DNA of 64,000 nt from Kofleriaceae bacterium. Its GTDB lineage: Bacteria > Myxococcota_A > Polyangia > Haliangiales > Haliangiaceae. How positions within the stretch are numbered: position 1 is the first letter of the stretch; every line of letters begins with the position of its first letter. Positions 1-64,000 of this stretch are shown one piece after another. The stretch lies in the NCBI GenBank assembly GCA_018057825.1, contig JAGPCY010000014.1, positions 124,001 through 188,000 on the forward strand, in the 5' to 3' direction. The position numbers were made by a program, and so were the translations under genes. The notes under the pieces were generated by a model, which saw only the letters and a program-made list of their open reading frames with translations, did not search any database and was not told where the DNA came from.

Positions 1-1614
<1,614 letters not shown>

Positions 1615-1682
1615 GCGCGGCCAGTGTACGCGGCGGGCGATTCCAGGAACAGCCGCGGGCGGTCGCGCGTAGGATCGGGGTC

Positions 1683-3020
1683 GTGCGTCGCGCCCTGGCC
1701 CTCGCGCTCATCGCCGCCTGCGGAGGTGGACGTGCGTCGAGCGCGCCGCCGCCCGACGAGCTGGCAGCCGCCGGGCGGATCGCCGACGCTGGCGCCCCGG
1801 TCGACGGCGCGCCGGTCGCGGTCGACGGCGCGCCGGTCGCGGTGGCGGCGTCTCTGGCGGCGATCGACGTGACCCCGCCGTGCCCGGCGGTCGTGCCGCG
1901 GCCGGCGCCGGCGATCGATCGCGCGCGCTTCGTCGCCGCCACCTGGGCCGACCTGCCGGGGTGGGAGGCCGATCGCCACGGCGAGGCGGTCGGCGCGTTC
2001 CTGGCGTCGTGCGGCAAGCTGGCCGAGCTGGCCGACGACGCGTGGATCGGGATCGATCGGCGCTTCGGCCGCGCCGGCGACTGGCGCGCGGGGTGCGCCG
2101 CCGTGGCGGCGGTCCCGCCCGACGATCATGCCGCCGCCCGGGCCGCCTTCGAGGCGGGGTTTCGGCCGTGGCAGGTCGACGGGCGGCGCGGGCCGGTCGG
2201 CAAGATGACCGCGTACTTCGTGCAGCCGCTGCGGGCGTCGCGCCGCCGCCACGGGCCGTACCAGCACCCGGTCTACCGCCGACCGCCCGAGCTGGTGATG
2301 ATCGACTGGGCCAAGTGCAGCCCCGACGGTCAGGGGCGCAAGCAGTGGGGGCGCCTCGACCCGGCGACCGGCGGGCTGGTGCCGCTGCCGACCCGGGCCG
2401 AGATCCGCGCCGGCGCCTTCGCCGGCCGCGGCCTCGAGCTGGTGTGGGTCGACGATCCGATCGACGAGCTGTTCCTGCGCATCGAGGGCTCAGGGCGGGC
2501 CATCCTCGACGACGGCCGCGAGCTGTGGCTGGCCTACGACGGCAAGAACGGTCAGCCCTACACCGGGCCGGCCCGGCTCCTGCGGGCGCGCGGCGAGCTG
2601 CCGCGGGGGCAGGGCACGATGGCCGGCATCCGCGCCGCCCTGGCTGCCCACGGCGATCGCGTCCAGGAGATCATCGACGGCGACGCCTCGATGGTCTTCT
2701 TCAAGGAGAGCGATCGCGCCGGCGCGATCGGCTCGCAGGAGGTCGTGTTGACGCCGCGGCGCTCGGCGGCGGTCGATCGCAACTTCATCGCCGCGTCGAC
2801 GCCGCTGTGGATCGACACCCACGCGCCGCGGGTCGGCGCCCCCGGGGTCGCGCCGTGGCGGCAGCTCGTGATCGCCCAGGACACCGGCGGCAACATCAAG
2901 GGCGCGGTGCGCGCGGATCTGTACTGGGGTCCTGACGCCGCCGACGGCGACGTCGCCGGTCACCTCGGCGGCGAGGGCCGTTATTGGGCGCTCTTGCCGC
3001 GCGCCCTCGATCCGCGGTGA
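1683..3020 (+). CDS. mltA: MltA-type membrane-bound lytic murein transglycosylase (lipoprotein)
   Basis: 445-aa exported lytic transglycosylase that would cleave peptidoglycan to 1,6-anhydroMurNAc ends. The GTG start is chosen because it gives a lipoprotein signal (RRALALALIAAC, with lipobox IAAC); upstream in-frame codons only add an arginine-rich stretch. The MltA domain is seen in MTAYFVQPL...YQHPVYRRP and FLRIEGSGR, with the C-terminal 3D domain in IAQDTGGNIKGAVRADLYWG. The catalytic Asp of the family should be the one in the QDTGG/DLYWG region. A TAGGAT hexamer at about 1670-1675 could be a -10 very close to the start. Divergent from greB. Confidence 0.92.
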   Translation: MRRALALALIAACGGGRASSAPPPDELAAAGRIADAGAPVDGAPVAVDGAPVAVAASLAAIDVTPPCPAVVPRPAPAIDRARFVAATWADLPGWEADRHGEAVGAFLASCGKLAELADDAWIGIDRRFGRAGDWRAGCAAVAAVPPDDHAAARAAFEAGFRPWQVDGRRGPVGKMTAYFVQPLRASRRRHGPYQHPVYRRPPELVMIDWAKCSPDGQGRKQWGRLDPATGGLVPLPTRAEIRAGAFAGRGLELVWVDDPIDELFLRIEGSGRAILDDGRELWLAYDGKNGQPYTGPARLLRARGELPRGQGTMAGIRAALAAHGDRVQEIIDGDASMVFFKESDRAGAIGSQEVVLTPRRSAAVDRNFIAASTPLWIDTHAPRVGAPGVAPWRQLVIAQDTGGNIKGAVRADLYWGPDAADGDVAGHLGGEGRYWALLPRALDPR

Positions 3021-3053
3021 GCCGGGCGGCCCGTGGCGCTCCGCCTGCTGCCT

Positions 3054-3851
3054 TCAGCGGGGCGTGAACTTGCCGCGCGCCGGCAGGAGGAACTTCATGA
3101 ACGCGACCTCGGCCGCGGTCCCGCGCTTGGTGTAGGTGCGATCGTCGACCACGAACCAGGTGCGCTGGTCGTCGGTGATGTCGGCGGCGGTGGCGGCCAG
3201 CGCGATCGGCGTCGGGTCGACCTCGGCGGTGGCCGCGGCCTCGGCCAAGAGCTCGCCCAGGCGCGCCAGCTTGGCGTCGATCGTGACCGGGGCGAACTGC
3301 GGGCCGACCTTGGCGGTCAGGTCGACCGCCGGCGAGCCGCCGTAGACGTGATTGGGCTCCAGGTCGCGGGTGATCACGCTGCCGACCATGGCCATCGCGC
3401 GATCGCCGGCGGTGATCGGCGACACGATGCAGTGCCCGACGAACCACACGTCCTTGCCGATCGTGAGCGGGCGCTCGCCGAGGAACCGACAGCCCTCGAG
3501 CGTGTCGCCGTACTTGATGTGGCTCCAGAGCTGGGAGTGCGCGCCGATGCCGCAGTTGTCGCCGATGGTGAGCCCGCCGGTGCTGTCGAGGAGCGTGTAC
3601 TGCCCGACCCAGGCGTTGTGGCCGAGGTGGCATGGCCGCGCGCCGTGGACGTTGCCGTGGTGATGGATCTTGCCGTAGTCGCCCATCGCGAAGTCGTCGC
3701 AGCGGAGTTGCACGCTCTCGCCGACGTAGCAGTGATCGCCGAGCACGATCCGACGGGCCCGGCCCCCGGTCGGGCCACACAGGACCGCGGTCGGGTGGAT
3801 GACGGTGCCGGTGCCGATCACGACCTCGTCGGCGTCGATGCGGGCGCGCAT
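3054..3851 (-). CDS. Left-handed beta-helix (hexapeptide repeat) acyltransferase-like protein
   Basis: 265-aa protein. The first ~190 residues are a run of hexapeptide-like turns ([IV]GxxxxV: VVIGTGTVIHPTAV, VYGGSPA) as in acetyl/acyltransferases that form trimeric left-handed beta-helices. The ending ITRDLEPNHVYGGSPA is typical of the last coil before the C-terminal extension. The remaining ~80 residues are helical with no recognised domain. It lies 52 bases downstream of the radical SAM gene on the same strand and could be the last gene of the peptide operon. It could act on a sugar, amino acid or the peptide product; substrate unknown. Confidence 0.75.
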   Translation of the reverse strand: MRARIDADEVVIGTGTVIHPTAVLCGPTGGRARRIVLGDHCYVGESVQLRCDDFAMGDYGKIHHHGNVHGARPCHLGHNAWVGQYTLLDSTGGLTIGDNCGIGAHSQLWSHIKYGDTLEGCRFLGERPLTIGKDVWFVGHCIVSPITAGDRAMAMVGSVITRDLEPNHVYGGSPAVDLTAKVGPQFAPVTIDAKLARLGELLAEAAATAEVDPTPIALAATAADITDDQRTWFVVDDRTYTKRGTAAEVAFMKFLLPARGKFTPR

Positions 3852-3903
3852 GGCGGCAGGGTATCAGGCGCGCGCGTCCTTGCGACCCGAGCGCGCGCCG
3901 CGG

Positions 3904-5355
3904 TCACTCGCCCGCGACCGGCAGGGCGCGGACCACGCCGCGGGTCAGGCGATCGGTCAGGACCGCGCGCTCACCGTCGACGCGGCGGGCCTCGTGGTCG
4001 CGGCCGCGGCGGCGCAGCTCGGCCGCGATCGCGCCCAGGGCGGCGCTGGTGTCGGCCATGGCCGCGCGGTCGGTGAGGATGCTGGCGCGGTTGCGATCGC
4101 CGACCGGCAACATGAAGCGGACCGCGGCGCCGTCGGCCAGGGCCAGGGCCGTGAACGCCTCGAGCTCGTGGCGGTTGGCGCGCAGGATCACGAAGCTGTA
4201 GGTGATCGCGGCGGGGTCGCCGCGCTCGGCGCGTCGGGCCCACAGCGCGTCGAGGTGACCGCGGATCCGCGCCCACGGCAGGCCGCGATTGACCGCGGCG
4301 TAGGTCGCGGCGGTGGCGGCGTTCAGGCTGATCGTGACGTGGGCGAAGGCGACGTCGCGGTAGCGGTCGAGCGCGTCGGGCGTCAGGTACGAGCCGTTGG
4401 TGGTGAGCGCGACCTCGAGCTGCGGGTGTGCGCGCCACACCGGCCCGGCCAGGAACTCGCGGAACACCGGCGACGCCAGCGGCTCGCCGCCCAGGACCTC
4501 GAGGCGTCCCAGGCCTGGCCACAGCGGCGCCAACGCCTGATAGAACGCCGGCGGCAGCTCGTCGGTCAGCGAGCCCTCGGCGCCGTGGCTGCACATCAGG
4601 CAGTCGTAGTTGCAGTAGCTGGTGGCCGGCACCACGAGCTCGAGCGGGGTCGAGGTCGGCTGCTCGTCGCCGGCGAGGATCGCTCGGACCGCGGCCACCT
4701 GGTTGGCGCGGAACGCCGCGGGCCCGCCGCGCAGGATCAACGCGCGCAGGTCGTCGGAGCGGCCGAGCCAGCGCGGGCAGCTCGGGCGGCAGGTGCTCGG
4801 CGTCGGCGTGGTGAGCGCGCGGCGAAACCCGCGCAGGGCCGGCGAGGCCCACAGCGCGAGGGGCGGACCGTGGCCGAGGGCGGGCGCGGTCTGGAAGTCG
4901 GCGCAGCACGGGCCGTAGCGATCGCGGAAGCCGTACTCGAGGCGGGTCCACGGTGCCACGCAGCGCGGCGCGGTCAGGCGCTCGGCTGGCAGCAGGTCGG
5001 CGAGGGCCACCGCCGCGCGCGGATCGTCACCCAGGGCGTCGACGACCTCGGTCCAGTCGGGGGCAGCGGTCACCGCCGGCCAGTGCGGCGCCAGGGCGGC
5101 GGCCAGCGCGTGGCCGATCGGCGCCACGGTCGCGAACGGCTGCGCGGTGCGGCGATAGCTGAGCGCGGGCAACCCCGGGAACGGTCCGGGCTGCAGCGCG
5201 GTCGCGGCGAGCGAGAACGCGAGGACCGCGCCGTCGACGGCGACCTCGACGAGCAACCCGTCGCCGCCGCGGATCAAGGCCGCGATGCGACCGGCGCCGA
5301 GGGACTGGCCGACCGCGAGGGGGCCGAGCTGCTTGACGTGGATCGTCCTCGCCAT
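3904..5355 (-). CDS. Radical SAM protein with N-terminal SPASM/twitch-like Cys region, next to GG-leader peptides
   Basis: 483 aa. The radical SAM core begins at about residue 235. C248-xxx-C252-xx-C255 (YCNYDCLMC) binds the 4Fe-4S cluster, and LGGEPL gives the GGE SAM-binding motif. Before it, residues ~130-195 hold C132, C150, C151, C189 and C193 in a SPASM-like context (CCADF..., W.SPALRGFRRAL...CRPSC), so an auxiliary cluster domain appears to precede the core instead of following it. The first ~120 residues have no recognised domain. The gene is 46 bases downstream of peptide gene B on the same strand. By analogy with rSAM/SPASM RiPP maturases it would modify the peptides, but this is inference; no RRE domain was recognised. 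Confidence 0.82.
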   Translation of the reverse strand: MARTIHVKQLGPLAVGQSLGAGRIAALIRGGDGLLVEVAVDGAVLAFSLAATALQPGPFPGLPALSYRRTAQPFATVAPIGHALAAALAPHWPAVTAAPDWTEVVDALGDDPRAAVALADLLPAERLTAPRCVAPWTRLEYGFRDRYGPCCADFQTAPALGHGPPLALWASPALRGFRRALTTPTPSTCRPSCPRWLGRSDDLRALILRGGPAAFRANQVAAVRAILAGDEQPTSTPLELVVPATSYCNYDCLMCSHGAEGSLTDELPPAFYQALAPLWPGLGRLEVLGGEPLASPVFREFLAGPVWRAHPQLEVALTTNGSYLTPDALDRYRDVAFAHVTISLNAATAATYAAVNRGLPWARIRGHLDALWARRAERGDPAAITYSFVILRANRHELEAFTALALADGAAVRFMLPVGDRNRASILTDRAAMADTSAALGAIAAELRRRGRDHEARRVDGERAVLTDRLTRGVVRALPVAGE

Positions 5356-5401
5356 CGGGCGCCGCGACGGGCGCGCCGAGCATAGCCGGTCGCGCCGGCG
5401 A

Positions 5402-5695
5402 TCAATCGAACTTGCTGCCGACCCAACGGCCGAGGTTCGAGCCGGCGTAGCCGCCGACCGCGCTGCCCGCGGTGGCGCCGATCGCGCCGCCGGCGAGAGA
5501 CCCGACGCCGGGGCCGGCGACCGCGGTGCCCGCCGCCGAGCCGAGGATCGCGCCGCCAGTGGCGCCGCCCCACTGGCCGACCTTGCCGCCGGCCCACTCG
5601 CCCCACTCGGCCCAGGAGGCGCCGCCGGTGACGTCGTCGAGGGCCGCGGTGTCGATCGTGACGAAGCTCGGGATGGACTTGACGTTGGTGGACAT
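5402..5695 (-). CDS. Double-glycine leader, glycine-zipper peptide B (bacteriocin/RiPP precursor-like)
   Basis: 97-aa peptide. The leader (~25 aa) ends in ALDDVTGG, a double-glycine cleavage motif as used by C39-peptidase ABC exporters. The predicted core starts ASWAEWGEWAGG, continues as a long Gly/Ala run with repeated GxxxG spacing, and ends GRWVGSKFD. It shares start, end and zipper with peptide A at 5939-6229. The start is supported by GGAG seven bases upstream of the ATG. It lies between the small membrane protein and the radical SAM gene. The core probably inserts into or spans membranes like class II bacteriocins. Modification by the neighbouring enzyme is inference. Confidence 0.85.
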   Translation of the reverse strand: MSTNVKSIPSFVTIDTAALDDVTGGASWAEWGEWAGGKVGQWGGATGGAILGSAAGTAVAGPGVGSLAGGAIGATAGSAVGGYAGSNLGRWVGSKFD

Positions 5696-5721
5696 GGGAG
5701 GGCTCCGGGGGGCTAGTGGGG

Positions 5722-5922
5722 CTAGAGGCGGTGGAGGAGGTGGAGGACGAGATGGAGGGTGACGAAGGCGGCGAAGCCGATGGCGATCGCCGGTCCGAGG
5801 GCGAGGGTCTGCGCGAGCCCGACCACCACCAGGCCAACGATGGCGGCGATGGCGGCGTCCTCGGCGCGCGACGAGCGCGCGGCGGGGATCGGGGCGCGCG
5901 GTCGTTCGGGAGACGCGGTCAT
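5722..5922 (-). CDS. Small membrane protein in the peptide locus (possible immunity protein)
   Basis: 66 aa. A ~20-residue charged N-terminus is followed by two hydrophobic segments (AAIAAIVGLVVVGLAQ and ALGPAIAIGFAAFVTLHLVL), the last ending LHLLHRL. It sits between the two GG-leader peptide genes with gaps of 16 and 26 bases, all on the minus strand. Small two-helix membrane proteins in this position are often bacteriocin immunity factors, but sequence alone does not show it. The start at 5922 has only a weak ribosome-binding site. Not recognised as a named family. Confidence 0.6.
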   Translation of the reverse strand: MTASPERPRAPIPAARSSRAEDAAIAAIVGLVVVGLAQTLALGPAIAIGFAAFVTLHLVLHLLHRL

Positions 5923-5938
5923 GGTGGGGCCGGCGCGA

Positions 5939-6229
5939 TCAATCGAACTTGCTGCCGATCCAGCTCCCGACCTGCGAGCCGACGTAGCCGCCGGCCGCGC
6001 CGCCCGCGACGCTGCCGACCGCGGTGCCGGCGGCGGTCCCAGCCGGGCCCGCGATCGCGGTGCCGGCGGCCCCGCCGAGCATGCCGCCGCCGACGCCGCC
6101 CATGAACTTGCCGAGGCCGTTGCCGGCCCAGCCGCCCCACTCGGCCCAGGAGGCGCCGCCGGTGACGTCGTCGAGGGCGTCGGGGTCGATCGTGGTGAAC
6201 TCGAGGGTGGCGGCGGCGGGGCGGGTCAT
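5939..6229 (-). CDS. Double-glycine leader, glycine-zipper peptide A (bacteriocin/RiPP precursor-like)
   Basis: 96-aa peptide and probable first gene of the locus. The leader ends ALDDVTGG. The core begins ASWAEWGGWAG and ends GSWIGSKFD, with multiple GxxxG/AxxxG steps between. The ATG at 6229 is chosen because AGGAG precedes it by six bases; the open frame upstream has no initiation signal. Peptides A and B have the same leader end, the same first seven core residues and the same last five, so they look like a duplicated pair, possibly a two-peptide system. Three GGATGTCC repeats (6261-6289) lie just upstream. Confidence 0.85.
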   Translation of the reverse strand: MTRPAAATLEFTTIDPDALDDVTGGASWAEWGGWAGNGLGKFMGGVGGGMLGGAAGTAIAGPAGTAAGTAVGSVAGGAAGGYVGSQVGSWIGSKFD

Positions 6230-6260
6230 GGTGGGCTCCTGGTCGAAGGGGGCGCTGCGG

Positions 6261-6289
6261 GGATGTCCGGGGGATGTCCGGGGATGTCC
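6261..6289. promoter_or_regulatory. Three GGATGTCC direct repeats upstream of the peptide operon
   Basis: GGATGTCC occurs at 6261-6268, 6272-6279 and 6282-6289, i.e. spaced 11 and 10 bases, one helical turn each. They lie 32-60 bases upstream of the peptide A start and precede its ribosome-binding site. The spacing suits a regulator binding one face of DNA, but no regulator gene is adjacent. Function is inferred. Confidence 0.45.
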
Positions 6290-6416
6290 ACCACCAGAGC
6301 AGGCTCCGTACCAAGGCCGCGCCGTCGTGGGCTCGGCTACTTGCGTCGACGGATCGGGCCGACGCGAGGCGCGTGGTCGACGATCCGGGGCACGGCCCCC
6401 CGGTCGTCGCCCGAGC

Positions 6417-6476
6417 GCGATCACGGCGCGATCACGGCGGCGCGATCACGGTGACGCGATCACGGCGCGACTACGG
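6417..6476. repeat. Short direct repeats GCGATCACGG (x4, plus one degenerate)
   Basis: Exact GCGATCACGG at 6417, 6428, 6442 and 6456. A degenerate fifth copy (GCGACTACGG, 6467-6476) runs into the 3' end of the lipoprotein hydrolase gene. Spacing is 11, 14 and 14 bases. The array fills part of the gap between the hydrolase stop and the peptide operon start. No regulator or terminator role can be shown. Confidence 0.6.
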
Positions 6477-7604
6477 CGCGGCTTCGTAGGTCGCGACGTC
6501 GGCGAAGCGATCGTCGACCCGATCGACCGCCTCGCCCGCGGTCGCGCACTGGAGCGTCGACTGCAAGACCGCGGTGGTGGCGTGGTTGATCACCGGCCAG
6601 GCGGTCGGGCCGGGCAGGTAGGCCGGGTCGCAGTCGAACAACAGGCCGGCGGCGGCCGCGCCGCACAGCGAGTAGGCGTTGGCGACCTCGAGCAGGTTCT
6701 GGCCGGCCGCGTTCTTGGTCTCGCACAGATCCGAGAACGCCAGGTGACCCCCGCGCGCCAGGGTGACGTAGTGGCGCGGCGTCGACGACGCCTCCCAGGC
6801 CGAGCGCGACGCCGACGGCTGGACGATGGGATCCATCGTGCCGGCGAGGAAGACGACGCCGGTGAGGTCGGTCGCGGTCGCGGCCTGATTGCCGGCCATG
6901 CTGATCGCGACCTTCACGCCGGGCAGCCCGGCGGCGGCGGCGGCGGCGCCCGCGCCAGCCGAGTGACCCGCCACCGCCAGCCGGGTCGCGTCGACTCGCC
7001 CGGCCAGGAACCCGAGGTCGCCGGTCGGCGCGCCGAGCGCCGCGACCAGCGCCGCGACGTCGCCGGCGAGATCGCGGGGGCCGGTCGGCGTGTCGGGGCA
7101 CAGCATCGTGAGCACGTCGCCGAGGATGAGCCCCGGGTGATCGGCGGCGATCACCACGAAGCCGCGGCTGGCCCAGTGGGTCGCGATCGCCAGCGACTGG
7201 TGGCGGAACGCCGCGGTGCCGTGGACGAAGACCACCGCGGGATACGGACCGTGGGTCTCGTCGAGGGGCAGATCGCGGTAACAGTCGCAGGTCTGCCACG
7301 GGTTGTCGGCGTCGCTGATGACGTCCCGCTGCATCGGGTTCAAGGCGGCGCGGATGTCGTAGCGGACGCGCTCGCCGCCGGCCTCACTGCCGGGCGTCGC
7401 CGGGTACCAGACCTCGACCTTGCCGAGGCGCCCGACCGCCACGGTGCGGGCGCCGACCGGCCACGGGCCGCGCGCCGATGGATCGCCCGGGCGCGGCAGG
7501 AAGGTCGCGCCGTCGCAGCCCGGCTGATCGACCGGGGCCGGGGCGTCGTCGCCGCCGCAGGCCGCGACACAGAGGGCGAGGGAGAGGGCGCCGAGGTTCC
7601 GCAT
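6471..7604 (-). CDS. Alpha/beta-hydrolase lipoprotein (PAF-acetylhydrolase/lipase-like)
   Basis: 377-aa lipoprotein with signal MRNLGALSLALCVAAC and lipobox VAAC. It has an alpha/beta-hydrolase core: YPAVVFVHGTAAFRHQS forms the oxyanion-hole strand, VAGHSAGAGAA is the nucleophile elbow with Ser, LAGTMDPIV is the likely acid region and ARGGHLAFSD the catalytic His. Several Cys (CDCYRD, CGAA, LLFDCD) suggest disulphides after export. The arrangement resembles chlorophyllase/PAF-acetylhydrolase-like esterases. Substrate unknown; it is likely tethered to the cell envelope. Confidence 0.85.
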   Translation of the reverse strand: MRNLGALSLALCVAACGGDDAPAPVDQPGCDGATFLPRPGDPSARGPWPVGARTVAVGRLGKVEVWYPATPGSEAGGERVRYDIRAALNPMQRDVISDADNPWQTCDCYRDLPLDETHGPYPAVVFVHGTAAFRHQSLAIATHWASRGFVVIAADHPGLILGDVLTMLCPDTPTGPRDLAGDVAALVAALGAPTGDLGFLAGRVDATRLAVAGHSAGAGAAAAAAGLPGVKVAISMAGNQAATATDLTGVVFLAGTMDPIVQPSASRSAWEASSTPRHYVTLARGGHLAFSDLCETKNAAGQNLLEVANAYSLCGAAAAGLLFDCDPAYLPGPTAWPVINHATTAVLQSTLQCATAGEAVDRVDDRFADVATYEAAP

Positions 7605-7691
7605 GGGCCCGACGGTACGCGCACGCCGGGCCGCCGTGGGGCTTACTCGCGCTGTCCCTCGCGCTCGGCCCTCGCGCTCGGCCGCCGCCGA

Positions 7692-8723
7692 TCACCGCCA
7701 GGGGTCGGCGAGCGCCGGGTCGGTCATCATCACCTCGTCGGTCAGCGCGCCCAGGAACGCCACCAGATCTGCGCGCTCGTCGGCGGTGAGGGTGAAGCCG
7801 GTGATGAGCTCGCTCTTGCGCGGGTTGTCGATTCCGGCGCCGCGGCCCCCGGCCGCGTACAGATCGATCACCTCCTCGAGCGTGGCGGCGCTGCCGTCGT
7901 GCAGGTACGGCGCGGTGACCGCGACGTTGCGCAGGCCGGGGGGGCGAAACCGGCCGCGATGCTCGGGGTCGCCGGTGACGCTCGCGACGCCGGGATCGGG
8001 ATCGTCGGCCGACAGGCCGGTGTTGAAGAATCGGAGCTGGTCGCCGACCGCGACCGTGAAGGCGAAGCCGCCGTGGCAGCGAGCGCAGCCCAGGCGCGGC
8101 GAGCTGAACAGCGCCTGACCGCGCTCCTCGGCCGGCGTCAGCTCGCCGCGGTCGACCCGGGCGCGCCCGGCCACGAGCGTGCGCTGGAAGCTGGCCAGGG
8201 CCTGGGTCACGCGCGGGATCGCGATCGGCGCCGGATCCTCGGGGAACGCCGCGGTGAACAGCTCCTGATACACCGGCTCGCTGGCCAGCCGGGCCAGCAT
8301 GGGCGCGGCGTCGCCGGTCAACCCGAGCTCGACCGGCGCGGTCCCGAACATCGGCACCAGGGCCTGGTCCTCGAGCGCGCGCATCGTCGGATCGGCCCAG
8401 GTCAGGCTCGCCAGGTAGCCGACGTTGGCCAGGCCCTGGGCGTTGCGGCGGCCGGCCTCACCGGTCGATCCGGGCGAGGTCGGTCGGCCGTCGGCGAAGC
8501 CGCGGGCCTGAGCGTGGCACGACCCGCAGGCCTGCAGGCCGTTGGCCGACAGGCGCGCGTCGTAGAACAGATGGCGACCGAGCTCGACCTTGGCCGCGGT
8601 CATCGGGTTGTCGGCGGGCACCGGCGGCGTCGGGAATCCGGCCGGCAGGTCCCAGGCGTAGCCGGGGTCGGTCGGCGGCGCGGCGCACGCCGCGAGCGCT
8701 GCGGTCATCGCCAGGCCGCGCAC
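7692..8723 (-). CDS. Di-haem cytochrome c peroxidase / MauG-family lipoprotein
   Basis: 343 aa with two haem-binding CxxCH motifs, CGSCH near residue 70 and CARCH near residue 215, the architecture of bacterial di-haem peroxidases and MauG. Family context also appears in LPAGFPTPPVPADNPMTAAKVELGRHLFYD (quoted in two parts by residue range ~25-55) and in PYLHDGSAATLEEVIDLYA near residue 280. The N-terminus MTAALAAC gives a lipobox, so the protein is envelope-anchored. GTG at 8723 is one base past the stop of the upstream outer-membrane-type gene, so the two are cotranscribed. It reduces H2O2 or oxidises a protein partner; which one is not shown. Confidence 0.88.
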   Translation of the reverse strand: MRGLAMTAALAACAAPPTDPGYAWDLPAGFPTPPVPADNPMTAAKVELGRHLFYDARLSANGLQACGSCHAQARGFADGRPTSPGSTGEAGRRNAQGLANVGYLASLTWADPTMRALEDQALVPMFGTAPVELGLTGDAAPMLARLASEPVYQELFTAAFPEDPAPIAIPRVTQALASFQRTLVAGRARVDRGELTPAEERGQALFSSPRLGCARCHGGFAFTVAVGDQLRFFNTGLSADDPDPGVASVTGDPEHRGRFRPPGLRNVAVTAPYLHDGSAATLEEVIDLYAAGGRGAGIDNPRKSELITGFTLTADERADLVAFLGALTDEVMMTDPALADPWR

Positions 8724-8724
8724 G

Positions 8725-9426
8725 TCACAGCTCGTGGCGGAGGAAGAACTGGCCCTGGGCGGCCAGGCCCGCGGTGGCGTCGAACACCTCGTCGGCGGTC
8801 GGCGTGGTCACCCAGCCGGCGCTCATGTCGAGGCGTTGCTGGTCGTAGTTGAAGGTGCCCATCACCATCATCCGGAACGCGCCGCCCAGGTAGGTGCGGC
8901 GCGCGACCTTCAGATCGAGGCCCGCGCCGAGGAAGCCGGCGGGGAACACCCGGCTGTCGCGGACCCGCTCGTCGCCGTAGGGCACCGACACCCGGGTCAC
9001 CTCGACGCCGCCGCCGACCTGGACGAAGCCGCGCAGCCAGCGGGCCAGGGGCAGGCGCGCCCCGATCGCGGTGGTGGCCAGCCCGCTCACCCGATCGGCC
9101 GGGACGTCGGTCTCCGGGCTCGACAGCACGGTCGTGTCCGACGAGTACAGATCGAGGCCGACCTCGACGAACAGCCGGGGGCTCACGGTCCGGCTGCCGA
9201 ACACGCCGACGCCGTTCATCCGCCCGGCCCGCCAGCCGTCGACCGGGGTCGGATCGCCCTCGCGGCGGTAGCCCCAGCCGCCGACCCGGGCGCCGACGTC
9301 GAAGCGCGGCGCGGCGGCGGCGGCGGTGGTCGGAGGTTGGTCGGGGTTGGCGACCGCGGGCGCGGCCAGGCCGGCGACCGCGAGGGTCGAGAGGGTGAGG
9401 AGCGAGGTGGGCGACGGCGAGCTCAT
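8725..9426 (-). CDS. Outer-membrane beta-barrel-like protein
   Basis: 233 aa with an N-terminal signal peptide (LLTLSTLAVAGLAAPAVANP, cleavage after AVA or ANP). The remainder has alternating hydrophobic/polar strands (FDVGARVGGWGYR, LFVEVGLDLYSS, FVQVGGGVEVTRV, FLGAGLDLKVARR) ending in an aromatic strand GQFFLRHEL, like small outer-membrane barrels that end in F/L. No family name is recognised. Probably first gene of a two-gene unit with the di-haem peroxidase. Strong for export and barrel-like pattern, weak for function. Confidence 0.7.
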   Translation of the reverse strand: MSSPSPTSLLTLSTLAVAGLAAPAVANPDQPPTTAAAAAPRFDVGARVGGWGYRREGDPTPVDGWRAGRMNGVGVFGSRTVSPRLFVEVGLDLYSSDTTVLSSPETDVPADRVSGLATTAIGARLPLARWLRGFVQVGGGVEVTRVSVPYGDERVRDSRVFPAGFLGAGLDLKVARRTYLGGAFRMMVMGTFNYDQQRLDMSAGWVTTPTADEVFDATAGLAAQGQFFLRHEL

Positions 9427-9557
9427 GCCGACCCCTCGAGCAGGTCCCGGGCCGTGACCGCGGCGCTCCAGGGCGTGGACCCCGGGTCACGATCGGCGTG
9501 GTGGTGCTGTCGGATCCGGCGACGATCGAGGTGCGGCTGTGGGATTTCCGGACGCGC

Positions 9558-10223
9558 TCACCACGGCGTCGTGCCGCCGCGCCAGTGCAGGAACGCGCCG
9601 GTGGTCGCGAGGTCGAGGCGATCGAGCTGGGCCAGGAGCCCGCGCACCGACTCGGCCACCGGGGTCGGCGCGTGGGGCCCGCCCATGTCGGTCTGGGCCC
9701 AGCCGGGATCGAGCACCGCCGAGGCGATGCCGTCGGCCGCCAGGTCGCGGGCCAGGGATCGGCTCGCCATGTTGAGCGCGGCCTTGCTCATCCGGTAGCC
9801 GTACCAGCCGCCGCTGGAGTTGTCGGCGATCGACGCCATCCCCGACGACAGGTGCGCGACCTTCTTGCCGCGGCCGCGGCGCAGCGCCGGCCACAGCGCC
9901 TCGGTGACCCGCAGCGGGCCCAGGGCGTTGGTCGCGAAGGTCGCCGCCAGCGCGTCGTAGTCGAGTCGGCCCAGGGCCTGGCCATCGTCGGGCCACACCC
10001 CGGCGTTGTTGATGAGCACGTCGATCGCGCGGTCGCCGATCGCGGCCGCGAGGTGGGCCACTCCGGCCGCGGTGGCGACGTCGGCGGCGATCACCTCGAC
10101 CCCCAGGTCGCGCGCGCTGTCCGGGTTCCGGACGACGGCGATCGCGGTGTCGCCGCGAGCGGTGAGCTGACGGACCAGCTCGCGGCCCAGGCCACGGCTG
10201 GCGCCGGTGACGACATGCAGCAT
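9558..10223 (-). CDS. Short-chain dehydrogenase/reductase
   Basis: 221 aa. Rossmann cofactor motif VTGASRGLGREL at the N-terminus, NNAG at about residue 75, and active site with a Ser in HLSSGM and YRMSK (Tyr/Lys). C-terminus carries the PGWAQTDMGG turn. Length is typical of classical SDRs; NADP(H) preference is suggested by the Arg after the Gly motif. The ATG at 10223 places the glycine motif at residue 7; longer upstream frames are unsupported. Divergent from the CBS-protein gene. Substrate unknown. Confidence 0.9.
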   Translation of the reverse strand: MLHVVTGASRGLGRELVRQLTARGDTAIAVVRNPDSARDLGVEVIAADVATAAGVAHLAAAIGDRAIDVLINNAGVWPDDGQALGRLDYDALAATFATNALGPLRVTEALWPALRRGRGKKVAHLSSGMASIADNSSGGWYGYRMSKAALNMASRSLARDLAADGIASAVLDPGWAQTDMGGPHAPTPVAESVRGLLAQLDRLDLATTGAFLHWRGGTTPW

Positions 10224-10241
10224 GCGCGATCTGTAGCACCC

Positions 10242-10273
10242 GGTCGCGTGGTCGCGCGGTCGCGCGGTCGCGC
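10242..10273. repeat. Four tandem 8-bp units GGTCGCG[T/C]
   Basis: GGTCGCGT followed by three GGTCGCGC units, exactly in tandem, in the divergent region between the SDR gene and the CBS-protein gene. It could be a simple slipped-strand repeat or a binding array; no evidence favours either. Confidence 0.6.
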
Positions 10274-10353
10274 GGTTGCCCAGCAGGCCGGACGGACCGC
10301 TTTGCGGTACACTCGCCTCCGGCGCCGCCGGTGCGGCTTGGTTCGCGAACGAC

Positions 10354-11673
10354 ATGCTCGACTTCGTCCTGATCTTCGCGCTGGTGGTCGGCAACGGCAT
10401 CTTCGCAGGCGCAGAGATCGCGCTCCTCTCGGTCCGCAAGACCCGGCTGTCCGACTTCATCCGCCGCGGCGACAAGCGCGCGCTGGCGGTGCAATCGCTG
10501 CGCGATCGCCCCGAACGGTTCCTGGCCACGCTCCAGATCGGTCTGACCGTGGTCGGCACCGCGGCCGCGACCTTCGGCGGTGCCCACGGCGCCGGCGCGA
10601 TCGCCGAGATCCTGCGCGACTTCGGCCTGGGCAGCTCGGCCGACACCGTGGCCCTGGCCCTGGTGATCGTCGCGATCTCCTTCGCCGAGCTGATCATCGG
10701 CGAGCTGGTGCCCAAGTCCTTGGCCCTGCGCTACTCCGACACCTTCTCGTTCATCGTCGCGCGCCCGGTGCTGTTCCTGTCGCACGTCATGCGGCCGCTG
10801 GTGTGGTTCCTCACCAGCGTCTCGAACCTGGTGCTGCGGCTGTTCGGCGACAAGACCAACTTCACCGAGGCCCGGCTGTCGCGCGATGAGCTGCAGGAGC
10901 TGGTCGAGGAGGCCGCCAAGACCGGCTCGGTCGACCCCCGGGCCTCGGAGATCGCGTCGCGCGCCCTCGAGTTCGAGGGCGTGTCGGTCGCCGAGGTCAT
11001 GGTGCCGCGCAACCGCGTGGTGGCGCTGCGCAAGGGCGCGCCGGCCGACGAGATCCAGCGGGTGATCCTCGAGGAGGGGCACTCGCGCATGCCGGTCTAC
11101 GACGGCTCGATCGACAACATCGTCGGCTACGTGGTGGCCCGCGACGTCCTGGCCCTGGCCTGGGATCAGGGCCTGGTGCTGTTCACCGACATCTTGCGCC
11201 CGCCCTACGTGGTCGTTGAGCGCACCCGGGCTCTCGATCTCTTGCGCGAGATGCAGCGCCGCCGGGTGCAGATGGCGGTGGTCACCGACGAGCACGGCGG
11301 ACTCGCCGGCCTGGTGACCATCGAGGACCTGATCGAGGAGCTGGTCGGCGACATCTTCAGCGAGGATGACGAGCCCGACACCATGGTCACGCGCGAGCCC
11401 TCCGGCACCGCGATCGTCGAGGGCTGGGCCCCGGTGCGCAAGGTCAACCGCGCCCTCGACCTCGACCTGCCGGTCGGCGCCGATCGCACCACGATCGCCG
11501 GCCTGTGCATGGCCCTGGCCCACTCGATCCCCCAGGCCGGGGAGCGCCTGACCACCGAGGACGGCACCGTGCTCGAGGTGATCGACGCCTCGCCCCGCCG
11601 GGTCCGGCGGGTCCGGCTCCACCCGGTCGGCCAGGGCGTCGCGGCCCCGGCCGCCCCGCCGGCTGAGGCCTGA
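10354..11673 (+). CDS. CNNM/CorC-HlyC family membrane protein with CBS pair
   Basis: 439 aa. Residues 1-180 form the DUF21/CNNM transmembrane domain (MLDFVLIFALVVGNGIFAGAEIAL, split: TM1 at residues 1-20). A tandem CBS (Bateman) module follows at ~205-330 (VMVPRNRVVAL, VVTDEHGGLAGLVTIEDL). The C-terminal CorC_HlyC domain is at ~345-430 (AIVEGWAPVRKVNRALDLDL, RVRRVRLHPV). Homologues act in Mg2+/Co2+ efflux or metal homeostasis in the inner membrane. ATG at 10354 begins exactly at the first membrane segment. A TACACT at 10308-10313 may be part of its promoter, without a good -35. Confidence 0.9.
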   Translation: MLDFVLIFALVVGNGIFAGAEIALLSVRKTRLSDFIRRGDKRALAVQSLRDRPERFLATLQIGLTVVGTAAATFGGAHGAGAIAEILRDFGLGSSADTVALALVIVAISFAELIIGELVPKSLALRYSDTFSFIVARPVLFLSHVMRPLVWFLTSVSNLVLRLFGDKTNFTEARLSRDELQELVEEAAKTGSVDPRASEIASRALEFEGVSVAEVMVPRNRVVALRKGAPADEIQRVILEEGHSRMPVYDGSIDNIVGYVVARDVLALAWDQGLVLFTDILRPPYVVVERTRALDLLREMQRRRVQMAVVTDEHGGLAGLVTIEDLIEELVGDIFSEDDEPDTMVTREPSGTAIVEGWAPVRKVNRALDLDLPVGADRTTIAGLCMALAHSIPQAGERLTTEDGTVLEVIDASPRRVRRVRLHPVGQGVAAPAAPPAEA

Positions 11674-11715
11674 GCCCGGCGCCCGCCGTCGGCCAACGGT
11701 CGGCGCGCATCGCGG

Positions 11716-11745
11716 TTGTCCCCAGGCGTCGCGGTCCGCTACACT
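11716..11745 (+). promoter_or_regulatory. Sigma70-like promoter for the SPFH-like gene
   Basis: TTGTCC (11716-11721), 18-base spacer, TACACT (11740-11745). The predicted transcription start is within about 5-10 bases of the start codon, so the mRNA would be leaderless or nearly so. It is one of the better -35/-10 matches in this GC-rich window. Confidence 0.55.
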
Positions 11746-11756
11746 TCCCATCCCGC

Positions 11757-12881
11757 ATGGCCATGCTGGTTGCTCGCGACGCGGCGGCTGCCGATCAGCT
11801 CGTGTACCCGTACCCGTTCCCCCTCGGGCCGGCGATCGACGTGTCGTGCTCGAACGACGAGGTGGTCGTGCTGTGTCCGGCCTGGGCGGTCAACGGGCTC
11901 CTCGGACCAGGCCGCCACCAGTGGCAGTCGCCCGAGCCCGGCAAGCCCCTCGCGGTGTACTTCGTCCTGACCGGGCCGGTCGACGTCGACTTCGACATGG
12001 TGACGTCGTTCACGCCGCCGACCACCGGCCTGCCGGTGACGTTGCGGGCCTCGGGCAGCGTCCTCGTCCGGGTCGCCGATCCCGGCATGCTGATCGCGCA
12101 GTTCGTCGGCCTGCCCTTCGATCGGGTCAACGACGGCCTGAAGGCCAGCGTGGCGACCAGCGTCGAGCGCCTGCTCGGCAAGGTCCTGCCGCGCAAGGTC
12201 GCCTTGGCCGGGACGCCGACGATGGTCACCGACCCCGCGATGCGCCCGTCGCTCATCGAGGAGCTGACCAGCTACAACCCGGGCATCGGCGCGGTCTACG
12301 GCCTGCAGTTCGTTCGCTTCGTGTCCCTCGAGGTCGCGCAGGTCGGGCCGGATCTGCAGCCGATCGACGTCGGCGGCTGGTTGAACGCGCGCTCGAGCCC
12401 GGGGCTGGCGCCGCCGCCCGAGGCCGCCGGGTGGGTCAGCGGCCGCGAACCCACCGGGGCCGGCGCCTCGCCGCCCCTCGAGGTCTCCGGCTGGATCGGC
12501 GGCCGCGAGCCGACCGGCACCGGGCCCGCGGTGACCGAGGTGTCGGGCTGGATCGGCGGCCGCGGCGACGATCGCGAGGACGTCACCGCCAAGCACACCA
12601 GCTCGCCGGCCCTGCCCGTCGCCGCCGAGCCGGTCCCCGAGGTCGCGCCCTCACCGCCGGCCCCGACCGCCGTCCCCGCCGTCCCCGCCGCCGCCGCTCC
12701 CTCGACTCCCGCCGAGCCACCCGTCCTGGCCGCGGGGACGCCCGTCCTGGTGTCGATGGCCGACGGCCTGCTCCACGCCGCGACCGTGCGCTCGGCCATG
12801 CAGGGCTACTACGAGCTCGAGATCGGCGGCAGCGATCAGCCGCTGTGGGTCGGGCAGCACCAGGTCACGCCGCAGGTCTAG
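11757..12881 (+). CDS. SPFH/Band 7-like protein with Gly-Trp repeats and a C-terminal Tudor-like segment
   Basis: 374 aa, no signal peptide. Residues ~1-200 match the virion-core/SPFH-like pattern seen in bacterial YdjI-type proteins (AVNGLLGPGRHQWQSPEPG, VRASGSVLVRVADPG-type strands). Residues ~215-275 contain three copies of a [AV][AS]GW[VI][SG]GRE-type unit separated by Pro/Gly linkers. A Pro/Ala-rich linker follows, then a last ~50 residues (VLVSMADGLLHAATV...YELEI) like a small Tudor/agenet barrel. ATG at 11763 is an alternative start. It may scaffold a membrane-associated complex; partner unknown. Its stop is followed directly by the 42-bp element shared with 59720. Confidence 0.7.
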   Translation: MAMLVARDAAAADQLVYPYPFPLGPAIDVSCSNDEVVVLCPAWAVNGLLGPGRHQWQSPEPGKPLAVYFVLTGPVDVDFDMVTSFTPPTTGLPVTLRASGSVLVRVADPGMLIAQFVGLPFDRVNDGLKASVATSVERLLGKVLPRKVALAGTPTMVTDPAMRPSLIEELTSYNPGIGAVYGLQFVRFVSLEVAQVGPDLQPIDVGGWLNARSSPGLAPPPEAAGWVSGREPTGAGASPPLEVSGWIGGREPTGTGPAVTEVSGWIGGRGDDREDVTAKHTSSPALPVAAEPVPEVAPSPPAPTAVPAVPAAAAPSTPAEPPVLAAGTPVLVSMADGLLHAATVRSAMQGYYELEIGGSDQPLWVGQHQVTPQV

Positions 12882-12923
12882 GCACCAAACGGTTCGATAT
12901 GCCTGCTGCGACGCGGATGTGCG
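12882..12923 (+). repeat. 42-bp dispersed element, copy 1
   Basis: Begins GCACCAAACGG and contains ATGCCTGCTGCGACGCGG, then GTGCG. It aligns without gaps to 59720-59761 (GCACCGAACGG, the same 18-bp block, GTGCG). Both copies lie immediately beside a gene end or start and on the same side of a CTCGG/CCGAG tract. It starts directly after the stop codon of the SPFH-like gene. Confidence 0.75.
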
Positions 12924-12989
12924 CGCATATCTGGGCGTACGTCCGATGCTCGCTCGTCGTGTAGTCGACTGCACTCCTCGACGCGCTGC

Positions 12990-13149
12990 CTCGGACTCGG
13001 TCTCGGACTCGGTTTCGGTCTCGGACTCGGTCTCGGTCTCGGACTCGGTCTCGGACTCGGACTCGGTCTCGGCCTCGGACTCGGTCTCGGACTCGGTCTC
13101 GGCCTCGGACTCGGACTCGGTCTCGGCCTCGGTCTCGGCCTCGGTCTCG
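12990..13149. repeat. Hexanucleotide tract A, (CTCGGN)n
   Basis: About 160 bases of CTCGG followed by A, T or C, six-base periodic with almost no interruption, in the convergent gap between the SPFH-like gene and the lipoprotein operon. The gap 12882-13257 otherwise holds only the 42-bp element and about 100 bases of non-repetitive sequence; no gene is seen. Open frames through the tract (SVSDSV-type) are artefacts of the six-base period. Confidence 0.95.
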
Positions 13150-13257
13150 TCATCGATACCCCCTGCGACCGCCTGGATCGCGGAGTCTCGTCGTCCGGTG
13201 GCGCTAGCTGGTCGGCATAGGCGGCATCGGGACTCGCACGTAGCTCACCGCGACCTC

Positions 13258-13612
13258 CTACTCGACCTCGACCCAGACCGGCTGATCCCCCGCATCGGCC
13301 GGCCAGGCCGACACCAGGGCCTGGACCGTGGCTGTCCTCGGCAACGTCACCCGATGCGCCGCGTCTGGACGCGTCGCAAGCCGAACCCAGCCCAGCGGGT
13401 TGCGATAGCCCACGAGCCCGAGCATCAGCCCCGTGAACGCGTCCATGTCGACCGCGCGGCAGCCACACGCCGCCAGCTCCGCCAGCATTCGCTCCTCTTG
13501 CTCCGGTTGGCGCTCGGTCTGCCCCTCGTCCACCACCGTCACGCCCGCCATCACCGCCCCTGGGCACCCAGGGGCCGCTCGCGTCAGGGCCTCTTTGGTC
13601 AGCGCCGTCCAC
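13258..13612. repeat. Near-identical ~355-bp segment, copy 1 (second copy at 14307-14664)
   Basis: Covers the 3' third of both tandem lipoprotein genes in direct orientation, about 1.05 kb apart. Differences are isolated single bases (for example at the codons giving Gly/Glu and Ala/Gly). Similarity falls off sharply upstream of the MWTALTKEALTRAAP codons. Confidence 0.85.
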
Positions 13613-14187
13613 ATGTCGCGTGTGGCACGAATCTCGTCGATGGCAGCCCGCACCCAACCAGTGGGCACCACCGGCGGGTCGTAGCTCGCCGCGTAGCGCC
13701 CATTGTCGACCAGCAACCGCAGGTCGAACTGTCGCCCAAGGTGCTGCTCGGAACGGGCGATGACGCTCCTCGCCAGCGCCAGGTTCGCCAGAGTTGTCTC
13801 TCGGTCGGGGTGCATGAGCAGCACGCCGGACGAGTAGTCTGCGAGCACGGTGGTGAGCCGGTCGACGGTTGCAGACAGCCACGGCTCCTCAAGACGCACC
13901 CAGTAGTCCATGACATTCCACGCGACCCCCTTGTTGTTCATCGCGTAGTACGGGGCCTCGAACTCATCCAGTGGCGCAACCTGCCGCGGCGGAACAGCCG
14001 TCCGGTGCGAGCGCCCGAGCCGCGGCGACCCTTCTCGCGGCGAGACCGCCAGGTGGTCGCGCAGCGTCGCCAGTCGCTCCGAACACTGATCACGACGAAC
14101 GCTACCAACACGATCCGATGGACTCTGGTCTCGCGAACAGGCGAAACCCAGCGTCGCGCACACTGCAAACAAGAATATGGAACGCAT
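13258..14187 (-). CDS. Lipoprotein of unknown function, downstream paralogue
   Basis: 309 aa. Signal MRSIFLFAVCATLGFAC with lipobox GFAC, then CSRDQ. The start ATG at 14187 is preceded by GAGGTGAG. The N-terminal ~190 residues differ from the neighbour at 14307-15233 but are alignable (E.P.LSATVDRL..., LLMHPDRETTLANLALAR versus LLYPDARTTTERLALAR). The last ~117 residues are almost identical (two substitutions). No enzyme motif is recognised; a CGCR motif near residue 230 is conserved in both. Last gene of the four-gene unit, 119 bases after its paralogue. Likely envelope-anchored partner of the two large upstream proteins (inference). Confidence 0.8.
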   Translation of the reverse strand: MRSIFLFAVCATLGFACSRDQSPSDRVGSVRRDQCSERLATLRDHLAVSPREGSPRLGRSHRTAVPPRQVAPLDEFEAPYYAMNNKGVAWNVMDYWVRLEEPWLSATVDRLTTVLADYSSGVLLMHPDRETTLANLALARSVIARSEQHLGRQFDLRLLVDNGRYAASYDPPVVPTGWVRAAIDEIRATRDMWTALTKEALTRAAPGCPGAVMAGVTVVDEGQTERQPEQEERMLAELAACGCRAVDMDAFTGLMLGLVGYRNPLGWVRLATRPDAAHRVTLPRTATVQALVSAWPADAGDQPVWVEVE

Positions 14188-14306
14188 CGTCGACCACTCA
14201 CCTCGAGAACAACGAACATCGACCGGTTGGCGCTCTACAAGCTCGGGGCCGGCGGGACAAGCGAGTCGCCTCATGGAGCCGTCAGCGTGACGCACACCGC
14301 GACCAC

Positions 14307-15233
14307 CTACTCGACCTCGACCCAGACCGGCTGATCCCCCGCGTCGGCCGGCCAGGCCGACACCAGGGCCTGGACCGTGGCCGTCCTCGGCAACGTCACC
14401 CGATGCGCTGCGTCTGGACGCGTCGCCAGCCGAACCCAGCCCAGCGGGTTGCGATAGCCCACGAGCCCGAGCATCAGCCCCGTGAACGCGTCCATGTCGA
14501 CCCCGCGGCAGCCACACGCCGCCAGCTCCGCCAGCATTCGCTCCTCTTGCTCCGGTTGGCGTTCGGTCTGCCCCTCGTCCACCACCGTCACGCCGGCCAT
14601 CACCGCCTCCGGACACCCAGGGGCCGCTCGCGTCAGGGCCTCCTTGGTCAGAGCGGTCCACATCTCTCCGGTGGACCGAATGTCTGCGATTCGCTCGCGA
14701 GCCCACCCCGGCGTCGCCTGTGGGATCTCAAAACGCGCGTGGCCACCCCGAACCAACGCCAGCAGCCGAAGGTCCAATGAACGCCCGAGTTGTATCTCCA
14801 CTTGACGCACAAGATCGCGTGCGAGGGCGAGTCTCTCTGTAGTCGTGCGAGCATCTGGATAGAGGAGCAGCAGGCCAGCGTCGTAGTCGCGCCACGAGGC
14901 CGCCAGCCTATCGACCGCCGCGCTCCACTGCGGCTCCGCAAACCCTATCCATCGCTCCCATCCCCACCAAGCGACGCCTTCGTTGGTCATGGTGAACAGT
15001 GGCGCGTCCGATCCCCCCACTCGAGACCATGGATCCTTCGTCTCGGCACCCCGATGGAACCGCGATGACCGAACGATGGCTTCGCGAGGAGCGTCAGCTA
15101 TCAGCGCCGCCAGACGATCGCTCGCTGCGGCACATCGATTCTGGGGGAGCGCCTCGGGATTCGTTCGCTCGACCGGCTTGTCGCGCGAGCACGCAACGAA
15201 GATCGCGATAAAAAAGAGACAGAGACGCCGCAT
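14307..15233 (-). CDS. Lipoprotein of unknown function, upstream paralogue
   Basis: 308 aa. Signal MRRLCLFFIAIFVAC with lipobox FVAC. GAAGAGG upstream supports the ATG at 15233, which lies two bases past the stop of the 643-aa gene, so it is cotranslated with it. The C-terminal ~117 residues match the tandem paralogue with two changes, and the DNA over that stretch differs at only scattered positions, including a few bases past the stop, whereas N-terminal halves have diverged. This points to recent gene conversion. No known domain recognised. Confidence 0.8.
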   Translation of the reverse strand: MRRLCLFFIAIFVACSRDKPVERTNPEALPQNRCAAASDRLAALIADAPREAIVRSSRFHRGAETKDPWSRVGGSDAPLFTMTNEGVAWWGWERWIGFAEPQWSAAVDRLAASWRDYDAGLLLLYPDARTTTERLALARDLVRQVEIQLGRSLDLRLLALVRGGHARFEIPQATPGWARERIADIRSTGEMWTALTKEALTRAAPGCPEAVMAGVTVVDEGQTERQPEQEERMLAELAACGCRGVDMDAFTGLMLGLVGYRNPLGWVRLATRPDAAHRVTLPRTATVQALVSAWPADAGDQPVWVEVE

Positions 15234-15235
15234 GT

Positions 15236-17167
15236 CTATACCTCTTCAGGTAGCAGCGGAAAGCCGCCGGCCTCCAGGTAGAGCCCCAGCACGAGCTTGT
15301 AGTAGTCACGATCAGGAACCATGTTCATCTCCCACGGAGGAATCGGAGTCGAACGAAGGCGGTTTCGCGCCTCCACAAGAGCGACATAAGCGTCAGCCAA
15401 CGCCTCCCAGGCTGCGACGCCATCACGCTCTCGGATGTTGACAGAGTCAAGAATGCCGCCGCCAATGTCGTATTCGTAGCCGGACTGCGTCGCGATGTAC
15501 GAGTAGATCTCCTGCAATGCGGCCGCCGAGCCCACGGCGCGCATCATTCCCTCGATGGCCCCGCGTACTCGCTCTCCTCTGCTAGAGCGGCCTAGCCGTC
15601 GAGCTTGATGATAGAGAGCCATGCAGTTCGAGTAGGCAAGGGCCCAGTCAAGCCCAAGGAGATCGACCCTTCTGCCCTGGTCAATGTCCGCGTATGAAAC
15701 GATGAACTGAGGATCTAGATCTGTCATGTCCAGGGGGAATCCGGCCAGCATCACCATTCCAGGTGAGTACGCCTCAATTTCGAGGTCGCGACGCCGGGAC
15801 GACGACGCCGCCAGCGCGTGATAGAGCTGCACGAACCCACCCATGAACACGCCATCAATGTGAACGTCGTCTGCGCGCCACGAGATCGACCCGAGACGGT
15901 GGAGCAGCTCGCCTAGGAAGATCGCGGAGCTGAGCGGCAGTTCCGCAGCCTGAATTGCGATCGCCGCGCCGCGACCAACCGCGCGCACCGCCGGCCCCAA
16001 GCGCGACGCGGCCGAGCCCGCCTTCCACAGACCGAGGGCCGCCCCGCGGAGGACGATGCCACCGCGCCGAAGTGCCCCCTGGACCACACCGCGTCCCCAA
16101 CGGATGACCCGGCCTGAGCGCTGCTCGAAGAAGCGCTGGGCGCGATAGATGATCTGGCCGGCCCGCCGCTTGATCTCATCGACGCTCGGCGTGGCCTCGA
16201 CGACGAGCGTGACCTCGAAGTCCATCTCCATGTCGTAACCAGGGAACTGGTGTTCATGCGTGAGGAGAGTCGCCCACTCGACCTCGATCGCCACCGGAAA
16301 CAGTGGCGTCGCTTGCAGGTTGAAGCCGACGTGCAAGCTGCCGTCGTCCGTGGTCACTCCCAGCTCGGTGAGCTTGATGCCGCGGTACTTGATCAGGGCG
16401 AGCTTCGTCGCCGCGTCGAGGCCTTGGGAGAACTCGGGGACGCCGATCTCGGCACCGAGCCGCACCGGCCCAAAAGTCGTCCAGTTCGGAGAACGTGCCC
16501 GCGCCTTCTTCAGCGAGAGGGCCATGAACGCGTGGACCTCCCCCCACGGATATCGCGCCGTCAGGCGCGGCGTGATGCGCACCTGCTCGAGGAGAGCCTT
16601 GATCGCCGCGGATGCCGACGAGGTGAGCTGGTCTGTCAGATCGCGCCACGGCGGTCGCCGTGACTGACCACTGCCTCCAACCTGCGGAACCTGGCTTTGA
16701 GCGCCGGTCGGCAGCGTCGACTGTCCGACTCCGGCACTACTCACACCATCCGGGCCCACACGGAGCGGCCGCGGCGGCGGCGTCAGGCCGCGGGACACCG
16801 GGTCGACGAGCCTGTTGCCCACGGCACGCTGGGCGGGCCCGGTCAGGCGGTCCCCGAGCCCACGGGACGCCGGCGTCGCCATCGTGTTGCCCAACCCGCG
16901 ATCACCGCGAGGGTCGCTTGCGCCGCCACGTCCAGCATCGACCGCGTCCGGGGCGAGGCGCTTGGCCAGCGCCCGCAGAACTTCGCGCTGCGCTTCCGTG
17001 GTCGCGCGCCGGAAGCCAGCGCTCACTGCGGGGTCTCCGATCAGCGCCAGGAGCGCCGCCTCCGCCTCGGCAGAGCTGGCGGACTCGATGTTGGGAAGCG
17101 CATCCACCTGCTCCGTGGAGGCGCCTGATGCGAGCGCGTCGCGCAGTCCCGTTCGAGGTCCTGCCAT
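15236..17167 (-). CDS. 643-aa protein of unknown function in a four-gene operon
   Basis: No signal peptide. Residues ~1-90 are Ala-rich helices. Residues ~95-145 contain about three copies of a short unit (RGLGNTMATPAS, RGLGDRLTGPAQ, RAVGNRLVDPVS). A Pro/Ser linker follows, then a beta-rich block from ~200 to 350 (YPWGEVHAFMALSLKKAR, EFSQGLDAATKLALIKYRG). A segment near ~390-430 (GRGAAIAIQAAELPLSSAIF) is amphipathic or membrane-like. The C-terminus is helical and acidic. ATG at 17167 is chosen over the upstream in-frame codon as the natural MAGPR start. It lies 36 bases after the 1063-aa gene and is coupled to the lipoprotein gene downstream. Not recognised; the modular N-terminus would suit a structural or secreted protein. 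Confidence 0.75.
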   Translation of the reverse strand: MAGPRTGLRDALASGASTEQVDALPNIESASSAEAEAALLALIGDPAVSAGFRRATTEAQREVLRALAKRLAPDAVDAGRGGASDPRGDRGLGNTMATPASRGLGDRLTGPAQRAVGNRLVDPVSRGLTPPPRPLRVGPDGVSSAGVGQSTLPTGAQSQVPQVGGSGQSRRPPWRDLTDQLTSSASAAIKALLEQVRITPRLTARYPWGEVHAFMALSLKKARARSPNWTTFGPVRLGAEIGVPEFSQGLDAATKLALIKYRGIKLTELGVTTDDGSLHVGFNLQATPLFPVAIEVEWATLLTHEHQFPGYDMEMDFEVTLVVEATPSVDEIKRRAGQIIYRAQRFFEQRSGRVIRWGRGVVQGALRRGGIVLRGAALGLWKAGSAASRLGPAVRAVGRGAAIAIQAAELPLSSAIFLGELLHRLGSISWRADDVHIDGVFMGGFVQLYHALAASSSRRRDLEIEAYSPGMVMLAGFPLDMTDLDPQFIVSYADIDQGRRVDLLGLDWALAYSNCMALYHQARRLGRSSRGERVRGAIEGMMRAVGSAAALQEIYSYIATQSGYEYDIGGGILDSVNIRERDGVAAWEALADAYVALVEARNRLRSTPIPPWEMNMVPDRDYYKLVLGLYLEAGGFPLLPEEV

Positions 17168-17203
17168 GGCCCTAGCCCCCCGACCGCGCCACACGGCGCC
17201 AGC

Positions 17204-20200
17204 TCACGGGTCGCCCCCGCCAATGACGACTCCGGCCGGAACTCCTTGGATGACGGTCTTGCGATCGATATCGGGGTCGCTGAGGTCACCCGCCAACAGC
17301 CGAGCGCCGAGCCGCAGGTTCTCGAGGCGAGCGCGAGCGGCCTCCGCTTCGGCCTTGGCGGCGTCCGCGGCGCGGTGCCGCAGCTTGAAGTCCTCGAGGA
17401 GCGGATGCGCGGCCGGCAGCGCCTCGATGAAGAGCGCATCGGTCGGCACCACGACCTCCTCTTCCAGCGGCCGAGGATCTGTGAGCACCCGACGGTGGGC
17501 CTCCTCGAGCCCGGGGCGCACCGCTTCGTAGTCGTCGGGGGGCAGGACCTCACGCAGGCAACATGCGTACCGCTCGAGTTCCGCGCGGGTGAGGTTCGCG
17601 AGATGGTCGGGGTCGTGGGCGCCACCGTGACGATCCACGAACGGGACAGTCAGGTACCGCGCGATCAGGTGCGAGTCGCGTAGCGGGAAGATCGCATAGT
17701 TGCCTCGGTAGCCGAGCGGGCGCTCGAGGTCGGCCAGCTCGCCTAGCGGGACCGTGGCGCTGGCGACCTCAGCCGCGAGCGTGGCCTCGACCACCACGGG
17801 CCGCGTCCAGTGGGGTGGCAGAGGTGGCTCGTCCACGCTCGGCACGACCCGGTAGCTCAGCTGGCCGTCGACCATCGGGACCGGCAGCTGGTGCAAGCGC
17901 AGCACGCGCTGGTCAGCCGGCTCGTGGTCCCAGATGGCCTGCATGTAGTACAGGATGTTCTGCTTGACGTGTAGGCGCAGGCGCTGGACGTCGACGGTCT
18001 TGTCGAGCAGGGCCCGTGTCGCAGCGCCCCAGCGGTCCGTCATCGCCGACAAGTGCTTGGCTTCAGCGCCGAGCTGCTCCGCCATCGCGCGCTCGCGGGC
18101 CTGCGCTCGCTCGAGGGCCTCTCTTGCCGTCTCGACCCGTGCGCGGTTGGCCTCCTCGCTCCCCCCGCCGGCGATCCACTGAGACACCGACTGCCAGGCC
18201 CCCTGCGCGTCCTCGGCCTCGGCGGCGCTGATGATGCTCGCGCGCAGCCCGCGAAACAGAGTCTCCACCTGGCTCTGCTGGGCGACCAGGGTCTGACGTA
18301 GAGCCTCAACGACGCCACGCTGATGCTCAAGGTCGGCGCGGAGCTGGCCCACCGTGGCCTCCTCGCCAACGAGTGAGGTGTTGATGGTGTCGAGCGCCGA
18401 TACGAACGACGGATCGAGCAACACCCGACGAAGAATCCAGTCGTGTTGCAAGAGCCAAGCGACGTTGATGTAGTTTGGCTTCGGGACTGGCTGCGCGACC
18501 AGCACGACCGGTGTCATCCGGTGGAGGTGCTCGGCCACGTGGTACCGGCGCTGGAGCTGGTAGAAGAGGTACGTGACCGCAAGCTCCTCGTTCGGGTTGA
18601 CGATCTTTCCGGTCTGTTCGACGGTGGTATCGGTCGCCGACTCGAATGATACGTCGATGGTGTGGTCGTTCTCGTACTCCCGCGCCGCCTTGATCACCGC
18701 CTCGCGGAACTGCTGGCGAGTGTCGCTCGAGGTGCGAGCATCGTCGATCTTCAAACTGCCGCTGCCGCCGCCGTACACTCCGGAAGCCTCAAATCCCGTC
18801 CGAAGCTCGGCGGTCTCGACAATGTCCCGGACCGCACGCTGAGTGAGCTGCTCCTCCGTACGAAGCACGCTGCGCGCCTTTTCCTGCGTCTGCTGTCGGC
18901 GCTTGCCGCTGGTCGCGACCTTTCGACTGTAGGTCCGCTCCTCGCGCGGCGCCAACGTGACGGTCTCGACCAGCCGGCCGGCCTGATAGCCGAGCGGGGT
19001 CCAGCGCTGGCGGTACGTGGTGATCAGGCCGAAGTTGATCGCGGTCCCGGAGTCGTCCGCGGCGTAAACCGTGAAGCGATACGGTTCGGCCAGCTTACGA
19101 TCGAGCTCGGCCAGGAGCGCGCTCACCCATCCCGTCCCTTCGAGGGCAAGCGGATCTGGGAGACCTGTCGGACCGGCCTCGGCCCACAGGAGGGACGCCT
19201 GGGCGCTCACCTGCGCACGACGAATCACCTCGGGCGCCTGCTTGATGACGAAGGTCGCCTCGCCGAGCAGATGGTCGACGAGCGCCCCGGTCGTTGCCGC
19301 CGGGCGACCACCCAACCGCTCGAGCTCGTCGTAGAGGGCGCCTGCCGCGCGGACCGAGTCCTCGTCGATGAGATCGACCCAGACGTCCTCGATCGGCACG
19401 TGGAGCACGCTGAAGTCATGGAGCGCCGGTGCATCAGCCGGCCCGGTCGAAACCTGCAACCCGTCGATACGACGTATCACGTCGGCGTCCGTCGGCCGAC
19501 GCTCTATGGCGCGATCGCTTGGGTGGAGCTGCGCCCAAACCGCCACGGCGAGATCGTCGACCGTCGTGAGAGGGGGCGGAGGGGGCTGCTCGGGCGGCGG
19601 CGTCGTACAGGCCTCGGCCAAGGTTCGCGGTCGACGGCAGACCGTGTTCAACAGGTCGACCGCCAGGCGAGGGCCATCGAGTGCTGGTCCGAACAGTAGT
19701 GGCTCGATCGCTCCGGCGGCGATCGTGCCGTCGCTCGCGGTCGCGGCCTCGACCGCAGCACGCTCGGCCGCCGACAGCGTCGCGAAGCCGCGTCGCGGTC
19801 GCTGCAGCTTCGCCTGGTTCAGGCCGCGCGCGACCGCCTCCCTCAGGCGGCTCGCTACCGGCGCGCTGGGTTGGGTCGGCGCACCACCACGTCCACGCGC
19901 CAGGAGTTCTTGGCGGAAGCGAGTGGTGAGCTGCGCGGCGGACGCGCGCCTCGGGTCCAGCCGACCACGGACGACATTCTGTCGCTCGGTTTCAAAGGAC
20001 GCGTCCGTCACCGCACGCGCGACGATGCTGCCAAGCGCCGGCAGCTCGTCGGCCACTGAGCGCGTCGGAGGCAAGACCCCTGCCGCGACCAGCGCCTGGG
20101 TCGGCAGCCGGACGGTCCATGTCTCGAGATCACCCGCGCGTTCACGGTGCTTGTCATCGGCGTAGAGGACCGTGCGCGTCGGCGTCGTGGCAGCGATCTC

Positions 20201-20395
20201 GACGCGGAGATCCCAGACGTAGCCGGCGCCGTCGGCTTCCAGCCGAAACCGCCCTCGCTCATCGGTGGCGATCGAGCCTACACGGCCCTCGCCGCCACCA
20301 TCGAGCTTCGCGAACACGGTCACGCCAAGCCCGACGACCGGCCGACCCGACTCAAGGACGAGAACTTCCCCCACGACCAGCTTCATGTGCACCAT
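17204..20395 (-). CDS. 1063-aa protein with N-terminal carboxypeptidase-regulatory-like domain and coiled coil, unknown function
   Basis: Cytosolic by appearance, with no signal peptide. Residues ~3-100 look like a transthyretin/carboxypeptidase-regulatory fold (VVGEVLVLESGRPVVGLGV, TDERGRFRLEADGAGYVWDL). A Pro-rich stretch lies near 280. The central region ~440-660 includes RTYSRKVATSGKRRQQTQEK and a polar beta segment (TIDVSFESATDTTVEQTGKI). Residues ~690-830 are a long coiled coil (heptads in LRADLEHQRGVVEALRQTL and onwards). The C-terminus has another coiled stretch and ends IGGGDP. ATG at 20386 (MKLVVGEVLV) is an equally good start. First gene of the unit with the 643-aa protein and the two lipoproteins. 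No family recognised. Confidence 0.75.
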   Translation of the reverse strand: MVHMKLVVGEVLVLESGRPVVGLGVTVFAKLDGGGEGRVGSIATDERGRFRLEADGAGYVWDLRVEIAATTPTRTVLYADDKHRERAGDLETWTVRLPTQALVAAGVLPPTRSVADELPALGSIVARAVTDASFETERQNVVRGRLDPRRASAAQLTTRFRQELLARGRGGAPTQPSAPVASRLREAVARGLNQAKLQRPRRGFATLSAAERAAVEAATASDGTIAAGAIEPLLFGPALDGPRLAVDLLNTVCRRPRTLAEACTTPPPEQPPPPPLTTVDDLAVAVWAQLHPSDRAIERRPTDADVIRRIDGLQVSTGPADAPALHDFSVLHVPIEDVWVDLIDEDSVRAAGALYDELERLGGRPAATTGALVDHLLGEATFVIKQAPEVIRRAQVSAQASLLWAEAGPTGLPDPLALEGTGWVSALLAELDRKLAEPYRFTVYAADDSGTAINFGLITTYRQRWTPLGYQAGRLVETVTLAPREERTYSRKVATSGKRRQQTQEKARSVLRTEEQLTQRAVRDIVETAELRTGFEASGVYGGGSGSLKIDDARTSSDTRQQFREAVIKAAREYENDHTIDVSFESATDTTVEQTGKIVNPNEELAVTYLFYQLQRRYHVAEHLHRMTPVVLVAQPVPKPNYINVAWLLQHDWILRRVLLDPSFVSALDTINTSLVGEEATVGQLRADLEHQRGVVEALRQTLVAQQSQVETLFRGLRASIISAAEAEDAQGAWQSVSQWIAGGGSEEANRARVETAREALERAQARERAMAEQLGAEAKHLSAMTDRWGAATRALLDKTVDVQRLRLHVKQNILYYMQAIWDHEPADQRVLRLHQLPVPMVDGQLSYRVVPSVDEPPLPPHWTRPVVVEATLAAEVASATVPLGELADLERPLGYRGNYAIFPLRDSHLIARYLTVPFVDRHGGAHDPDHLANLTRAELERYACCLREVLPPDDYEAVRPGLEEAHRRVLTDPRPLEEEVVVPTDALFIEALPAAHPLLEDFKLRHRAADAAKAEAEAARARLENLRLGARLLAGDLSDPDIDRKTVIQGVPAGVVIGGGDP

Positions 20396-20930
20396 GTAGC
20401 CGAGTGGTCGGACCGCGTCAAGTCAGATCTTCAGGCGTAGTATCGAGTGATCAACGCCACCGACGCCCACGTCTCTCGAGGACGCGGCGGAGGGGCTCGA
20501 GGGCGCCGGCCTTCGGGGACGCCGACCGCTCGCGCGAACGCGCGGGCCGGGGTCGACGACTCGTCGAGGTTGTCGGTCGCCCTCGAGTCTACCGTTCGCG
20601 CTGTCGGGGCTCGTCGAGGTCGGCGGAGCGGGAGGACACGAGGGCCGTCCGCGCTGCGCCAGCGGTCCGGCGAGCGTCTGCGCCGGCCTCGGCGCCGCGT
20701 GCGCCCGGCGGCTCGGCCGCTACGGACGGGTGCTCCGGACGTTGGCGTTCACGTAGATCTGCGGCACCCATTGACCGACCGGCCCGGACCTCATCGATGG
20801 AGACCGCCTCGCGATCGCGGGCCGTACGGGCTCGTGTGAGCCGACCCGGGCGCATGACCTCCGCCGCGGGCGGCAGATTTCGGCAGGGGACGGCGTCACA
20901 AACCGAGGGGGGCCGACTCAAGCTGGTTGC
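20396..20930. other. Intergenic region with no clear gene
   Basis: 535 bases between the divergent 1063-aa and TPR genes. A GATACT on the minus strand (20444-20439) could serve the unknown operon. A possible 88-aa minus-strand frame (about 20589-20855, beginning MRPGRLTRARTARDRE) is Arg/Ala-rich, has no ribosome-binding site and is not called as a gene. Nothing else is recognised. Confidence 0.5.
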
Positions 20931-23063
20931 ATGTCTGATCCGCGCCAGGGTTCGCCCGACCACGACGTCGCTCTCGCTCGCCAGGCCCTGGCGCAGCGCG
21001 ACTTGCCTCACGCGCTCCATCACATCGGCTGCGCGCTGACCCACGATCCGATGCATCGGGAGCGGATGTCGCTCCTGAACGAGATCATCGCCGCCGCGCC
21101 CGAGCCGATGAAGCTGGTCGAACTCGACGGCAACGTGTCGTTCGTCGACGCCGCCAACCGGGCCTACGTCCTGGCCTGGCAGCGGCGGTGGTCCGAGGCG
21201 ATGGACCTCATCACCGACGTCGCCGAGATCCGCCCCGACATCCCGTACATGTTGTGGTGCGAGTGGTGGTTGGCCCAGCCCGGGATCTTGCCGAGCCTCC
21301 CGCTGGCCGAGCTGATCTCGGGGATCGTCGTCGACATCTTGAAGATCGCGTCGAAGTGCCCGACCCCGATCCCGGCCGACGATCCGCGCAAGCCGACGGT
21401 GGAGTCGGGGGCGCGCATCCTGGCGGCGATCCGCGCCGCGCATCCCGGCGAGGGCCTCTTGTGGTTCGGCAGCTCGATGGTGGCGCGCCGGGTCGGCGCG
21501 GCGGGGGAGGCCCTGGGGTTCGCGCAGCACGCCTACCAGCTCGACCCGTCGTGGAAGGCCGCGATCGGCGTGGCCAACGCCCTGCGCGACGCCGGCCAGC
21601 TCGACGAGGCCGCGCGGTGGTTCGCCCGCGCGCGGCAGCACGACCCCAAGGACGTGAGCGCCTTCCTCGACTGCGGCGACATGATGCTCGACGCCGAGCG
21701 TCACGACGAGGCGGCGGCCCAGTACGAGGCCGCGACCAAGCTCGAGCCCGACCACCCGTGGGCCACGGCGTCGCTCACCTACCTGCATTACCTGCGTCAC
21801 CGCGATCCGGGCTCGAAGCTGGCGCTCCTGCGCCTGACCGAGGCCGAGCCGGCCAACCACCGGGCCGAGGATCTCTACGCCAAGCTCGATCCGCCGCGGC
21901 TGTACCTGAACCGCTTGCCGCACCCGGCCGACGCCTCGGCCAACGCGCTCAACGCGATCTTCGAGGAGATGTACGACAACCCGGCCCAGCACCACGGCTC
22001 GACGGTCAAGCTCAAGCTGACCCACGTCGAGTCGCCGAGCGTGGTCGCGGCGTTCTGGTTGCAGATGGAGATGTGGGGGCCCCAGGTCGGTCTCGACTAT
22101 CAGGTCGAGCGGGTCCAGACGCCGGATCCTCGTCAGCCCAAGGCCCAGGTGCCATACGCGCTGTGGCGGTGGGAAGACACCCAGCCGCGGCCGGCGATCG
22201 ATCGCCCCGACTTCGCGACCGTGACCACGGTCCACGGCCTGGCCAGCGAGCCCTTCGCCCTCGACGTGTGGGAGCCGATGGCGGCCAAGGCCGCGGCCAA
22301 GCTCGGCGGCGGTGGGCTGCGCCCGCTCTTGGCGACCATGGTGTTTCCGCCGCGCCCGCCCAACTCGTCGTGGCGCGTGTTGCCGTGGGTGCAGCGCGCC
22401 CAGGTCGCGTCGGCGCTGATCGTCGCGCACCTCGAGCCGCATCAGCCGTGGGCCGGCAGCGCCCGGCAGCAGGCGCTGTACGCGCTCCTGTACGGACCGA
22501 GCGACTGGACCACCGGCGCGGCGATCATCGCGCTCGGCTCCCTGGCCCGTCGCGATCCGGCGATCCGCGCCGAGGTCGTGGCGGCCTTCGGCTGGCTGTT
22601 CCAGCAGATCCCGGCCGAGGGCTTCTGCCCGTGGGAGCTGCCGCTGGTCGTGACCTGGCTGTCGTTCCCCGACCTGGACGACGTGACCCGTCGCCGGCTC
22701 GAGGCCTACAAGGCCAAGATCTTCGACGGCGGCACCGGGTCGACCTCGGTCCACCTGTGTCAGCTCGAGGCCAAGAAGTTCGATCAAGCGGCCGAGATGG
22801 CGGCGGCCGCGAGCGCCCAGCGCGAGGTCGCGGCCGGCGGTGGTGGCGATCCCGATCCGGTGGTGTTCCCGGGCCAGAAGGTGGCGCGGTTGTCGGACTA
22901 CGTGCGGCTCATGAAGGGCATGCAGTCGGGCAACATGATGGGGGCGCTCGGCCAGTTCGGTCTCGACATGATGGGCTACGCCTCGGTGGCGACCGCGTGG
23001 GGACAGCGGTTGGCGCAGGATCCGGTGCTGAACGCCAAGTTCGCGCAGCAGATGGCGCGGTGA
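20931..23063 (+). CDS. TPR-repeat protein, cytosolic
   Basis: 710 aa without signal peptide. TPR-like helix pairs occupy residues ~10-60 and ~190-310 (GEALGFAQHAYQLDPSWKAA, GQLDEAARWFARARQHDPKD, ERHDEAAAQYEAATKLEPDH). The ~350-residue C-terminal part has no recognised domain but is well folded in composition (VKLKLTHVESPSVVAAFWLQ, WRVLPWVQRAQVASALIVAH) and ends in a Met-rich helix (LMKGMQSGNMMGALGQFGLD). Stand-alone gene; likely a protein-interaction scaffold. The region in front holds no good promoter match. Confidence 0.8.
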   Translation: MSDPRQGSPDHDVALARQALAQRDLPHALHHIGCALTHDPMHRERMSLLNEIIAAAPEPMKLVELDGNVSFVDAANRAYVLAWQRRWSEAMDLITDVAEIRPDIPYMLWCEWWLAQPGILPSLPLAELISGIVVDILKIASKCPTPIPADDPRKPTVESGARILAAIRAAHPGEGLLWFGSSMVARRVGAAGEALGFAQHAYQLDPSWKAAIGVANALRDAGQLDEAARWFARARQHDPKDVSAFLDCGDMMLDAERHDEAAAQYEAATKLEPDHPWATASLTYLHYLRHRDPGSKLALLRLTEAEPANHRAEDLYAKLDPPRLYLNRLPHPADASANALNAIFEEMYDNPAQHHGSTVKLKLTHVESPSVVAAFWLQMEMWGPQVGLDYQVERVQTPDPRQPKAQVPYALWRWEDTQPRPAIDRPDFATVTTVHGLASEPFALDVWEPMAAKAAAKLGGGGLRPLLATMVFPPRPPNSSWRVLPWVQRAQVASALIVAHLEPHQPWAGSARQQALYALLYGPSDWTTGAAIIALGSLARRDPAIRAEVVAAFGWLFQQIPAEGFCPWELPLVVTWLSFPDLDDVTRRRLEAYKAKIFDGGTGSTSVHLCQLEAKKFDQAAEMAAAASAQREVAAGGGGDPDPVVFPGQKVARLSDYVRLMKGMQSGNMMGALGQFGLDMMGYASVATAWGQRLAQDPVLNAKFAQQMAR

Positions 23064-23093
23064 TGGCGGCGACCAGAGCCCCGGTCGCGCGGG

Positions 23094-24278
23094 CTACGGC
23101 TCGACGCCCAGCGCGCCGGGGATGGCGGCGGTGCCGGTGCCGGTCGGGGTCTTGCCGAGATCGGTGATCGCGTTGGGCGCGAAGCGCAGCCGGCGCAGGC
23201 CGGTGTTCTCGGCGACGATCGCCAGGCCGCGCTGCGGTCCTTGCGCGAGCACCACCGCGTCGCCTGGGAGCTGCGGCCGGCCGCCGCTGTAGGTGAGCGG
23301 GCCGGTCAAGGTCACCGGCGGGGTCGCGCCGGCGGCGTAGCGCAGCCCGAGGAGCGCGTCGCCGAAGCCCGACGCGATCACCGCGGTGTCGGTGAACGGC
23401 GAGGCCACGATCGCGTAGGGATCTTCGATCGGGGTCAGGACCGGGTGCGCGGTCAGGCTGTCGCCGGCGATCCCGACCACCGCGACGCGGTTGGGCACGC
23501 CCGAGAACTGGCTGGTGTCGCCGAGCAGCGCGACCCGACCGTCGGCGGTGACCGCGACGCCGCCGACGATCGCGTCGTCGTCGCCGAAGGCGTCGACCCC
23601 GGCGACTACCACCGGCGGATCGCGGGTCCAGTCGAGGAGGTGGAGATCGTGCCCGGCCGGCGTTGCGCCGACCTCGGTCGCCGCCAGCACGGCGCGATCG
23701 CCGACGACGTGGAGGCCGCGGGCCAGCTTGGTCGGCAGCCAGCGGCCGCGATCGGTGAGCGTGCCGTCACAGCCGATGTCGATCCGGTACAGGCCGCCGC
23801 CGTTGCCGGGCCAGTTCCCGTCGACGACGATCGCCGAGGCGCCGTCGGGCGCGATCACGACCTCGCCGGCGTAGAACGAGCCGTCGAAGCGGGCGTGGAC
23901 CACGACCGGGGTGCTGCCGTCGAATCGGACCACGCCGAGGGTGCCGTCGCTCTGCGGCGCGATCGCGACCTGGCCGTCGGGAGTGAAGGCCACCACGCCG
24001 CCGGTGGCGCGCCCCATCGCGAAGCGCGCGCCGGTGTCGGTCAGGGCGCCGGTCTGGTCGAGGAGCCACACGCCCCAGTTGTTCGCCTGGCCGCCGGACG
24101 CGGTGTACGGCAAGGACACGACCACTTTGCGCGGGCGGTCGGCGGGCGCCGGGGTGCGCCGGCACCCGCCGCCGTCGGGGCTGACGGCGTCGGCGGTTGG
24201 CGCGTCGGGGCTGGTGGCGGCGTCGTCGCCGCCGCAGGCGGACACGACGAGAGCGGTCGACAGGACCAGGCGGCGCAT
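23094..24278 (-). CDS. Beta-propeller-like lipoprotein
   Basis: 394 aa. Signal MRRLVLSTALVVSAC with lipobox VSAC, then an Asp/Ala-rich linker (TSPDAPTADAVSPD). The remainder shows repeated four-strand blades with TPDG/APDG/TADG turns (VAFTPDGQVAIAPQ, VVIAPDGASAIVVDGN, VAVTADGRVALLGD), as in WD40/TolB-like seven-bladed propellers. Function unknown; probably a surface or periplasmic binding protein. Stand-alone and convergent with the TPR gene. Confidence 0.78.
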   Translation of the reverse strand: MRRLVLSTALVVSACGGDDAATSPDAPTADAVSPDGGGCRRTPAPADRPRKVVVSLPYTASGGQANNWGVWLLDQTGALTDTGARFAMGRATGGVVAFTPDGQVAIAPQSDGTLGVVRFDGSTPVVVHARFDGSFYAGEVVIAPDGASAIVVDGNWPGNGGGLYRIDIGCDGTLTDRGRWLPTKLARGLHVVGDRAVLAATEVGATPAGHDLHLLDWTRDPPVVVAGVDAFGDDDAIVGGVAVTADGRVALLGDTSQFSGVPNRVAVVGIAGDSLTAHPVLTPIEDPYAIVASPFTDTAVIASGFGDALLGLRYAAGATPPVTLTGPLTYSGGRPQLPGDAVVLAQGPQRGLAIVAENTGLRRLRFAPNAITDLGKTPTGTGTAAIPGALGVEP

Positions 24279-24342
24279 CGCCGGTTCATACTACGGGTCG
24301 GCGCCGGCGCGCCGCGGGATGGGCGGCGGTGCGCGGCGGCCG

Positions 24343-25404
24343 TCACCCGGGGCGCTGCTCGCGCACCATGTCGGTGGTGGCGAAGGGGCGCGGCGGCCGG
24401 GCGGCGACGTCGACGAAGCCGAAGCGCGCGTACAGCGACTGGGCGTCGCGGGTGCCGAGCATGACGGTGGCGGTCGCGCGCAGCGCCGGGTGCGCGAGCA
24501 GGAGCTTGACCACCGCCTGTCCGACGCCGCGACCGCGCCAGGCCGGGTCGACGATGACGTCGTAGATCCAGCCGCGCTTGGCGCCGTCGGCGATGGCTCG
24601 AGCGCTGGCGACCACCGCGCCGTCGGGGGCGCGGGCGCCGACCCAGGCGGTTGAGCCGTGGTGGGCGGCGGCGAGCTGCGCGCGCGTGAAGCCGAGGTTC
24701 CAGTAGGTGCCGTCGAGGAGCGCGGCCACCGGCGCCGCGGCGTCGGCGGGCATCCAGGCGTGAAGCGTCACGCCGGGCGGGCCGATCAGAAAGCCGGGGG
24801 GCGGCGCGTCGGGGTTGGCGGCGCGGATGAGCTCGATCGCGCGCGGGTCGCCGGGCTGGCCGCGGTGCCACAGGTTGTCGAGGAGCGCGGGGATCTCCTC
24901 GGGGCGACGGTTCTGCGCCAGCTTGGCCTTGCCCTCGATGCGGTCGAGTCGCAGCCCGGCGACCAGGAGGCCGCGGACCGCGGCGCGGTACATCGGATCG
25001 TCGGCGGTGATCGGCCGGTAGCCGCCGTCGGGTTGCAGCGCGGTCATGAGCGCGGCCAGGGCGGCGGCCTTGCGCGGCGGGTCGACCAGCTCCTCGAGCG
25101 CGCCGTGGATCGCGACGCTGCGGTAGTAGGTGGTGGCCGGACACGCGCGCTCGGGATCGAAGAACGTCGACGGCGCGGTCGCGACCAGCTCCTCGGCGAT
25201 CGCCACCGCGGGCCGGCCGACGGCGGTGGTCTTCTCGCCCTTGGGCGCGCTGTGAAAGACCAGGTAGTCGTCGACGACCACGCCGTGGAGCGTGCGCAGG
25301 AGCGGCGCGCCGTCGGGCGTGGTGGTGGCGAGGTGAAACGTGGTCTGGGTGGCGAGGAAGGCCCGGGCCTCGGCCGGGGTCATGGCGTACTCGGCGCGGC
25401 GCAT
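24343..25404 (-). CDS. Fusion of FMN-binding split-barrel (PaiB/pyridoxamine-oxidase-like) and GNAT acetyltransferase
   Basis: 353 aa. Residues ~8-190 resemble the flavin-nucleotide-binding/PaiB split barrel (TPAEARAFLATQTTFHLATT, YLVFHSAPKGEKTTAV, YYRSVAIHGALEELVDP). Residues ~215-345 form a GNAT acetyltransferase with acetyl-CoA loop VDPAWRGRGVGQAVVKLLL and terminal AQSLYARFGFVDV. In Bacillus, PaiA (GNAT) and PaiB are separate neighbours; here one chain carries both types of domain. It is divergent from a MocR-type regulator with a perfect inverted repeat between, so it is probably its target. Likely detoxifies or acetylates a small amine; substrate unknown. Confidence 0.85.
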   Translation of the reverse strand: MRRAEYAMTPAEARAFLATQTTFHLATTTPDGAPLLRTLHGVVVDDYLVFHSAPKGEKTTAVGRPAVAIAEELVATAPSTFFDPERACPATTYYRSVAIHGALEELVDPPRKAAALAALMTALQPDGGYRPITADDPMYRAAVRGLLVAGLRLDRIEGKAKLAQNRRPEEIPALLDNLWHRGQPGDPRAIELIRAANPDAPPPGFLIGPPGVTLHAWMPADAAAPVAALLDGTYWNLGFTRAQLAAAHHGSTAWVGARAPDGAVVASARAIADGAKRGWIYDVIVDPAWRGRGVGQAVVKLLLAHPALRATATVMLGTRDAQSLYARFGFVDVAARPPRPFATTDMVREQRPG

Positions 25405-25424
25405 GGTCGTACGATGCTCTCGGG

Positions 25425-25469
25425 CTGGTCTATCCAGAAGTACCAGTTCAGATATTCTGGATAGACCAG
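25425..25469. promoter_or_regulatory. Perfect 15-bp inverted repeat, probable MocR operator
   Basis: CTGGTCTATCCAGAA (25425-25439) is exactly mirrored by TTCTGGATAGACCAG (25455-25469) with a 15-base spacer. Each arm contains CTGG-N5-CCAG, itself palindromic at its ends. It lies 21 bases from the start of the split-barrel/GNAT fusion and 14 from the MocR start, so it could control both divergent genes. Low GC compared with the surroundings supports a selected regulatory site. Confidence 0.8.
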
Positions 25470-25482
25470 TCAGGAGTCCGCC

Positions 25483-26997
25483 ATGTGGCTACCTCTCGCC
25501 CCCGACGGCCCGCGCTTCGCCGCGATCGCCGGCGCCATCACCGCCGAGATCCGCCGTGGCCGCCTGGTCCCGGGGGAGCGCCTGCCGTCGAGCCGCGCCC
25601 TGGCGACGACGCTCGGCGTCCACCGCAACACCGTCCTGGCGGCCCTGGCCGAGCTCGAGGCTCAGGGCTGGATCGCGACCCGGCCGGCCCAGGGCACGTT
25701 CGTGTCGACCGCGCTGCCGCCGACCGGGCCGGGCCCGGGGCTGCGGCCGCCGAGCGCGCCGGGCTTCGCGATCCCGCCGGTCCCGGTCGCGCCACCGCCG
25801 GCGACGCCGCCGACCGATCGCCGGACCGTGCTCCTGTCGGCCGGGGTCCCGGATCCGCGGCGGTTCCCGGTCGACCTCCTGGCCCGGGCCTGGCGGCGCG
25901 CGGTGCGACGGCGCGCGCCGACGCTCCTGACCTACGGCCCGCCCGAGGGCTACCCGCCGCTGCGGGCGGCGCTGGCGGCGTGGATCCGTCGGGCCCGCGG
26001 GGTCGCGGCCAGCGCCGAGCACGTGCTCGTCACCCGCGGCAGCCAGATGGCCCTCGACGTGTGCGCGCGAGCGCTCCTGCGGCCCGGCGATCGGGTCGCG
26101 GTCGAGGCCCTCGGGTACCGGCCGGCGTGGGACGCGCTCCGCCTGGCCGGCGCGGTCCTGGTGCCGATCGCGGTCGATCGCGATGGCCTCGACGTCGCGG
26201 CGCTGGCCCGGGCCCACGCCCGATCGCCGCTGCGCGCGCTTTACACCACGCCGCACCACCAGTACCCGACGACGGTGACGATGAGCGCTGGCCGGCGCCT
26301 GGCGCTGGCCGCGCTGGCCGCCCGCGCCCGGCTGATCGTCCTCGAGGACGACTACGATCACGAGTTCCACTACGACGGTCACCCGGTGGCGCCGCTGGCG
26401 GCCGCCGATCCGACCGGCCAGGTGATCTACATCGGCACGCTGTCGAAGGTCCTGGCCCCCGGGCTGCGGCTCGGCTTCGCGATCGCGCCGCCGCCGGTGA
26501 TCGCCGCGGTGGCGCGCTGGCGGTCGGCGATGGATCGCCAGGGCGATCTGGCGATGGAGGCGGCGGTCGCCGAGCTGATCGGCGATGGTGAGCTCGAGCG
26601 CCACGTCCGTAAGATGCGGGTGCTGTACCAGGCCCGGCGCGACGCCCTGGTCGCGGCGCTGACGCGTCAGCTCGGCGGCGCGGTCACCGCGACGGCGCCG
26701 CGTGGCGGCATCTCGCTGTGGGCCGAGGTCGCGCCCGACCTCGACCTGGCGGCGTGGCTGGCGGCGGCGGCGGCGCGCGGCGTGGTGGTGGCGCCGGGCG
26801 CGCGTTACACCTTCGACGGCGCCGAGCCCGGCGCGCTGCGCCTGGTGTTCGCGCCCCACACCCCGGCCGAGCTCGAGCGCGCGGTCGCGGTCCTGGCCGC
26901 GACCCGGCCGCGCACCCCTGCTACTTCCCGACGACCTTCCGGGTCTGGGTCAGGGCGCCGAGCCGGGCCTTCCGGATCTTCGCCTCCTCGGCGGTGA
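25483..26997 (+). CDS. MocR/PdxR-type regulator (GntR HTH fused to class I aminotransferase)
   Basis: 504 aa. N-terminal GntR winged helix at residues ~10-80 (GRLVPGERLPSSRALATTLG, NTVLAALAELEAQGW), a Pro-rich linker, then an aminotransferase-I fold at ~110-480. PLP lysine is in YIGTLSKVLAPGLRLGF, with LEDDYDHEFHYDG before it. AGGAG at 25472-25476 supports the ATG. MocR proteins usually bind PLP and regulate B6 or amino-acid genes, often the divergent one, here the split-barrel/GNAT fusion. The last 77 bases overlap the convergent gene ending at 26921; the ~35-residue Ser/Arg-rich tail after AVLAATRPR may be an extension beyond the family fold. Confidence 0.92.
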   Translation: MWLPLAPDGPRFAAIAGAITAEIRRGRLVPGERLPSSRALATTLGVHRNTVLAALAELEAQGWIATRPAQGTFVSTALPPTGPGPGLRPPSAPGFAIPPVPVAPPPATPPTDRRTVLLSAGVPDPRRFPVDLLARAWRRAVRRRAPTLLTYGPPEGYPPLRAALAAWIRRARGVAASAEHVLVTRGSQMALDVCARALLRPGDRVAVEALGYRPAWDALRLAGAVLVPIAVDRDGLDVAALARAHARSPLRALYTTPHHQYPTTVTMSAGRRLALAALAARARLIVLEDDYDHEFHYDGHPVAPLAAADPTGQVIYIGTLSKVLAPGLRLGFAIAPPPVIAAVARWRSAMDRQGDLAMEAAVAELIGDGELERHVRKMRVLYQARRDALVAALTRQLGGAVTATAPRGGISLWAEVAPDLDLAAWLAAAAARGVVVAPGARYTFDGAEPGALRLVFAPHTPAELERAVAVLAATRPRTPATSRRPSGSGSGRRAGPSGSSPPRR

Positions 26998-27877
26998 TGG
27001 CGTCGACCAAGCGATCGATCTCGGCCTGATTGGGGTTGGGGCCACCGACCACGCGCTTGAGCTGGAGGCCCAGCTCGGCGACCTTGCGCTGCGCCGGCTC
27101 GGTGAGCTTGCGCTCGTCGGCCGCGATCTTCTCGAGCGCGGCGATCTTGCCGGCGTCGAGATCGTCGAGGTCGTCGACGTCGAGGTCGGGCAGGTCGGGG
27201 ACGTCGGGGACGTCGGGGCTGCCCGGTCCCACCGCCCACGGCAGGAACGGCACCTTCTTCATCCATCCCATCGCCGGATCGTCGAACGGCGAACCGAGGT
27301 CGACGTCGAAGTCGAAGTCGAGGTCATCGAGATCGAGATCGAGATCGAACCCGTCATCGTCGTCGTCGTCGTGGTTCCAGTTCCACGCCCACGACCGGCC
27401 GCCCTTGCCGAGATCGATCTTGAACGACCCGCCGCGGGCGCTCAGATCGGCGTCGATGCCCGCGTCCTTGAGCGCGTCCTCGACCTGATCTTCGATCGCC
27501 TTGCGCAGCTCGTCGCCCCAGCCCCCGCGCGCCAGGTCAGCGAGCCTGGTGAGATCCCGCGGATCGCCGCTCTGGCGGGCCTCCTTCAGCGTCTTCAGGA
27601 TGCCGTCGCGGAGCTGCTTGGGGATGTCGGGGTTGCCCTCGACCTCGGCGATCGCCTGGTCGAGGCCGCGAGTCAGCTCGGCCTTGAGCTGGGCGTCGGT
27701 CGGCACGCCCTTGACCTTGGGCGGCTTGGGCGGCTTGGGCGGCTTGACCTTGCCGGTCGGGGCCGGGGGAGCCGGGGGCGCGGGGGGAGCGGGAGGCGCG
27801 GGGGGCGCGGGCTGAGCCAGCGCGGCGGTGGCGAAGACGCTGGTGCACAGCGAGGCGAGGGCGAGCGGGCGGATCAT
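26921..27877 (-). CDS. Exported acidic/proline-rich protein of the sigma/anti-sigma operon
   Basis: 318 aa. Signal peptide ending FATAALAQP, then (APP)n and KPPKPPK Pro-rich segments at ~25-55 and a helical region at ~60-150. An extraordinarily acidic block at ~170-195 reads HDDDDDDGFDLDLDLDD and then alternating D-F/V-D. A further Asp-Pro-Val run (PDVPDVPDLPDLDVDDLDDL) lies near 225-245, with a C-terminal coiled helix. It could bind Ca2+ or act as a spacer; no family recognised. GGAGGA precedes the ATG, which overlaps the anti-sigma stop as ATGA, so it is the third gene of that unit. Confidence 0.8.
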   Translation of the reverse strand: MIRPLALASLCTSVFATAALAQPAPPAPPAPPAPPAPPAPTGKVKPPKPPKPPKVKGVPTDAQLKAELTRGLDQAIAEVEGNPDIPKQLRDGILKTLKEARQSGDPRDLTRLADLARGGWGDELRKAIEDQVEDALKDAGIDADLSARGGSFKIDLGKGGRSWAWNWNHDDDDDDGFDLDLDLDDLDFDFDVDLGSPFDDPAMGWMKKVPFLPWAVGPGSPDVPDVPDLPDLDVDDLDDLDAGKIAALEKIAADERKLTEPAQRKVAELGLQLKRVVGGPNPNQAEIDRLVDAITAEEAKIRKARLGALTQTRKVVGK

Positions 27878-28368
27878 GGAGTTCCTCCGGACGAAGGGCG
27901 ATGACGAAGCAGGAGCGCGCGCTGGACGCGCAGGGGAGCCTCGAGGTCGCGCCACGGCCCGGCCGGTGCCATGGCGCGCTCGAAGCTGGCGAGCTCGAGC
28001 AGCTCGCGCGCGCGCGCGCGCTGCTCGACGGAGATCGGGGTGGCGACCGCGGGGGTCGGCAAGGCGGTGCGCGGCGTCGGCCCGAGGGCGCGGGTCCCGA
28101 CCACCGCGAGGAGCGCGGCGGCCGCGATCGCAGCGGCCCCCAGGGCGATCCGTCGGCGGCGCCGGATCGCGAGGCGGCGGTGGGCGCCGGCGGTCATTCG
28201 CGCGGCGAAGCCCGGCCCCGGCTCGGCGCCGCGGCGGGCCCGCGCCAGGTTCGACGGCAAGGCGACCAAGGCGGCGCAGTCGGGGCAGCCGGTCAGGTGG
28301 GCGCGCTCGGCGTCGGTGAGAGGCGCGCCCGAGGCGACCGCGCCGGCGACCAGGTTGCAGCGAGTCAC
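27874..28368 (-). CDS. Anti-sigma factor with zinc-finger-like N-terminus and one membrane helix
   Basis: 164 aa. N-terminal anti-sigma motif with [11 protein letters not shown] (HxxxCxxC, a ZAS-like finger) at residues ~24-34. A basic stretch ([10 protein letters not shown]) is followed by a single membrane helix ([18 protein letters not shown]) at ~75-93 and a ~70-residue periplasmic tail. GTG start at 28368 overlaps the sigma-gene TGA as GTGA, and its own stop overlaps the next ATG. It would hold the co-encoded ECF sigma factor at the membrane until a signal arrives. Confidence 0.87.
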
Positions 28369-29000
28369 GACGCGTCCTCCAGGAGCTCGCGCAGGCGGGC
28401 CAGCCCGCGCACCAGGTGGGTCTTGGCGGTGGCCTGCTCGACCCCGAGGAGCTGCGCGATGTCGGGCACCGGCAGCTCGTGGCCGTAGCGCAGGACCAGG
28501 GCCGCGCGCTGCTTTGCCGGCAGCGCGTCGAGGTGGGAGAGGAGCGACGCGACCTCGCGCTCGGAGGCCAGAGCGTCGTCAGCGCGGCGCGGCGCGGCGG
28601 CGTGGAGGCGGGCGCCCAGCTCGGCGGTCGGCAGGCCATCGCCCAGGACCGGCTGGGCGTCCTCGGCGTCGGCGCGCTCGAGCCAGCGGCCAAAGACCGC
28701 GCGGCGCAGGCGACGCCGGCGCAGGACCCGCAGGCACACGCTGGTGACGATGCGTAGGAACCAGGCCGGCGCCGCGACCGGATCGCGCAGATCGGCGAGG
28801 TTCTCGCACGCCCGGGCCAGGGCGTCTTGGACCGCCTCTTCGGCCTCGGTGCGGTTGCCGAGGAGGTCGTAGGCGATCGCGTAGCCCTTGCGCGCCGGGG
28901 CGCCGGCCAGCTCGGACAGGAGGCGGGCGCGCGTCTCGGTCAGGCCCGGCGCCGCGGGCAGAGAGTCGCTCGTCAAGAGGAGGGGTCCTCGCGCCAGCAC
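28365..29000 (-). CDS. ECF-family RNA polymerase sigma factor
   Basis: About 211 aa. Region 2 spans ~50-110 ([20 protein letters not shown], then [18 protein letters not shown]). Region 4 spans ~150-205 ([40 protein letters not shown]). The start is uncertain: GTG at 29000 is used, TTG at 28976 is also possible, and neither has a strong ribosome-binding site. It overlaps the anti-sigma gene, the normal ECF arrangement. Upstream lies the long CCGAGN tract B, so its promoter would sit in the ~100 bases between tract and start. Confidence 0.88.
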
Positions 29001-29061
29001 TGTACGGGAAAGAGCCGCAGGGGCGGGCGGCGGTTGACACGGGCCGGGCGAGGAGTTCGTG

Positions 29062-29395
29062 GCGATGTGATCTCGATGGGTTAGAGGGGGGCGAGGCGGG
29101 GGCCGAGACCGACTCCGACCCCGCACCCGAACCCGAGACCGAGTCCGAGACCGAGTCCGAGACCGAGTCCGAGTCCGAGTCCGAGACCGAGTCCGAGGCC
29201 GAGACCGAGACCGAGGCCGAGGCCGAGTCCGAGGCCGAGACCGAGACCGAGACCGAGTCCGAGTCCGAGTCCGAGTCCGAGTCCGAGACCGAGTCCGAGG
29301 CCGAGACCGAGACCGAGACCGAGTCCGAGTCCGAGTCCGAGACCGAGGCCGAGGCCGAGTCCGAGGCCGAGACCGAGGCCGAGCGCGATGTGATC
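29062..29395. repeat. 11-bp direct repeats bracketing tract B
   Basis: GCGATGTGATC occurs at 29062-29072 and again at 29385-29395, the second directly abutting the end of tract B. The arrangement looks like a target duplication or a recombination scar; it may also be chance. Confidence 0.6.
29102..29383. repeat. Hexanucleotide tract B, (CCGAGN)n
   Basis: About 280 bases of CCGAG followed by A, T or G in six-base register; the first ~30 bases are degenerate. The gap 29001-29423 between sigma gene and GG-leader peptide gene contains this tract and little else. A long minus-strand Gly-Leu alternating frame crosses it and is a repeat artefact. Confidence 0.95.
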
Positions 29396-29423
29396 GCGCC
29401 GAGCGGCGGCGCGTCGCCGAGCC

Positions 29424-29717
29424 CTACTTGAACAGGCCCTTGACCGCGTCGGCGGCCTGACCGGCGCGCACACCTATATAGGAGCCGACCGCCGATGGCA
29501 GCGCCGGCAGCGACTTCAGGTGCGCCATCGGCTTGCTCGAGCCGTTGTCGAGGTGGCTCCGCACCATCTGATCGTGGCGCAGGCACTCGGGGGTGCGGAC
29601 GTCGCCGAGCCAGGCCATGCCATCGCCGGGGCCGCAGCGCCCGAGGTTGGCGGCCGTGGCCTCACCGCCGATGACCTGGGTCAGGTCGTCGCTGTCGATC
29701 GATCGGAAGTCGCGCAT
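29424..29717 (-). CDS. Third double-glycine leader peptide (precursor-like)
   Basis: 97 aa. Leader MRDFRSIDSDDLTQVIGG ends in a double glycine with the same D..xL..VxGG spacing as peptides A and B near 5.4-6.2 kb. The predicted core (EATAANLGRCGPGDGMAWLG...) has two Cys and no Gly zipper, so the cargo differs. GGAGGACCT directly before the ATG is the best ribosome-binding site in the window. No modification or export gene is adjacent; it sits between tract B and the PolB gene. Secretion by a C39-type exporter encoded elsewhere is inferred. Confidence 0.78.
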   Translation of the reverse strand: MRDFRSIDSDDLTQVIGGEATAANLGRCGPGDGMAWLGDVRTPECLRHDQMVRSHLDNGSSKPMAHLKSLPALPSAVGSYIGVRAGQAADAVKGLFK

Positions 29718-29836
29718 AGGTCCTCCGCGCCCCGGTGTTGCAGCGGGCGTGCCGGGGGCCGCGGGGCTGCCGCGCCGCGGGCGCGCGACGGTGCGGTCGA
29801 TCCCGGGGGCGTGGGCCTCGGATCGCCGACCGCGGG

Positions 29837-32191
29837 TCACGGCGCGACGGTCGGGTCGGCGACGTCGGCGACCGGTGTGAGGATCGGACGGATCGCGGCC
29901 AGGCGCGGCGCGAACAGCTCGAGTTGATCGGGATCGGCGAACACCGCGGCGAAGTCCTCGGGCGTGAAGGCCCGGGCCAGGCGGGTCGCGAAGGTGTCGC
30001 GCAGGACCCGCAGGTAGTGGGCGACGTCGTAGTCGCGGCGGGGATCGTCGACCTCGCGGCGGGCCGGGGCCAGGGCGCCGCCGGTCCGGGTCCGGTAGAC
30101 GTGGACCCGCTCGCCGGCCCGCCAGGTGGTGCGGCCGGCGTCGAGCATCGCCTCGTAGGCCAGCTCGCGGCGGGCGTCGCGGCCGGCCAGGTACTCGTCG
30201 GGCGCGCGGCTGAGCCGGACCAGCGACGCGACCTCGAAGGGCGCCAGGCGGCGGGCGCGGAGCAGGTCGATCGTGGCCAGGTAGGCGCCGCGCACCGCGG
30301 CGACGTCGCCGGCGAACAGCGGCGGCAGCGCGGCGCGCAGGAAGGCCTCGCCGAAAGGTTCGGCGCGGCTCGAGCGGAACGCGACGCCGCGCAGCGCGAG
30401 CTGGCCGTCGTAGCCGAGCAAGGCGTAGTTCTTCGGCTCGTGGGACAGCATCGCGGCGTAGCGGCCGTCGAGCTCGAGGCGGACCAGGGGCGGCAGGAGC
30501 GCGCCGACCTCGGCCACCGCGCGGCGCTCGTCGTCGGCGGTCCAGCCCGGCGGCGCCGCGGCGTAGACCCCGTCGGTGTCGGCCTCGAGGAGCGTCAGGC
30601 CGCGGGCCGCCAGCTCGCGGCACAGGAGCGCCAGCACCTCGCGGCCGCGCCGGGTCACCTCGTTGGCGGCGTGGACGTCGGCGAACCGGGTCAGCTCGCC
30701 GGCCGCCAGGTAGCCGTAGGCCGAGTTGACCAGGAGCTTCATCGCCGCCGACATCGCCTCGTGCTCGGCGCGCGCCCGCGAGCCGGGCGGCGCGGCGCGG
30801 CCGCGATCTTTGGCCTCGAGGCGGCGGACCACCAGCCGATCGACCAGGGCCACCAGCGCGCCCAGGTGATCGCGGGCCGGGCCGATGCGGTGCTGGCGCA
30901 TGAGCGACGGGTACAGGCTGGCGACGTCGGCCTTGACGATGCGGTGAGCGACGCCGGTGGCGAACAGGTGCAGCGCCGCGCCGCTGTGGGGCGTGCCGTC
31001 GCTGGGCTGGTGGCGGGGCAGGGCGGCGCCGCTGCGGAGATAGGCGCGGACCAAGAGCGGATCGACCACGCCGGTGGCGGCGCCGGCGTCGGCCAGGCGT
31101 TCGTAGCGGCGCGGCGCGAGGCGAGCGAGGGCGAAGGCCGGCCCGCCCAGGACCTCGGCCACCCCGGCGACCTCGCAGACGTCGGCGGTGGCGTAGCGCC
31201 GGACCCGGTCGGGATCGCGGCGGTAGATCGCGGCGATCTCGGCGCCGGGGAGCTCCTCGCGATCGGCGACCGCGACGCCCAGGTGGCGGGCGACGATCTT
31301 CAGGCCGTGGCCGGGCAGGTCGCGGGCCGCGAAGTCGTGGCGCAAGACCGCGTCGAGGGTGTCGATCAGCTCGCGGCCCGGCGCGAGGTAGCGCACCGCG
31401 CGATCGTCGACGGCGTGGCCGCGCCGGGCGCCGCGGCGGAGCAGGCCCGCGCCGACCCGCCCGAGCGGCAGCGGCACGCCGAGGCGGCGGGCGCGCTCGA
31501 CGAGGAACGGTAGGTCGAAGCCGTGGAGGTTGTGATTCTCGAGGACATCGGGATCAGCGGCGCGGACCGTGGCCACCAGGCGGTGCACGAGCGCGGCCTC
31601 GGCGGCGTCGCCGTCGCCGTCGGCCTCGAGGGTGGTGACCGCGCCGTCGGGGCCGCGCCAGGCGATCAGGAAGACCCGATCGCGGGCCGGATCGAGGCCG
31701 GTGGTCTCGAGGTCGAGCTGGGCCCGGGCCAGGTCGGCGAAGGCCAGGTCGCGGAAGTAGGTGCGGCCGCTGGCGACGAGATACTGCTCGTCGGGCGGCA
31801 GGACCAGCGCGGCGTCGGGGCCCAGCTCGCGCAGGTGGGGGATGGCGCGGCCCAGGCGGCGGGCGGCGCCGTGGCGGACCGCGGCCTCGAGGGTCGCCAG
31901 GTGGTCGGCGCGGACCAGGAAGCGCAGCTCGCCGGGGCCGGTCAGCTCGCGGTAGGTGACGCGGGTCGAGGCGCCGTCGGGGCCGAGGTCGGGGCCGAGG
32001 TGGGCCAGGTCGTCGAGCCGATCGAGGACGATCCACGGGCGGAAGCGGGCGCGCTCGCGGATCAGCGCGCCGTCGACCCGACGCCAGATCGTCGCGGTGC
32101 CGTCGGGCTCGGCCCACACCGAGACGATCCCCGGCGTGGGATCCCAGCCGGCCAGCCACTGGTCCTCGATCGCGGCCGCGGGGTTCGTCAC
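29837..32191 (-). CDS. polB: Family B DNA polymerase
   Basis: 784 aa. Exonuclease motifs: LDLETTGLDPARD (Exo I), DVLENHNLHGFDLPFL (Exo II) and RYATADV (Exo III region). Polymerase motifs: KADVASLYPSLM (A), KLLVNSAYGYLA (B) and LEADTDGVYA (C), all with catalytic Asp/Lys present. So it is an intact 3'-5' proofreading polymerase of the Pol II/archaeal PolB type. GTG at 32191 is used; a GTG at 32209 is possible. It may serve in repair or translesion copying; LexA control cannot be judged. Divergent from the YifB gene. Confidence 0.9.
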   Translation of the reverse strand: MTNPAAAIEDQWLAGWDPTPGIVSVWAEPDGTATIWRRVDGALIRERARFRPWIVLDRLDDLAHLGPDLGPDGASTRVTYRELTGPGELRFLVRADHLATLEAAVRHGAARRLGRAIPHLRELGPDAALVLPPDEQYLVASGRTYFRDLAFADLARAQLDLETTGLDPARDRVFLIAWRGPDGAVTTLEADGDGDAAEAALVHRLVATVRAADPDVLENHNLHGFDLPFLVERARRLGVPLPLGRVGAGLLRRGARRGHAVDDRAVRYLAPGRELIDTLDAVLRHDFAARDLPGHGLKIVARHLGVAVADREELPGAEIAAIYRRDPDRVRRYATADVCEVAGVAEVLGGPAFALARLAPRRYERLADAGAATGVVDPLLVRAYLRSGAALPRHQPSDGTPHSGAALHLFATGVAHRIVKADVASLYPSLMRQHRIGPARDHLGALVALVDRLVVRRLEAKDRGRAAPPGSRARAEHEAMSAAMKLLVNSAYGYLAAGELTRFADVHAANEVTRRGREVLALLCRELAARGLTLLEADTDGVYAAAPPGWTADDERRAVAEVGALLPPLVRLELDGRYAAMLSHEPKNYALLGYDGQLALRGVAFRSSRAEPFGEAFLRAALPPLFAGDVAAVRGAYLATIDLLRARRLAPFEVASLVRLSRAPDEYLAGRDARRELAYEAMLDAGRTTWRAGERVHVYRTRTGGALAPARREVDDPRRDYDVAHYLRVLRDTFATRLARAFTPEDFAAVFADPDQLELFAPRLAAIRPILTPVADVADPTVAP

Positions 32192-32384
32192 CGCGCGGGA
32201 TTCCAGCACGGTCGGCGCCGATCGTGGTCGGCGGTGGCCGGATTCGGACAGCGGCGCGGCCCGGGCCGGTGTCCGGCGTGGCCGGCCGGGCGGACGAAAC
32301 GTCCGGATCTCGGACAGCCCGGACAGCGCGGGCATGGGCGATCGCGGAGTTGCCGGCGGCACGCGGCGTGCTCAGGGCCGCGCC

Positions 32385-33920
32385 ATGCTCGCTCGCGTCC
32401 GCTCCGCGTCGCTCCGTGGGATCGAGGCCATCGCCATCGACGTCGAGGTCGACGTCGTCAGCGGTCTGCCGTCGTATCACGTCGTCGGTCTGCCCACGCC
32501 CAGCGTCAAGGAGGGCTCGGTCCGCATCCGCGCCGCCCTCGAGGCGGTCGGCCAGGCCCTGCCGCAGCAGAAGATCACGATCAACCTGGCGCCCGCCGAT
32601 GTGCCCAAGGCCGGCACCGCCTTCGATCTGCCGATCGCGGTCGGGGTCCTGGGCGCCGACGGCTCGATCGATCTCAGCCTGCTCGACGACTTCCTCGTGC
32701 TCGGCGAGGTAGGCCTCGACGGCGCGCTCCGCCCGGTGCGCGGCACCCTGGCGGCGGCGATCCTGGCCCGCGACCTCGGCCTGCGCGGCATCATCGTGCC
32801 GGCGGCGTCGGCGGGTGAGGCCGCGGTCGTCGATCGCATCGAGGTCCGATGCGCCCATCACCTGCAAGAGGTCGTGGCGATGTTGACCGGCGGGCCGGCG
32901 CTGCCGCGGGCCACCCCGCGCGGCGGCCCACCCGCGCCGTCGCCGATCGATCTGGCGGATGTCCGCGGCCAGGGCCTGGCCCGGGCCGCGCTCGAGGTCG
33001 CGATCGCCGGCGGGCACAACGTCCTGTTCGTCGGGCCCCCCGGCATCGGCAAGTCGATGCTGGCGCGACGGATCCCGTCGATCTTGCCGCCGATGAGCCA
33101 CGACGAGGCGCTGGAGGTGACGAAGATCTACTCGTCGATCGGGGCGGCGCCGGCCGGGATGGTGAGCGAGCGGCCGTTCCGCGCGCCGCACCACTCGGTG
33201 TCGGCGGCGGCGCTCCTGGGCGGCGGCACGGTGCCGCGGCCGGGCGAGATCACGCTGGCCCACCGCGGCGTGCTGTTCCTCGACGAGCTGCCCGAGTTCC
33301 AGCGCTCGACGATCGAGGCCCTGCGCCAGCCTCTCGAGGAGCGTGAGGTGGTCATCGGGCGCGCGGCGGCGACCTTGCGGTTCCCGTGCAGCTTCCTGTT
33401 CGTCGCCGCGGCCAACCCGTGCCCGTGCGGCTGGGCCGGCTCGAAGCTGCGCGAGTGTACGTGCAGCACGACCGCGATCGAGCGCTACCGCGGGCGACTG
33501 TCGGGGCCGCTCCTCGACCGCATCGACCTGCACATCCCGGTGCCGCCGGTGGCCCTGGCCGAGCTGCGCAGCGCCGAGCCGGGCGAGAGCTCGGCCGCGG
33601 TGCGGGCCCGGGTCGAGGCGGCGCGGGCGCGGCAGCGGGCGCGGCTGGCGCCGTGGGGCCTGGCCACCAACGCCGAGATGAGCTCGGCCGCCACCCGGGC
33701 CACCTGCGCGCTGTCGCCCGCGGCCGAGGCCCACCTGGGCAAGCTGGTCGCCGCCCGGCGCTGGCTGTCGGCCCGCTCGATCGATCGCATCATCAAGGTC
33801 GCGCGCACCGTCGCCGACCTCGCCGACGCCCCGCAGATCGATCGCCCCCACCTCGCCGAGGCCGCCGGCTACCGCGCCTTCGACCGCGAAGGCGTCGCCC
33901 CGCCCGCTACCCGGGCGTGA
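32385..33920 (+). CDS. YifB/ComM-type Mg-chelatase-like AAA+ ATPase
   Basis: 511 aa. N-terminal ChlI-like domain (GIEAIAIDVEVDVVSGLPSY) to ~165. The AAA+ core follows with Walker A GPPGIGKSM and Walker B LFLDELPE. A Cys cluster (CPCGWAGSKLRECTC) and the C-terminal Mg_chelatase_C helix region (RSIDRIIKVARTVADL) follow. ComM homologues promote branch migration during natural transformation. ATG at 32385 gives the conserved MLARVRSASLRGIEA start. Stand-alone, divergent from polB. Confidence 0.93.
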   Translation: MLARVRSASLRGIEAIAIDVEVDVVSGLPSYHVVGLPTPSVKEGSVRIRAALEAVGQALPQQKITINLAPADVPKAGTAFDLPIAVGVLGADGSIDLSLLDDFLVLGEVGLDGALRPVRGTLAAAILARDLGLRGIIVPAASAGEAAVVDRIEVRCAHHLQEVVAMLTGGPALPRATPRGGPPAPSPIDLADVRGQGLARAALEVAIAGGHNVLFVGPPGIGKSMLARRIPSILPPMSHDEALEVTKIYSSIGAAPAGMVSERPFRAPHHSVSAAALLGGGTVPRPGEITLAHRGVLFLDELPEFQRSTIEALRQPLEEREVVIGRAAATLRFPCSFLFVAAANPCPCGWAGSKLRECTCSTTAIERYRGRLSGPLLDRIDLHIPVPPVALAELRSAEPGESSAAVRARVEAARARQRARLAPWGLATNAEMSSAATRATCALSPAAEAHLGKLVAARRWLSARSIDRIIKVARTVADLADAPQIDRPHLAEAAGYRAFDREGVAPPATRA

Positions 33921-33971
33921 TCATCGCGACGGGCCAAGCGCCGGGCCGGTCACGGGTGTAGGGTCAGGGGC

Positions 33972-34391
33972 ATGAGCTTTGGCGATCTGGCTGGCACGGC
34001 ATGGACCGGGACCTCGGAGCTGTGGCTCGACGAGGTGGGCGACACCGCCGAGCGGTGCGACTGCTCGGTCGCGGTGGGGCCGGACGTGGTGACGTACACT
34101 TGGAGCTACCAGGGCGCACCGCACACCGGGCGGCTGGCGTTGACGGCGACGGGCGCCGAGTTCTCTGATAGCTGGCACTCGCCGACGGCGATGGCGTGTG
34201 ACGCGGTGGCCGGGTCGTGGGCGCTGGTCGAGGTCGCGGGCACCTACGGCGCCGGCGACGGGCCGCGCTGGGGCTGGCGGATCGCGGTGTGCCACCGGCC
34301 GGAGTCCGACGAGCTGGTGATCCTCATGACCAACGTCGCGCCGTGGGGCGAGGCGATGCGCGCGGTGCGCATGATCGCCCGCCGCGGGTGA
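33972..34391 (+). CDS. DUF1579-like small protein
   Basis: 139 aa, no signal peptide. Beta-rich, lipocalin-like sequence (LAGTAWTGTSELWLDE, TYTWSYQGAPHTGRLALT, GWRIAVCHRPESDELVIL) resembling proteins annotated DUF1579 or similar ligand-binding barrels. Its TGA overlaps the GTG of the next gene, so the two are coupled. Function unknown. Confidence 0.7.
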   Translation: MSFGDLAGTAWTGTSELWLDEVGDTAERCDCSVAVGPDVVTYTWSYQGAPHTGRLALTATGAEFSDSWHSPTAMACDAVAGSWALVEVAGTYGAGDGPRWGWRIAVCHRPESDELVILMTNVAPWGEAMRAVRMIARRG

Positions 34392-35101
34392 CGGTGCGCG
34401 CGCGGGCGTTGTCGCTTGGGCTCGCGCTCGCCGCGGGGCCGGCTGGCTGCTGGGTGGCGCGCGGCGACGCCCGGATCGCGCCAGGGCTACGCGGCGGGGC
34501 GACGACGCTGGTCATGGCGACGCCCGATGCGACGACCTACACGCCCGACGCGGCGGTGATCGGCGTGCCCGAGCACTACGACGCGGCGCCAGTCCGCGCG
34601 CTGGTGGTCCCGTTCGTCGCCCACGGGTGGCGCCGGCTCGAGGTCCGCTTGCACGGGCCGGCGCTGGCCCTGACCTCGCGGTCAGACGAGGCCGACGGCG
34701 ACCAGCGCGCGCGCGTGCTGCCGACGGTCGACCTCGAGGTCTACGCGAAGCTCGTCGAGCACGACGGCTGGCACGCCGGGGCCGGGGCCGAGTCGGCCCT
34801 GGCGCTCTACGGCGTGGTCACTCGGGCCTGGTCGCGCCGCGCGGCGACCAGCGCGACGGTCCGTGGGGTCTGGGGTGGACTCGAAGGCACGCGCAGTGAT
34901 CGCCGGTTCAATACGGGCCTTCAGCTCCAGCTCGCGTACGTTCACACCGGCGCGGCGATGACGTGGAGCGCGGTGATCGGGACGGTGCTCCACCTCGGCG
35001 CCGGCACCGGCAACTACCTCGACGCGGCGCCCGGCCAGGGCGGGACCCAGACGACGTTTCGCGACGCGGCCTACCTCGGCCTCGGCGTCGATTGGCGCTA
35101 G
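34388..35101 (+). CDS. Lipoprotein-like exported protein
   Basis: 237 aa. The GTG start overlaps the previous stop as GTGA. Signal [14 protein letters not shown] with lipobox PAGC. The remainder is beta-rich with barrel-like alternation ([15 protein letters not shown]-like, [30 protein letters not shown]) ending in an aromatic strand, so an outer-membrane association is plausible. No family recognised. Followed within 20 bases by tract C. Confidence 0.7.
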
Positions 35102-35118
35102 CCGCGACGGCGTCCCGG

Positions 35119-35459
35119 CCTCGGTCTCGGCCTCGGTCTCGGCCTCCGTCTCGGTCTCGGCGTCCGCCTCGGTCTCGGTCTCGGCCTCCGTCTCGGTCTC
35201 GGTCTCGGCCTCGGTCTCGGTCTCGGCCTCCGTCTCGGTCTCGGTCTCGGTCTCGGTCTCCGCCTCCGCCTCCGCCTCCGCCTCGGTCTTGGCCTCCGTC
35301 TCGGTCTCGGCCTCCGCCTCCGCCTCGGTCTCGGTCTCGGCCTCCGCCTCCGCCTCCGCCTCCGCCTCGGTCTTGGCCTCCGTCTCGGTCTCGGCCTCCG
35401 CCTCCGCCTCGGTCTCGGTCTCGGCCTCCGCCTCCGCCTCCGCCTCCGCCTCCGCCTCG
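35119..35459. repeat. Hexanucleotide tract C, CTC[G/C]GN-type, with an 84-bp higher-order repeat
   Basis: 341 bases of CTCGGT, CTCGGC, CTCCGT and CTCCGC units. From 35281 the pattern, including a rare CTTGG variant, repeats exactly with an 84-base (14-unit) period: copy 1 35281-35364, copy 2 35365-35448. Fills most of the 35102-35550 gap. No gene seen in the gap; long frames through it encode only RPRP or SVSA strings. Confidence 0.95.
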
Positions 35460-35550
35460 CCGCGCGCCCCCGGCTCACCGCGGCGGGAGGATTGACCACC
35501 CCCACGCGGTGATGGTGGGCTTCGGGATTCTTCTGACCAGGAGCATCTCG

Positions 35551-36810
<1,260 letters not shown>

Positions 36811-36831
36811 GCGCGCGGCGGCCGGCCGCGC

Positions 36832-38337
36832 TCACGCCGGCGCGGCGATGATCCGCTCGGCGCAGCGCGCGGCTATCGCCATGATCGGGAGCTGCGGGTT
36901 GACCCCGAGGTTGGTCGGGAACACGCTCGAGTCGGCGACGTAGAGACCGGCCACGGTGTGGTGGCGGAAGTCGGGGCGCACCACGCTCGTCGCGCGATCG
37001 GCCCCCATCCGCGCGGTGCCGAACAGGTGGGTCATCGACATCGCGTACGCGGTCGGCGCGAGCGGCCCGTCGCGCTCGATCCGCGCGGCCTCGCCTGGGT
37101 CGCGCACGACCGGGGCAAACCCGGCCAGGCCCGGATAGACCTCGACCGCGCCAGCGGCCAGGAAGTGATCGGCCAGGACCCGGACCGCGCGGCGCGCGCG
37201 GCGCAGATCGTCGGCGGTGAGCGCGTAGGTCACCCACGGGCGTCGGCGGCCGGGGCGGACGCGCCCGCGGCCGCTGGCCCGGAGCGCCGCGCCCCACACT
37301 GCGTAGCGATCGAGCTCGGCGAGGCGCGTCGCCAGGGCCGGCCCGACTCCGGGCAAGCGCCCGGCCAGGAGGCCGAGGTCGAAGCCCAGCGCCTCGAGCT
37401 TCAGGCCTTCGCCGCGCAGGCCGAGGACCTCGTGGCCCTGGGTCGCGCCGGTCCATGCGCGGATCGGGCGATCGAAGCGCGCGGTCACCGAGACCCCCGG
37501 GTGCGCGGTCAGGCCGTCGCCGACCGGGCCGTGGGTGAGGCCGCTCGATCGCAAGAGGCACGGCGTCTGGATCGCCGAGGCCGCCAGCACGACCGCGAGC
37601 CGCGCGCGCACCGTGAAGGGCGCACCGCCGGCGGTCTCGCCGTGGACCGCGACCGCGCGGCCGGCCGCGACCGCGATCCGCTCGACGCGAAAGCCGGCCG
37701 CGATCCGCGCGCCGGCCGCCACCGCGTCCGGCAAGAGCGAGCGATCCATCGACAGCTTGGCGCCGTGGGGACAGCCCTGCAGACACCGGCCGGCGCCGAC
37801 GCAGCCGACGACGTTGCGCTCGATCGGTCGGTGAGCGACGCCGAGCGCCGCGGCGCCGCGACCGAGGGCCAGGTTCTTCTCGCCAGCGACCGCGGGGTCG
37901 GTCGGCGCGACGCCGAGCCGGGCGGCCAGGCGCGCTTCGTGGGCGGCGATGACCTCGGCCGGCAGCGCGTCGGCCAGCGGCGGATCGGCCGCGGCCCAGG
38001 CGGCCAGCACCTCGGGCGGCGTGCGCCAGCAGATCGCGCCGTTCACGACCGAGGTGCCACCGACCGCGCGGCCCTGGAGGTACGGCATCGGCAGCGGCCC
38101 GAAGGCCAGGGACGTCCCGAGGTCGCGGTAGAGCTGGGCCATGGCGCGCACGCCGCTGGCCGCGTAGTCGGCCGGAAGGACGTGGTGGCCCTCCTCGACG
38201 ATCAGCACCCGCAGGCCGGCCCGCGCCAGGTCGGCGGCGACGGTGGCGCCGGCCGGGCCGCTGCCGACCACGACGACGTCGGCGACGTCGGACAGCGCGC
38301 GCCGCACCAGGCGACCGTCGAGCGCGACCAGGGTCAT
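36832..38337 (-). CDS. GMC-family oxidoreductase (FAD)
   Basis: 501 aa. FAD dinucleotide motif VVVVGSGPAGATVAADLARA, GGTSVVNGAICW and the GMC_C end HLFGTARMGADRATSVVRPD...YVADSSVFPTNLGVNPQ (by parts), with a histidine in HLFGT. A CVGAGRCLQGCPHGAK Cys-rich loop is like that of long-chain-alcohol and cholesterol-type oxidases. ATG overlaps the stop of the 317-aa partner as ATGA. It would oxidise a hydrophobic alcohol or sterol; substrate unknown. Confidence 0.9.
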   Translation of the reverse strand: MTLVALDGRLVRRALSDVADVVVVGSGPAGATVAADLARAGLRVLIVEEGHHVLPADYAASGVRAMAQLYRDLGTSLAFGPLPMPYLQGRAVGGTSVVNGAICWRTPPEVLAAWAAADPPLADALPAEVIAAHEARLAARLGVAPTDPAVAGEKNLALGRGAAALGVAHRPIERNVVGCVGAGRCLQGCPHGAKLSMDRSLLPDAVAAGARIAAGFRVERIAVAAGRAVAVHGETAGGAPFTVRARLAVVLAASAIQTPCLLRSSGLTHGPVGDGLTAHPGVSVTARFDRPIRAWTGATQGHEVLGLRGEGLKLEALGFDLGLLAGRLPGVGPALATRLAELDRYAVWGAALRASGRGRVRPGRRRPWVTYALTADDLRRARRAVRVLADHFLAAGAVEVYPGLAGFAPVVRDPGEAARIERDGPLAPTAYAMSMTHLFGTARMGADRATSVVRPDFRHHTVAGLYVADSSVFPTNLGVNPQLPIMAIAARCAERIIAAPA

Positions 38338-39287
38338 GGCGGCCCCGCGTCGAACCGCGCGCGCACGGTCGGATCGTCGAAGTACGCCAGGCCGGCCAGG
38401 GTCTTCATCGTCGCCACGGCCTGGCGCACGAAGGCGAGGCGATCGTCGGCGGCCGCGGTCAGGAACGCCGCCTGCGCCGCGGGGTCGAGGCGAAAGAACG
38501 GCCGGCGATGGCCGCGGGCCAGCGGCAAGAACGTGAGCGCGTAGAGCATCGGGCGCAGCCCGGCGCGCACGATCGGCGCGGCGTGGCCATCGAAGGCCCG
38601 CCAGAACGTCGCGCGATCGATCGCGTCCCAGCGCGGCAGGCCGGTCGCCGGGGCGGGCGCGTCGACGCCGAGGGTCGCGGCGAACAGGGCCTCGGCCCAG
38701 GCCCGCTCGGTGGCGGTCAAGGCCAGCGGGCTCGGCGCCGGCTCGTCGTAGGGCACGTAGGTGATCGGCGCCTCGCGCTCGAGCGTGAAGTAGGTCGGCG
38801 TCTCGACGCAGCGACCGCCGACCACCAGGTAGCTGACGCCGAGGAACTCGTCGGCCGAGCCAGGCGTGAGCGCCACCAGCGGGTCCTTGATCAGCGCCAT
38901 GGTCGGCTCGCGCGCGCGCCCGAGTCCGTAGTCGATGATCAGGCCGCGATCGAAGCCGCGCGGCGTCGCCACGCCGGTCGGCGCGATCACCTGGTAGTGC
39001 CACTCGACCACCGGTCGGCCGCGCCGCAGTCGCGGGCGGCTCGGCGCGTCGACGCCGTCCTGCTCGAGGCGGACGTTCCAGCCGAGCAAGCGCCCGGTGC
39101 CGGGCTCGCGCCAGAAGGTCTTCTGGAAGGTCTTCCAGCTCAGGCGCTCGAGGGCGCGCGGCAGCCCGAGGCTGGTGCCGCGGTAGGTCCAGCCGGCGAG
39201 CTGGGCCGGGTCGACCGGGTGACCATCGACGATCGCGGCCCGCAGCTCGCGGCGGGTGGCGGTGCGGAGCGCGCGCGCGGTGGGCAT
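38334..39287 (-). CDS. Partner protein of the GMC oxidoreductase
   Basis: 317 aa. The first ~230 residues (TYRGTSLGLPRALERLSWKT, LLGWNVRLEQDG, ALTPGSADEFLGVSYLVVGG) have no recognised enzyme motif and look like a lipid- or substrate-handling domain. The last ~80 residues (PFFRLDPAAQAAFLTAA...TLAGLAYFDDPTVRARF) resemble the small-subunit region found with GMC dehydrogenases and fused in long-chain alcohol oxidases. Stop overlaps the GMC start, so the two form a complex or relay (inference). The operon begins here, with a short promoter gap to the divergent Sel1 gene. Confidence 0.75.
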   Translation of the reverse strand: MPTARALRTATRRELRAAIVDGHPVDPAQLAGWTYRGTSLGLPRALERLSWKTFQKTFWREPGTGRLLGWNVRLEQDGVDAPSRPRLRRGRPVVEWHYQVIAPTGVATPRGFDRGLIIDYGLGRAREPTMALIKDPLVALTPGSADEFLGVSYLVVGGRCVETPTYFTLEREAPITYVPYDEPAPSPLALTATERAWAEALFAATLGVDAPAPATGLPRWDAIDRATFWRAFDGHAAPIVRAGLRPMLYALTFLPLARGHRRPFFRLDPAAQAAFLTAAADDRLAFVRQAVATMKTLAGLAYFDDPTVRARFDAGPP

Positions 39288-39344
39288 GGCGCGAGGGTAG
39301 CCGCCGCGCTGGCGTGGCGGGGCGCGCGGCCGTAGGTTTGATCG

Positions 39345-40169
39345 GTGGACCGGCGCACCCGGCTTGCTCTGGGGATCGCGCTCGTCGCCGCCGCGGCGGC
39401 CGGCGCGCTCCTGCTCGCGCGCGACTGCGGTGGGGCCCAGGAGCGCCCCGCCGGCGCGCGGCGCGACGCCGACCGTCCGCGGACCGTGACCCGGCGCGCC
39501 CTCGAGATCGAGCGGTTCCGCGCCAACGTCCGCGCTCGTCGGGCCGCGGCGGCGCGCTTGCCTCGACCGGCTGGTCCCGCGTCGACCAGCGGCCGGCTGG
39601 TCGCGTTCCTGACCGCCCCGCGGTGCATCCTGGGCCCCGGCGAGTTGTGCGCGCTGGTGTCCGACACGGTCGAGGCCTGCGACGCGGGCGATGCCGACGC
39701 CTGCCTCGCCGCCGGCCAGTACCTCGAGGACCACCCGCCGCGGGCGATGGTCGTGGTCGGCGTGTACCATCGCGGCTGCGAGCTCGGCTCGAGCCCGGCG
39801 TGCGAGCGCGTCCGCGAGCTGCGCGACCCGACCCGTCCGATCGCCGCGCTGTGCGCCGACGATCCGGTGGCGTGCGCCTGGGCGGGCATGCGCGCCAAGG
39901 ATCGCGACGCCCTCGACCAGGCTTGTGGCGACGGTGTGGCCGACGCTTGCGCCTACGTCGTCTACCAGCTCGCCGAGGACGATCCCGCGAAGCGCGACTA
40001 CCTGGTCGTGGCCTGCGAGCTCGGCAACGCCATGGCGTGCGAGTACCTGGCCACGGCGCTGTCGCCGGCCTGCACCGAGGACTGCCTGCCGCCCGACCCG
40101 GTCCAGGCCGCGGCCGCCGCGCTCATCGCCTGCGAGGCCGGCTTCACCGAGGTCTGTCCCGACGCCTGA
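39345..40169 (+). CDS. Cysteine-rich Sel1/Hcp-like membrane-anchored protein
   Basis: 274 aa. One N-terminal membrane helix (LALGIALVAAAAAGALLLA) and a basic linker, then Cys-paired Sel1-like repeats (CDAGDADACLAAG, GCELGSSPACERV, ACGDGVADACAYV, ACELGNAMACEYL) as in Helicobacter Hcp and eukaryotic Sel1, so disulphide-linked helical pairs in the periplasm. GTG at 39345 is preceded by a possible TAGGTT -10. Convergent with the prolyl oligopeptidase gene, overlapping it by 26 bases. Confidence 0.83.
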   Translation: MDRRTRLALGIALVAAAAAGALLLARDCGGAQERPAGARRDADRPRTVTRRALEIERFRANVRARRAAAARLPRPAGPASTSGRLVAFLTAPRCILGPGELCALVSDTVEACDAGDADACLAAGQYLEDHPPRAMVVVGVYHRGCELGSSPACERVRELRDPTRPIAALCADDPVACAWAGMRAKDRDALDQACGDGVADACAYVVYQLAEDDPAKRDYLVVACELGNAMACEYLATALSPACTEDCLPPDPVQAAAAALIACEAGFTEVCPDA

Positions 40170-42345
40170 ACTCGCGCGCGCCGGCCGCGGCCAGAAAGAA
40201 GCTCCACACGTCGGCGACCAGGGCCAGCTCTTGCGCGCGGGTGGAGCCGCGGCCATGGCCGGCCTCGGCGTCGATCCTCAGCAGCACCGCAGCGCCGTCG
40301 GGGCGCGCCGCCCGCAGGCGCGCCACCAGCTTGGCCGACATCCAGGGCGAGACCCGCTGATCGTTCAGGCCGACCGTGACGATCATCGCCGGATAGCGCT
40401 GGCCGTCGCGCACGTGATGGTACGGGTCGATCGCCGCCACCTGCCGCAGGCCGTCGGGTGTGTCCGGGTCACCGAGCTCGGCCTTCTGGGAAGCGCCGTT
40501 GCGGGCGTGGAGCATCCGCACCGGATTGACCTCGCCGCCCGCGAGATGCGCCGCGGCGAACAGCGACGGTCGCGTGGTGACCGCCATGCCGACCAGGAGC
40601 CCGCCCATGCTGTTGCCGTACGCGGCCAGTCGGTCGGCGCGGCTGTAGCCGCGATCGATCAAGTGCTGGGCGCAGGCCACGAAGTCGGCGACGCCGCGAG
40701 GCTTGTTGGCGCCCTGGCCAGCCTGGTACCACCGCCGCCCCTTCTCGCCGCCGCCGCGCACATGGGCGAAGGCCAGGACGCCACCGCGGTCGAGCCACAC
40801 CAGGTGCTCGGCCTGGAACCACGGGTCGAGGCTGATGCCGTAGCCGCCGTATCCCTCCAGGATCGCCGGCGCTGTGCCGTCGAGGACGAGGTCGCGTCGA
40901 CGCAGGATCGTCATCGGCACCCGCGTGCCGTCGGCGCTGGTCGCCTCGACCAGCTCGGCGACGAAGCGGTCGTCCTCCACCGCACCGGCGGGCGTCGCGG
41001 TGAGCGCCAGCGCGACCACACGGCCGGTGGTGGGCGCGTAGGTGTAGTAGGTGCGCGGCCGGAGCCAGGTCGCCAGGTGGAACGTCACGCCGTCGGTGAG
41101 CGGGTCGGTGTCGGTCCAGTAGATCTTGCCGAGCTCGGGCAGCGCGATCTCGGTGGCCGGGCCGCCGTCCCAGCTCCGGCGATACAGGCGTGAGCGGCCG
41201 GCCCGCGTCATCACGTAGTACATGGCGTCGCGCGCTGCGCTGGCCACGGTCAGGACCGCCTCGGGGTCCTCGGTGACCTCGATCCGCGCGGCCGCCAGGT
41301 CGGGGTCGGTGAGGGGCAGGGACAGCAAGCGGCCGTTGGGCGCGTCCTTCCACGAGGTCACGTACAAGCGGTCCCCGTGGACGAACGCCGCAGCGACCTT
41401 ATCGTCGTAGTCGGCAACGACCCGCCACGGCGTCGCGATGGCGGCGCGATCGAGCGCGCTCGTGGGGGCGACCGCGATGCGCTCCTCGCTGCGTGGCAGG
41501 GTCGCGCGCGCGACGAGCCAGGCCGAGCCGGCCGTGGTCGTGAGCTGGCCGAACTCCTCGGGCGCGAGCGCAAAGGCCGGCCCGCGCCCGTCGAGGAGCT
41601 CGAGGTCGGGCCCCGCCGCGGGGTCCAGCCGATGCAGGCGCAGCGTCGAGTCCAAGAGCGGGTCGCGGCCGGGGCGCGGTTCGGCGAGCTCGACGTAGGC
41701 GAAGCCCGAGCTGTCGGGCAGCCAGGTTACCGGCGCGTCGCCCCAGGTCCGCCCCACGCCCGGGCCGAGGGTCACACCCCGCGCGACCTCGACCACCACG
41801 ATCGTGGCCAGCTCGCTGCCCCCGGTGGCGAGGTTGTACGCGACGAAGCGCCCGTCGGGCGACGGCATGTGGGTCTGGATCGCCGAGTGGACCTCGCCGT
41901 CGGACGGCGGCGGCGTCGCCAGGGTTCGGAGCCGACCATCGGGCTCACGGACGACCAGGTCAGACAGGGTCGCGCCGGCCGCTCGACGGAGAAAGAACCG
42001 CCGGCCGTCGGCGGTGCGCAAGTCGCCGGCCTGGTCGCGGGCGAGGTCGCGATCGCGCGCGTGGAGCTCCGCGAGCAAGCGCTCGCGCCCGGGGAGTTCG
42101 GCTAGCCAGGCGTCGGCGTGGGCGCCCTGGGCGCGCATCCAGGCCGCGGCCTCGGGGTTGTCGTCGCCCTCGAGCCAGCGGTACGGATCGATCAAGGTCA
42201 CCCCGAAGCGGGTCTCCACCGTGTCGTCCGCCCGCGCCAGGGGCCCCGCGGGCGGCGAGGTGGGGGCCGGCGGCGCCTTCGACAAGGCGTGGCAACCCGT
42301 GAACCCGATGAGGAACGCCAAGGTCCAGGCGCGAGCGGCGACCAT
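40144..42345 (-). CDS. Prolyl oligopeptidase family (S9A) lipoprotein
   Basis: About 733 aa. Signal with lipobox FTGC (WTLAFLIGFTGC). Seven-bladed propeller domain, then the catalytic domain: Ser in YGNSMGGLLVG, Asp in VGLNDQRVSPWMSAK and His in DAEAGHGRG. The family usually has GGSNGG at the Ser; here it is GNSMGG, still with Ser between Gly-Asn and Met-Gly-Gly. ATG at 42345 is chosen; GTG at 42363 would add six residues. Envelope-anchored peptidase for short Pro-containing peptides, likely in nutrient acquisition. Confidence 0.92.
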   Translation of the reverse strand: MVAARAWTLAFLIGFTGCHALSKAPPAPTSPPAGPLARADDTVETRFGVTLIDPYRWLEGDDNPEAAAWMRAQGAHADAWLAELPGRERLLAELHARDRDLARDQAGDLRTADGRRFFLRRAAGATLSDLVVREPDGRLRTLATPPPSDGEVHSAIQTHMPSPDGRFVAYNLATGGSELATIVVVEVARGVTLGPGVGRTWGDAPVTWLPDSSGFAYVELAEPRPGRDPLLDSTLRLHRLDPAAGPDLELLDGRGPAFALAPEEFGQLTTTAGSAWLVARATLPRSEERIAVAPTSALDRAAIATPWRVVADYDDKVAAAFVHGDRLYVTSWKDAPNGRLLSLPLTDPDLAAARIEVTEDPEAVLTVASAARDAMYYVMTRAGRSRLYRRSWDGGPATEIALPELGKIYWTDTDPLTDGVTFHLATWLRPRTYYTYAPTTGRVVALALTATPAGAVEDDRFVAELVEATSADGTRVPMTILRRRDLVLDGTAPAILEGYGGYGISLDPWFQAEHLVWLDRGGVLAFAHVRGGGEKGRRWYQAGQGANKPRGVADFVACAQHLIDRGYSRADRLAAYGNSMGGLLVGMAVTTRPSLFAAAHLAGGEVNPVRMLHARNGASQKAELGDPDTPDGLRQVAAIDPYHHVRDGQRYPAMIVTVGLNDQRVSPWMSAKLVARLRAARPDGAAVLLRIDAEAGHGRGSTRAQELALVADVWSFFLAAAGAREFRRRDRPR

Positions 42346-42439
42346 GCCTAGGAGAGCGCGCACCCGCCGCCGTGTGACGCTGCGATCGGCGCGGCGCCGG
42401 CGCTAGCCCATCGACACCCGTCCGCCCACCCGGCGCGAT

Positions 42440-42469
42440 TTGACGGCCTTGGTGTCGCCCCGAGATACT
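42440..42469 (+). promoter_or_regulatory. Sigma70-like promoter of the NarL-type regulator gene
   Basis: TTGACG (42440-42445), 18-base spacer, GATACT (42464-42469). Predicted start of transcription is within about two bases of the ATG at 42478, implying a leaderless mRNA. Confidence 0.6.
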
Positions 42470-42477
42470 TCGGCCCG

Positions 42478-43092
42478 ATGTACCGCGTGGTGCTGGTAGA
42501 CGACCACGAGCTGATGCGTGAGGGCTTGCGGCTGCTCCTGGCCGGGGCGTCCGATGAATTCACGGTGGTCGGCGAGGCCAGCGATGGCGACGGCGCGGTG
42601 CGCCTGGCCGTCGAGCTGGCGCCCGACCTGGTCGTCCTCGACGTGGCCATGCCCGGCCAGGACGGCATCACGGCCGCCAAGACCCTGCGCCGGATCTGTC
42701 CGGCGACCGCGGTGGTCGCGCTGTCCGGCCGCGCCGACGCGACCGCGGTCGGGGCGATGGTCGAGGCCGGCGCCCGGGCCTACGTCGCCAAGCAGTCCGC
42801 GTTCGACGAGCTCATCGTCGCCTTGCGCGCGGTGCGGGCTGGGCGCACCTACGTCAGTCCGTCGCTGCCGCCGCTGCCCAGCCAGCCGGTGCGCTCGCTG
42901 TCGGCGCGCGAGCGCGAGGTCGCGCGGCTGGTGGCCGAGGGCCTGACGAGCAAGGAGATCGCGGACCGCCTCGGGTGCGCGGTCAAGACCGTCGAGACGC
43001 ATCGCAAGCAGGTGATGGACAAGCTGGGCGTGACCTCGGTCGCGGCGCTGACCAAGTGGGCGGTGCGCATGGGCCTGACGCCGGCGGAGTGA
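42478..43092 (+). CDS. NarL/FixJ-type response regulator
   Basis: 204 aa. Receiver domain 1-125 with acidic pair DDH near the N-terminus, phosphorylated Asp in LVVLDVAMPG, Thr/Ser in VVALSG and Lys in AYVAKQ. LuxR-type HTH ~140-200 (LSAREREVARLVAEGLTSKE, KTVETHRKQVMDKLGV). No cognate kinase adjacent on the same strand; the hybrid-type kinase at 46377-49499 in the opposing operon is a candidate partner. Has its own promoter. Confidence 0.94.
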   Translation: MYRVVLVDDHELMREGLRLLLAGASDEFTVVGEASDGDGAVRLAVELAPDLVVLDVAMPGQDGITAAKTLRRICPATAVVALSGRADATAVGAMVEAGARAYVAKQSAFDELIVALRAVRAGRTYVSPSLPPLPSQPVRSLSAREREVARLVAEGLTSKEIADRLGCAVKTVETHRKQVMDKLGVTSVAALTKWAVRMGLTPAE

Positions 43093-43124
43093 CGCCGTTG
43101 GCGTGACGTTGCGCTGGCGCCCGG

Positions 43125-44210
43125 TCACTCGCACGAGGGGCGCTCGGCCCGCGCCCGCGCGACTTGCAGGTTGACCGCCAGCGCGGCGCTGTTCGGCTCG
43201 AGGGCCAGGGCCGCCTCCCAGGCCGCGATCGCGCCCGCGTAGTCGCGCGCGCGGAAGCGGTCGTAGCCGGCGTCGCACAGCGCGTTCACGTCGACCGCCG
43301 GGGCTGGCGTCTCGGTCACGGTCAGCGCCGCCGCCAGCTTGTCCTCGAGCTGGGCCTCGATCGCTTGGTGCTGCTCGTCGAGCCGCGCCTGGATCGCCGC
43401 GGGCTCGAGGCCGGGCGGGCAGGCGGTGCGCTGCTTCCAGTGTGGACGGCCGCCGATCGTGACCAGGGTGATGATCACCGGCTCGGCCCCGCCGATCAGC
43501 TCGGTCTGGACCTGGAGCAAGCGCTGGTGCAGGCGCACGCCTGACACCCGTCCGACCGGCTGCTGGTCGCGCAGGATCGGCACCGGACCGGTGCGCCCGC
43601 GGCTGGCCAGGTCGCCGAAGTCGAGCGGCAGCGAGTGGACGACGAAGGCGCCGCGATCGAGCCCGAGGATGGCGTCGAGCTCGGCCTCGCCGTCGTCGAG
43701 GCGACCGGCGGAGAAGCGCAGCGTGTGGACCCGCTCCGGGGCGAACACGTCGAGGTACCCGGTCAGGCCCTTGGCCTCGCAGAAGCGCAACAGGGCCGGT
43801 AACCCGAGGGTGGCCAGGTCGCCGCGGAAGCTGGTGCCGGCGCGGCGGTGTTGCCGGCGCAGCGCCACGCGGATCTTGGCCGCCAGGACCTCGGCCGCCA
43901 CCGGCTTGACCAGGAAGTCGTCGGCGCCGGCGTCGAGCCCGGCCACGATCGAGGCCGGATCGTCGAGGGACGACAGGAACAGGAACGGGGTCGCGCGCTC
44001 GGGGAACTCCTCGGCGTAGGCGCGGCGCAGCTCGAACCCGGTCAGCTCGGGCATGACGACGTCGCTCACCACCAGCGCGGGCGGCTGGCGGCGGGCCCAC
44101 GCCAACGCCTCGCGCGGTCCGGTCACGCCGTCGGCGGTCAGGCCGTGCAAGCGCAGCGCGTCGCACACCTGGGCCACCATCACCGGATCGTCATCGACGA
44201 CGAGGATCAT
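43125..44210 (-). CDS. Response regulator: receiver + DUF4388/PATAN-like + TPR tail
   Basis: 361 aa. Receiver 1-120 (VVDDDPVM, phospho-Asp in LVVSDVVMPEL, Lys in DDFLVKP). DUF4388/PATAN-like region ~128-240 (FRGDLATLGLPALLRFCEAK, TGYLDVFAPERVHTLRFSAG), then a variable helical part and a TPR at the C-terminus (AGYDRFRARDYAGAIAAWEA). No DNA-binding domain, so output is probably by protein interaction. Last gene of the seven-gene sensory operon, 13 bases after the Roadblock gene. Confidence 0.88.
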   Translation of the reverse strand: MILVVDDDPVMVAQVCDALRLHGLTADGVTGPREALAWARRQPPALVVSDVVMPELTGFELRRAYAEEFPERATPFLFLSSLDDPASIVAGLDAGADDFLVKPVAAEVLAAKIRVALRRQHRRAGTSFRGDLATLGLPALLRFCEAKGLTGYLDVFAPERVHTLRFSAGRLDDGEAELDAILGLDRGAFVVHSLPLDFGDLASRGRTGPVPILRDQQPVGRVSGVRLHQRLLQVQTELIGGAEPVIITLVTIGGRPHWKQRTACPPGLEPAAIQARLDEQHQAIEAQLEDKLAAALTVTETPAPAVDVNALCDAGYDRFRARDYAGAIAAWEAALALEPNSAALAVNLQVARARAERPSCE

Positions 44211-44223
44211 GGCGCGCTCCTGG

Positions 44224-44691
44224 TCACGAGCCGCGACCGACGATCGTGGTGAGCTGACGCAGCGACAGCTCGATCTCGCCGCGCTCGTCGCCCGCGATCG
44301 GGCACAACACCAGCAGGTAGTAGGCCAGGTCGGGCTCGATCACCCGCCGGACCACCAGCTTCTCGTCGAAGCTCAGCTCGACGGTGATGGTCGCGAGCTG
44401 AGGGCGCTCGGTGACCTTGGCCACCGTGGCCAAGGCGCCGCCCAGGACCGACGCGATCGCTCCCAGGCCCTCGGGCCGCAGGGTCAGGTTGTGGACCGCG
44501 AGCGGCAGGCCTTGATCATCGGCGATCGCGGCGCCGCGGAACTGCGCGCGCGCACACATCTGCGCCAACAGCCGCTCGAGGCGCTCGCCGCGGCCGTGGG
44601 TCGGGCTGGCCCGACGCCGGACGTCGTCGGTGATCTGCCCGAGCAAGGCGGCCGCCTCTTGCAGCTCAGAAGAGATCCGCGGATTCGCCAT
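44224..44691 (-). CDS. Roadblock/LC7-like protein
   Basis: 155 aa. A ~45-residue helical N-terminus is followed by a Roadblock/longin-like fold (FRGAAIADDQGLPLAVHNLT, GAIASVLGGALATVAKVTER, ITVELSFDEKLVVRRVI). It overlaps the 3' end of the ParA-like gene by 26 bases. Roadblock proteins act as dimeric partners of small GTPases or ATPases; no GTPase is encoded nearby, so the ParA-like protein is the likely partner (inference). Confidence 0.75.
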   Translation of the reverse strand: MANPRISSELQEAAALLGQITDDVRRRASPTHGRGERLERLLAQMCARAQFRGAAIADDQGLPLAVHNLTLRPEGLGAIASVLGGALATVAKVTERPQLATITVELSFDEKLVVRRVIEPDLAYYLLVLCPIAGDERGEIELSLRQLTTIVGRGS

Positions 44692-45463
44692 CGCTGGTCT
44701 CCCACATCAGGTTGCGCTCGCGCAGTTCGAGCGCGAGCTGGATGAACATCCCGGCCAGGCGTTGGCCACCGGGTACCAACGCCACGGGCACCGCCCGCTG
44801 GCTGGCCTCCTCGAACAGGTCGTCGGCCGGGATCGCGGCGCGAAACAGCACGTCCTCGGGCAGCGCGGCCCGGATCTCGTCCCAAGCGCGGCGGTCGGCG
44901 GGGCGATCGGCGTCGAGCATGGTCACGACCACGCCAGCGATGCGCAGCTCGGGGTTGCGCCGGCGCGCGTGTTGGACCGCGCGGAGAAACGTCGGCAAGG
45001 TCTTGAGCGTCAGGGTCCGCGGCTGGACCGGCACGACGACCGACTGCGCGGAGGTCAAGAGCGCTTCGACCACCGCGCCGATCCCCGACGGCGCGTCGAT
45101 CACGGTGTTGACGTAGGGCTGCGCGATCCGCGCGATGATCTCGGCCAGCTTGCCGCTGGCGGCCCAGCTCTCGACCTGGTGGACGTCCTCGGCGGTGGCG
45201 ATGCCCAGGCTGGCGACCGCCATCGAGCCGTCGCGCGTCGGCACCACGACCTCCTCGAGGCGCGCGGTCTCGCGCACCAGATCGATCAGGCCGCGCGTGG
45301 TGCGCTTGCGCAGGTTGGCGGCGGCGGCCAGGCTGCCCTGGGGATCGGCGTCGATCACCAGGGTCCGCTCGCCGAAGCGCGACAGGCTGTAGGCGAGGTT
45401 CAAGGCGGTCGTGGTCTTGCCGACCCCGCCCTTCTGGCTCGCGACCAAGACGATGTTGCCCAT
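44666..45463 (-). CDS. ParA/Soj/MinD-like ATPase
   Basis: 265 aa. Deviant Walker A KGGVGKTTT, DADPQGS, VIDAPSGIGAVVEALL (A' and Walker-B region). No ParB gene follows and no membrane-targeting helix is obvious, so chromosome segregation is unlikely. In this operon of receivers and Roadblock proteins it more likely positions a signalling complex, as ParA-like proteins do for chemotaxis arrays and A-motility complexes. Two bases separate it from the receiver gene upstream. Confidence 0.9.
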   Translation of the reverse strand: MGNIVLVASQKGGVGKTTTALNLAYSLSRFGERTLVIDADPQGSLAAAANLRKRTTRGLIDLVRETARLEEVVVPTRDGSMAVASLGIATAEDVHQVESWAASGKLAEIIARIAQPYVNTVIDAPSGIGAVVEALLTSAQSVVVPVQPRTLTLKTLPTFLRAVQHARRRNPELRIAGVVVTMLDADRPADRRAWDEIRAALPEDVLFRAAIPADDLFEEASQRAVPVALVPGGQRLAGMFIQLALELRERNLMWETSDGESADLF

Positions 45464-45465
45464 GG

Positions 45466-46380
45466 CTAGGTGACCTCCGAGCGCAACGACAGGGGGATGA
45501 GGTGGCCGGCGGCCAGCCCGGTGACGACCGTCGCGGTGGCCGCGGCCAGGTCGCCGTCGAGGCTGACCAGCAGCTCGACCACGGTCAGCGGAAACAGCGC
45601 GGCCCGGCGCGCCAGCGACGCGGGCGGTGCGGTCGGCGGCGCCGCGGCGAGCGCGAGGGTGGCGTCGGCGTGTTGGCCCAGCGCGGCCCGGCAGTCGTCG
45701 AGGGCGACCAGCGCGGCCAGGAGCGACAGCCCGGGGGCGCTCGGCCCGGCCAGCGCCGCCGTGGCCTCGACGATGAAGTTGCCGCGGGCGGCCAGCGCCA
45801 CCCGCTCGAGCGCCGCCTGGCCGTGGTGGTCCCGCCAGCGCGCGTCGACGATCGCGCCACCGGCGCAGGTGACGCTGGCGCCGAGCTGCGACAGCGTCAG
45901 CCGGCTCGCGCGCCGGGTCGCCAGCAAGGTCTGGAGCAGCTCGTCGAGGGAGACGCCGTCGCCACCGAGGGTTCCCGCCAGGGCCACCGCGCCGGTCGCG
46001 ACCGCCGGGCGGCGGCGCAGCACCGCGCGGACGCGGGCCAGCAGCTCGGCGGGGTTGGTGTGCTTGGCGACGAAGTCATCGGCGCCGAGCTCGAGCGCGC
46101 GGACGCGGACATGGGGCGAGGTCACGCCCGACAGGAACACCACCGGGATCGCAGCCAGGTCGGGGCTGCGCCGCATCTCGTCGAACACCGCGACGCCGTC
46201 GAGCTCCGGCATCTGCACGTCGAGGAGCACCACCGCGGGTGGGGTCCGCCGCATCACCGCCAGGGCCTCGCGGCCATCGGCGGCGTGGCGGACCGCGAAG
46301 CCGCCCAGGGTCAGGTAGTCGGCGACCAGCTCGCGGTGCAGGTCATCGTCGTCGACGAGCAGGACCTCGGGGCCGGTCAT
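45466..46380 (-). CDS. Response regulator: receiver + DUF4388/PATAN-like domain
   Basis: 304 aa. Receiver 1-125 (LLVDDDDLH, phospho-Asp in VVLLDVQMPEL, Lys in DFVAKHTN). From ~140, a DUF4388-like region (LAGTLGGDGVSLDELLQTLL, LTLSQLGASVTCAGGAIVDA, RGNFIVEA). Followed by an Ala-rich C-terminus. ATG overlaps the kinase stop as ATGA, so it is the most likely direct phosphotransfer partner of that kinase. Confidence 0.88.
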   Translation of the reverse strand: MTGPEVLLVDDDDLHRELVADYLTLGGFAVRHAADGREALAVMRRTPPAVVLLDVQMPELDGVAVFDEMRRSPDLAAIPVVFLSGVTSPHVRVRALELGADDFVAKHTNPAELLARVRAVLRRRPAVATGAVALAGTLGGDGVSLDELLQTLLATRRASRLTLSQLGASVTCAGGAIVDARWRDHHGQAALERVALAARGNFIVEATAALAGPSAPGLSLLAALVALDDCRAALGQHADATLALAAAPPTAPPASLARRAALFPLTVVELLVSLDGDLAAATATVVTGLAAGHLIPLSLRSEVT

Positions 46381-49300
46381 GTCGCGCCTCGGACGGTGTG
46401 GCGCAAGAGCGCGCGGATCTCGTCGGGCAGGACCGGCGGGGCCAGGTGGACATCGAGCAGCGCCGGGCCCCCGGGGCCGTGCTCGTCATCGAGCAGGACC
46501 TGCGTCGGGCGGGGCCGGGCCCCGGTGGTCTCGAGGTGGGCGATCACGTCGGCGTCGAGGTGGGCGCGCGCGACCACGACCATCTGCGGCTCGAGGACCC
46601 GCTGGAGGCGGCGCAGCTCGGGCAGGGTGTCGACCCGGCGCACGACCGCGCCGGCCGCCGCGAGCTGCTCGAGCACCTCGAGGGCCTCGGCGGTCTGGCC
46701 GGCCAGCATGACCACCACCGGCTGGCCCAGGCGCGGGTCGTCGCGGTCCATCGGCAGCTCGACCACGAACCGGCAGCCGCCGCCCGGGCGGTTCTCGGCC
46801 CACACCCGCCCGCGGTGGAGCTCGACCAAGCTGCGCACGATCGACAGGCCCAGGCCTTGGCCGCTGCCGCGCTTGCTGCCGCCGCCTTTGCGCTCCGTCT
46901 GGTAGTAGCGCTCGAAGATGGTCGCGAGGTGCGCGGGCGGGACACCCGGGCCGCGGTCGGCGACCTCGATCCGGATCCGCGCCGGGTCGGGCGCCGCGAC
47001 CGACAGCTCGACCGCGGTGCCGTCCGCGGCGAACTTGCACGCGTTGGCGAGCAGGTTGCCGATCACCTGCTCGAGTCGCAGCGGATCGGCGGCCACGGGG
47101 GCCAAGCGCGGCGCCGTGACCTCGACCGAGACCCGACCGGCGGCGGCGGCGCGGGCCTGCTCGGCGGCCTCGAGCACGAGCTGGTCGAGGTGGATCGGCA
47201 CGCGGTCGAGGGCCAACGCGCCCGACTCGATCTTCTCGAGGTCGAGCAGGTCGTTGATGAACGTGGTCAGGTTGCGCGCGGTGTCGCCGATCCGATCGAG
47301 GTAGGCGGTGACCCGCTCGCGCGGCAGGCGGTCGAGGTTCTTGCCCAGGAGTTCGGCCACGCCGACGATCGCCGCCAGCGGGCTCTTCAGGTCGTGGGAG
47401 GTGATCGCGACCATGTCGGTCTTGAACTGATTGAGGCGCTCGAGCTCGGCGTTCTTGCGCACCAGCTCGGCGTCGCGGCGCTCGAGCTCGGCCTCGGCGC
47501 GCTTGCGCTCGCTGATGTCCTGGTGGTGGGCGATGTAGCCGACGCACGCGCCGCTGGCGTCGCGCACCGCGCTGATCCGCATGAGCACGTGCAGCTCGCG
47601 ACCGTCGCGTCGGCGATCGATCAGCTCGCCCGACCACGAGCCGATCGCGGGGTCGGTGATCGCGCCCCACATCTGACGGTAGAAGGCCTCGGGCTGGCGG
47701 CCCGACTTGAGCATGCGGGTGTGCTGACCGATCACCTCGCGCAGCGAGTAGCCGAACAGGTCGAGGAAGGCGCGGTTGACGTCGAGGATGCGGCCGGTCG
47801 GATCGGCGAACACGACGCCCTCCGAGCTGGCCAGGAAGTTCCGGTAGAAGAGCGCCAGCCGCTCCATGGTCTCGAGGCGGTTGGCGGCGGCCCGCGCGAG
47901 CAGCGGGTGTTGACCGTCGCGCGACGGCAGCGCGACCACCTCGACCGGACGTCCGGCGGCGGTGAACAGGTACGCGGTCGCGGTCTGGCCGGCGGCCGCG
48001 GCGGTCAGCAGCCCGCGCAGCTCGGTGGCGCTGGCCGGGGTCAGCGTCGCGGCCAGATCGGGCTCGGGTGCGCAGCCCAGGAGCTCGGTCAGCGCCTGGC
48101 GCCCGGCGGTCGCCGCGGTGGTCGCGTCGAGGGCGATCGCCTGCCACGGCTCGAGATCGACCAGCAGCGCGCCGCGGCCGACCGGTCGGGGCCCGGCGGT
48201 CGTGGTCGCGCTCAGGGCGGACTCGGCGGTGAAGAAGCTCGCCCAGGCGTGGGGGGCCGGCGCCTCGGGCGGCACCGCGGCGCAGCGATCGAGGGTGGCC
48301 AGGGCCAGCTCGGCCAGGTGTGGATCGAGGATCGGGCCGACCTGCTCGCGCAGCCGCTCGAGCGCCTGGGGATGCGACGCCGGACCGGTCGGCGACTGGT
48401 AGCCGGCGATCGCGTCGTAGGCGTCGGCGTAGGCCAAGATCCGCGCGACCAGCGGGATCTGCTCGCCACCCAGGCCGCGCGGCACGCCGCCGCCGTCCCA
48501 GCGCGCGCGCACCGCGGCGATGGCGTGGGCCAGGTGCTCGAGGCTGGGCAGGCCGCCGACGATCTCGACGGCGCGGAGCTGCGCGCGCCCGATCGCCTCG
48601 AGGTCGCCGGCCCACAACAGCTCGAGCTGGCGGCGCGGCACCGCCACTGCGCCGACGCCGTGGAGCAGGCCGGCCCAGGCCACGTCCCACGGATCGATCA
48701 CGTCGGCGCCCAGCGCGCTCGCGATCTGAAAGCCGTAGCGGGCGACCCGCGCGGAGTGGCCACGGGTGCGGTGGTCCCGGCCGTCGATCAAGCGCGCCAG
48801 CGCCAGCGCCAGCGGCGTGATCAGCCCACCGTGGTCGAGGCCGGTCAGGCCGGGGTAGCCCGGCTGCGGCGTGTCGTGGGCCGACCTCATCGCGCTGGCG
48901 TCGAACAAGGCGTCGAGCAGGCCGGGGTCAGCGGCGATCACGGCGCGCGCAGCCTCGAGGGCGGTGCCCGGGGCGGCGCCGCGGGCTGCGGTCTGGAGCG
49001 CGCGGCTGGCGGCGGCGCGCCGATCGCGGGGGCTGGCCATCCGCAGGGCCTGCTCGAGGCTGTCGGCCAGCCCGATCACGGTGGCGCCGATCGGCAGCTC
49101 GCCGCCGGTGCGCCCGAACGGGAAGCCGCCGCCGTCGAGGCGCTCGTGGTGTAGCTCGATCAGCGACCGGAGCGGCGCCAGGAGCGGCGTGGCCTCGACC
49201 CAGTCGGCGCCCAGCCGCGGGTGGGCCTGGGCCGACGGCTCGGCGAAGCCGCGCTCGGCGTGGACCGTGATGTGCTCGTCGAGCCCGCTGCCGCCGACGT

Positions 49301-49499
49301 CGTGGAGCAGGGCGGCGTAGTAGATCGCCGCGGCCTCGGGCAGCCCCATCGTGGTCGCGATCCGCCGCGCCAGGAGCGCGACCCGACCGGCGTGGCTCGC
49401 CGGCCAGCCGTCCTCGGCGTCGAGGACCTCGGCCATGGTCCGGACCAGGCCGTGGAACACGGCCGGCGCGGCGGCGGGATCGACTGGGCGGACCCGCAT
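46377..49499 (-). CDS. HD-GYP x2 + PAS + histidine kinase sensor protein
   Basis: 1040 aa, no membrane helices. First HD-GYP-like block ~40-170 (HAGRVALLARRIATTMGLPE, LLHDVGGSGLDEH, HHERLDGGGFPFG). Second block ~225-420 (HSARVARYGFQIASALG, ARWDGGGVPRGLGGEQIPLV), where the HD pair reads LLHGVGA, i.e. Asp replaced by Gly. Then a spacer, a PAS ~590-700 (ILDVNRAFLDLFGYSLREVI), a coiled linker, HisKA with H in ITSHDLKSPLAAI, and HATPase_c (N box NLLANACKFA, G boxes DRGPGVPP and GSGQGLGLSIV). C-terminal ~110 aa are receiver-like without a clear phospho-Asp. It would link c-di-GMP hydrolysis or sensing with phosphorelay. Confidence 0.85.
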   Translation of the reverse strand: MRVRPVDPAAAPAVFHGLVRTMAEVLDAEDGWPASHAGRVALLARRIATTMGLPEAAAIYYAALLHDVGGSGLDEHITVHAERGFAEPSAQAHPRLGADWVEATPLLAPLRSLIELHHERLDGGGFPFGRTGGELPIGATVIGLADSLEQALRMASPRDRRAAASRALQTAARGAAPGTALEAARAVIAADPGLLDALFDASAMRSAHDTPQPGYPGLTGLDHGGLITPLALALARLIDGRDHRTRGHSARVARYGFQIASALGADVIDPWDVAWAGLLHGVGAVAVPRRQLELLWAGDLEAIGRAQLRAVEIVGGLPSLEHLAHAIAAVRARWDGGGVPRGLGGEQIPLVARILAYADAYDAIAGYQSPTGPASHPQALERLREQVGPILDPHLAELALATLDRCAAVPPEAPAPHAWASFFTAESALSATTTAGPRPVGRGALLVDLEPWQAIALDATTAATAGRQALTELLGCAPEPDLAATLTPASATELRGLLTAAAAGQTATAYLFTAAGRPVEVVALPSRDGQHPLLARAAANRLETMERLALFYRNFLASSEGVVFADPTGRILDVNRAFLDLFGYSLREVIGQHTRMLKSGRQPEAFYRQMWGAITDPAIGSWSGELIDRRRDGRELHVLMRISAVRDASGACVGYIAHHQDISERKRAEAELERRDAELVRKNAELERLNQFKTDMVAITSHDLKSPLAAIVGVAELLGKNLDRLPRERVTAYLDRIGDTARNLTTFINDLLDLEKIESGALALDRVPIHLDQLVLEAAEQARAAAAGRVSVEVTAPRLAPVAADPLRLEQVIGNLLANACKFAADGTAVELSVAAPDPARIRIEVADRGPGVPPAHLATIFERYYQTERKGGGSKRGSGQGLGLSIVRSLVELHRGRVWAENRPGGGCRFVVELPMDRDDPRLGQPVVVMLAGQTAEALEVLEQLAAAGAVVRRVDTLPELRRLQRVLEPQMVVVARAHLDADVIAHLETTGARPRPTQVLLDDEHGPGGPALLDVHLAPPVLPDEIRALLRHTVRGAT

Positions 49500-49502
49500 C
49501 GC

Positions 49503-50234
49503 TCAGCCGGGGATGAGGTCGACGCCGCACGCGAGCTGCTCGGCCCAGGCGAGGAACTGCGCGACCATCGGCTTACCGCGGTACAGCGCGCCGTGCTGCG
49601 GCGCCAGGATCTCGACGTCGAGCGTACGGATCCGTCCGACCCACTCGCGCAGCGCCCGGTTCGACGCCATGTAGCGGCGGTGGAAGCCCTCGGTGTAGCG
49701 ACGGTGGGCCTCGAAGTCGGTGACCTCGGTGTAGTCCATGCCGACCGACGCGCCGATGTCCCCCGAGTACAGGATCTTCGCGACCGGATCGTAGACGTGA
49801 TAGTTGCCCGGCGAGTGCAGGAAGTGAGCGGGGATGATCTCGATCGGCTGGCCGCCCAGCTCGACGGTCATGCCGTCGTCGGGGATGCCGGTCATGCGCT
49901 TGACCGCGTAGTCGTCGATGCCGAAGTGCGGGATGAAGCGCATCCACAGCGATGGCGCCAGCGCGGCGGCGTCGGTCGCCATCAGCCAGCCGTTGGCGGC
50001 CGCGACGATGTCGGGATCCTGATGCGAGAAGAACAGGTAGCGCAGGCTGGCCGGCGCCATCGCCCCCGAGGACTCGGCCAACAGGCGCGAGAACACCTTG
50101 TGCCCGCCGGGATCGAGCAGCATCGCCTCCTTGCCGTGGACGATCAGGTGCTGGTTGGCCTGGATCATCTCGCCCGAGCACAGCTCGTGGAACATCAGGT
50201 TGCGGTGACCGGCGTGGTCGTAGAGCGTGTTCAT
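49503..50234 (-). CDS. ODP-type di-iron metallo-beta-lactamase-fold protein (oxygen/NO sensor-like)
   Basis: 243 aa MBL-fold protein of the flavodiiron/ODP kind. Likely metal ligands: FSHQDPD (H-x-D-x-D in place of the hydrolase HxHxDH), HFLHSPGN, YSGDIG and APQHG. No flavodoxin or rubredoxin domain is fused. Such oxygen-binding di-iron proteins bind O2 as sensors, e.g. in Treponema chemotaxis. Located between a Roadblock gene (17 bases before) and the HD-GYP/kinase gene (3 bases after), suggesting it feeds an O2 or NO signal to the kinase. Hydrolase function cannot be excluded. Confidence 0.82.
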   Translation of the reverse strand: MNTLYDHAGHRNLMFHELCSGEMIQANQHLIVHGKEAMLLDPGGHKVFSRLLAESSGAMAPASLRYLFFSHQDPDIVAAANGWLMATDAAALAPSLWMRFIPHFGIDDYAVKRMTGIPDDGMTVELGGQPIEIIPAHFLHSPGNYHVYDPVAKILYSGDIGASVGMDYTEVTDFEAHRRYTEGFHRRYMASNRALREWVGRIRTLDVEILAPQHGALYRGKPMVAQFLAWAEQLACGVDLIPG

Positions 50235-50251
50235 GGTGGTCCTCGCGTGGG

Positions 50252-50620
50252 TTACTGGAGGACCGCGGCGACCTCGTCGACGGTCTGCTTGAGTTCGTAG
50301 AAGATGAGCCCGAGCTTGGCTTCCTTGCGGACCAGCGCGAGCAAGACCGCGTGGGCGCCGGCGCCGGTGATGAGGGCGTAACCGTCGCTGCCCTTGACCA
50401 GGACCTGCTCCATCCGGCCGCGGCGCAGCTCGAAGCCGGTGCGCGCCCCGATCGACATCAGGGCCGCGCTCATGGCCGCGATCCGGCCCTCCTCGAGGCC
50501 CTGCGGCAACGAGCTGGCGATGATCAAGCCATCCTCGGACACCACGGCGCAGGCCTCGACGTCGCCGGTGGCGGCTTGCAGGTTGCGCAGCGCGCGGTTC
50601 AGGGTCTCGGTGCGGGACAT
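50252..50620 (-). CDS. Roadblock/LC7 family protein
   Basis: 122 aa, single Roadblock domain (ACAVVSEDGLIIASSLPQGL, AAMSAALMSIGARTGFELRR, GYALITGAGAHAVLLALVRK). First gene of the seven-gene operon. Start ATG at 50620 fits the domain; the longer frame upstream runs into repeats. Typical MglB/bacterial Roadblock length. Upstream carries a tandem 16-bp repeat and a palindrome that could regulate the operon. Confidence 0.88.
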   Translation of the reverse strand: MSRTETLNRALRNLQAATGDVEACAVVSEDGLIIASSLPQGLEEGRIAAMSAALMSIGARTGFELRRGRMEQVLVKGSDGYALITGAGAHAVLLALVRKEAKLGLIFYELKQTVDEVAAVLQ

Positions 50621-50652
50621 CGGTGCCTCGTTCGTGGGGGCGCGCGAGGGCC

Positions 50653-50684
50653 GCGCGTGGGAGGCACCGCGCGTGGGAGGCACC
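50653..50684. promoter_or_regulatory. Tandem 16-bp repeat upstream of the sensory operon
   Basis: GCGCGTGGGAGGCACC repeated exactly in tandem (50653-50668, 50669-50684), 33-64 bases before the Roadblock start. It could be a tandem operator or a slippage duplication. The 10-bp palindrome GGTGATCACC at 50701-50710 lies a little further upstream. Confidence 0.5.
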
Positions 50685-50765
50685 GTACTGACCGCCCCGG
50701 GGTGATCACCATCCGGATAAACCCTCGGTCGCGGGGCGCGCCGGGGTAGGGGCCCGCGCCGCCTA

Positions 50766-52757
50766 TCAGGTCGGCCGCGCCGCGAACTGCGGGTGATCGG
50801 CGAGCGCGGCGTCGATGGCCGCGCGGGCGCGGGCGTCGGTGGCGTCGGCGGGATAGGCGGCGGTCGAGCGCGCCCGGCGGTCGAGCCAGGTGGCGTCGAG
50901 GAGCGCGGCGTCGCGCGGCGGCGCGCCGGCGGCCGGCCACAGCGCGCGGGTGGTCTCGGCCTTGGCGCCGGTGGCGGCGCCGCGCGCGACCCAGAACCCG
51001 GCGGCCAGGAGCGCGGTGCGGACCGCGGTCGACCGCGAGTAGGTGACCAGCTCGCACGGCCGCGCGAGCGCCGCGGCGACGCGCGCGAAGGTGGCGCGGG
51101 TCCACAGCGCGGCGTCGACCTTGGGCGAGAACGGATCCCACCAGATCACGTCGGGTGACGGCGCCGCGGTCAGCGCGTCGAGGGCGTCGCCGGCGTGGAG
51201 GGTCCAGGTCAGGCGCGCGCGCTGGTAGCGTCCGGTCGCGGCCAGGCGGTGTGGGGCCTCGTGGCGGAGGTGCGGGAAGTCGCGCGGGTGGGCCAGCGCC
51301 AGGCGCAGCGGATCGAGATCGCGCTCGAAGCTGACCAGCTCGATCGGCTGATCGCTCGGGGCCGCGGCGGCGCAGGCGGAGACCAGCGCCATCGCGTTGT
51401 GAGCGGCGCCCAGGCCGACGTCCCACACCACGACCGGCGCGCCGTCGTCGAGCGCGCGGGCGATCGCCGGCGGCTGCGCCAGGTACAGCGCGCGGGCCTC
51501 GTCGGCCGGCGCCGGCCCGACGTGCATGACCTCGCCCGAGGCCAGGTGGCGGATGCGCGCCGGTGGACCGTCGACGATCTCGTAGCCGCCGCGGCGACGT
51601 CGACGGGCCGCCTTGCCGACGCCGGCGCGCGGGCCCGGCGGGTGATCGGCGTCGTCGGCGACCAGCGCCTCGCGCTCGCGGCGGTACAGCGCGGCGAACT
51701 CGCCGGCGGCGAGCGCGGCGCGGATGCGGGTCATGAGCGCGACGTAGCTGCGCAGGTTGTGGATCGCGACGAGCTGCCAGCCGACCGGCTCGGCGGTCTT
51801 CACCAGGTGGTGGAGGTACGACCGCGGCAAGGCGCACGCCGGACAGCCGCAGGTCGCCTCGAGCGGACGATCGTCGTCGGCGTAGGCGGCGCGGCGCAGC
51901 TCGAGCCGCCCGGCGGCGGTGAAGGCCACGCCCTGTTGCGCCAGCGCGGTCGGCAAGATGCAGTCGAACAGATCGACGCCGCGGTGGACCGCCTCGAGCA
52001 GATCGATCGGCCGGCCGACGCCCATCAGGTAGCGCGGGCGATCGACCGGCAGCCGCGCCGCCACCAGCTCGGTCAGATCCTCGCGCTCGGCGGCGGTCTC
52101 ACCGACCGCCAGACCACCGATCGCGTAGCCGTCGAAGCCGCCCAGCTCGACCAGGGCGTCGGCGCTGGTGCGCCGCAGGTCGGGGAACCGCCCGCCTTGG
52201 ACGATCGCGAACAGCCGGCGATCGGGCCTCGACCGCGCCGCCAGCGACCGCCGGGCCCAGGCCAGAGTCCGCGTCCACGCCGCCTCGGTCACCGCCCGCG
52301 ACGAGGTGGTCGCGACGCATTGATCGAGCACCATCATCACCGCGCTGCCGATCACCTCCTGCGCGGCGATCGCCGACTCCGGGGTGAGCGCGATCACCGG
52401 ACCGTCGGGGTGAGGGCGGAAGCGCGCGCCGACGTCGTCGATCGTGCACGCGTGGCCCAGCGAGTAGACCTGGAACCCGCCGGAGTCGGTGAGCACCGCG
52501 CCCGACCAGCCGATCCACCGCGCCAGGCCGCCGACCCGCCGCAGGACCTCGAGGCCAGGCCGCTGGATCAGGTGGTAGGTGTTGGCGAGGAGAAGCCCTA
52601 CGCCGAGCGCCGCGACCTCGGCCGGCGGCACCGCGCGCACCGAGCCGCGGGTCCCAACCGGCATGAACGCCGGGGTGGCGACGGTGACCTCGCCCAGGGT
52701 CAAGACGCCGAGCCGGGCCCCGCTGTCAGCGGCCTGCGCCGCGACGGTGAAGCTCAC
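50766..52757 (-). CDS. tgt: tRNA-guanine transglycosylase fused to an MnmC-like methyltransferase domain
   Basis: 663 aa, against ~375 for ordinary Tgt. Residues 1-360 are Tgt: D91 in VLTDSGGFQVYSL, GGLAVGE, nucleophile D265 in DLFDCILPT, zinc ligands C303, C305, C308 and H333. The Arg normally after the PT is Ala here. Residues ~400-640 resemble the DUF752/MnmC SAM-dependent methyltransferase (VVWDVGLGAAHNAMAL, VSFERDLDPLRLAL, DVIWWDPFSPKVDAALW, TYSRSTAVRTALLAAGFWV). One chain may therefore join queuosine insertion at G34 with U34 mnm5-type methylation, or the tail may act on another base. GTG overlaps the upstream lipoprotein stop. Confidence 0.88.
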   Translation of the reverse strand: MSFTVAAQAADSGARLGVLTLGEVTVATPAFMPVGTRGSVRAVPPAEVAALGVGLLLANTYHLIQRPGLEVLRRVGGLARWIGWSGAVLTDSGGFQVYSLGHACTIDDVGARFRPHPDGPVIALTPESAIAAQEVIGSAVMMVLDQCVATTSSRAVTEAAWTRTLAWARRSLAARSRPDRRLFAIVQGGRFPDLRRTSADALVELGGFDGYAIGGLAVGETAAEREDLTELVAARLPVDRPRYLMGVGRPIDLLEAVHRGVDLFDCILPTALAQQGVAFTAAGRLELRRAAYADDDRPLEATCGCPACALPRSYLHHLVKTAEPVGWQLVAIHNLRSYVALMTRIRAALAAGEFAALYRREREALVADDADHPPGPRAGVGKAARRRRRGGYEIVDGPPARIRHLASGEVMHVGPAPADEARALYLAQPPAIARALDDGAPVVVWDVGLGAAHNAMALVSACAAAAPSDQPIELVSFERDLDPLRLALAHPRDFPHLRHEAPHRLAATGRYQRARLTWTLHAGDALDALTAAPSPDVIWWDPFSPKVDAALWTRATFARVAAALARPCELVTYSRSTAVRTALLAAGFWVARGAATGAKAETTRALWPAAGAPPRDAALLDATWLDRRARSTAAYPADATDARARAAIDAALADHPQFAARPT

Positions 52758-54106
52758 CGGCGCCGCGGCGTGGACGCGCGCTGCCGCCGCACGCTGTCGA
52801 ACAGGAGCTGCGACTGCTCGATCACGACCCGGCCGGTGAGCTGACCGGCCAGCGCGCCCAGCGACCCGACGTTGAAGGCGTCGGCGCGGACCGCGTCATA
52901 GCCGCCGGGCACCTTGGCGGTGGTCACCGACTCGACGAAGACGAAGTCCTCGAACGCCGGGTTGAGCGGCGCGCCGTCGCCGGGCAACACCGGCAGGCGG
53001 ACGCTGGCGCCGTCGTGAGGCGCGACGATCCGCCACCGCCAGGTGGTCTTCAGGCTCGAGCGTCCGATCTCGATCTGGGCCATGGTCAGGTCAGGGCTCG
53101 CGCCGTCGGCGGTCTGGGTCCAGCTCACGGTCGAGTTCACCTGATCGAAGCCCGGACTGTCGACGAAGACCGGCAGGAACAGCCCGTTGGCGTCGAGCGT
53201 GTAGGCCGCGGGCGCCGGCGCCTCGAGGATCTGGCTGTAGCTCGGCCCGCCGCTCTCGCGGGTGCCGATGGCGACGCCGATCGCGCCGGTCACCGGCGGC
53301 ACCACCAGGCTGGCGATCGCGGTCTGGCTGACGACGTCGACGGTGTTCTCGACGCTCCACACCCGCCCGCGGTTGGTGTACAGCTCGCGCGTCAGCCGGA
53401 ACACGCCGAGCCCGCCCGGCAGGTTGGTGTAGGTCTGGTCGACCGCCGGCGCGTCGGCGTAGCTGCCGTTCAGCGTCACGGCCACGCCGTCGGCGACCGC
53501 GACGTCGCGGGCCAGGAAGGCGCGGACCGGGCCGCCATCGCCGTTGTCGCTGGAGATCAGGAAGTCGGTGGTGGCGCCGCAGTCGAACAGCGTGACGTCC
53601 AGGGTCACGGTCGAGCCCGGCTCGGTGAACAGCTCGGTGGTGCCGCACGGCGAGGTCGCCAGGTAGTGACCGCGGGTGCCGTTGGCCGGCACGGTCAGCG
53701 CGAAGGACATCGAGGCGCTGGGCGGCGGCACCGTCAGGCGCAGGGTGTCGCCGGGCTTGACCCCGGCGAAGGTGGTGACGGTCGGTCGATCCTGGGGCGC
53801 CTCGCCGCCGAGCACCGCGGTCGCGTAGCCGCCTTCGCCCATCACCGCGCTGGCGACGCCGCTGGTGGTGGCGGTGGCCGAGACCAAGGTGCCGTCGGCG
53901 TTCTGGAAGAACACCGGCACGCCCGACACCGGGGTCCCGCCCGAGGTCACCAGCACGGTCACCATCGGCGGCGGCGGATCCGAGCCCTGGGTGGCGTCGA
54001 TGGTCGAGCTGTCGATGATCGAGGCGTCGACGATCGCCGCCGGGTCGTCGCCGCAGGCGACGAGCGCGGTCAGAGAGGCGCAGGCAAAGGCGAAGGGAAG
54101 GCGCAT
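52754..54106 (-). CDS. Lipoprotein with Ig-like/bacterial-surface beta domains, unknown function
   Basis: 450 aa. ATG at 54106 gives signal FACASLTALVAC (lipobox LVAC), then an Asp/Ser/Thr-rich linker (VDASIIDSSTIDATQGSD). Residues ~45-110 look like a carboxypeptidase-regulatory or Big-like beta domain (VTVLVTSGGTPVSGVPVFFQ). The remainder is beta-rich with no known motif. Its stop overlaps the tgt-fusion start; the coupling seems positional, not functional. Tract D lies directly upstream. Confidence 0.78.
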   Translation of the reverse strand: MRLPFAFACASLTALVACGDDPAAIVDASIIDSSTIDATQGSDPPPPMVTVLVTSGGTPVSGVPVFFQNADGTLVSATATTSGVASAVMGEGGYATAVLGGEAPQDRPTVTTFAGVKPGDTLRLTVPPPSASMSFALTVPANGTRGHYLATSPCGTTELFTEPGSTVTLDVTLFDCGATTDFLISSDNGDGGPVRAFLARDVAVADGVAVTLNGSYADAPAVDQTYTNLPGGLGVFRLTRELYTNRGRVWSVENTVDVVSQTAIASLVVPPVTGAIGVAIGTRESGGPSYSQILEAPAPAAYTLDANGLFLPVFVDSPGFDQVNSTVSWTQTADGASPDLTMAQIEIGRSSLKTTWRWRIVAPHDGASVRLPVLPGDGAPLNPAFEDFVFVESVTTAKVPGGYDAVRADAFNVGSLGALAGQLTGRVVIEQSQLLFDSVRRQRASTPRRR

Positions 54107-54164
54107 CCCGCCATTGTAGGCCCAGCGCGCGGCCATTTCGATCGTCGTGTGCGCGAACCGGAAG

Positions 54165-54298
<134 letters not shown>

Positions 54299-54315
54299 TC
54301 AGGGCGCGGCCGGCG

Positions 54316-54717
54316 TCACACGCTCTTCTTGACGCCGTACATGAGGAGCGCCAGGAAGACCACGATCGGGATCAGGTACGGCACGACGAACAGCCCGCCC
54401 AGCTCGAAGTGCTTCCAGCCGATGAACATCTGACCCGAGGTCACCGCGCCGGCGATCAAGAACGCGCCGATCGCCTCGGGCCAGTCGGTCTCCATCTTGA
54501 GCCCGAGCCAGAAGATCAGCGCGCCGACCGCGAACACGATCAAGCTCAACGCCCACGACGGCAACCCGATGATCGTGCTCACCCCTTCCTTCGCCGCGGT
54601 CGGGTTCGAGTACACCAGGTTCACGATCAGCGCGCCCACGATCAAGAGGCCGAGCATGATCAGGTAGGTCCACATCCGGCCCTTGCCGGTGCCCAGGAAC
54701 TCTTTTTCGGCGGCCAT
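54316..54717 (-). CDS. Small four-helix membrane protein
   Basis: 133 aa with hydrophobic segments at ~17-37 (LIMLGLLIVGALIVNLV), ~52-70 (WALSLIVFAVGALIFWLGL), ~82-97 (AIGAFLIAGAVTSGQMFI) and ~106-126 (VVPYLIPIVVFLALLMYGV). No recognised family. ATG at 54717 is the natural start. Function unknown. Confidence 0.72.
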   Translation of the reverse strand: MAAEKEFLGTGKGRMWTYLIMLGLLIVGALIVNLVYSNPTAAKEGVSTIIGLPSWALSLIVFAVGALIFWLGLKMETDWPEAIGAFLIAGAVTSGQMFIGWKHFELGGLFVVPYLIPIVVFLALLMYGVKKSV

Positions 54718-54797
54718 GCCGCGAGCGTAGTGCCGCGGTGGGCGCGACGCCAGGCCCCGGCCCGCGACCGCGCGCCAGTGCCGCGGGCGTCCGCGGC

Positions 54798-55193
54798 TCA
54801 GCGACCGCGGCCGTCGAAGGACCACCGGCCCGCGCCGCGCGCGGCGATGAACAGGAACACGAAGCAGTACAGCGCGGCGAGCTCGCCGTGGTTGGCGATC
54901 GGCAGCCACTTCCAGTCGGCGAACTCGCCCTTGTGGTGGAACTGGAAGTAGGCCACCGCCATCGTGCCGGAGCTGAGGAGCGCCGCGATACGGGTCCCCA
55001 GGCCGATCGCGATCAGCACGCCGCCGACCAGCTCGATCACGCCGCCGATCCAGATCTGGCTGCCGACGTCCGGGGTCGGCCGGGTGGTCAGCCAGCCGAA
55101 CACCTTCTGCAGGCCGTGAAACATGAACATCGCCCCGGCGATGATGCGCAGGGCGGCGTAGGACGGTTCTTCGAGCTTGGCGAGCAGGCGCAT
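54798..55193 (-). CDS. DoxX family membrane protein
   Basis: 131 aa, four membrane helices. Family features include ALRIIAGAMFMFHGLQKVFG at the N-terminus and IGGVIELVGGVLIAIGLGTR in helix 2. DoxX proteins associate with quinone or redox stress systems in the inner membrane, but the role is not fixed. Separate from the four-helix protein by 80 bases, same strand. Confidence 0.88.
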   Translation of the reverse strand: MRLLAKLEEPSYAALRIIAGAMFMFHGLQKVFGWLTTRPTPDVGSQIWIGGVIELVGGVLIAIGLGTRIAALLSSGTMAVAYFQFHHKGEFADWKWLPIANHGELAALYCFVFLFIAARGAGRWSFDGRGR

Positions 55194-55270
55194 CGCGGCA
55201 GTGGAGCACGCCGCCGCCGCGGCGCACGTCGCGTCGGCTCACCCGCGCGTGGGACGCGCCCGCGCGGCGG

Positions 55271-56137
55271 CTACTGGCAGACGTGGCCGGTGCCCGGGCC
55301 ACACGGCGGCTCGACCCAGTAGGCCCAGAACAGGGCGTTCAGATCACTGGCGCTCGCCGTCGTGGTCCAGCCGTAGGAGTAGAGCGACCGGCCATCGCGG
55401 GCGCGGATCTTCACGTGGTCGTAGTTGAGCGAACCGTCGTTGTTCCGCCCGAAAGCGTCGTAGTGCATGACCGAGTCGAAGTCGTAGCCGGTGGCGTGCC
55501 AGGCCGAGGCGCCGAACACCTGCTCGACAGTGCCATCGACGATCACGTACTGGTCGCGATCGTTGCGGGCGTGCTCGTGATGCAGGCCGAGGATGTGGCC
55601 CCACTCGTGGACGTAGTCGTGGGTGGTGCAGCTCGAGCCGGCGAAGTACATGACCGGCGGCTGGAAGCCCAGCGAGGCGGCGCACACCCACTCGTAGCCC
55701 GGGAAGTAGGCGCCGGTGATCGTGACGTAGTTGGCCTGGGTGGTGCGCGGGTAGAACCGGAAGCCGGCCTGGGTCCACGGGCCGGTCGCCGCCACGACCT
55801 GATCGCGGACGTGCTGCGGCACCGCCGGCTCGAACTGGTAGTAGATGCGCTTGTTCGGCCACAGCGAGTTGGCGATCGCGGCGGTGGCCTCTGGGCGGGT
55901 GGGCTCGGCCGGGATCAAGACGTCGCCGTCGATCAGCAGGTGATCGCCGATCCGGTAGCCGGTGCCGGCGGTGATGCGGCCGTCGGGGAGTTGATGGCGG
56001 TAGGCCTCGCGCGGGAGGTCGGCGAAGGGGCCGGCGTCGTCGGCCTCGGGCGCGCCAGGTTGCTCGGCGCAGCCGGCGAGCGCGAGCGACGTGACGACGG
56101 CGATGGTGCGGAGCAAGTCGCGGGCAGAGTGATGCAT
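55271..56137 (-). CDS. Astacin-like (M12A) metalloprotease lipoprotein
   Basis: 288 aa. Signal with lipobox LAGC (VVTSLALAGC). A propeptide-like ~75 residues is followed by the zinc site HEWGHILGLHHEHARNDRD (HExxHxxGxxH with the astacin E-H-x-R-x-D-R-D continuation) and Met-turn YDFDSVMHYDAFG. Ends GPGTGHVCQ with Cys pair. A secreted, anchored endopeptidase, consistent with a predatory or saprophytic lifestyle. Confidence 0.93.
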   Translation of the reverse strand: MHHSARDLLRTIAVVTSLALAGCAEQPGAPEADDAGPFADLPREAYRHQLPDGRITAGTGYRIGDHLLIDGDVLIPAEPTRPEATAAIANSLWPNKRIYYQFEPAVPQHVRDQVVAATGPWTQAGFRFYPRTTQANYVTITGAYFPGYEWVCAASLGFQPPVMYFAGSSCTTHDYVHEWGHILGLHHEHARNDRDQYVIVDGTVEQVFGASAWHATGYDFDSVMHYDAFGRNNDGSLNYDHVKIRARDGRSLYSYGWTTTASASDLNALFWAYWVEPPCGPGTGHVCQ

Positions 56138-56224
56138 GGCGCGAGCGTCGCGCGCGGCGCCCGGGGATGGCCGCGATCGTGACCACCTGTCACTCACCCG
56201 GGCGGGAGGAGAGATCGCGCCGCG

Positions 56225-57484
56225 TCACCAGCTCGAGCCGGCGCCGCCGCCGCTCGAGCGGCCGCCCGACGACGAGCGCGAGGACGACGACGACGACGAG
56301 CGGGACGACGACGACGACGAGCGGGACGACGACCACGACGAGCCGCGCGACGACGATGACGACGACGGCCGGGATCGCTTCGCGGTGTGGCGGATCGTGG
56401 TCGAGCGGTGGGGGCAATGCGCGCAGGTCTCGGTGATGCGGATCTGGCCGCCGTGGCTGTAGCTGGCCTCGATCAGCGTGAAGCTCGACTCCGAGGCGGT
56501 GCGGTAGTTACACGCCGGACAGGCGTGTTTGCCGGAGAACCACCGCCGGTTGGCGCTGATGCGGCTGTGTTGACAGCCCGGGCACACCAGGACGTCGTAG
56601 TTGACCGAGCGCACGCGCTCCTCGACGATCTGCCCGGGCGTCAGGTGGGCATCGTCGGCGACCTCGTCGAGCAAGAGCATCTGCTGGCCGCACTTGTCGC
56701 AGCGCCGGGCCCGCCGCCACAGCGCGCGACCGCCGAAGAAGCCGCCGACGCCCAGCGCGCCCAGGCCGCCGAGGGCGAGGGCCAGGTCGAGGCCGCCGCG
56801 ACCCTCATCGCCGTCGCCGGTGGGGGGCGCGGTCGCGGGCGGAGCCGAGGACCCCGCGGGCGGCGCGGTCCGCGCGATCGGCGCCGTCGGCGCGCCGGGG
56901 GGCACGACCTGGCCATCGTCGCGGTACTCACCGGGGGCGACCGGCCGGTCGGCTTCGCCGGGCAGGGCCCGCAGGCGCGCCGCCATCCCGTCGACGCCGG
57001 CGCGCAGGCCGCGTCCGAAGGCGCGCTGCTTGAAGGCCGGCACCATGTCCGTGGCCTGGAGCTCGGCGAGCCAGGACGCCGGCAGCGCGGCCTGCAGGCC
57101 GTCGCCGGTCTCGATCTCGACCCGGCGCTGCGCCATGACCAGGAGGACCAGCACGCCGTCGTCGCGGTCGGCCCGACCGAGGCGCCAGTGGTTGAACAGC
57201 GCGGTCGCGAACTGCTTGGCCGTGCCCGGCACCGCGTCGACGGTGACCACGGCGATCTCGGCCCCCGGCCGGGTGCGCTCGGCGGCCAGGGTCCGCTCGA
57301 GGGCGGCAAGGTCGTCGTCGGACAGGACCTCCGCTTGATCGACCACCCAGCGGCTCGGCCGCGGATCGGGCAGGTCGCCGACGCCCTGGACCAGGATCGT
57401 GAACACGCACAAGGTCGCCAGCACGGTCCGACGATGCCACCTCCGCGCGCCGCCGACCAGAGCGCGCGACCGGGGCGTCGCCAC
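56225..57484 (-). CDS. TPM-domain (YgcG-like) membrane protein with zinc-ribbon-like Cys pairs and Ser-rich tail
   Basis: 419 aa. N-terminal membrane helix (VLATLCVFTILVQGV), TPM domain ~35-180 (WVVDQAEVLSDDDLAALERT, HWRLGRADRDDGVLVLLVMA). Second helix ~228-250. A Cys-rich region ~265-345 follows (CDKCGQQM, CPGCQHS, CPACNYR, CAHCPHR), i.e. four CxxC pairs that could bind zinc. The last ~55 residues are Ser/Arg-rich and end GGGAGSSW, as TPM proteins often do. The DNA of that tail is GACGAC-repetitive on the plus strand. GTG start at 57484. Confidence 0.85.
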   Translation of the reverse strand: MATPRSRALVGGARRWHRRTVLATLCVFTILVQGVGDLPDPRPSRWVVDQAEVLSDDDLAALERTLAAERTRPGAEIAVVTVDAVPGTAKQFATALFNHWRLGRADRDDGVLVLLVMAQRRVEIETGDGLQAALPASWLAELQATDMVPAFKQRAFGRGLRAGVDGMAARLRALPGEADRPVAPGEYRDDGQVVPPGAPTAPIARTAPPAGSSAPPATAPPTGDGDEGRGGLDLALALGGLGALGVGGFFGGRALWRRARRCDKCGQQMLLLDEVADDAHLTPGQIVEERVRSVNYDVLVCPGCQHSRISANRRWFSGKHACPACNYRTASESSFTLIEASYSHGGQIRITETCAHCPHRSTTIRHTAKRSRPSSSSSSRGSSWSSSRSSSSSSRSSSSSSSRSSSGGRSSGGGAGSSW

Positions 57485-57589
57485 CCCGGCCCGACGGCGC
57501 CGCCCAGGCGAGGCGGGGCATCGGCACCCCGGCGCCGCCCGTCGATCCGGGCCGGTGGCGACGGCACGGCGCGCGCACTACCCGCGGCC

Positions 57590-58336
57590 ATGCACCTCAC
57601 CGCTGCCGCCGCTTCGATCCCTGGACGTCGCCCCTACAACGAGGACGCGGTGTGTGCGCGCGCGGACCTCGGCCTGTTCGTCGTCGCCGACGGTATGGGC
57701 GGCTACGCTGGTGGCGAGCTGGCCAGCCGCCTGGCCACCGACGCGATCGTCGAGCTGGTCGCGCGCACCGCCGCCGATCGCGACGTGACCTGGCCGTACC
57801 GCGCCGACCCACGTCTCGATCCGGTCGCCAACGAGCTCGCGGTCGCGACCCGCCTGGCCGGCGCGCGCATCGCCGAGCGCCGGGTCGGGCCCCTGGCCCA
57901 GATGGGCTCGACGGTGGTGGCGGCGCGCGTCGATCGTCGGCGCGGCCTGATCGCGATCGCCCACGTCGGCGACAGCCGCTTGTATCGCGCGCGCGCCGGC
58001 CGACTCGAGCCGCTCACGACCGATCACTCGCTGTGGGCCGAGCTGGTGGCGGCCGGCGCGTCGCCGGCCGAGCGCGAGGCCTTCCCGTACCGCCACGTCG
58101 TGACCCGCGCGCTCGGCACCAGCGCCGCCGAGCCGAGCCTGCGCGTCGAGGCGATCGCGCCCGGCGACGTGTTCCTCCTGTGCAGCGACGGCCTGTCCGA
58201 GGTGCTGCCTGACGACGAGGTCCTCGCGCACCTGGCCGTCGAGCCGGCGGTGGCCGCGCCGGCCCTGGTCGAGGCCGCCTACGCCGCCGGCAGCCGCGAC
58301 AACATCTCGGCGGTGGTCGTGTTGGTCGCGCCGTGA
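57590..58336 (+). CDS. PP2C-type Ser/Thr protein phosphatase
   Basis: 248 aa. PPM motifs: PYNEDAV, LFVVADGMGGYAGGELAS, GSTVVAARVD, IAHVGDSRLYR, LLCSDGLSEVLPD and SRDNISAVVVLV, with all metal-binding Asp present. Stand-alone catalytic domain. It faces the FHA-sigma54 activator (18-base convergent gap) and lies next to two Ser/Thr kinases, so it probably counteracts one of them. Confidence 0.95.
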   Translation: MHLTAAAASIPGRRPYNEDAVCARADLGLFVVADGMGGYAGGELASRLATDAIVELVARTAADRDVTWPYRADPRLDPVANELAVATRLAGARIAERRVGPLAQMGSTVVAARVDRRRGLIAIAHVGDSRLYRARAGRLEPLTTDHSLWAELVAAGASPAEREAFPYRHVVTRALGTSAAEPSLRVEAIAPGDVFLLCSDGLSEVLPDDEVLAHLAVEPAVAAPALVEAAYAAGSRDNISAVVVLVAP

Positions 58337-58353
58337 TCGCGCCCGCGCCGGGC

Positions 58354-59706
<1,353 letters not shown>

Positions 59707-59719
59707 GCCCGAGCGTATC

Positions 59720-59761
59720 GCACCGAACGGTCTGAGATGCCTGCTGCGACGCGGCCGTGCG
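59720..59761 (+). repeat. 42-bp dispersed element, copy 2
   Basis: GCACCGAACGG, then ATGCCTGCTGCGACGCGG, then GTGCG; a gap-free match to 12882-12923. It sits between the FHA activator start and tract E. Confidence 0.75.
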
Positions 59762-59762
59762 G

Positions 59763-59872
59763 GACCGAGACCGAGACCGAGGCCGAGACCGAGGCCGAGA
59801 CCGAGACCGAGGCCGAGACCGAGACCGAGACCGAGGCCGAGACCGAGGCCGAGGCCGCGGCCGAGACCGAGG
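59763..59872. repeat. Hexanucleotide tract E, (GAGRCC)n
   Basis: 110 bases of GAGACC and GAGGCC units in the divergent gap between the FHA activator and the kinase. Orientation relative to the 42-bp element is opposite to that of tract A. Confidence 0.95.
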
Positions 59873-59912
59873 TCGACCCGCGAAGGCCCCTGGTGTCCGG
59901 GTACGATCGGCC

Positions 59913-60816
59913 ATGACCAGCGCGCTCGTCGGGCCTGCCGTCGCCACCACCGTCGGGCCGTACCGCCTCGAGCGCCGCCTCGGGCGCGGCGGCATGGCCG
60001 AGGTGTGGTTGGCGCGGGGCTTCGGCGCCGCCGGCTTCGAGCGGTTGGTCGCGCTCAAGCGCCTGGTGCCCGAGCTGGCCGACGAGGCCGCCCTCGAGCA
60101 AGCGCTCATCCACGAGGCCAACCTCGGCGGGCGCCTGGCCCACCGCAACCTGGTGGCGGTGCTCGGCCTCGGCCTCGACGGCGGCCGCTACTACGTCGTC
60201 CTCGAGTACGTCGACGGTGGCGATCTCGATCGCGCGACCCGCGCGCGGCGCCTGCCGCTGGCCCTGGCGCTCTACGTCGGCGAGGAGCTGGCGCTTGGCC
60301 TCGACTACGTCCATCAGGCCCGCGACGAGCGCGGGCTCCCCCTCGGGCTGGTCCACCGCGACGTCAGCCCGAGTAACGTCCTTCTGTCGTCGGCCGGGGA
60401 GGTCAAGCTCGGCGACTTCGGCATCGCCAAGGCCACCGCGCTCGCCGATCGCACCGGCGGGCTGCGCAAGGGCAAGTACGCGTACATGTCGCCCGAGCTC
60501 TTGGCCGGCGCTCCGCTGACCGGCGCCAGCGATCAGTTCGCCCTCGGCGTCACCCTGGTCGAGCTGATCACCGGGACGCGGCCCTTCGACGCCGACACGC
60601 CCCACCAGACCATGGCCAACGTCGCGACCGGACCGCGGCCGGCGCTGGCCGGGGTGCCGCCCGAGGTCGCGGCGCTCTTGACCCGGGCCCTGGCGGTCGA
60701 CCCGGCGGCGCGGTTCCCGTCGATGGCGGCGCTGCGCGTGGCGCTGGCCGAGGCGCGCTGGCGGACCTGCCCGGGGCCAGCGGCCGGCCCGGCCGACCTC
60801 GCGGCCTGGCTTGCGA

Positions 60817-60842
<26 letters not shown>
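59913..60842 (+). CDS. Ser/Thr protein kinase (Hanks-type), cytosolic
   Basis: 309 aa. Gly loop [10 protein letters not shown], Lys in LVALKRL, catalytic [16 protein letters not shown] in LGDFGIAK and SPE for APE. All catalytic residues are present. No membrane helix or sensor domain. A TACGAT at 59901-59906 may be the -10 close to the ATG. Divergent from the FHA activator it may phosphorylate. 3' end overlaps the convergent acyl-CoA dehydrogenase gene by 26 bases. Confidence 0.93.
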
Positions 60843-61962
<1,120 letters not shown>

Positions 61963-62064
61963 GATGCGCGTTCTACCCCGTCGGCGGCCTCGGCGCGAGG
62001 CCGGTTGGCGATCTGGCCACAGCTATCAGGGAGGTCGGAGGGCCGTGGTACGAACGGCGGGTCC

Positions 62065-63927
62065 ATGGCGCGTCCGCCCGATTCGACGATCGACCAGCCG
62101 CCCGATCAGCTCGGCACGCTGGCGGCGCCCGCCCGCGAGATCTCGCGCTACGTGGTGCTCGAGGAGCTCGGCGCCGGGGCCATGGGCGTGGTCTACAAGG
62201 CCCACGATCCCGACCTCGGCCGCCTGGTCGCGATCAAGCTGGTCCACGCCGGCTCGTCGGCGGCGCGCTCGACCCGGCTCCTGCGCGAGGCCCAGGCCAT
62301 CGCCCGGGTCGCCCACCCCAACATCGTCGCGATCTTCGACGTCGGGCTGGTCGAAGACCAGGTCTTCATCGCCATGGAGTTCGTGCTCGGCCAGCGCCTG
62401 CGCGATTGGATGGCGGCCGGGCCGCGATCGTTGCGCGAGACGCTGTCGGTGTTCGCGCAGTGCGCGCGGGGGCTGGCGGCCGCCCACGACGCCGGCCTGG
62501 TCCACCGCGACTTCAAGCCGGAGAACGTGCTCCTCGGGGAGGACGGCCGGGTCCGGGTGGTCGACTTCGGCCTGGTGCGCTGGACCGAGGACGACGACGG
62601 CCCGCCCCTGACCGAGGCCGGGATCCTGGCCCTCGATCAGAGCATCACCCCGGTCGGCGCCGCGGTCGGCACGCCGCGCTACATGTCGCCCGAGCAGATC
62701 CGGGCCCATCCGGTCGGCGCCGCCGCCGATCAGTTCTCGTTCTTCGTGTGTCTGTACGAGGCCGTGACCGGCCAGCGGCCGTTCCTCGGGGACAACATGG
62801 CGGTCTTGATGCGCGCGGTGACCAGCGGCGACATCCGGCCGTTCCCGCCGACCTGCGTCGCGCCGCGCTGGCTCCGGGCCGCGATCGAGCGCGGCCTCGC
62901 GGTCGACCCCGGCGCGCGGTTCCCGTCGATGCACGCGGTCGTCGACGAGCTGACCCGCGATCGCGAGGCGGCGCGCCGGGCCGCCCTCGACGGCTCGGGC
63001 TCGACCGAGCCGATGATCGCGGCGTTCCCGCCGCCCGACGATCTGTTCGTGGCCCGCCGGGTCGAGGACATGCGCAGCCAGCTCGAGCGGGCCTGGCAGT
63101 TGAAGAGCCGCGGCAACCTGGGCGGCGCGCTCAAGATCGTCGTCGAGCTCGGGCCCCAGGTCGACGCCATCGGCTACCGGCCCCTGCGGGCCGCGACCCT
63201 GTACCTGCGCGGCAACCTGCAGTACCGCACCGGCGACGCCACCACCGCGCGCTCGACCTTGCTCGAGGCCGCGCGCGAAGCGGCGCGGGCCGGCGACGAC
63301 TGGCAGGTCGCCAACGTCTGGACCTTCCTCGTCCTGGTGGTCGGGCTCGGGCTGTCGCGGTTCGAGGAGGCCGAGGGCCTGGCCGCCGCCGCCGAGGTCG
63401 CGCTCGAGCGGGTCGGGGAGAACGCGTCCTTGCGCTCGCGCCTGCTCAACAACTGGGGCACCTGCGAGCTGGCCCGGGGCCGCTACGCCGCCGCCGCGGG
63501 TTGCTTCGCGCGCGCGGTCGAGCTCGACACGATCACCCACGGCGCCAACCACGGCTTCGTCGCGATGTCGCTCCTGCACCTGGCCGAGGCCCAGCTCGCC
63601 GAGCGCGACGTGCGCGCGGCCGCCGTCACCCTCGAGCGCGCGGTCCACGTCTGCCAGCCCGACCGGCTGGCGCCGACGCCGACCCGGTTGCGCTGCCTCG
63701 GGCTGGTCGGGCGGCTGCGCCTGGCCGAGGGCGACCCGGCGGCGGCGGTCGGGCCCCTCGAGCGGGCGGTCGCAGGCTGGGAGCGGATGATCGGTCGCGA
63801 GCGCGCGCTGGGCGAGACCCTGCGCGATCTGGCCAATGCCCAGGGGGCGCTCGGCGATCCCCGGGCGGATGAGCTGGCCAACCGCGCCGAGCGGCTGTTG
63901 TCGATCGCGCCGCCGCGGACGGCGTAG
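62065..63927 (+). CDS. Ser/Thr protein kinase with C-terminal TPR region
   Basis: 620 aa. Kinase domain ~27-305 (LGAGAMGVVYKAHD, VAIKLVH, LVHRDFKPENVLL, VVDFGLVRW, PRYMSPEQI), catalytic residues complete. C-terminal ~330-610 is TPR-like (GDATTARSTLLEAAREAARA, GRYAAAAGCFARAVELDTIT, GDPAAAVGPLERAVAGWERM), suggesting a substrate-recruiting scaffold. No membrane helix. The common myxobacterial kinase-TPR architecture. Followed directly by tract F. Confidence 0.94.
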   Translation: MARPPDSTIDQPPDQLGTLAAPAREISRYVVLEELGAGAMGVVYKAHDPDLGRLVAIKLVHAGSSAARSTRLLREAQAIARVAHPNIVAIFDVGLVEDQVFIAMEFVLGQRLRDWMAAGPRSLRETLSVFAQCARGLAAAHDAGLVHRDFKPENVLLGEDGRVRVVDFGLVRWTEDDDGPPLTEAGILALDQSITPVGAAVGTPRYMSPEQIRAHPVGAAADQFSFFVCLYEAVTGQRPFLGDNMAVLMRAVTSGDIRPFPPTCVAPRWLRAAIERGLAVDPGARFPSMHAVVDELTRDREAARRAALDGSGSTEPMIAAFPPPDDLFVARRVEDMRSQLERAWQLKSRGNLGGALKIVVELGPQVDAIGYRPLRAATLYLRGNLQYRTGDATTARSTLLEAAREAARAGDDWQVANVWTFLVLVVGLGLSRFEEAEGLAAAAEVALERVGENASLRSRLLNNWGTCELARGRYAAAAGCFARAVELDTITHGANHGFVAMSLLHLAEAQLAERDVRAAAVTLERAVHVCQPDRLAPTPTRLRCLGLVGRLRLAEGDPAAAVGPLERAVAGWERMIGRERALGETLRDLANAQGALGDPRADELANRAERLLSIAPPRTA

Positions 63928-64000
63928 GAGGAGGCGGAGGCGGAGACCGAGGCGGAGAGCGAGACCGAGGCGGAGGCCGAGACCGAGACCGAGTCCGAGA
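63927..64000. repeat. Hexanucleotide tract F, GAG[G/A]CGG/CCGAG-type (truncated by window)
   Basis: Starts immediately after the kinase-TPR stop as GGAGGCGGAG units and turns into GAGACCGAGTCC units; continues to the window edge. Confidence 0.9.

Follow-up and report, generated by a model that had tools for sequence, protein, structure and literature searches.

Class IIb two-peptide bacteriocins of Gram-positive bacteria consist of a peptide pair carrying GxxxG motifs, together with a transmembrane (TM) immunity protein. In Caulobacter, the contact-dependent bacteriocin CdzC/CdzD/CdzI comprises two glycine-zipper proteins that leave the cell by type I secretion, and its immunity protein is a small TM protein (Garcia-Bayona 2017, PMC5380434). 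The Cdz survey discarded hits that had type I secretion genes no closer than 10 kb (PMC5380434), and because of this filter unlinked pairs such as the one reported here would have been missed. Our locus lies in a stretch of 64,000 nucleotides from a Kofleriaceae genome (the window, by which we mean the whole stretch analysed), for which an original prediction had proposed a secreted, modified peptide pair with its own immunity protein. CdzC/CdzD/CdzI is the closest known system, and the locus looks like a Cdz-like variant whose exporter is unlinked and shared.

An ORF check of the window confirmed all ORFs on the minus strand, in the layout first proposed (peptide A, a 66-aa two-helix protein, peptide B and a radical SAM (rSAM) protein on the same strand with short gaps):

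Peptide A: 5939-6229, minus strand; 96 aa, double-glycine leader and glycine-zipper core
Leader of A: 6155-6229, minus strand; 25 aa, ends ...TIDPDALDDVTGG, predicted C39 cleavage after GG
ORF66: 5722-5922, minus strand; 66 aa, small two-TM protein, candidate immunity protein
Peptide B: 5402-5695, minus strand; 97 aa, double-glycine leader and glycine-zipper core
Leader of B: 5621-5695, minus strand; 25 aa, ends ...TIDTAALDDVTGG
rSAM protein: 3904-5355, minus strand; 483 aa, N-terminal twitch-like cysteines
Hexapeptide-repeat acyltransferase: 3054-3851, minus strand; next gene downstream of the rSAM gene

The intergenic gaps measure 16 nt (A to ORF66), 26 nt (ORF66 to B) and 46 nt (B to the rSAM gene), with 52 nt from the rSAM gene to the acyltransferase. 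Codon usage backs the reading frames listed for A, ORF66, B, the rSAM protein and the acyltransferase, and a sigma-70 promoter scan returned no match. The acyltransferase is missing beside the other rSAM relatives that we compared, and on this comparative evidence it is not part of the peptide module. Elsewhere in the window, a 61-aa ORF (54147-54332, plus strand) consists mostly of an ETETET repeat.

Peptides A and B are paralogues (59% identity) that share, as originally described, a double-glycine leader, a core start and a core end: the run of DDVTGG followed by ASWAEWG and the terminal GSKFD are identical in both. The Pfam model for ComC-type double-glycine leaders gave 24.0 bits for B, above the cut-off of 20.4, and 15.9 bits for A, below it. 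Their cores are hydrophobic zippers of 71-72 aa, and the GxxxG runs ascribed to them were borne out at about twice the shuffled-core count, with 16 GxxxG pairs in A (shuffle mean 7.4) and 15 in B (6.1); for neither peptide was the observed count reached in any of 5000 composition shuffles. AlphaFold2 modelled B as a leader helix plus a two-helix hairpin, a weak model (best pLDDT 78, the other four models <53), and a fold search with it found nothing significant among solved structures.

Set against the published Cdz criteria, A and B (96 and 97 aa) fall within the range of 60-151 residues, and their leaders, both ending in VTGG, have the G[G/A/S] terminus. One or two zipper runs, flanked and not interrupted by proline or charge, are apparent from the GxxxG excess over shuffles; the single core proline lies between the two helices in the B model and was read as a run boundary, and isolated charged residues (K, R) are seen towards the ends. 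The short charged or polar C-terminus is represented by GSKFD. Four of the published sequence criteria are thus found in the pair, but type I secretion genes are not located within 10 kb, the sole C39 domain being on contig C14, and for want of this linkage we do not file A/B as a Cdz member. The likeness to CdzC/D is one of layout and criteria. It includes two small zipper proteins at one locus, the leader type, the short charged C-terminus, a small TM (candidate) immunity protein and type I secretion. The differences are the exporter, which in the genome of A/B is unlinked and on another contig, and the position of ORF66 between the peptides, whereas the cdzCDI operon has its immunity gene after them. 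Even so, A/B may well work like the Cdz system.

Two other classes were compared. Class IIa microcins such as MccV (PMC10233263) resemble our locus in the double-glycine leader, the C39 exporter that works with a fusion protein and TolC, the unmodified core and the (candidate) immunity protein, but A and B are two paralogous peptides without cysteines for disulphides, their host does not belong to the Enterobacteriaceae and the exporter is encoded elsewhere. With class IIb bacteriocins the locus shares the peptide pair, its GxxxG motifs and a TM (candidate) immunity protein; judged from general knowledge of that class, it differs in its long, paralogous cores and in an exporter of the Gram-negative type with TolC.

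The original prediction had suggested looking outside the locus for a C39 exporter, and one was found: the only C39 domain of the genome belongs to an ABC transporter on G000:C14, a different contig from that of A and B, beside two membrane-fusion-like proteins and one TolC-like protein. Three leader peptides with another, non-zipper core type lie near this exporter, and the leader model ranked A and B first and these three exporter-linked peptides next. The same model detected at least 11 double-glycine leaders in the genome, attached to several core types, with the signature FxTIDxxxLDxVTGG, which offers a means of finding more such peptides. A C39 domain is present in every genome of the order that carries zipper peptides. 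Since the exporter is unlinked, we infer the export of A and B from their shared leader; both are probably exported in trans by the C14 transporter. Double-glycine peptides of other kinds were also seen: a second family (GGRRAASS...IENSIRDLGRNQ...PLLAMSMLNQP) occurs at L041:16514-17589, L082:7022-7309 and L083:6770-7156, partly near the exporter, and L084:6425-7236 holds three tandem small ORFs, two of which carry the same leader in front of a different core that has no zipper.

The ComC leader match, together with the presence of several short leader peptides elsewhere in this genome, would also fit if A and B were signalling peptides, that is, ComC-like pheromones released via the C39 exporter. 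We consider this highly improbable, given that hydrophobic zipper cores of 71-72 aa are unlike short soluble pheromones and that, in our own reading of the gene list, a receptor-like sensor gene next to A/B is absent.

Zipper homologues comprised 13 peptides at 10 loci (two contig ends of G022 being taken as one locus), with all genomes in one bacterial family; a class search of 318 genomes found none outside that family at E 1e-9. They occur in G022 (a pair and one more), G019 (a tandem pair), G026, G003, G027, G029 and G015, with one further zipper peptide in the window's own genome (contig C47). Zipper pairs therefore recur in three genomes: the window's, G022 and G019. The G022 pair keeps an ASWREWGQWAG start and GLFD/GMFD ends, in keeping with the common pattern of an ASWxEWGxWAG start and an xFD end. 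It is split between the ends of contigs C385 and C404. One contig end carries an A-like peptide and then the start of a small ORF, the other the last part of a hydrophobic small ORF and then a B-like peptide; both ends are cut inside a small ORF, and the arrangement seems to mirror A-ORF66-B. Zipper matches to phage proteins (PHROGs and two viral contigs) were judged to be low-complexity matches.

The proposal that the small protein between the peptides confers immunity gained ground from these loci, with a small hydrophobic ORF after the zipper peptides at 6 of 10 (counted by eye). It begins at or just past the stop of A, of the first G022 peptide and of the C47, G003 and G026 peptides; after the second G019 peptide it begins only further on. 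Under a strict criterion (two TM segments, 45-110 aa, within 60 nt), a two-TM ORF was found downstream of 3/12 testable zipper peptides and 2/241 other genes (Fisher p 8e-4, indicative because the test was devised after the pattern had been seen). None of eight non-zipper double-glycine peptides had a small TM ORF close by. An immunity partner is not universal, as at four zipper loci (G027, G029, G015 and G022:C350) a small TM ORF is not obvious. When the small TM ORFs were compared with each other, a single pair (G003-G019, z 6.3) showed homology, and the set could not be aligned as one family. We consider ORF66 a candidate immunity protein.

Taking these observations together, we lean slightly towards A and B being an exported glycine-zipper pair of the Cdz/class IIb-bacteriocin type. 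A and B would be ribosomally made, the one C39-peptidase ABC exporter of the genome, on the other contig, would recognise their ...LDDVTGG leaders and cleave them behind the GG, and the two-helix GxxxG hairpin cores would pair in or on the membranes of neighbouring cells and damage them. ORF66, in the inner membrane of the producer, would provide self-protection. Export, cleavage, membrane attack and immunity are what we infer for A, B and ORF66 from their sequences. If true, toxin-immunity modules scattered over a genome and served by a shared exporter would add to the variety of such weapons known so far.

It is also conceivable, but rather unlikely, that A and B are not toxins but material exported to the cell surface or matrix, such as adhesins or amyloid-like zipper aggregates, with the small TM ORFs as export or anchoring helpers. 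CdzC itself forms surface aggregates (PMC5380434), some zipper loci lack a candidate immunity gene, and the many leader peptides of the genome, with several core types, share a leader and presumably an exporter. Nonetheless, a layout of toxin and immunity genes accounts better for the pairing and for a small TM protein placed between the peptides or behind them.

With regard to the neighbouring enzyme, rSAM/SPASM enzymes, which modify RiPP cores, had been named as the known parallel. The rSAM core CxxxCxxC is intact (C248, C252 and C255), but the extra conserved cysteines (C132, C150, C151, C189 and C193) are all N-terminal to the core and twitch-like, and do not belong to a C-terminal SPASM domain. 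In these cysteines the enzyme resembles the N-terminal twitch rSAM family (N_Twi_rSAM, NF033640); it differs in scoring 49.8 bits, far under the curated cut-off of 170, which places it outside the family, and in having several relatives that are fused to, or beside, a second rSAM. The best fold matches of its model were BlsE, viperin and DesII, with the RiPP maturases SuiB and SkfB at lower rank. In our own reading of the model, a meander of strands and a helix make up the N-terminal domain, in which a clear leader-binding winged helix is not seen.

Of 379 Myxococcota genomes searched at E 1e-40, 29 encode relatives of the enzyme, and zipper peptides beside them were found in the window's genome only (leader search of 1.5-kb flanks of 30 loci and of wider loci). 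The 66%-identical enzyme of G003, from the same genus, stands alone, next to an SMP-30-like gene and a cytochrome-like gene (the names are our reading), with one non-zipper leader peptide ~4 kb away. Six further relatives adjoin other genes. Conversely, no relative of the enzyme was detected at E 0.001 in G022 (93% complete), G019 or G026 (89%). Since the G022 pair keeps the core ends without a detected relative of the enzyme, the conserved core features are independent of this enzyme. The association with the peptides turns out, across these genomes, not to be conserved, the enzyme being a neighbour in this one genome only, and the peptides most likely do not require it. Absence of co-occurrence in relatives, which the original prediction had named as counting against it, thus applies to the enzyme and not to the peptides: the evidence supports a secreted pair accompanied by an immunity protein, but not the enzyme as part of the system or modification by it.

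Modification of the A/B cores by this enzyme, for example at the conserved WxxW start, would require a recent, strain-specific recruitment yielding a modified two-peptide product. The same-strand position 46 nt after B, the intact rSAM core and the SuiB and SkfB matches speak for it. We nevertheless hold it to be improbable, given that the other relatives of the enzyme examined lack adjacent zipper peptides, that the sole leader peptide near one (in G003) is distant and of non-zipper type, that the G003 enzyme stands alone, that the G022 peptides keep ASWREWGQWAG and the xFD ends in a genome where no relative of the enzyme was detected, that the top-ranked folds are not peptide maturases, and that a clear leader-binding domain is lacking. 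The A/B cores also have no cysteines, and hence no sactionine bond can form. Conserved co-occurrence of enzyme and precursor, by which rSAM-modified RiPPs are recognised, was not found, and our literature search returned no paper combining glycine zipper, radical SAM and leader peptide. Very unlikely, too, is a combined scheme in which at least 11 double-glycine peptides of several core types, scattered over this genome as an arsenal and including two-peptide zipper toxins that have immunity genes of their own, all depend on one C39 exporter, and the rSAM protein was recruited in this strain to modify the zipper pair. Another rSAM protein may act in trans on the zipper peptides.

Among the relatives of the enzyme, two (L037 and L038) are fused to a second rSAM domain (CNQDCPFC), and at L034 and L035 the second rSAM is a separate gene nearby. 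A search of the window's genome for such a partner gave generic rSAM matches only, many of them in one array. About a dozen rSAM-type (CxxxCxxC) genes, including a 1539-aa ORF, are arrayed over ~38 kb at G000:C72:13000-52000 (L159, L160).

What the first reader, a model, noticed from the sequence alone, without database searches (positions are those of the whole stretch)
50766..52757. Tgt fused to an MnmC-type methyltransferase domain
Tgt exchanges G34 for a queuosine precursor; MnmC-like domains methylate a U34 modification. Both are wobble-base enzymes normally on separate proteins. The Tgt half also lacks the Arg that normally follows the Pro-Thr near the nucleophile.
Basis: partly seen in the sequence, partly recalled or inferred. 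Interest (0 to 1): 0.6.

Follow-up and report, generated by a model that had tools for sequence, protein, structure and literature searches.

The report
Tgt paralogue fused to MnmC2-like methyltransferase
A second, altered copy of the enzyme that swaps a guanine for a queuosine precursor in tRNA is joined, by fusion or by overlapping genes, to a methyltransferase, which suggests that some bacteria make an undescribed methylated version of that precursor in RNA.

Summary
Window 50766-52757 (-) is one uninterrupted 663-aa ORF: a full bacterial Tgt (residues 13-360) followed by a DUF752/MnmC2-type methyltransferase (about 387-663). It is not a chimera: the fusion recurs in 14 of 35 genomes of the order and at 29 loci in a second phylum. 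The genome also has an ordinary queA-linked tgt.

The Tgt half belongs to a distinct clade ("TgtX"), split from ordinary Tgt at 100/99 support even with the loop motif removed. All 67 TgtX keep the catalytic aspartates, zinc site and Val233 of the preQ1 pocket; none keeps Arg289 and one keeps Arg286 (14 of 14 ordinary Tgt keep both). In six other loci the two activities are separate genes, and in all six the methyltransferase start overlaps the end of tgtX. Eight of 29 fusion genomes also carry a bona fide MnmC, so the domain is not simply the cell's MnmC2.

Best reading: TgtX inserts preQ1 outside the usual U-G-U context and the methyltransferase N-methylates its aminomethyl group (MnmC2 chemistry), giving N-methyl-preQ1. 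Architecture, conservation and coupling are shown; substrate and product are inferred. No report of this pair turned up in the papers searched.

The parts
50766..52757 (-). Whole fusion gene, 663 aa, GTG start (TgtX plus methyltransferase)
   Evidence: single open frame; orthologues over the full length in 14 of 35 genomes of the order
51678..52721 (-). TGT domain (residues 13-360)
   Evidence: PF01702 E 5.9e-123; over the TIGR00430 cut-off; Foldseek top hits Z. mobilis TGT
51963..51965 (-). Codon of Asp265, equivalent of the nucleophile Asp280 of Z. mobilis TGT
   Evidence: invariant in 67 of 67 TgtX and 14 of 14 ordinary Tgt
51930..51953 (-). Altered loop PTALAQQG (residues 269-276) in place of PTRNARNG; both Arg lost
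   Evidence: R286 kept in 1 of 67 and R289 in 0 of 67 TgtX, both in 14 of 14 ordinary Tgt
50769..51599 (-). MnmC2-like SAM methyltransferase domain (residues 387-663)
   Evidence: PF05430 at 510-606; AF2 model pLDDT 91.1; MnmC2 top in Foldseek and VIA-align, Z 23.6
51135..51137 (-). Codon of Asp541, equivalent of E. coli MnmC Asp-178 (proposed general base)
   Evidence: 58 of 58 in the subfamily; role from passages of PMC3648344

Best explanation
The gene encodes a bifunctional RNA-modifying enzyme. Shown here: a Tgt paralogue (TgtX) with all catalytic residues in place that coexists with the ordinary Tgt, has a preQ1-type base pocket and has lost both Arg of the loop after the nucleophile; it is joined to an MnmC2-fold methyltransferase with the proposed catalytic Asp and SAM-binding Glu in place; and the same two activities form overlapping gene pairs in other families of the phylum. 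Inferred: the Tgt half exchanges a guanine for preQ1 in a tRNA (or tRNA-like loop) outside the U33-G34-U35 set served by the ordinary Tgt. The MnmC2-like half, whose relatives N-methylate the aminomethyl group of nm5U34, then N-methylates the chemically equivalent aminomethyl group of preQ1. The product would be 7-(methylaminomethyl)-7-deazaguanosine (N-methyl-preQ1), which is diverted from the QueA route to queuosine.
For: Fusion conserved in 14 of 35 genomes of the order and at 29 of 30 returned loci of a second phylum. All six unfused methyltransferases of this branch found in the own phylum sit directly behind a TgtX gene with overlapping start. 67 of 67 TgtX keep D102, D156, Q203, G230, D280, V233 and Zn ligands, 66 of 67 keep C158; C158 and V233 go with preQ1 rather than queuine (PMC3660597, passages). 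Methyltransferase keeps D541 in 58 of 58. A real MnmC coexists in 8 of 29 fusion genomes. QueF, the maker of preQ1, is present in this genome.
Against: No substrate was measured. Some TgtX lack any attached methyltransferase (11 solo rows inside the fused clade), and in the second phylum 0 of 24 solo methyltransferases of the wider subfamily lie next to a TGT gene. In this genome the fusion is the only DUF752 and MnmM is absent in 35 of 35 genomes of the order, so a U34 role is not excluded. The U35 contact of the lost Arg pair is recalled, not confirmed in a held paper. 14 of 67 TgtX rows in the trees come from the own family, so counts are not independent events.
Confidence: 0.5

Rival explanations
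1. The C-terminal domain is a functional MnmC2 that methylates nm5U34; the fused Tgt paralogue only supplies anticodon-loop binding or co-expression of two wobble enzymes.
For: DUF752 family and MnmC2 fold with its catalytic Asp and Glu; only DUF752 in this genome; no MnmM in the order.
Against: Misses the MnmC2 equivalog cut-off; separate branch from 12 MnmC2-like proteins at support 99; coexists with a full-size MnmC in 8 of 29 fusion genomes; unfused copies in the own phylum are always coupled to TgtX; close relatives without the fusion have no DUF752 at all.
Confidence: 0.22
2. The pair acts on one RNA but the methyl group goes elsewhere: another atom of the inserted 7-deazaguanine or a neighbouring nucleotide of the same loop.
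For: Coupling of the two activities fits any shared RNA target.
Against: The only known chemistry of the family is N-methylation of an aminomethyl group on a wobble base (PMC3648344, passages), which preQ1 offers directly.
Confidence: 0.17
3. TgtX modifies DNA, like DpdA of phages and genomic islands.
For: Methylated preQ1 has, as I recall, been reported in phage DNA; the paper is not held.
Against: The Tgt half is close to tRNA Tgt (over the TIGR00430 cut-off); no dpd-like family among eight annotated neighbours; no relative confirmed in viral contigs.
Confidence: 0.05
4. Artefact: frameshift or assembly join between two genes.
For: None for this locus.
Against: Same architecture in many separate assemblies and in two phyla.
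Confidence: 0.01

Closest known systems
Bacterial tRNA-guanine transglycosylase, Tgt (TIGR00430; Z. mobilis TGT structures)
   Same: Fold, catalytic Asp pair, zinc site, preQ1-type pocket
   Different: Second paralogue beside the ordinary Tgt; loop PTRxARNG replaced by PT[AQSH]xAQxG-like sequences; fused or coupled to a methyltransferase
MnmC2 / DUF752 methyltransferase (A. aeolicus 3VYW, N-terminal half of E. coli MnmC)
   Same: Fold and catalytic Asp and Glu
   Different: Separate branch, under the equivalog cut-off, partner is TgtX instead of MnmC1 or none
Bifunctional MnmC (MnmC2 plus MnmC1 oxidase)
   Same: A DUF752 domain fused to another wobble-base enzyme
   Different: Partner is a transglycosylase acting on G, not an FAD oxidase acting on cmnm5U; domain order reversed relative to MnmC (methyltransferase C-terminal here)
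Phage DNA 7-deazaguanine systems (DpdA and a proposed preQ1 methylase; recalled, paper not held)
   Same: Would share the predicted idea of a methylated preQ1
   Different: DNA target and phage genes; no homology was tested here

Membership tests
Bacterial Tgt (TIGR00430) | Profile score over the equivalog cut-off | tested here: met
   381.8 against 306.75 bits
Bacterial Tgt (TIGR00430) | Catalytic Asp102 and Asp280, Asp156, Gln203, Gly230 and Cys3His zinc site | tested here: met
   67 of 67 TgtX including this protein
Bacterial Tgt (TIGR00430) | preQ1-type pocket (Cys158, Val233) | tested here: met
   both present here; 66 and 67 of 67 TgtX
Bacterial Tgt (TIGR00430) | Arg286 and Arg289 of the loop after the nucleophile, kept in all ordinary Tgt sampled (role in reading U35 recalled) | tested here: not met
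   A and Q here; ordinary Tgt 14 of 14 have both
Bacterial Tgt (TIGR00430) | Exchange of G34 in GUN tRNAs for preQ1 | not testable with these tools
   needs an assay
MnmC2 (NF033855) | Score over the equivalog cut-off | tested here: not met
   71.7 against 136 bits
MnmC2 (NF033855) | DUF752 domain and MnmC2 fold | tested here: met
   PF05430 63.5 bits against 22; Z 23.6 to 3VYW
MnmC2 (NF033855) | Catalytic Asp-178 and SAM-binding Glu-101 | tested here: met
   D541 58 of 58; E478 Glu in 55 and Asp in 3 of 58; roles from passages of PMC3648344
MnmC2 (NF033855) | Methylates nm5U34 | not testable with these tools
   needs an assay
Bifunctional MnmC | C-terminal FAD oxidase MnmC1 | tested here: not met
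   only TGT and Methyltransf_30 in the Pfam scan
DpdA DNA transglycosylase | DpdA-type sequence and dpd gene context | not tested
   no DpdA profile was run; eight annotated neighbours show nothing dpd-like

The most novel reading that the evidence does not exclude
TgtX plus its methyltransferase form a second 7-deazaguanine pathway in bacterial RNA: one enzyme installs preQ1 in a tRNA set that ordinary Tgt does not recognise and caps it as N-methyl-preQ1, an undescribed tRNA nucleoside diverted from queuosine.
Probability: 0.45. Interest if true: 0.85.

Novelty: new variant of a known kind. Interest (0 to 1): 0.66.

Why it matters
If right, it predicts a new tRNA nucleoside, a Tgt with altered RNA recognition (of use also for Tgt-based RNA labelling), and a new substrate for the MnmC2 methyltransferase family. 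It also warns that automatic annotation as plain Tgt (it passes that cut-off) hides a second enzyme found in two phyla. The reading is directly testable by LC-MS of tRNA.

Tried and rejected
Artefact by frameshift or join: rejected by recurrence. Dead Tgt of the QTRT2 kind: rejected, catalytic residues 67 of 67. TgtX as the only Tgt: rejected, 13 of the 14 fusion genomes of the order show a second match in the ordinary Tgt score range (G020, rated 86% complete, shows none). Conserved gene neighbourhood as a clue: the all-against-all comparison was dominated by antisense frames and its output was cut, so nothing was drawn from it; a direct search found the upstream gene only in the same genus. 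QueA and QueF co-occurrence: both nearly universal in the second phylum, no discrimination. MnmM as another U34 methylase: 0 of 35 in the order, which weakens my own argument for this genome. Solo methyltransferases of the second phylum linked to TgtX: 0 of 24 loci, against a universal link. Plasmid and phage collections: only ordinary Tgt-range matches covering at most 52% of the query in the rows listed; viral contigs: none confirmed. Literature: nine searches answered, no paper on a Tgt-DUF752 fusion or on N-methyl-preQ1 in tRNA among the listings; the library lacks most subscription papers. The role of R286 and R289 in reading U35 could not be confirmed in held papers. Spermidine synthases at Z 13-17 show the general fold and were not taken as function.

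Full report
WHAT IS THERE. The ORF at 50766-52757 on the minus strand is a single 663-aa frame. Pfam sees a complete TGT domain at residues 13-360 (E 5.9e-123) and Methyltransf_30/DUF752 at 510-606 (E 2.3e-17). NCBIfam places the first half over the Tgt cut-off (381.8 against 306.75) and the second half under the MnmC2 cut-off (71.7 against 136). AlphaFold2 on 13 orthologues gave mean pLDDT 87.9, and Z. mobilis TGT entries fill the top of the Foldseek list (target TM 0.92 for the first). The C-terminal part alone gave pLDDT 91.1, with A. aeolicus MnmC2 (3VYW) on top in Foldseek and Z 23.6 over 236 residues in VIA-align; the E. coli MnmC entries follow at 19.9 and spermidine synthases at 17.2 and below. 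The pTM of the full model is 0.58, so the mutual placement of the two halves is not to be trusted.

A SECOND TGT. The genome has two TGT matches. The other follows a QueA-like ORF directly and has the usual PTRNARNG (the QueA label is by my reading of that ORF). The fusion is the only PF05430 match in this genome. QueF is present here and in 30 of 35 genomes of the order.

NOT A CHIMERA. A genome-contig scan returned 13 relatives; three are full-length fusions, L004 and L005 (record titles Myxococcales and Deltaproteobacteria) and L014 (title Opitutae). L004 and L005 are the same contigs as loci later found in G025 and G018, so they add no genome to the next count. In the order, 14 of 35 genomes have the fusion over essentially the whole query, and 13 of those 14 also show a second match in the ordinary Tgt range; G020, rated 86% complete, does not. 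I read the loop motif of only some of those ordinary copies. In the phylum, 23 of 187 genomes have an MT match at E 1e-8 or better: six with a fusion including this one, four with unfused MTs of the same branch (five loci), and 13 with weak MnmC2-like matches of 41-59 bits. In the phylum of G039 (Bdellovibrionota by the titles of L006-L011), 96 of 144 genomes have an MT match; of the 30 loci returned, 29 carry both domains in one frame and one (L117) does not.

PAIRED GENES WHERE NOT FUSED. The six unfused MTs of this branch found in the own phylum (G032, G177, G114, G187 and two in G142) all lie directly downstream of a TgtX gene. In five the MT start codon overlaps the tgtX stop codon in an ATGA or GTGA, and in the sixth the start lies five bases before the stop. 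This coupling, independent of the fusion, is the strongest sign that the two activities serve one product.

HISTORY. An 81-row Tgt tree splits 14 ordinary Tgt from 67 TgtX at SH-aLRT 100; inside TgtX, six operon members plus one solo protein (L058) part from 49 fused and 11 solo proteins. A second tree of 67 rows, with the loop motif cut out and further rows left out (the three long branches L013, L050 and L136, and other rows that I dropped by hand mostly as near-copies), repeats this: ordinary against TgtX 100/99, operon clade with L058 100/98, fused clade with its nested solo members 92/92. The simplest reading is a gene pair, one fusion, then repeated loss of the MT domain; the root is not tested, so this is inference. 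The MT tree parts fused, operon and solo MTs of this subfamily from 12 MnmC2-like proteins at 99; that tree carries a long-branch warning, and four partial or broken rows were left out of it. I call the Tgt branch TgtX only for convenience.

RESIDUES. Over 67 TgtX, the equivalents of D102, D156, Q203, G230, D280, V233 and the four Zn ligands (Z. mobilis numbering) are invariant, and C158 is kept in 66. PMC3660597 (abstract and passages seen) ties C158 and V233 to the use of preQ1 rather than queuine. R286 remains in one and R289 in none, against 14 of 14 in ordinary Tgt. I recall that these Arg contact U35 in the Z. mobilis RNA complex; no held paper that I opened states it, so altered RNA specificity is inference. 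In the MT, D541 is invariant in 58 of 58 rows and E478 is Glu in 55 and Asp in 3; PMC3648344 (passages seen) proposes the equivalent Asp-178 as the base and Glu-101 as the SAM ribose anchor.

IS IT JUST MnmC2? On the same 144 genomes, 21 have an MnmC2 match over the equivalog cut-off. Eight of the 29 fusion genomes are among them (G331, G347, G267, G370, G244, G306, G273, G278), with the match in frames of 628-677 aa, the size of bifunctional MnmC. The other 21 fusion genomes have no match over the cut-off; some have weaker stand-alone ones (for instance G299 at 119 and G351 at 115 bits). The fused domains themselves score 85 bits or less in the rows listed. Completeness and contamination of these genomes are not told, so single cases could be binning errors. 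In the own order, 18 of 35 genomes have a PF05430 match over cut-off: 16 in the fusion or in pieces of it, one in the G032 gene pair, one in a stand-alone gene of G017. Against me: MnmM is absent in 35 of 35, so in this genome the fusion stays the only known candidate for U34 methylation.

MECHANISM. MnmC2 methylates the primary amine of a 5-aminomethyl group on the wobble uridine. preQ1, the base that a Tgt with this pocket should insert, carries a like aminomethyl group at position 7. The economical model is that TgtX exchanges G for preQ1 in an RNA set different from that of the ordinary Tgt and that the attached or coupled MT caps the amine as N-methyl-preQ1. Shown: architecture, residues, coupling, coexistence with ordinary Tgt and, in eight genomes, with MnmC. 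Inferred: base, RNA target, methyl acceptor.

LIMITS. TgtX without an attached MT and MTs of the wider subfamily without TgtX exist, so the pair is frequent, not obligatory: of 24 solo MT loci in the second phylum none had a TGT gene in the fetched flanks. Names of G-handle genomes are not told. Nine literature searches of the held open-access library listed no description of this pair or of N-methyl-preQ1 in tRNA; of most listed papers I saw the listing only, and that is not proof of absence.

Noticed in passing
L143, L144, L146, L147, L148, L149, L150: A group of solo methyltransferases of this subfamily in the second phylum sits next to, and mostly divergent from, what looks by eye like leucyl-tRNA synthetase; their substrate is open and they may be working MnmC2 proteins.
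   Followed up: partly
G350:C302:6036-7166 (L149): A solo methyltransferase of the subfamily lies about 100 bp from a convergent queF gene. One case only.
   Followed up: partly
G041:C10:1915-2910 and G259:C21:10762-11772: Two fusion-bearing genomes have a second, divergent QueA-like match (148 and 151 bits) besides the usual one.
   Followed up: no
G142:C3:1560510 and G142:C2:57156 (L097, L098): One genome carries two copies of the tgtX-methyltransferase gene pair on different contigs.
   Followed up: no
L053 (G018:C417): A genome that has the fusion also has a solo TgtX ending in what looks like the linker of a lost methyltransferase domain; Tgt works as a dimer, so a mixed dimer is possible.
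   Followed up: no
L058 (G008:C62): A solo TgtX with PTRLAWQG, keeping the first Arg and losing the second: an intermediate loop that groups with the operon clade.
   Followed up: partly
window 52754-54136 (-): Upstream 460-aa protein with no Pfam match whose stop overlaps the fusion's GTG start; a homologue lies at the same place only in the same-genus relative.
   Followed up: partly
window 46377-49499, 49503-50234, 50252-50683, 55271-56197 (-): Neighbours: an HD/PAS histidine kinase, an ODP-type metallo-beta-lactamase-fold protein, a roadblock/LC7 protein and an astacin-family peptidase.
   Followed up: no
phage records OR844993, OR845897, OR846599, OR847189, OR848199: Unannotated records named as phages of several hosts match ordinary Tgt; they may contain bacterial host DNA.
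   Followed up: no
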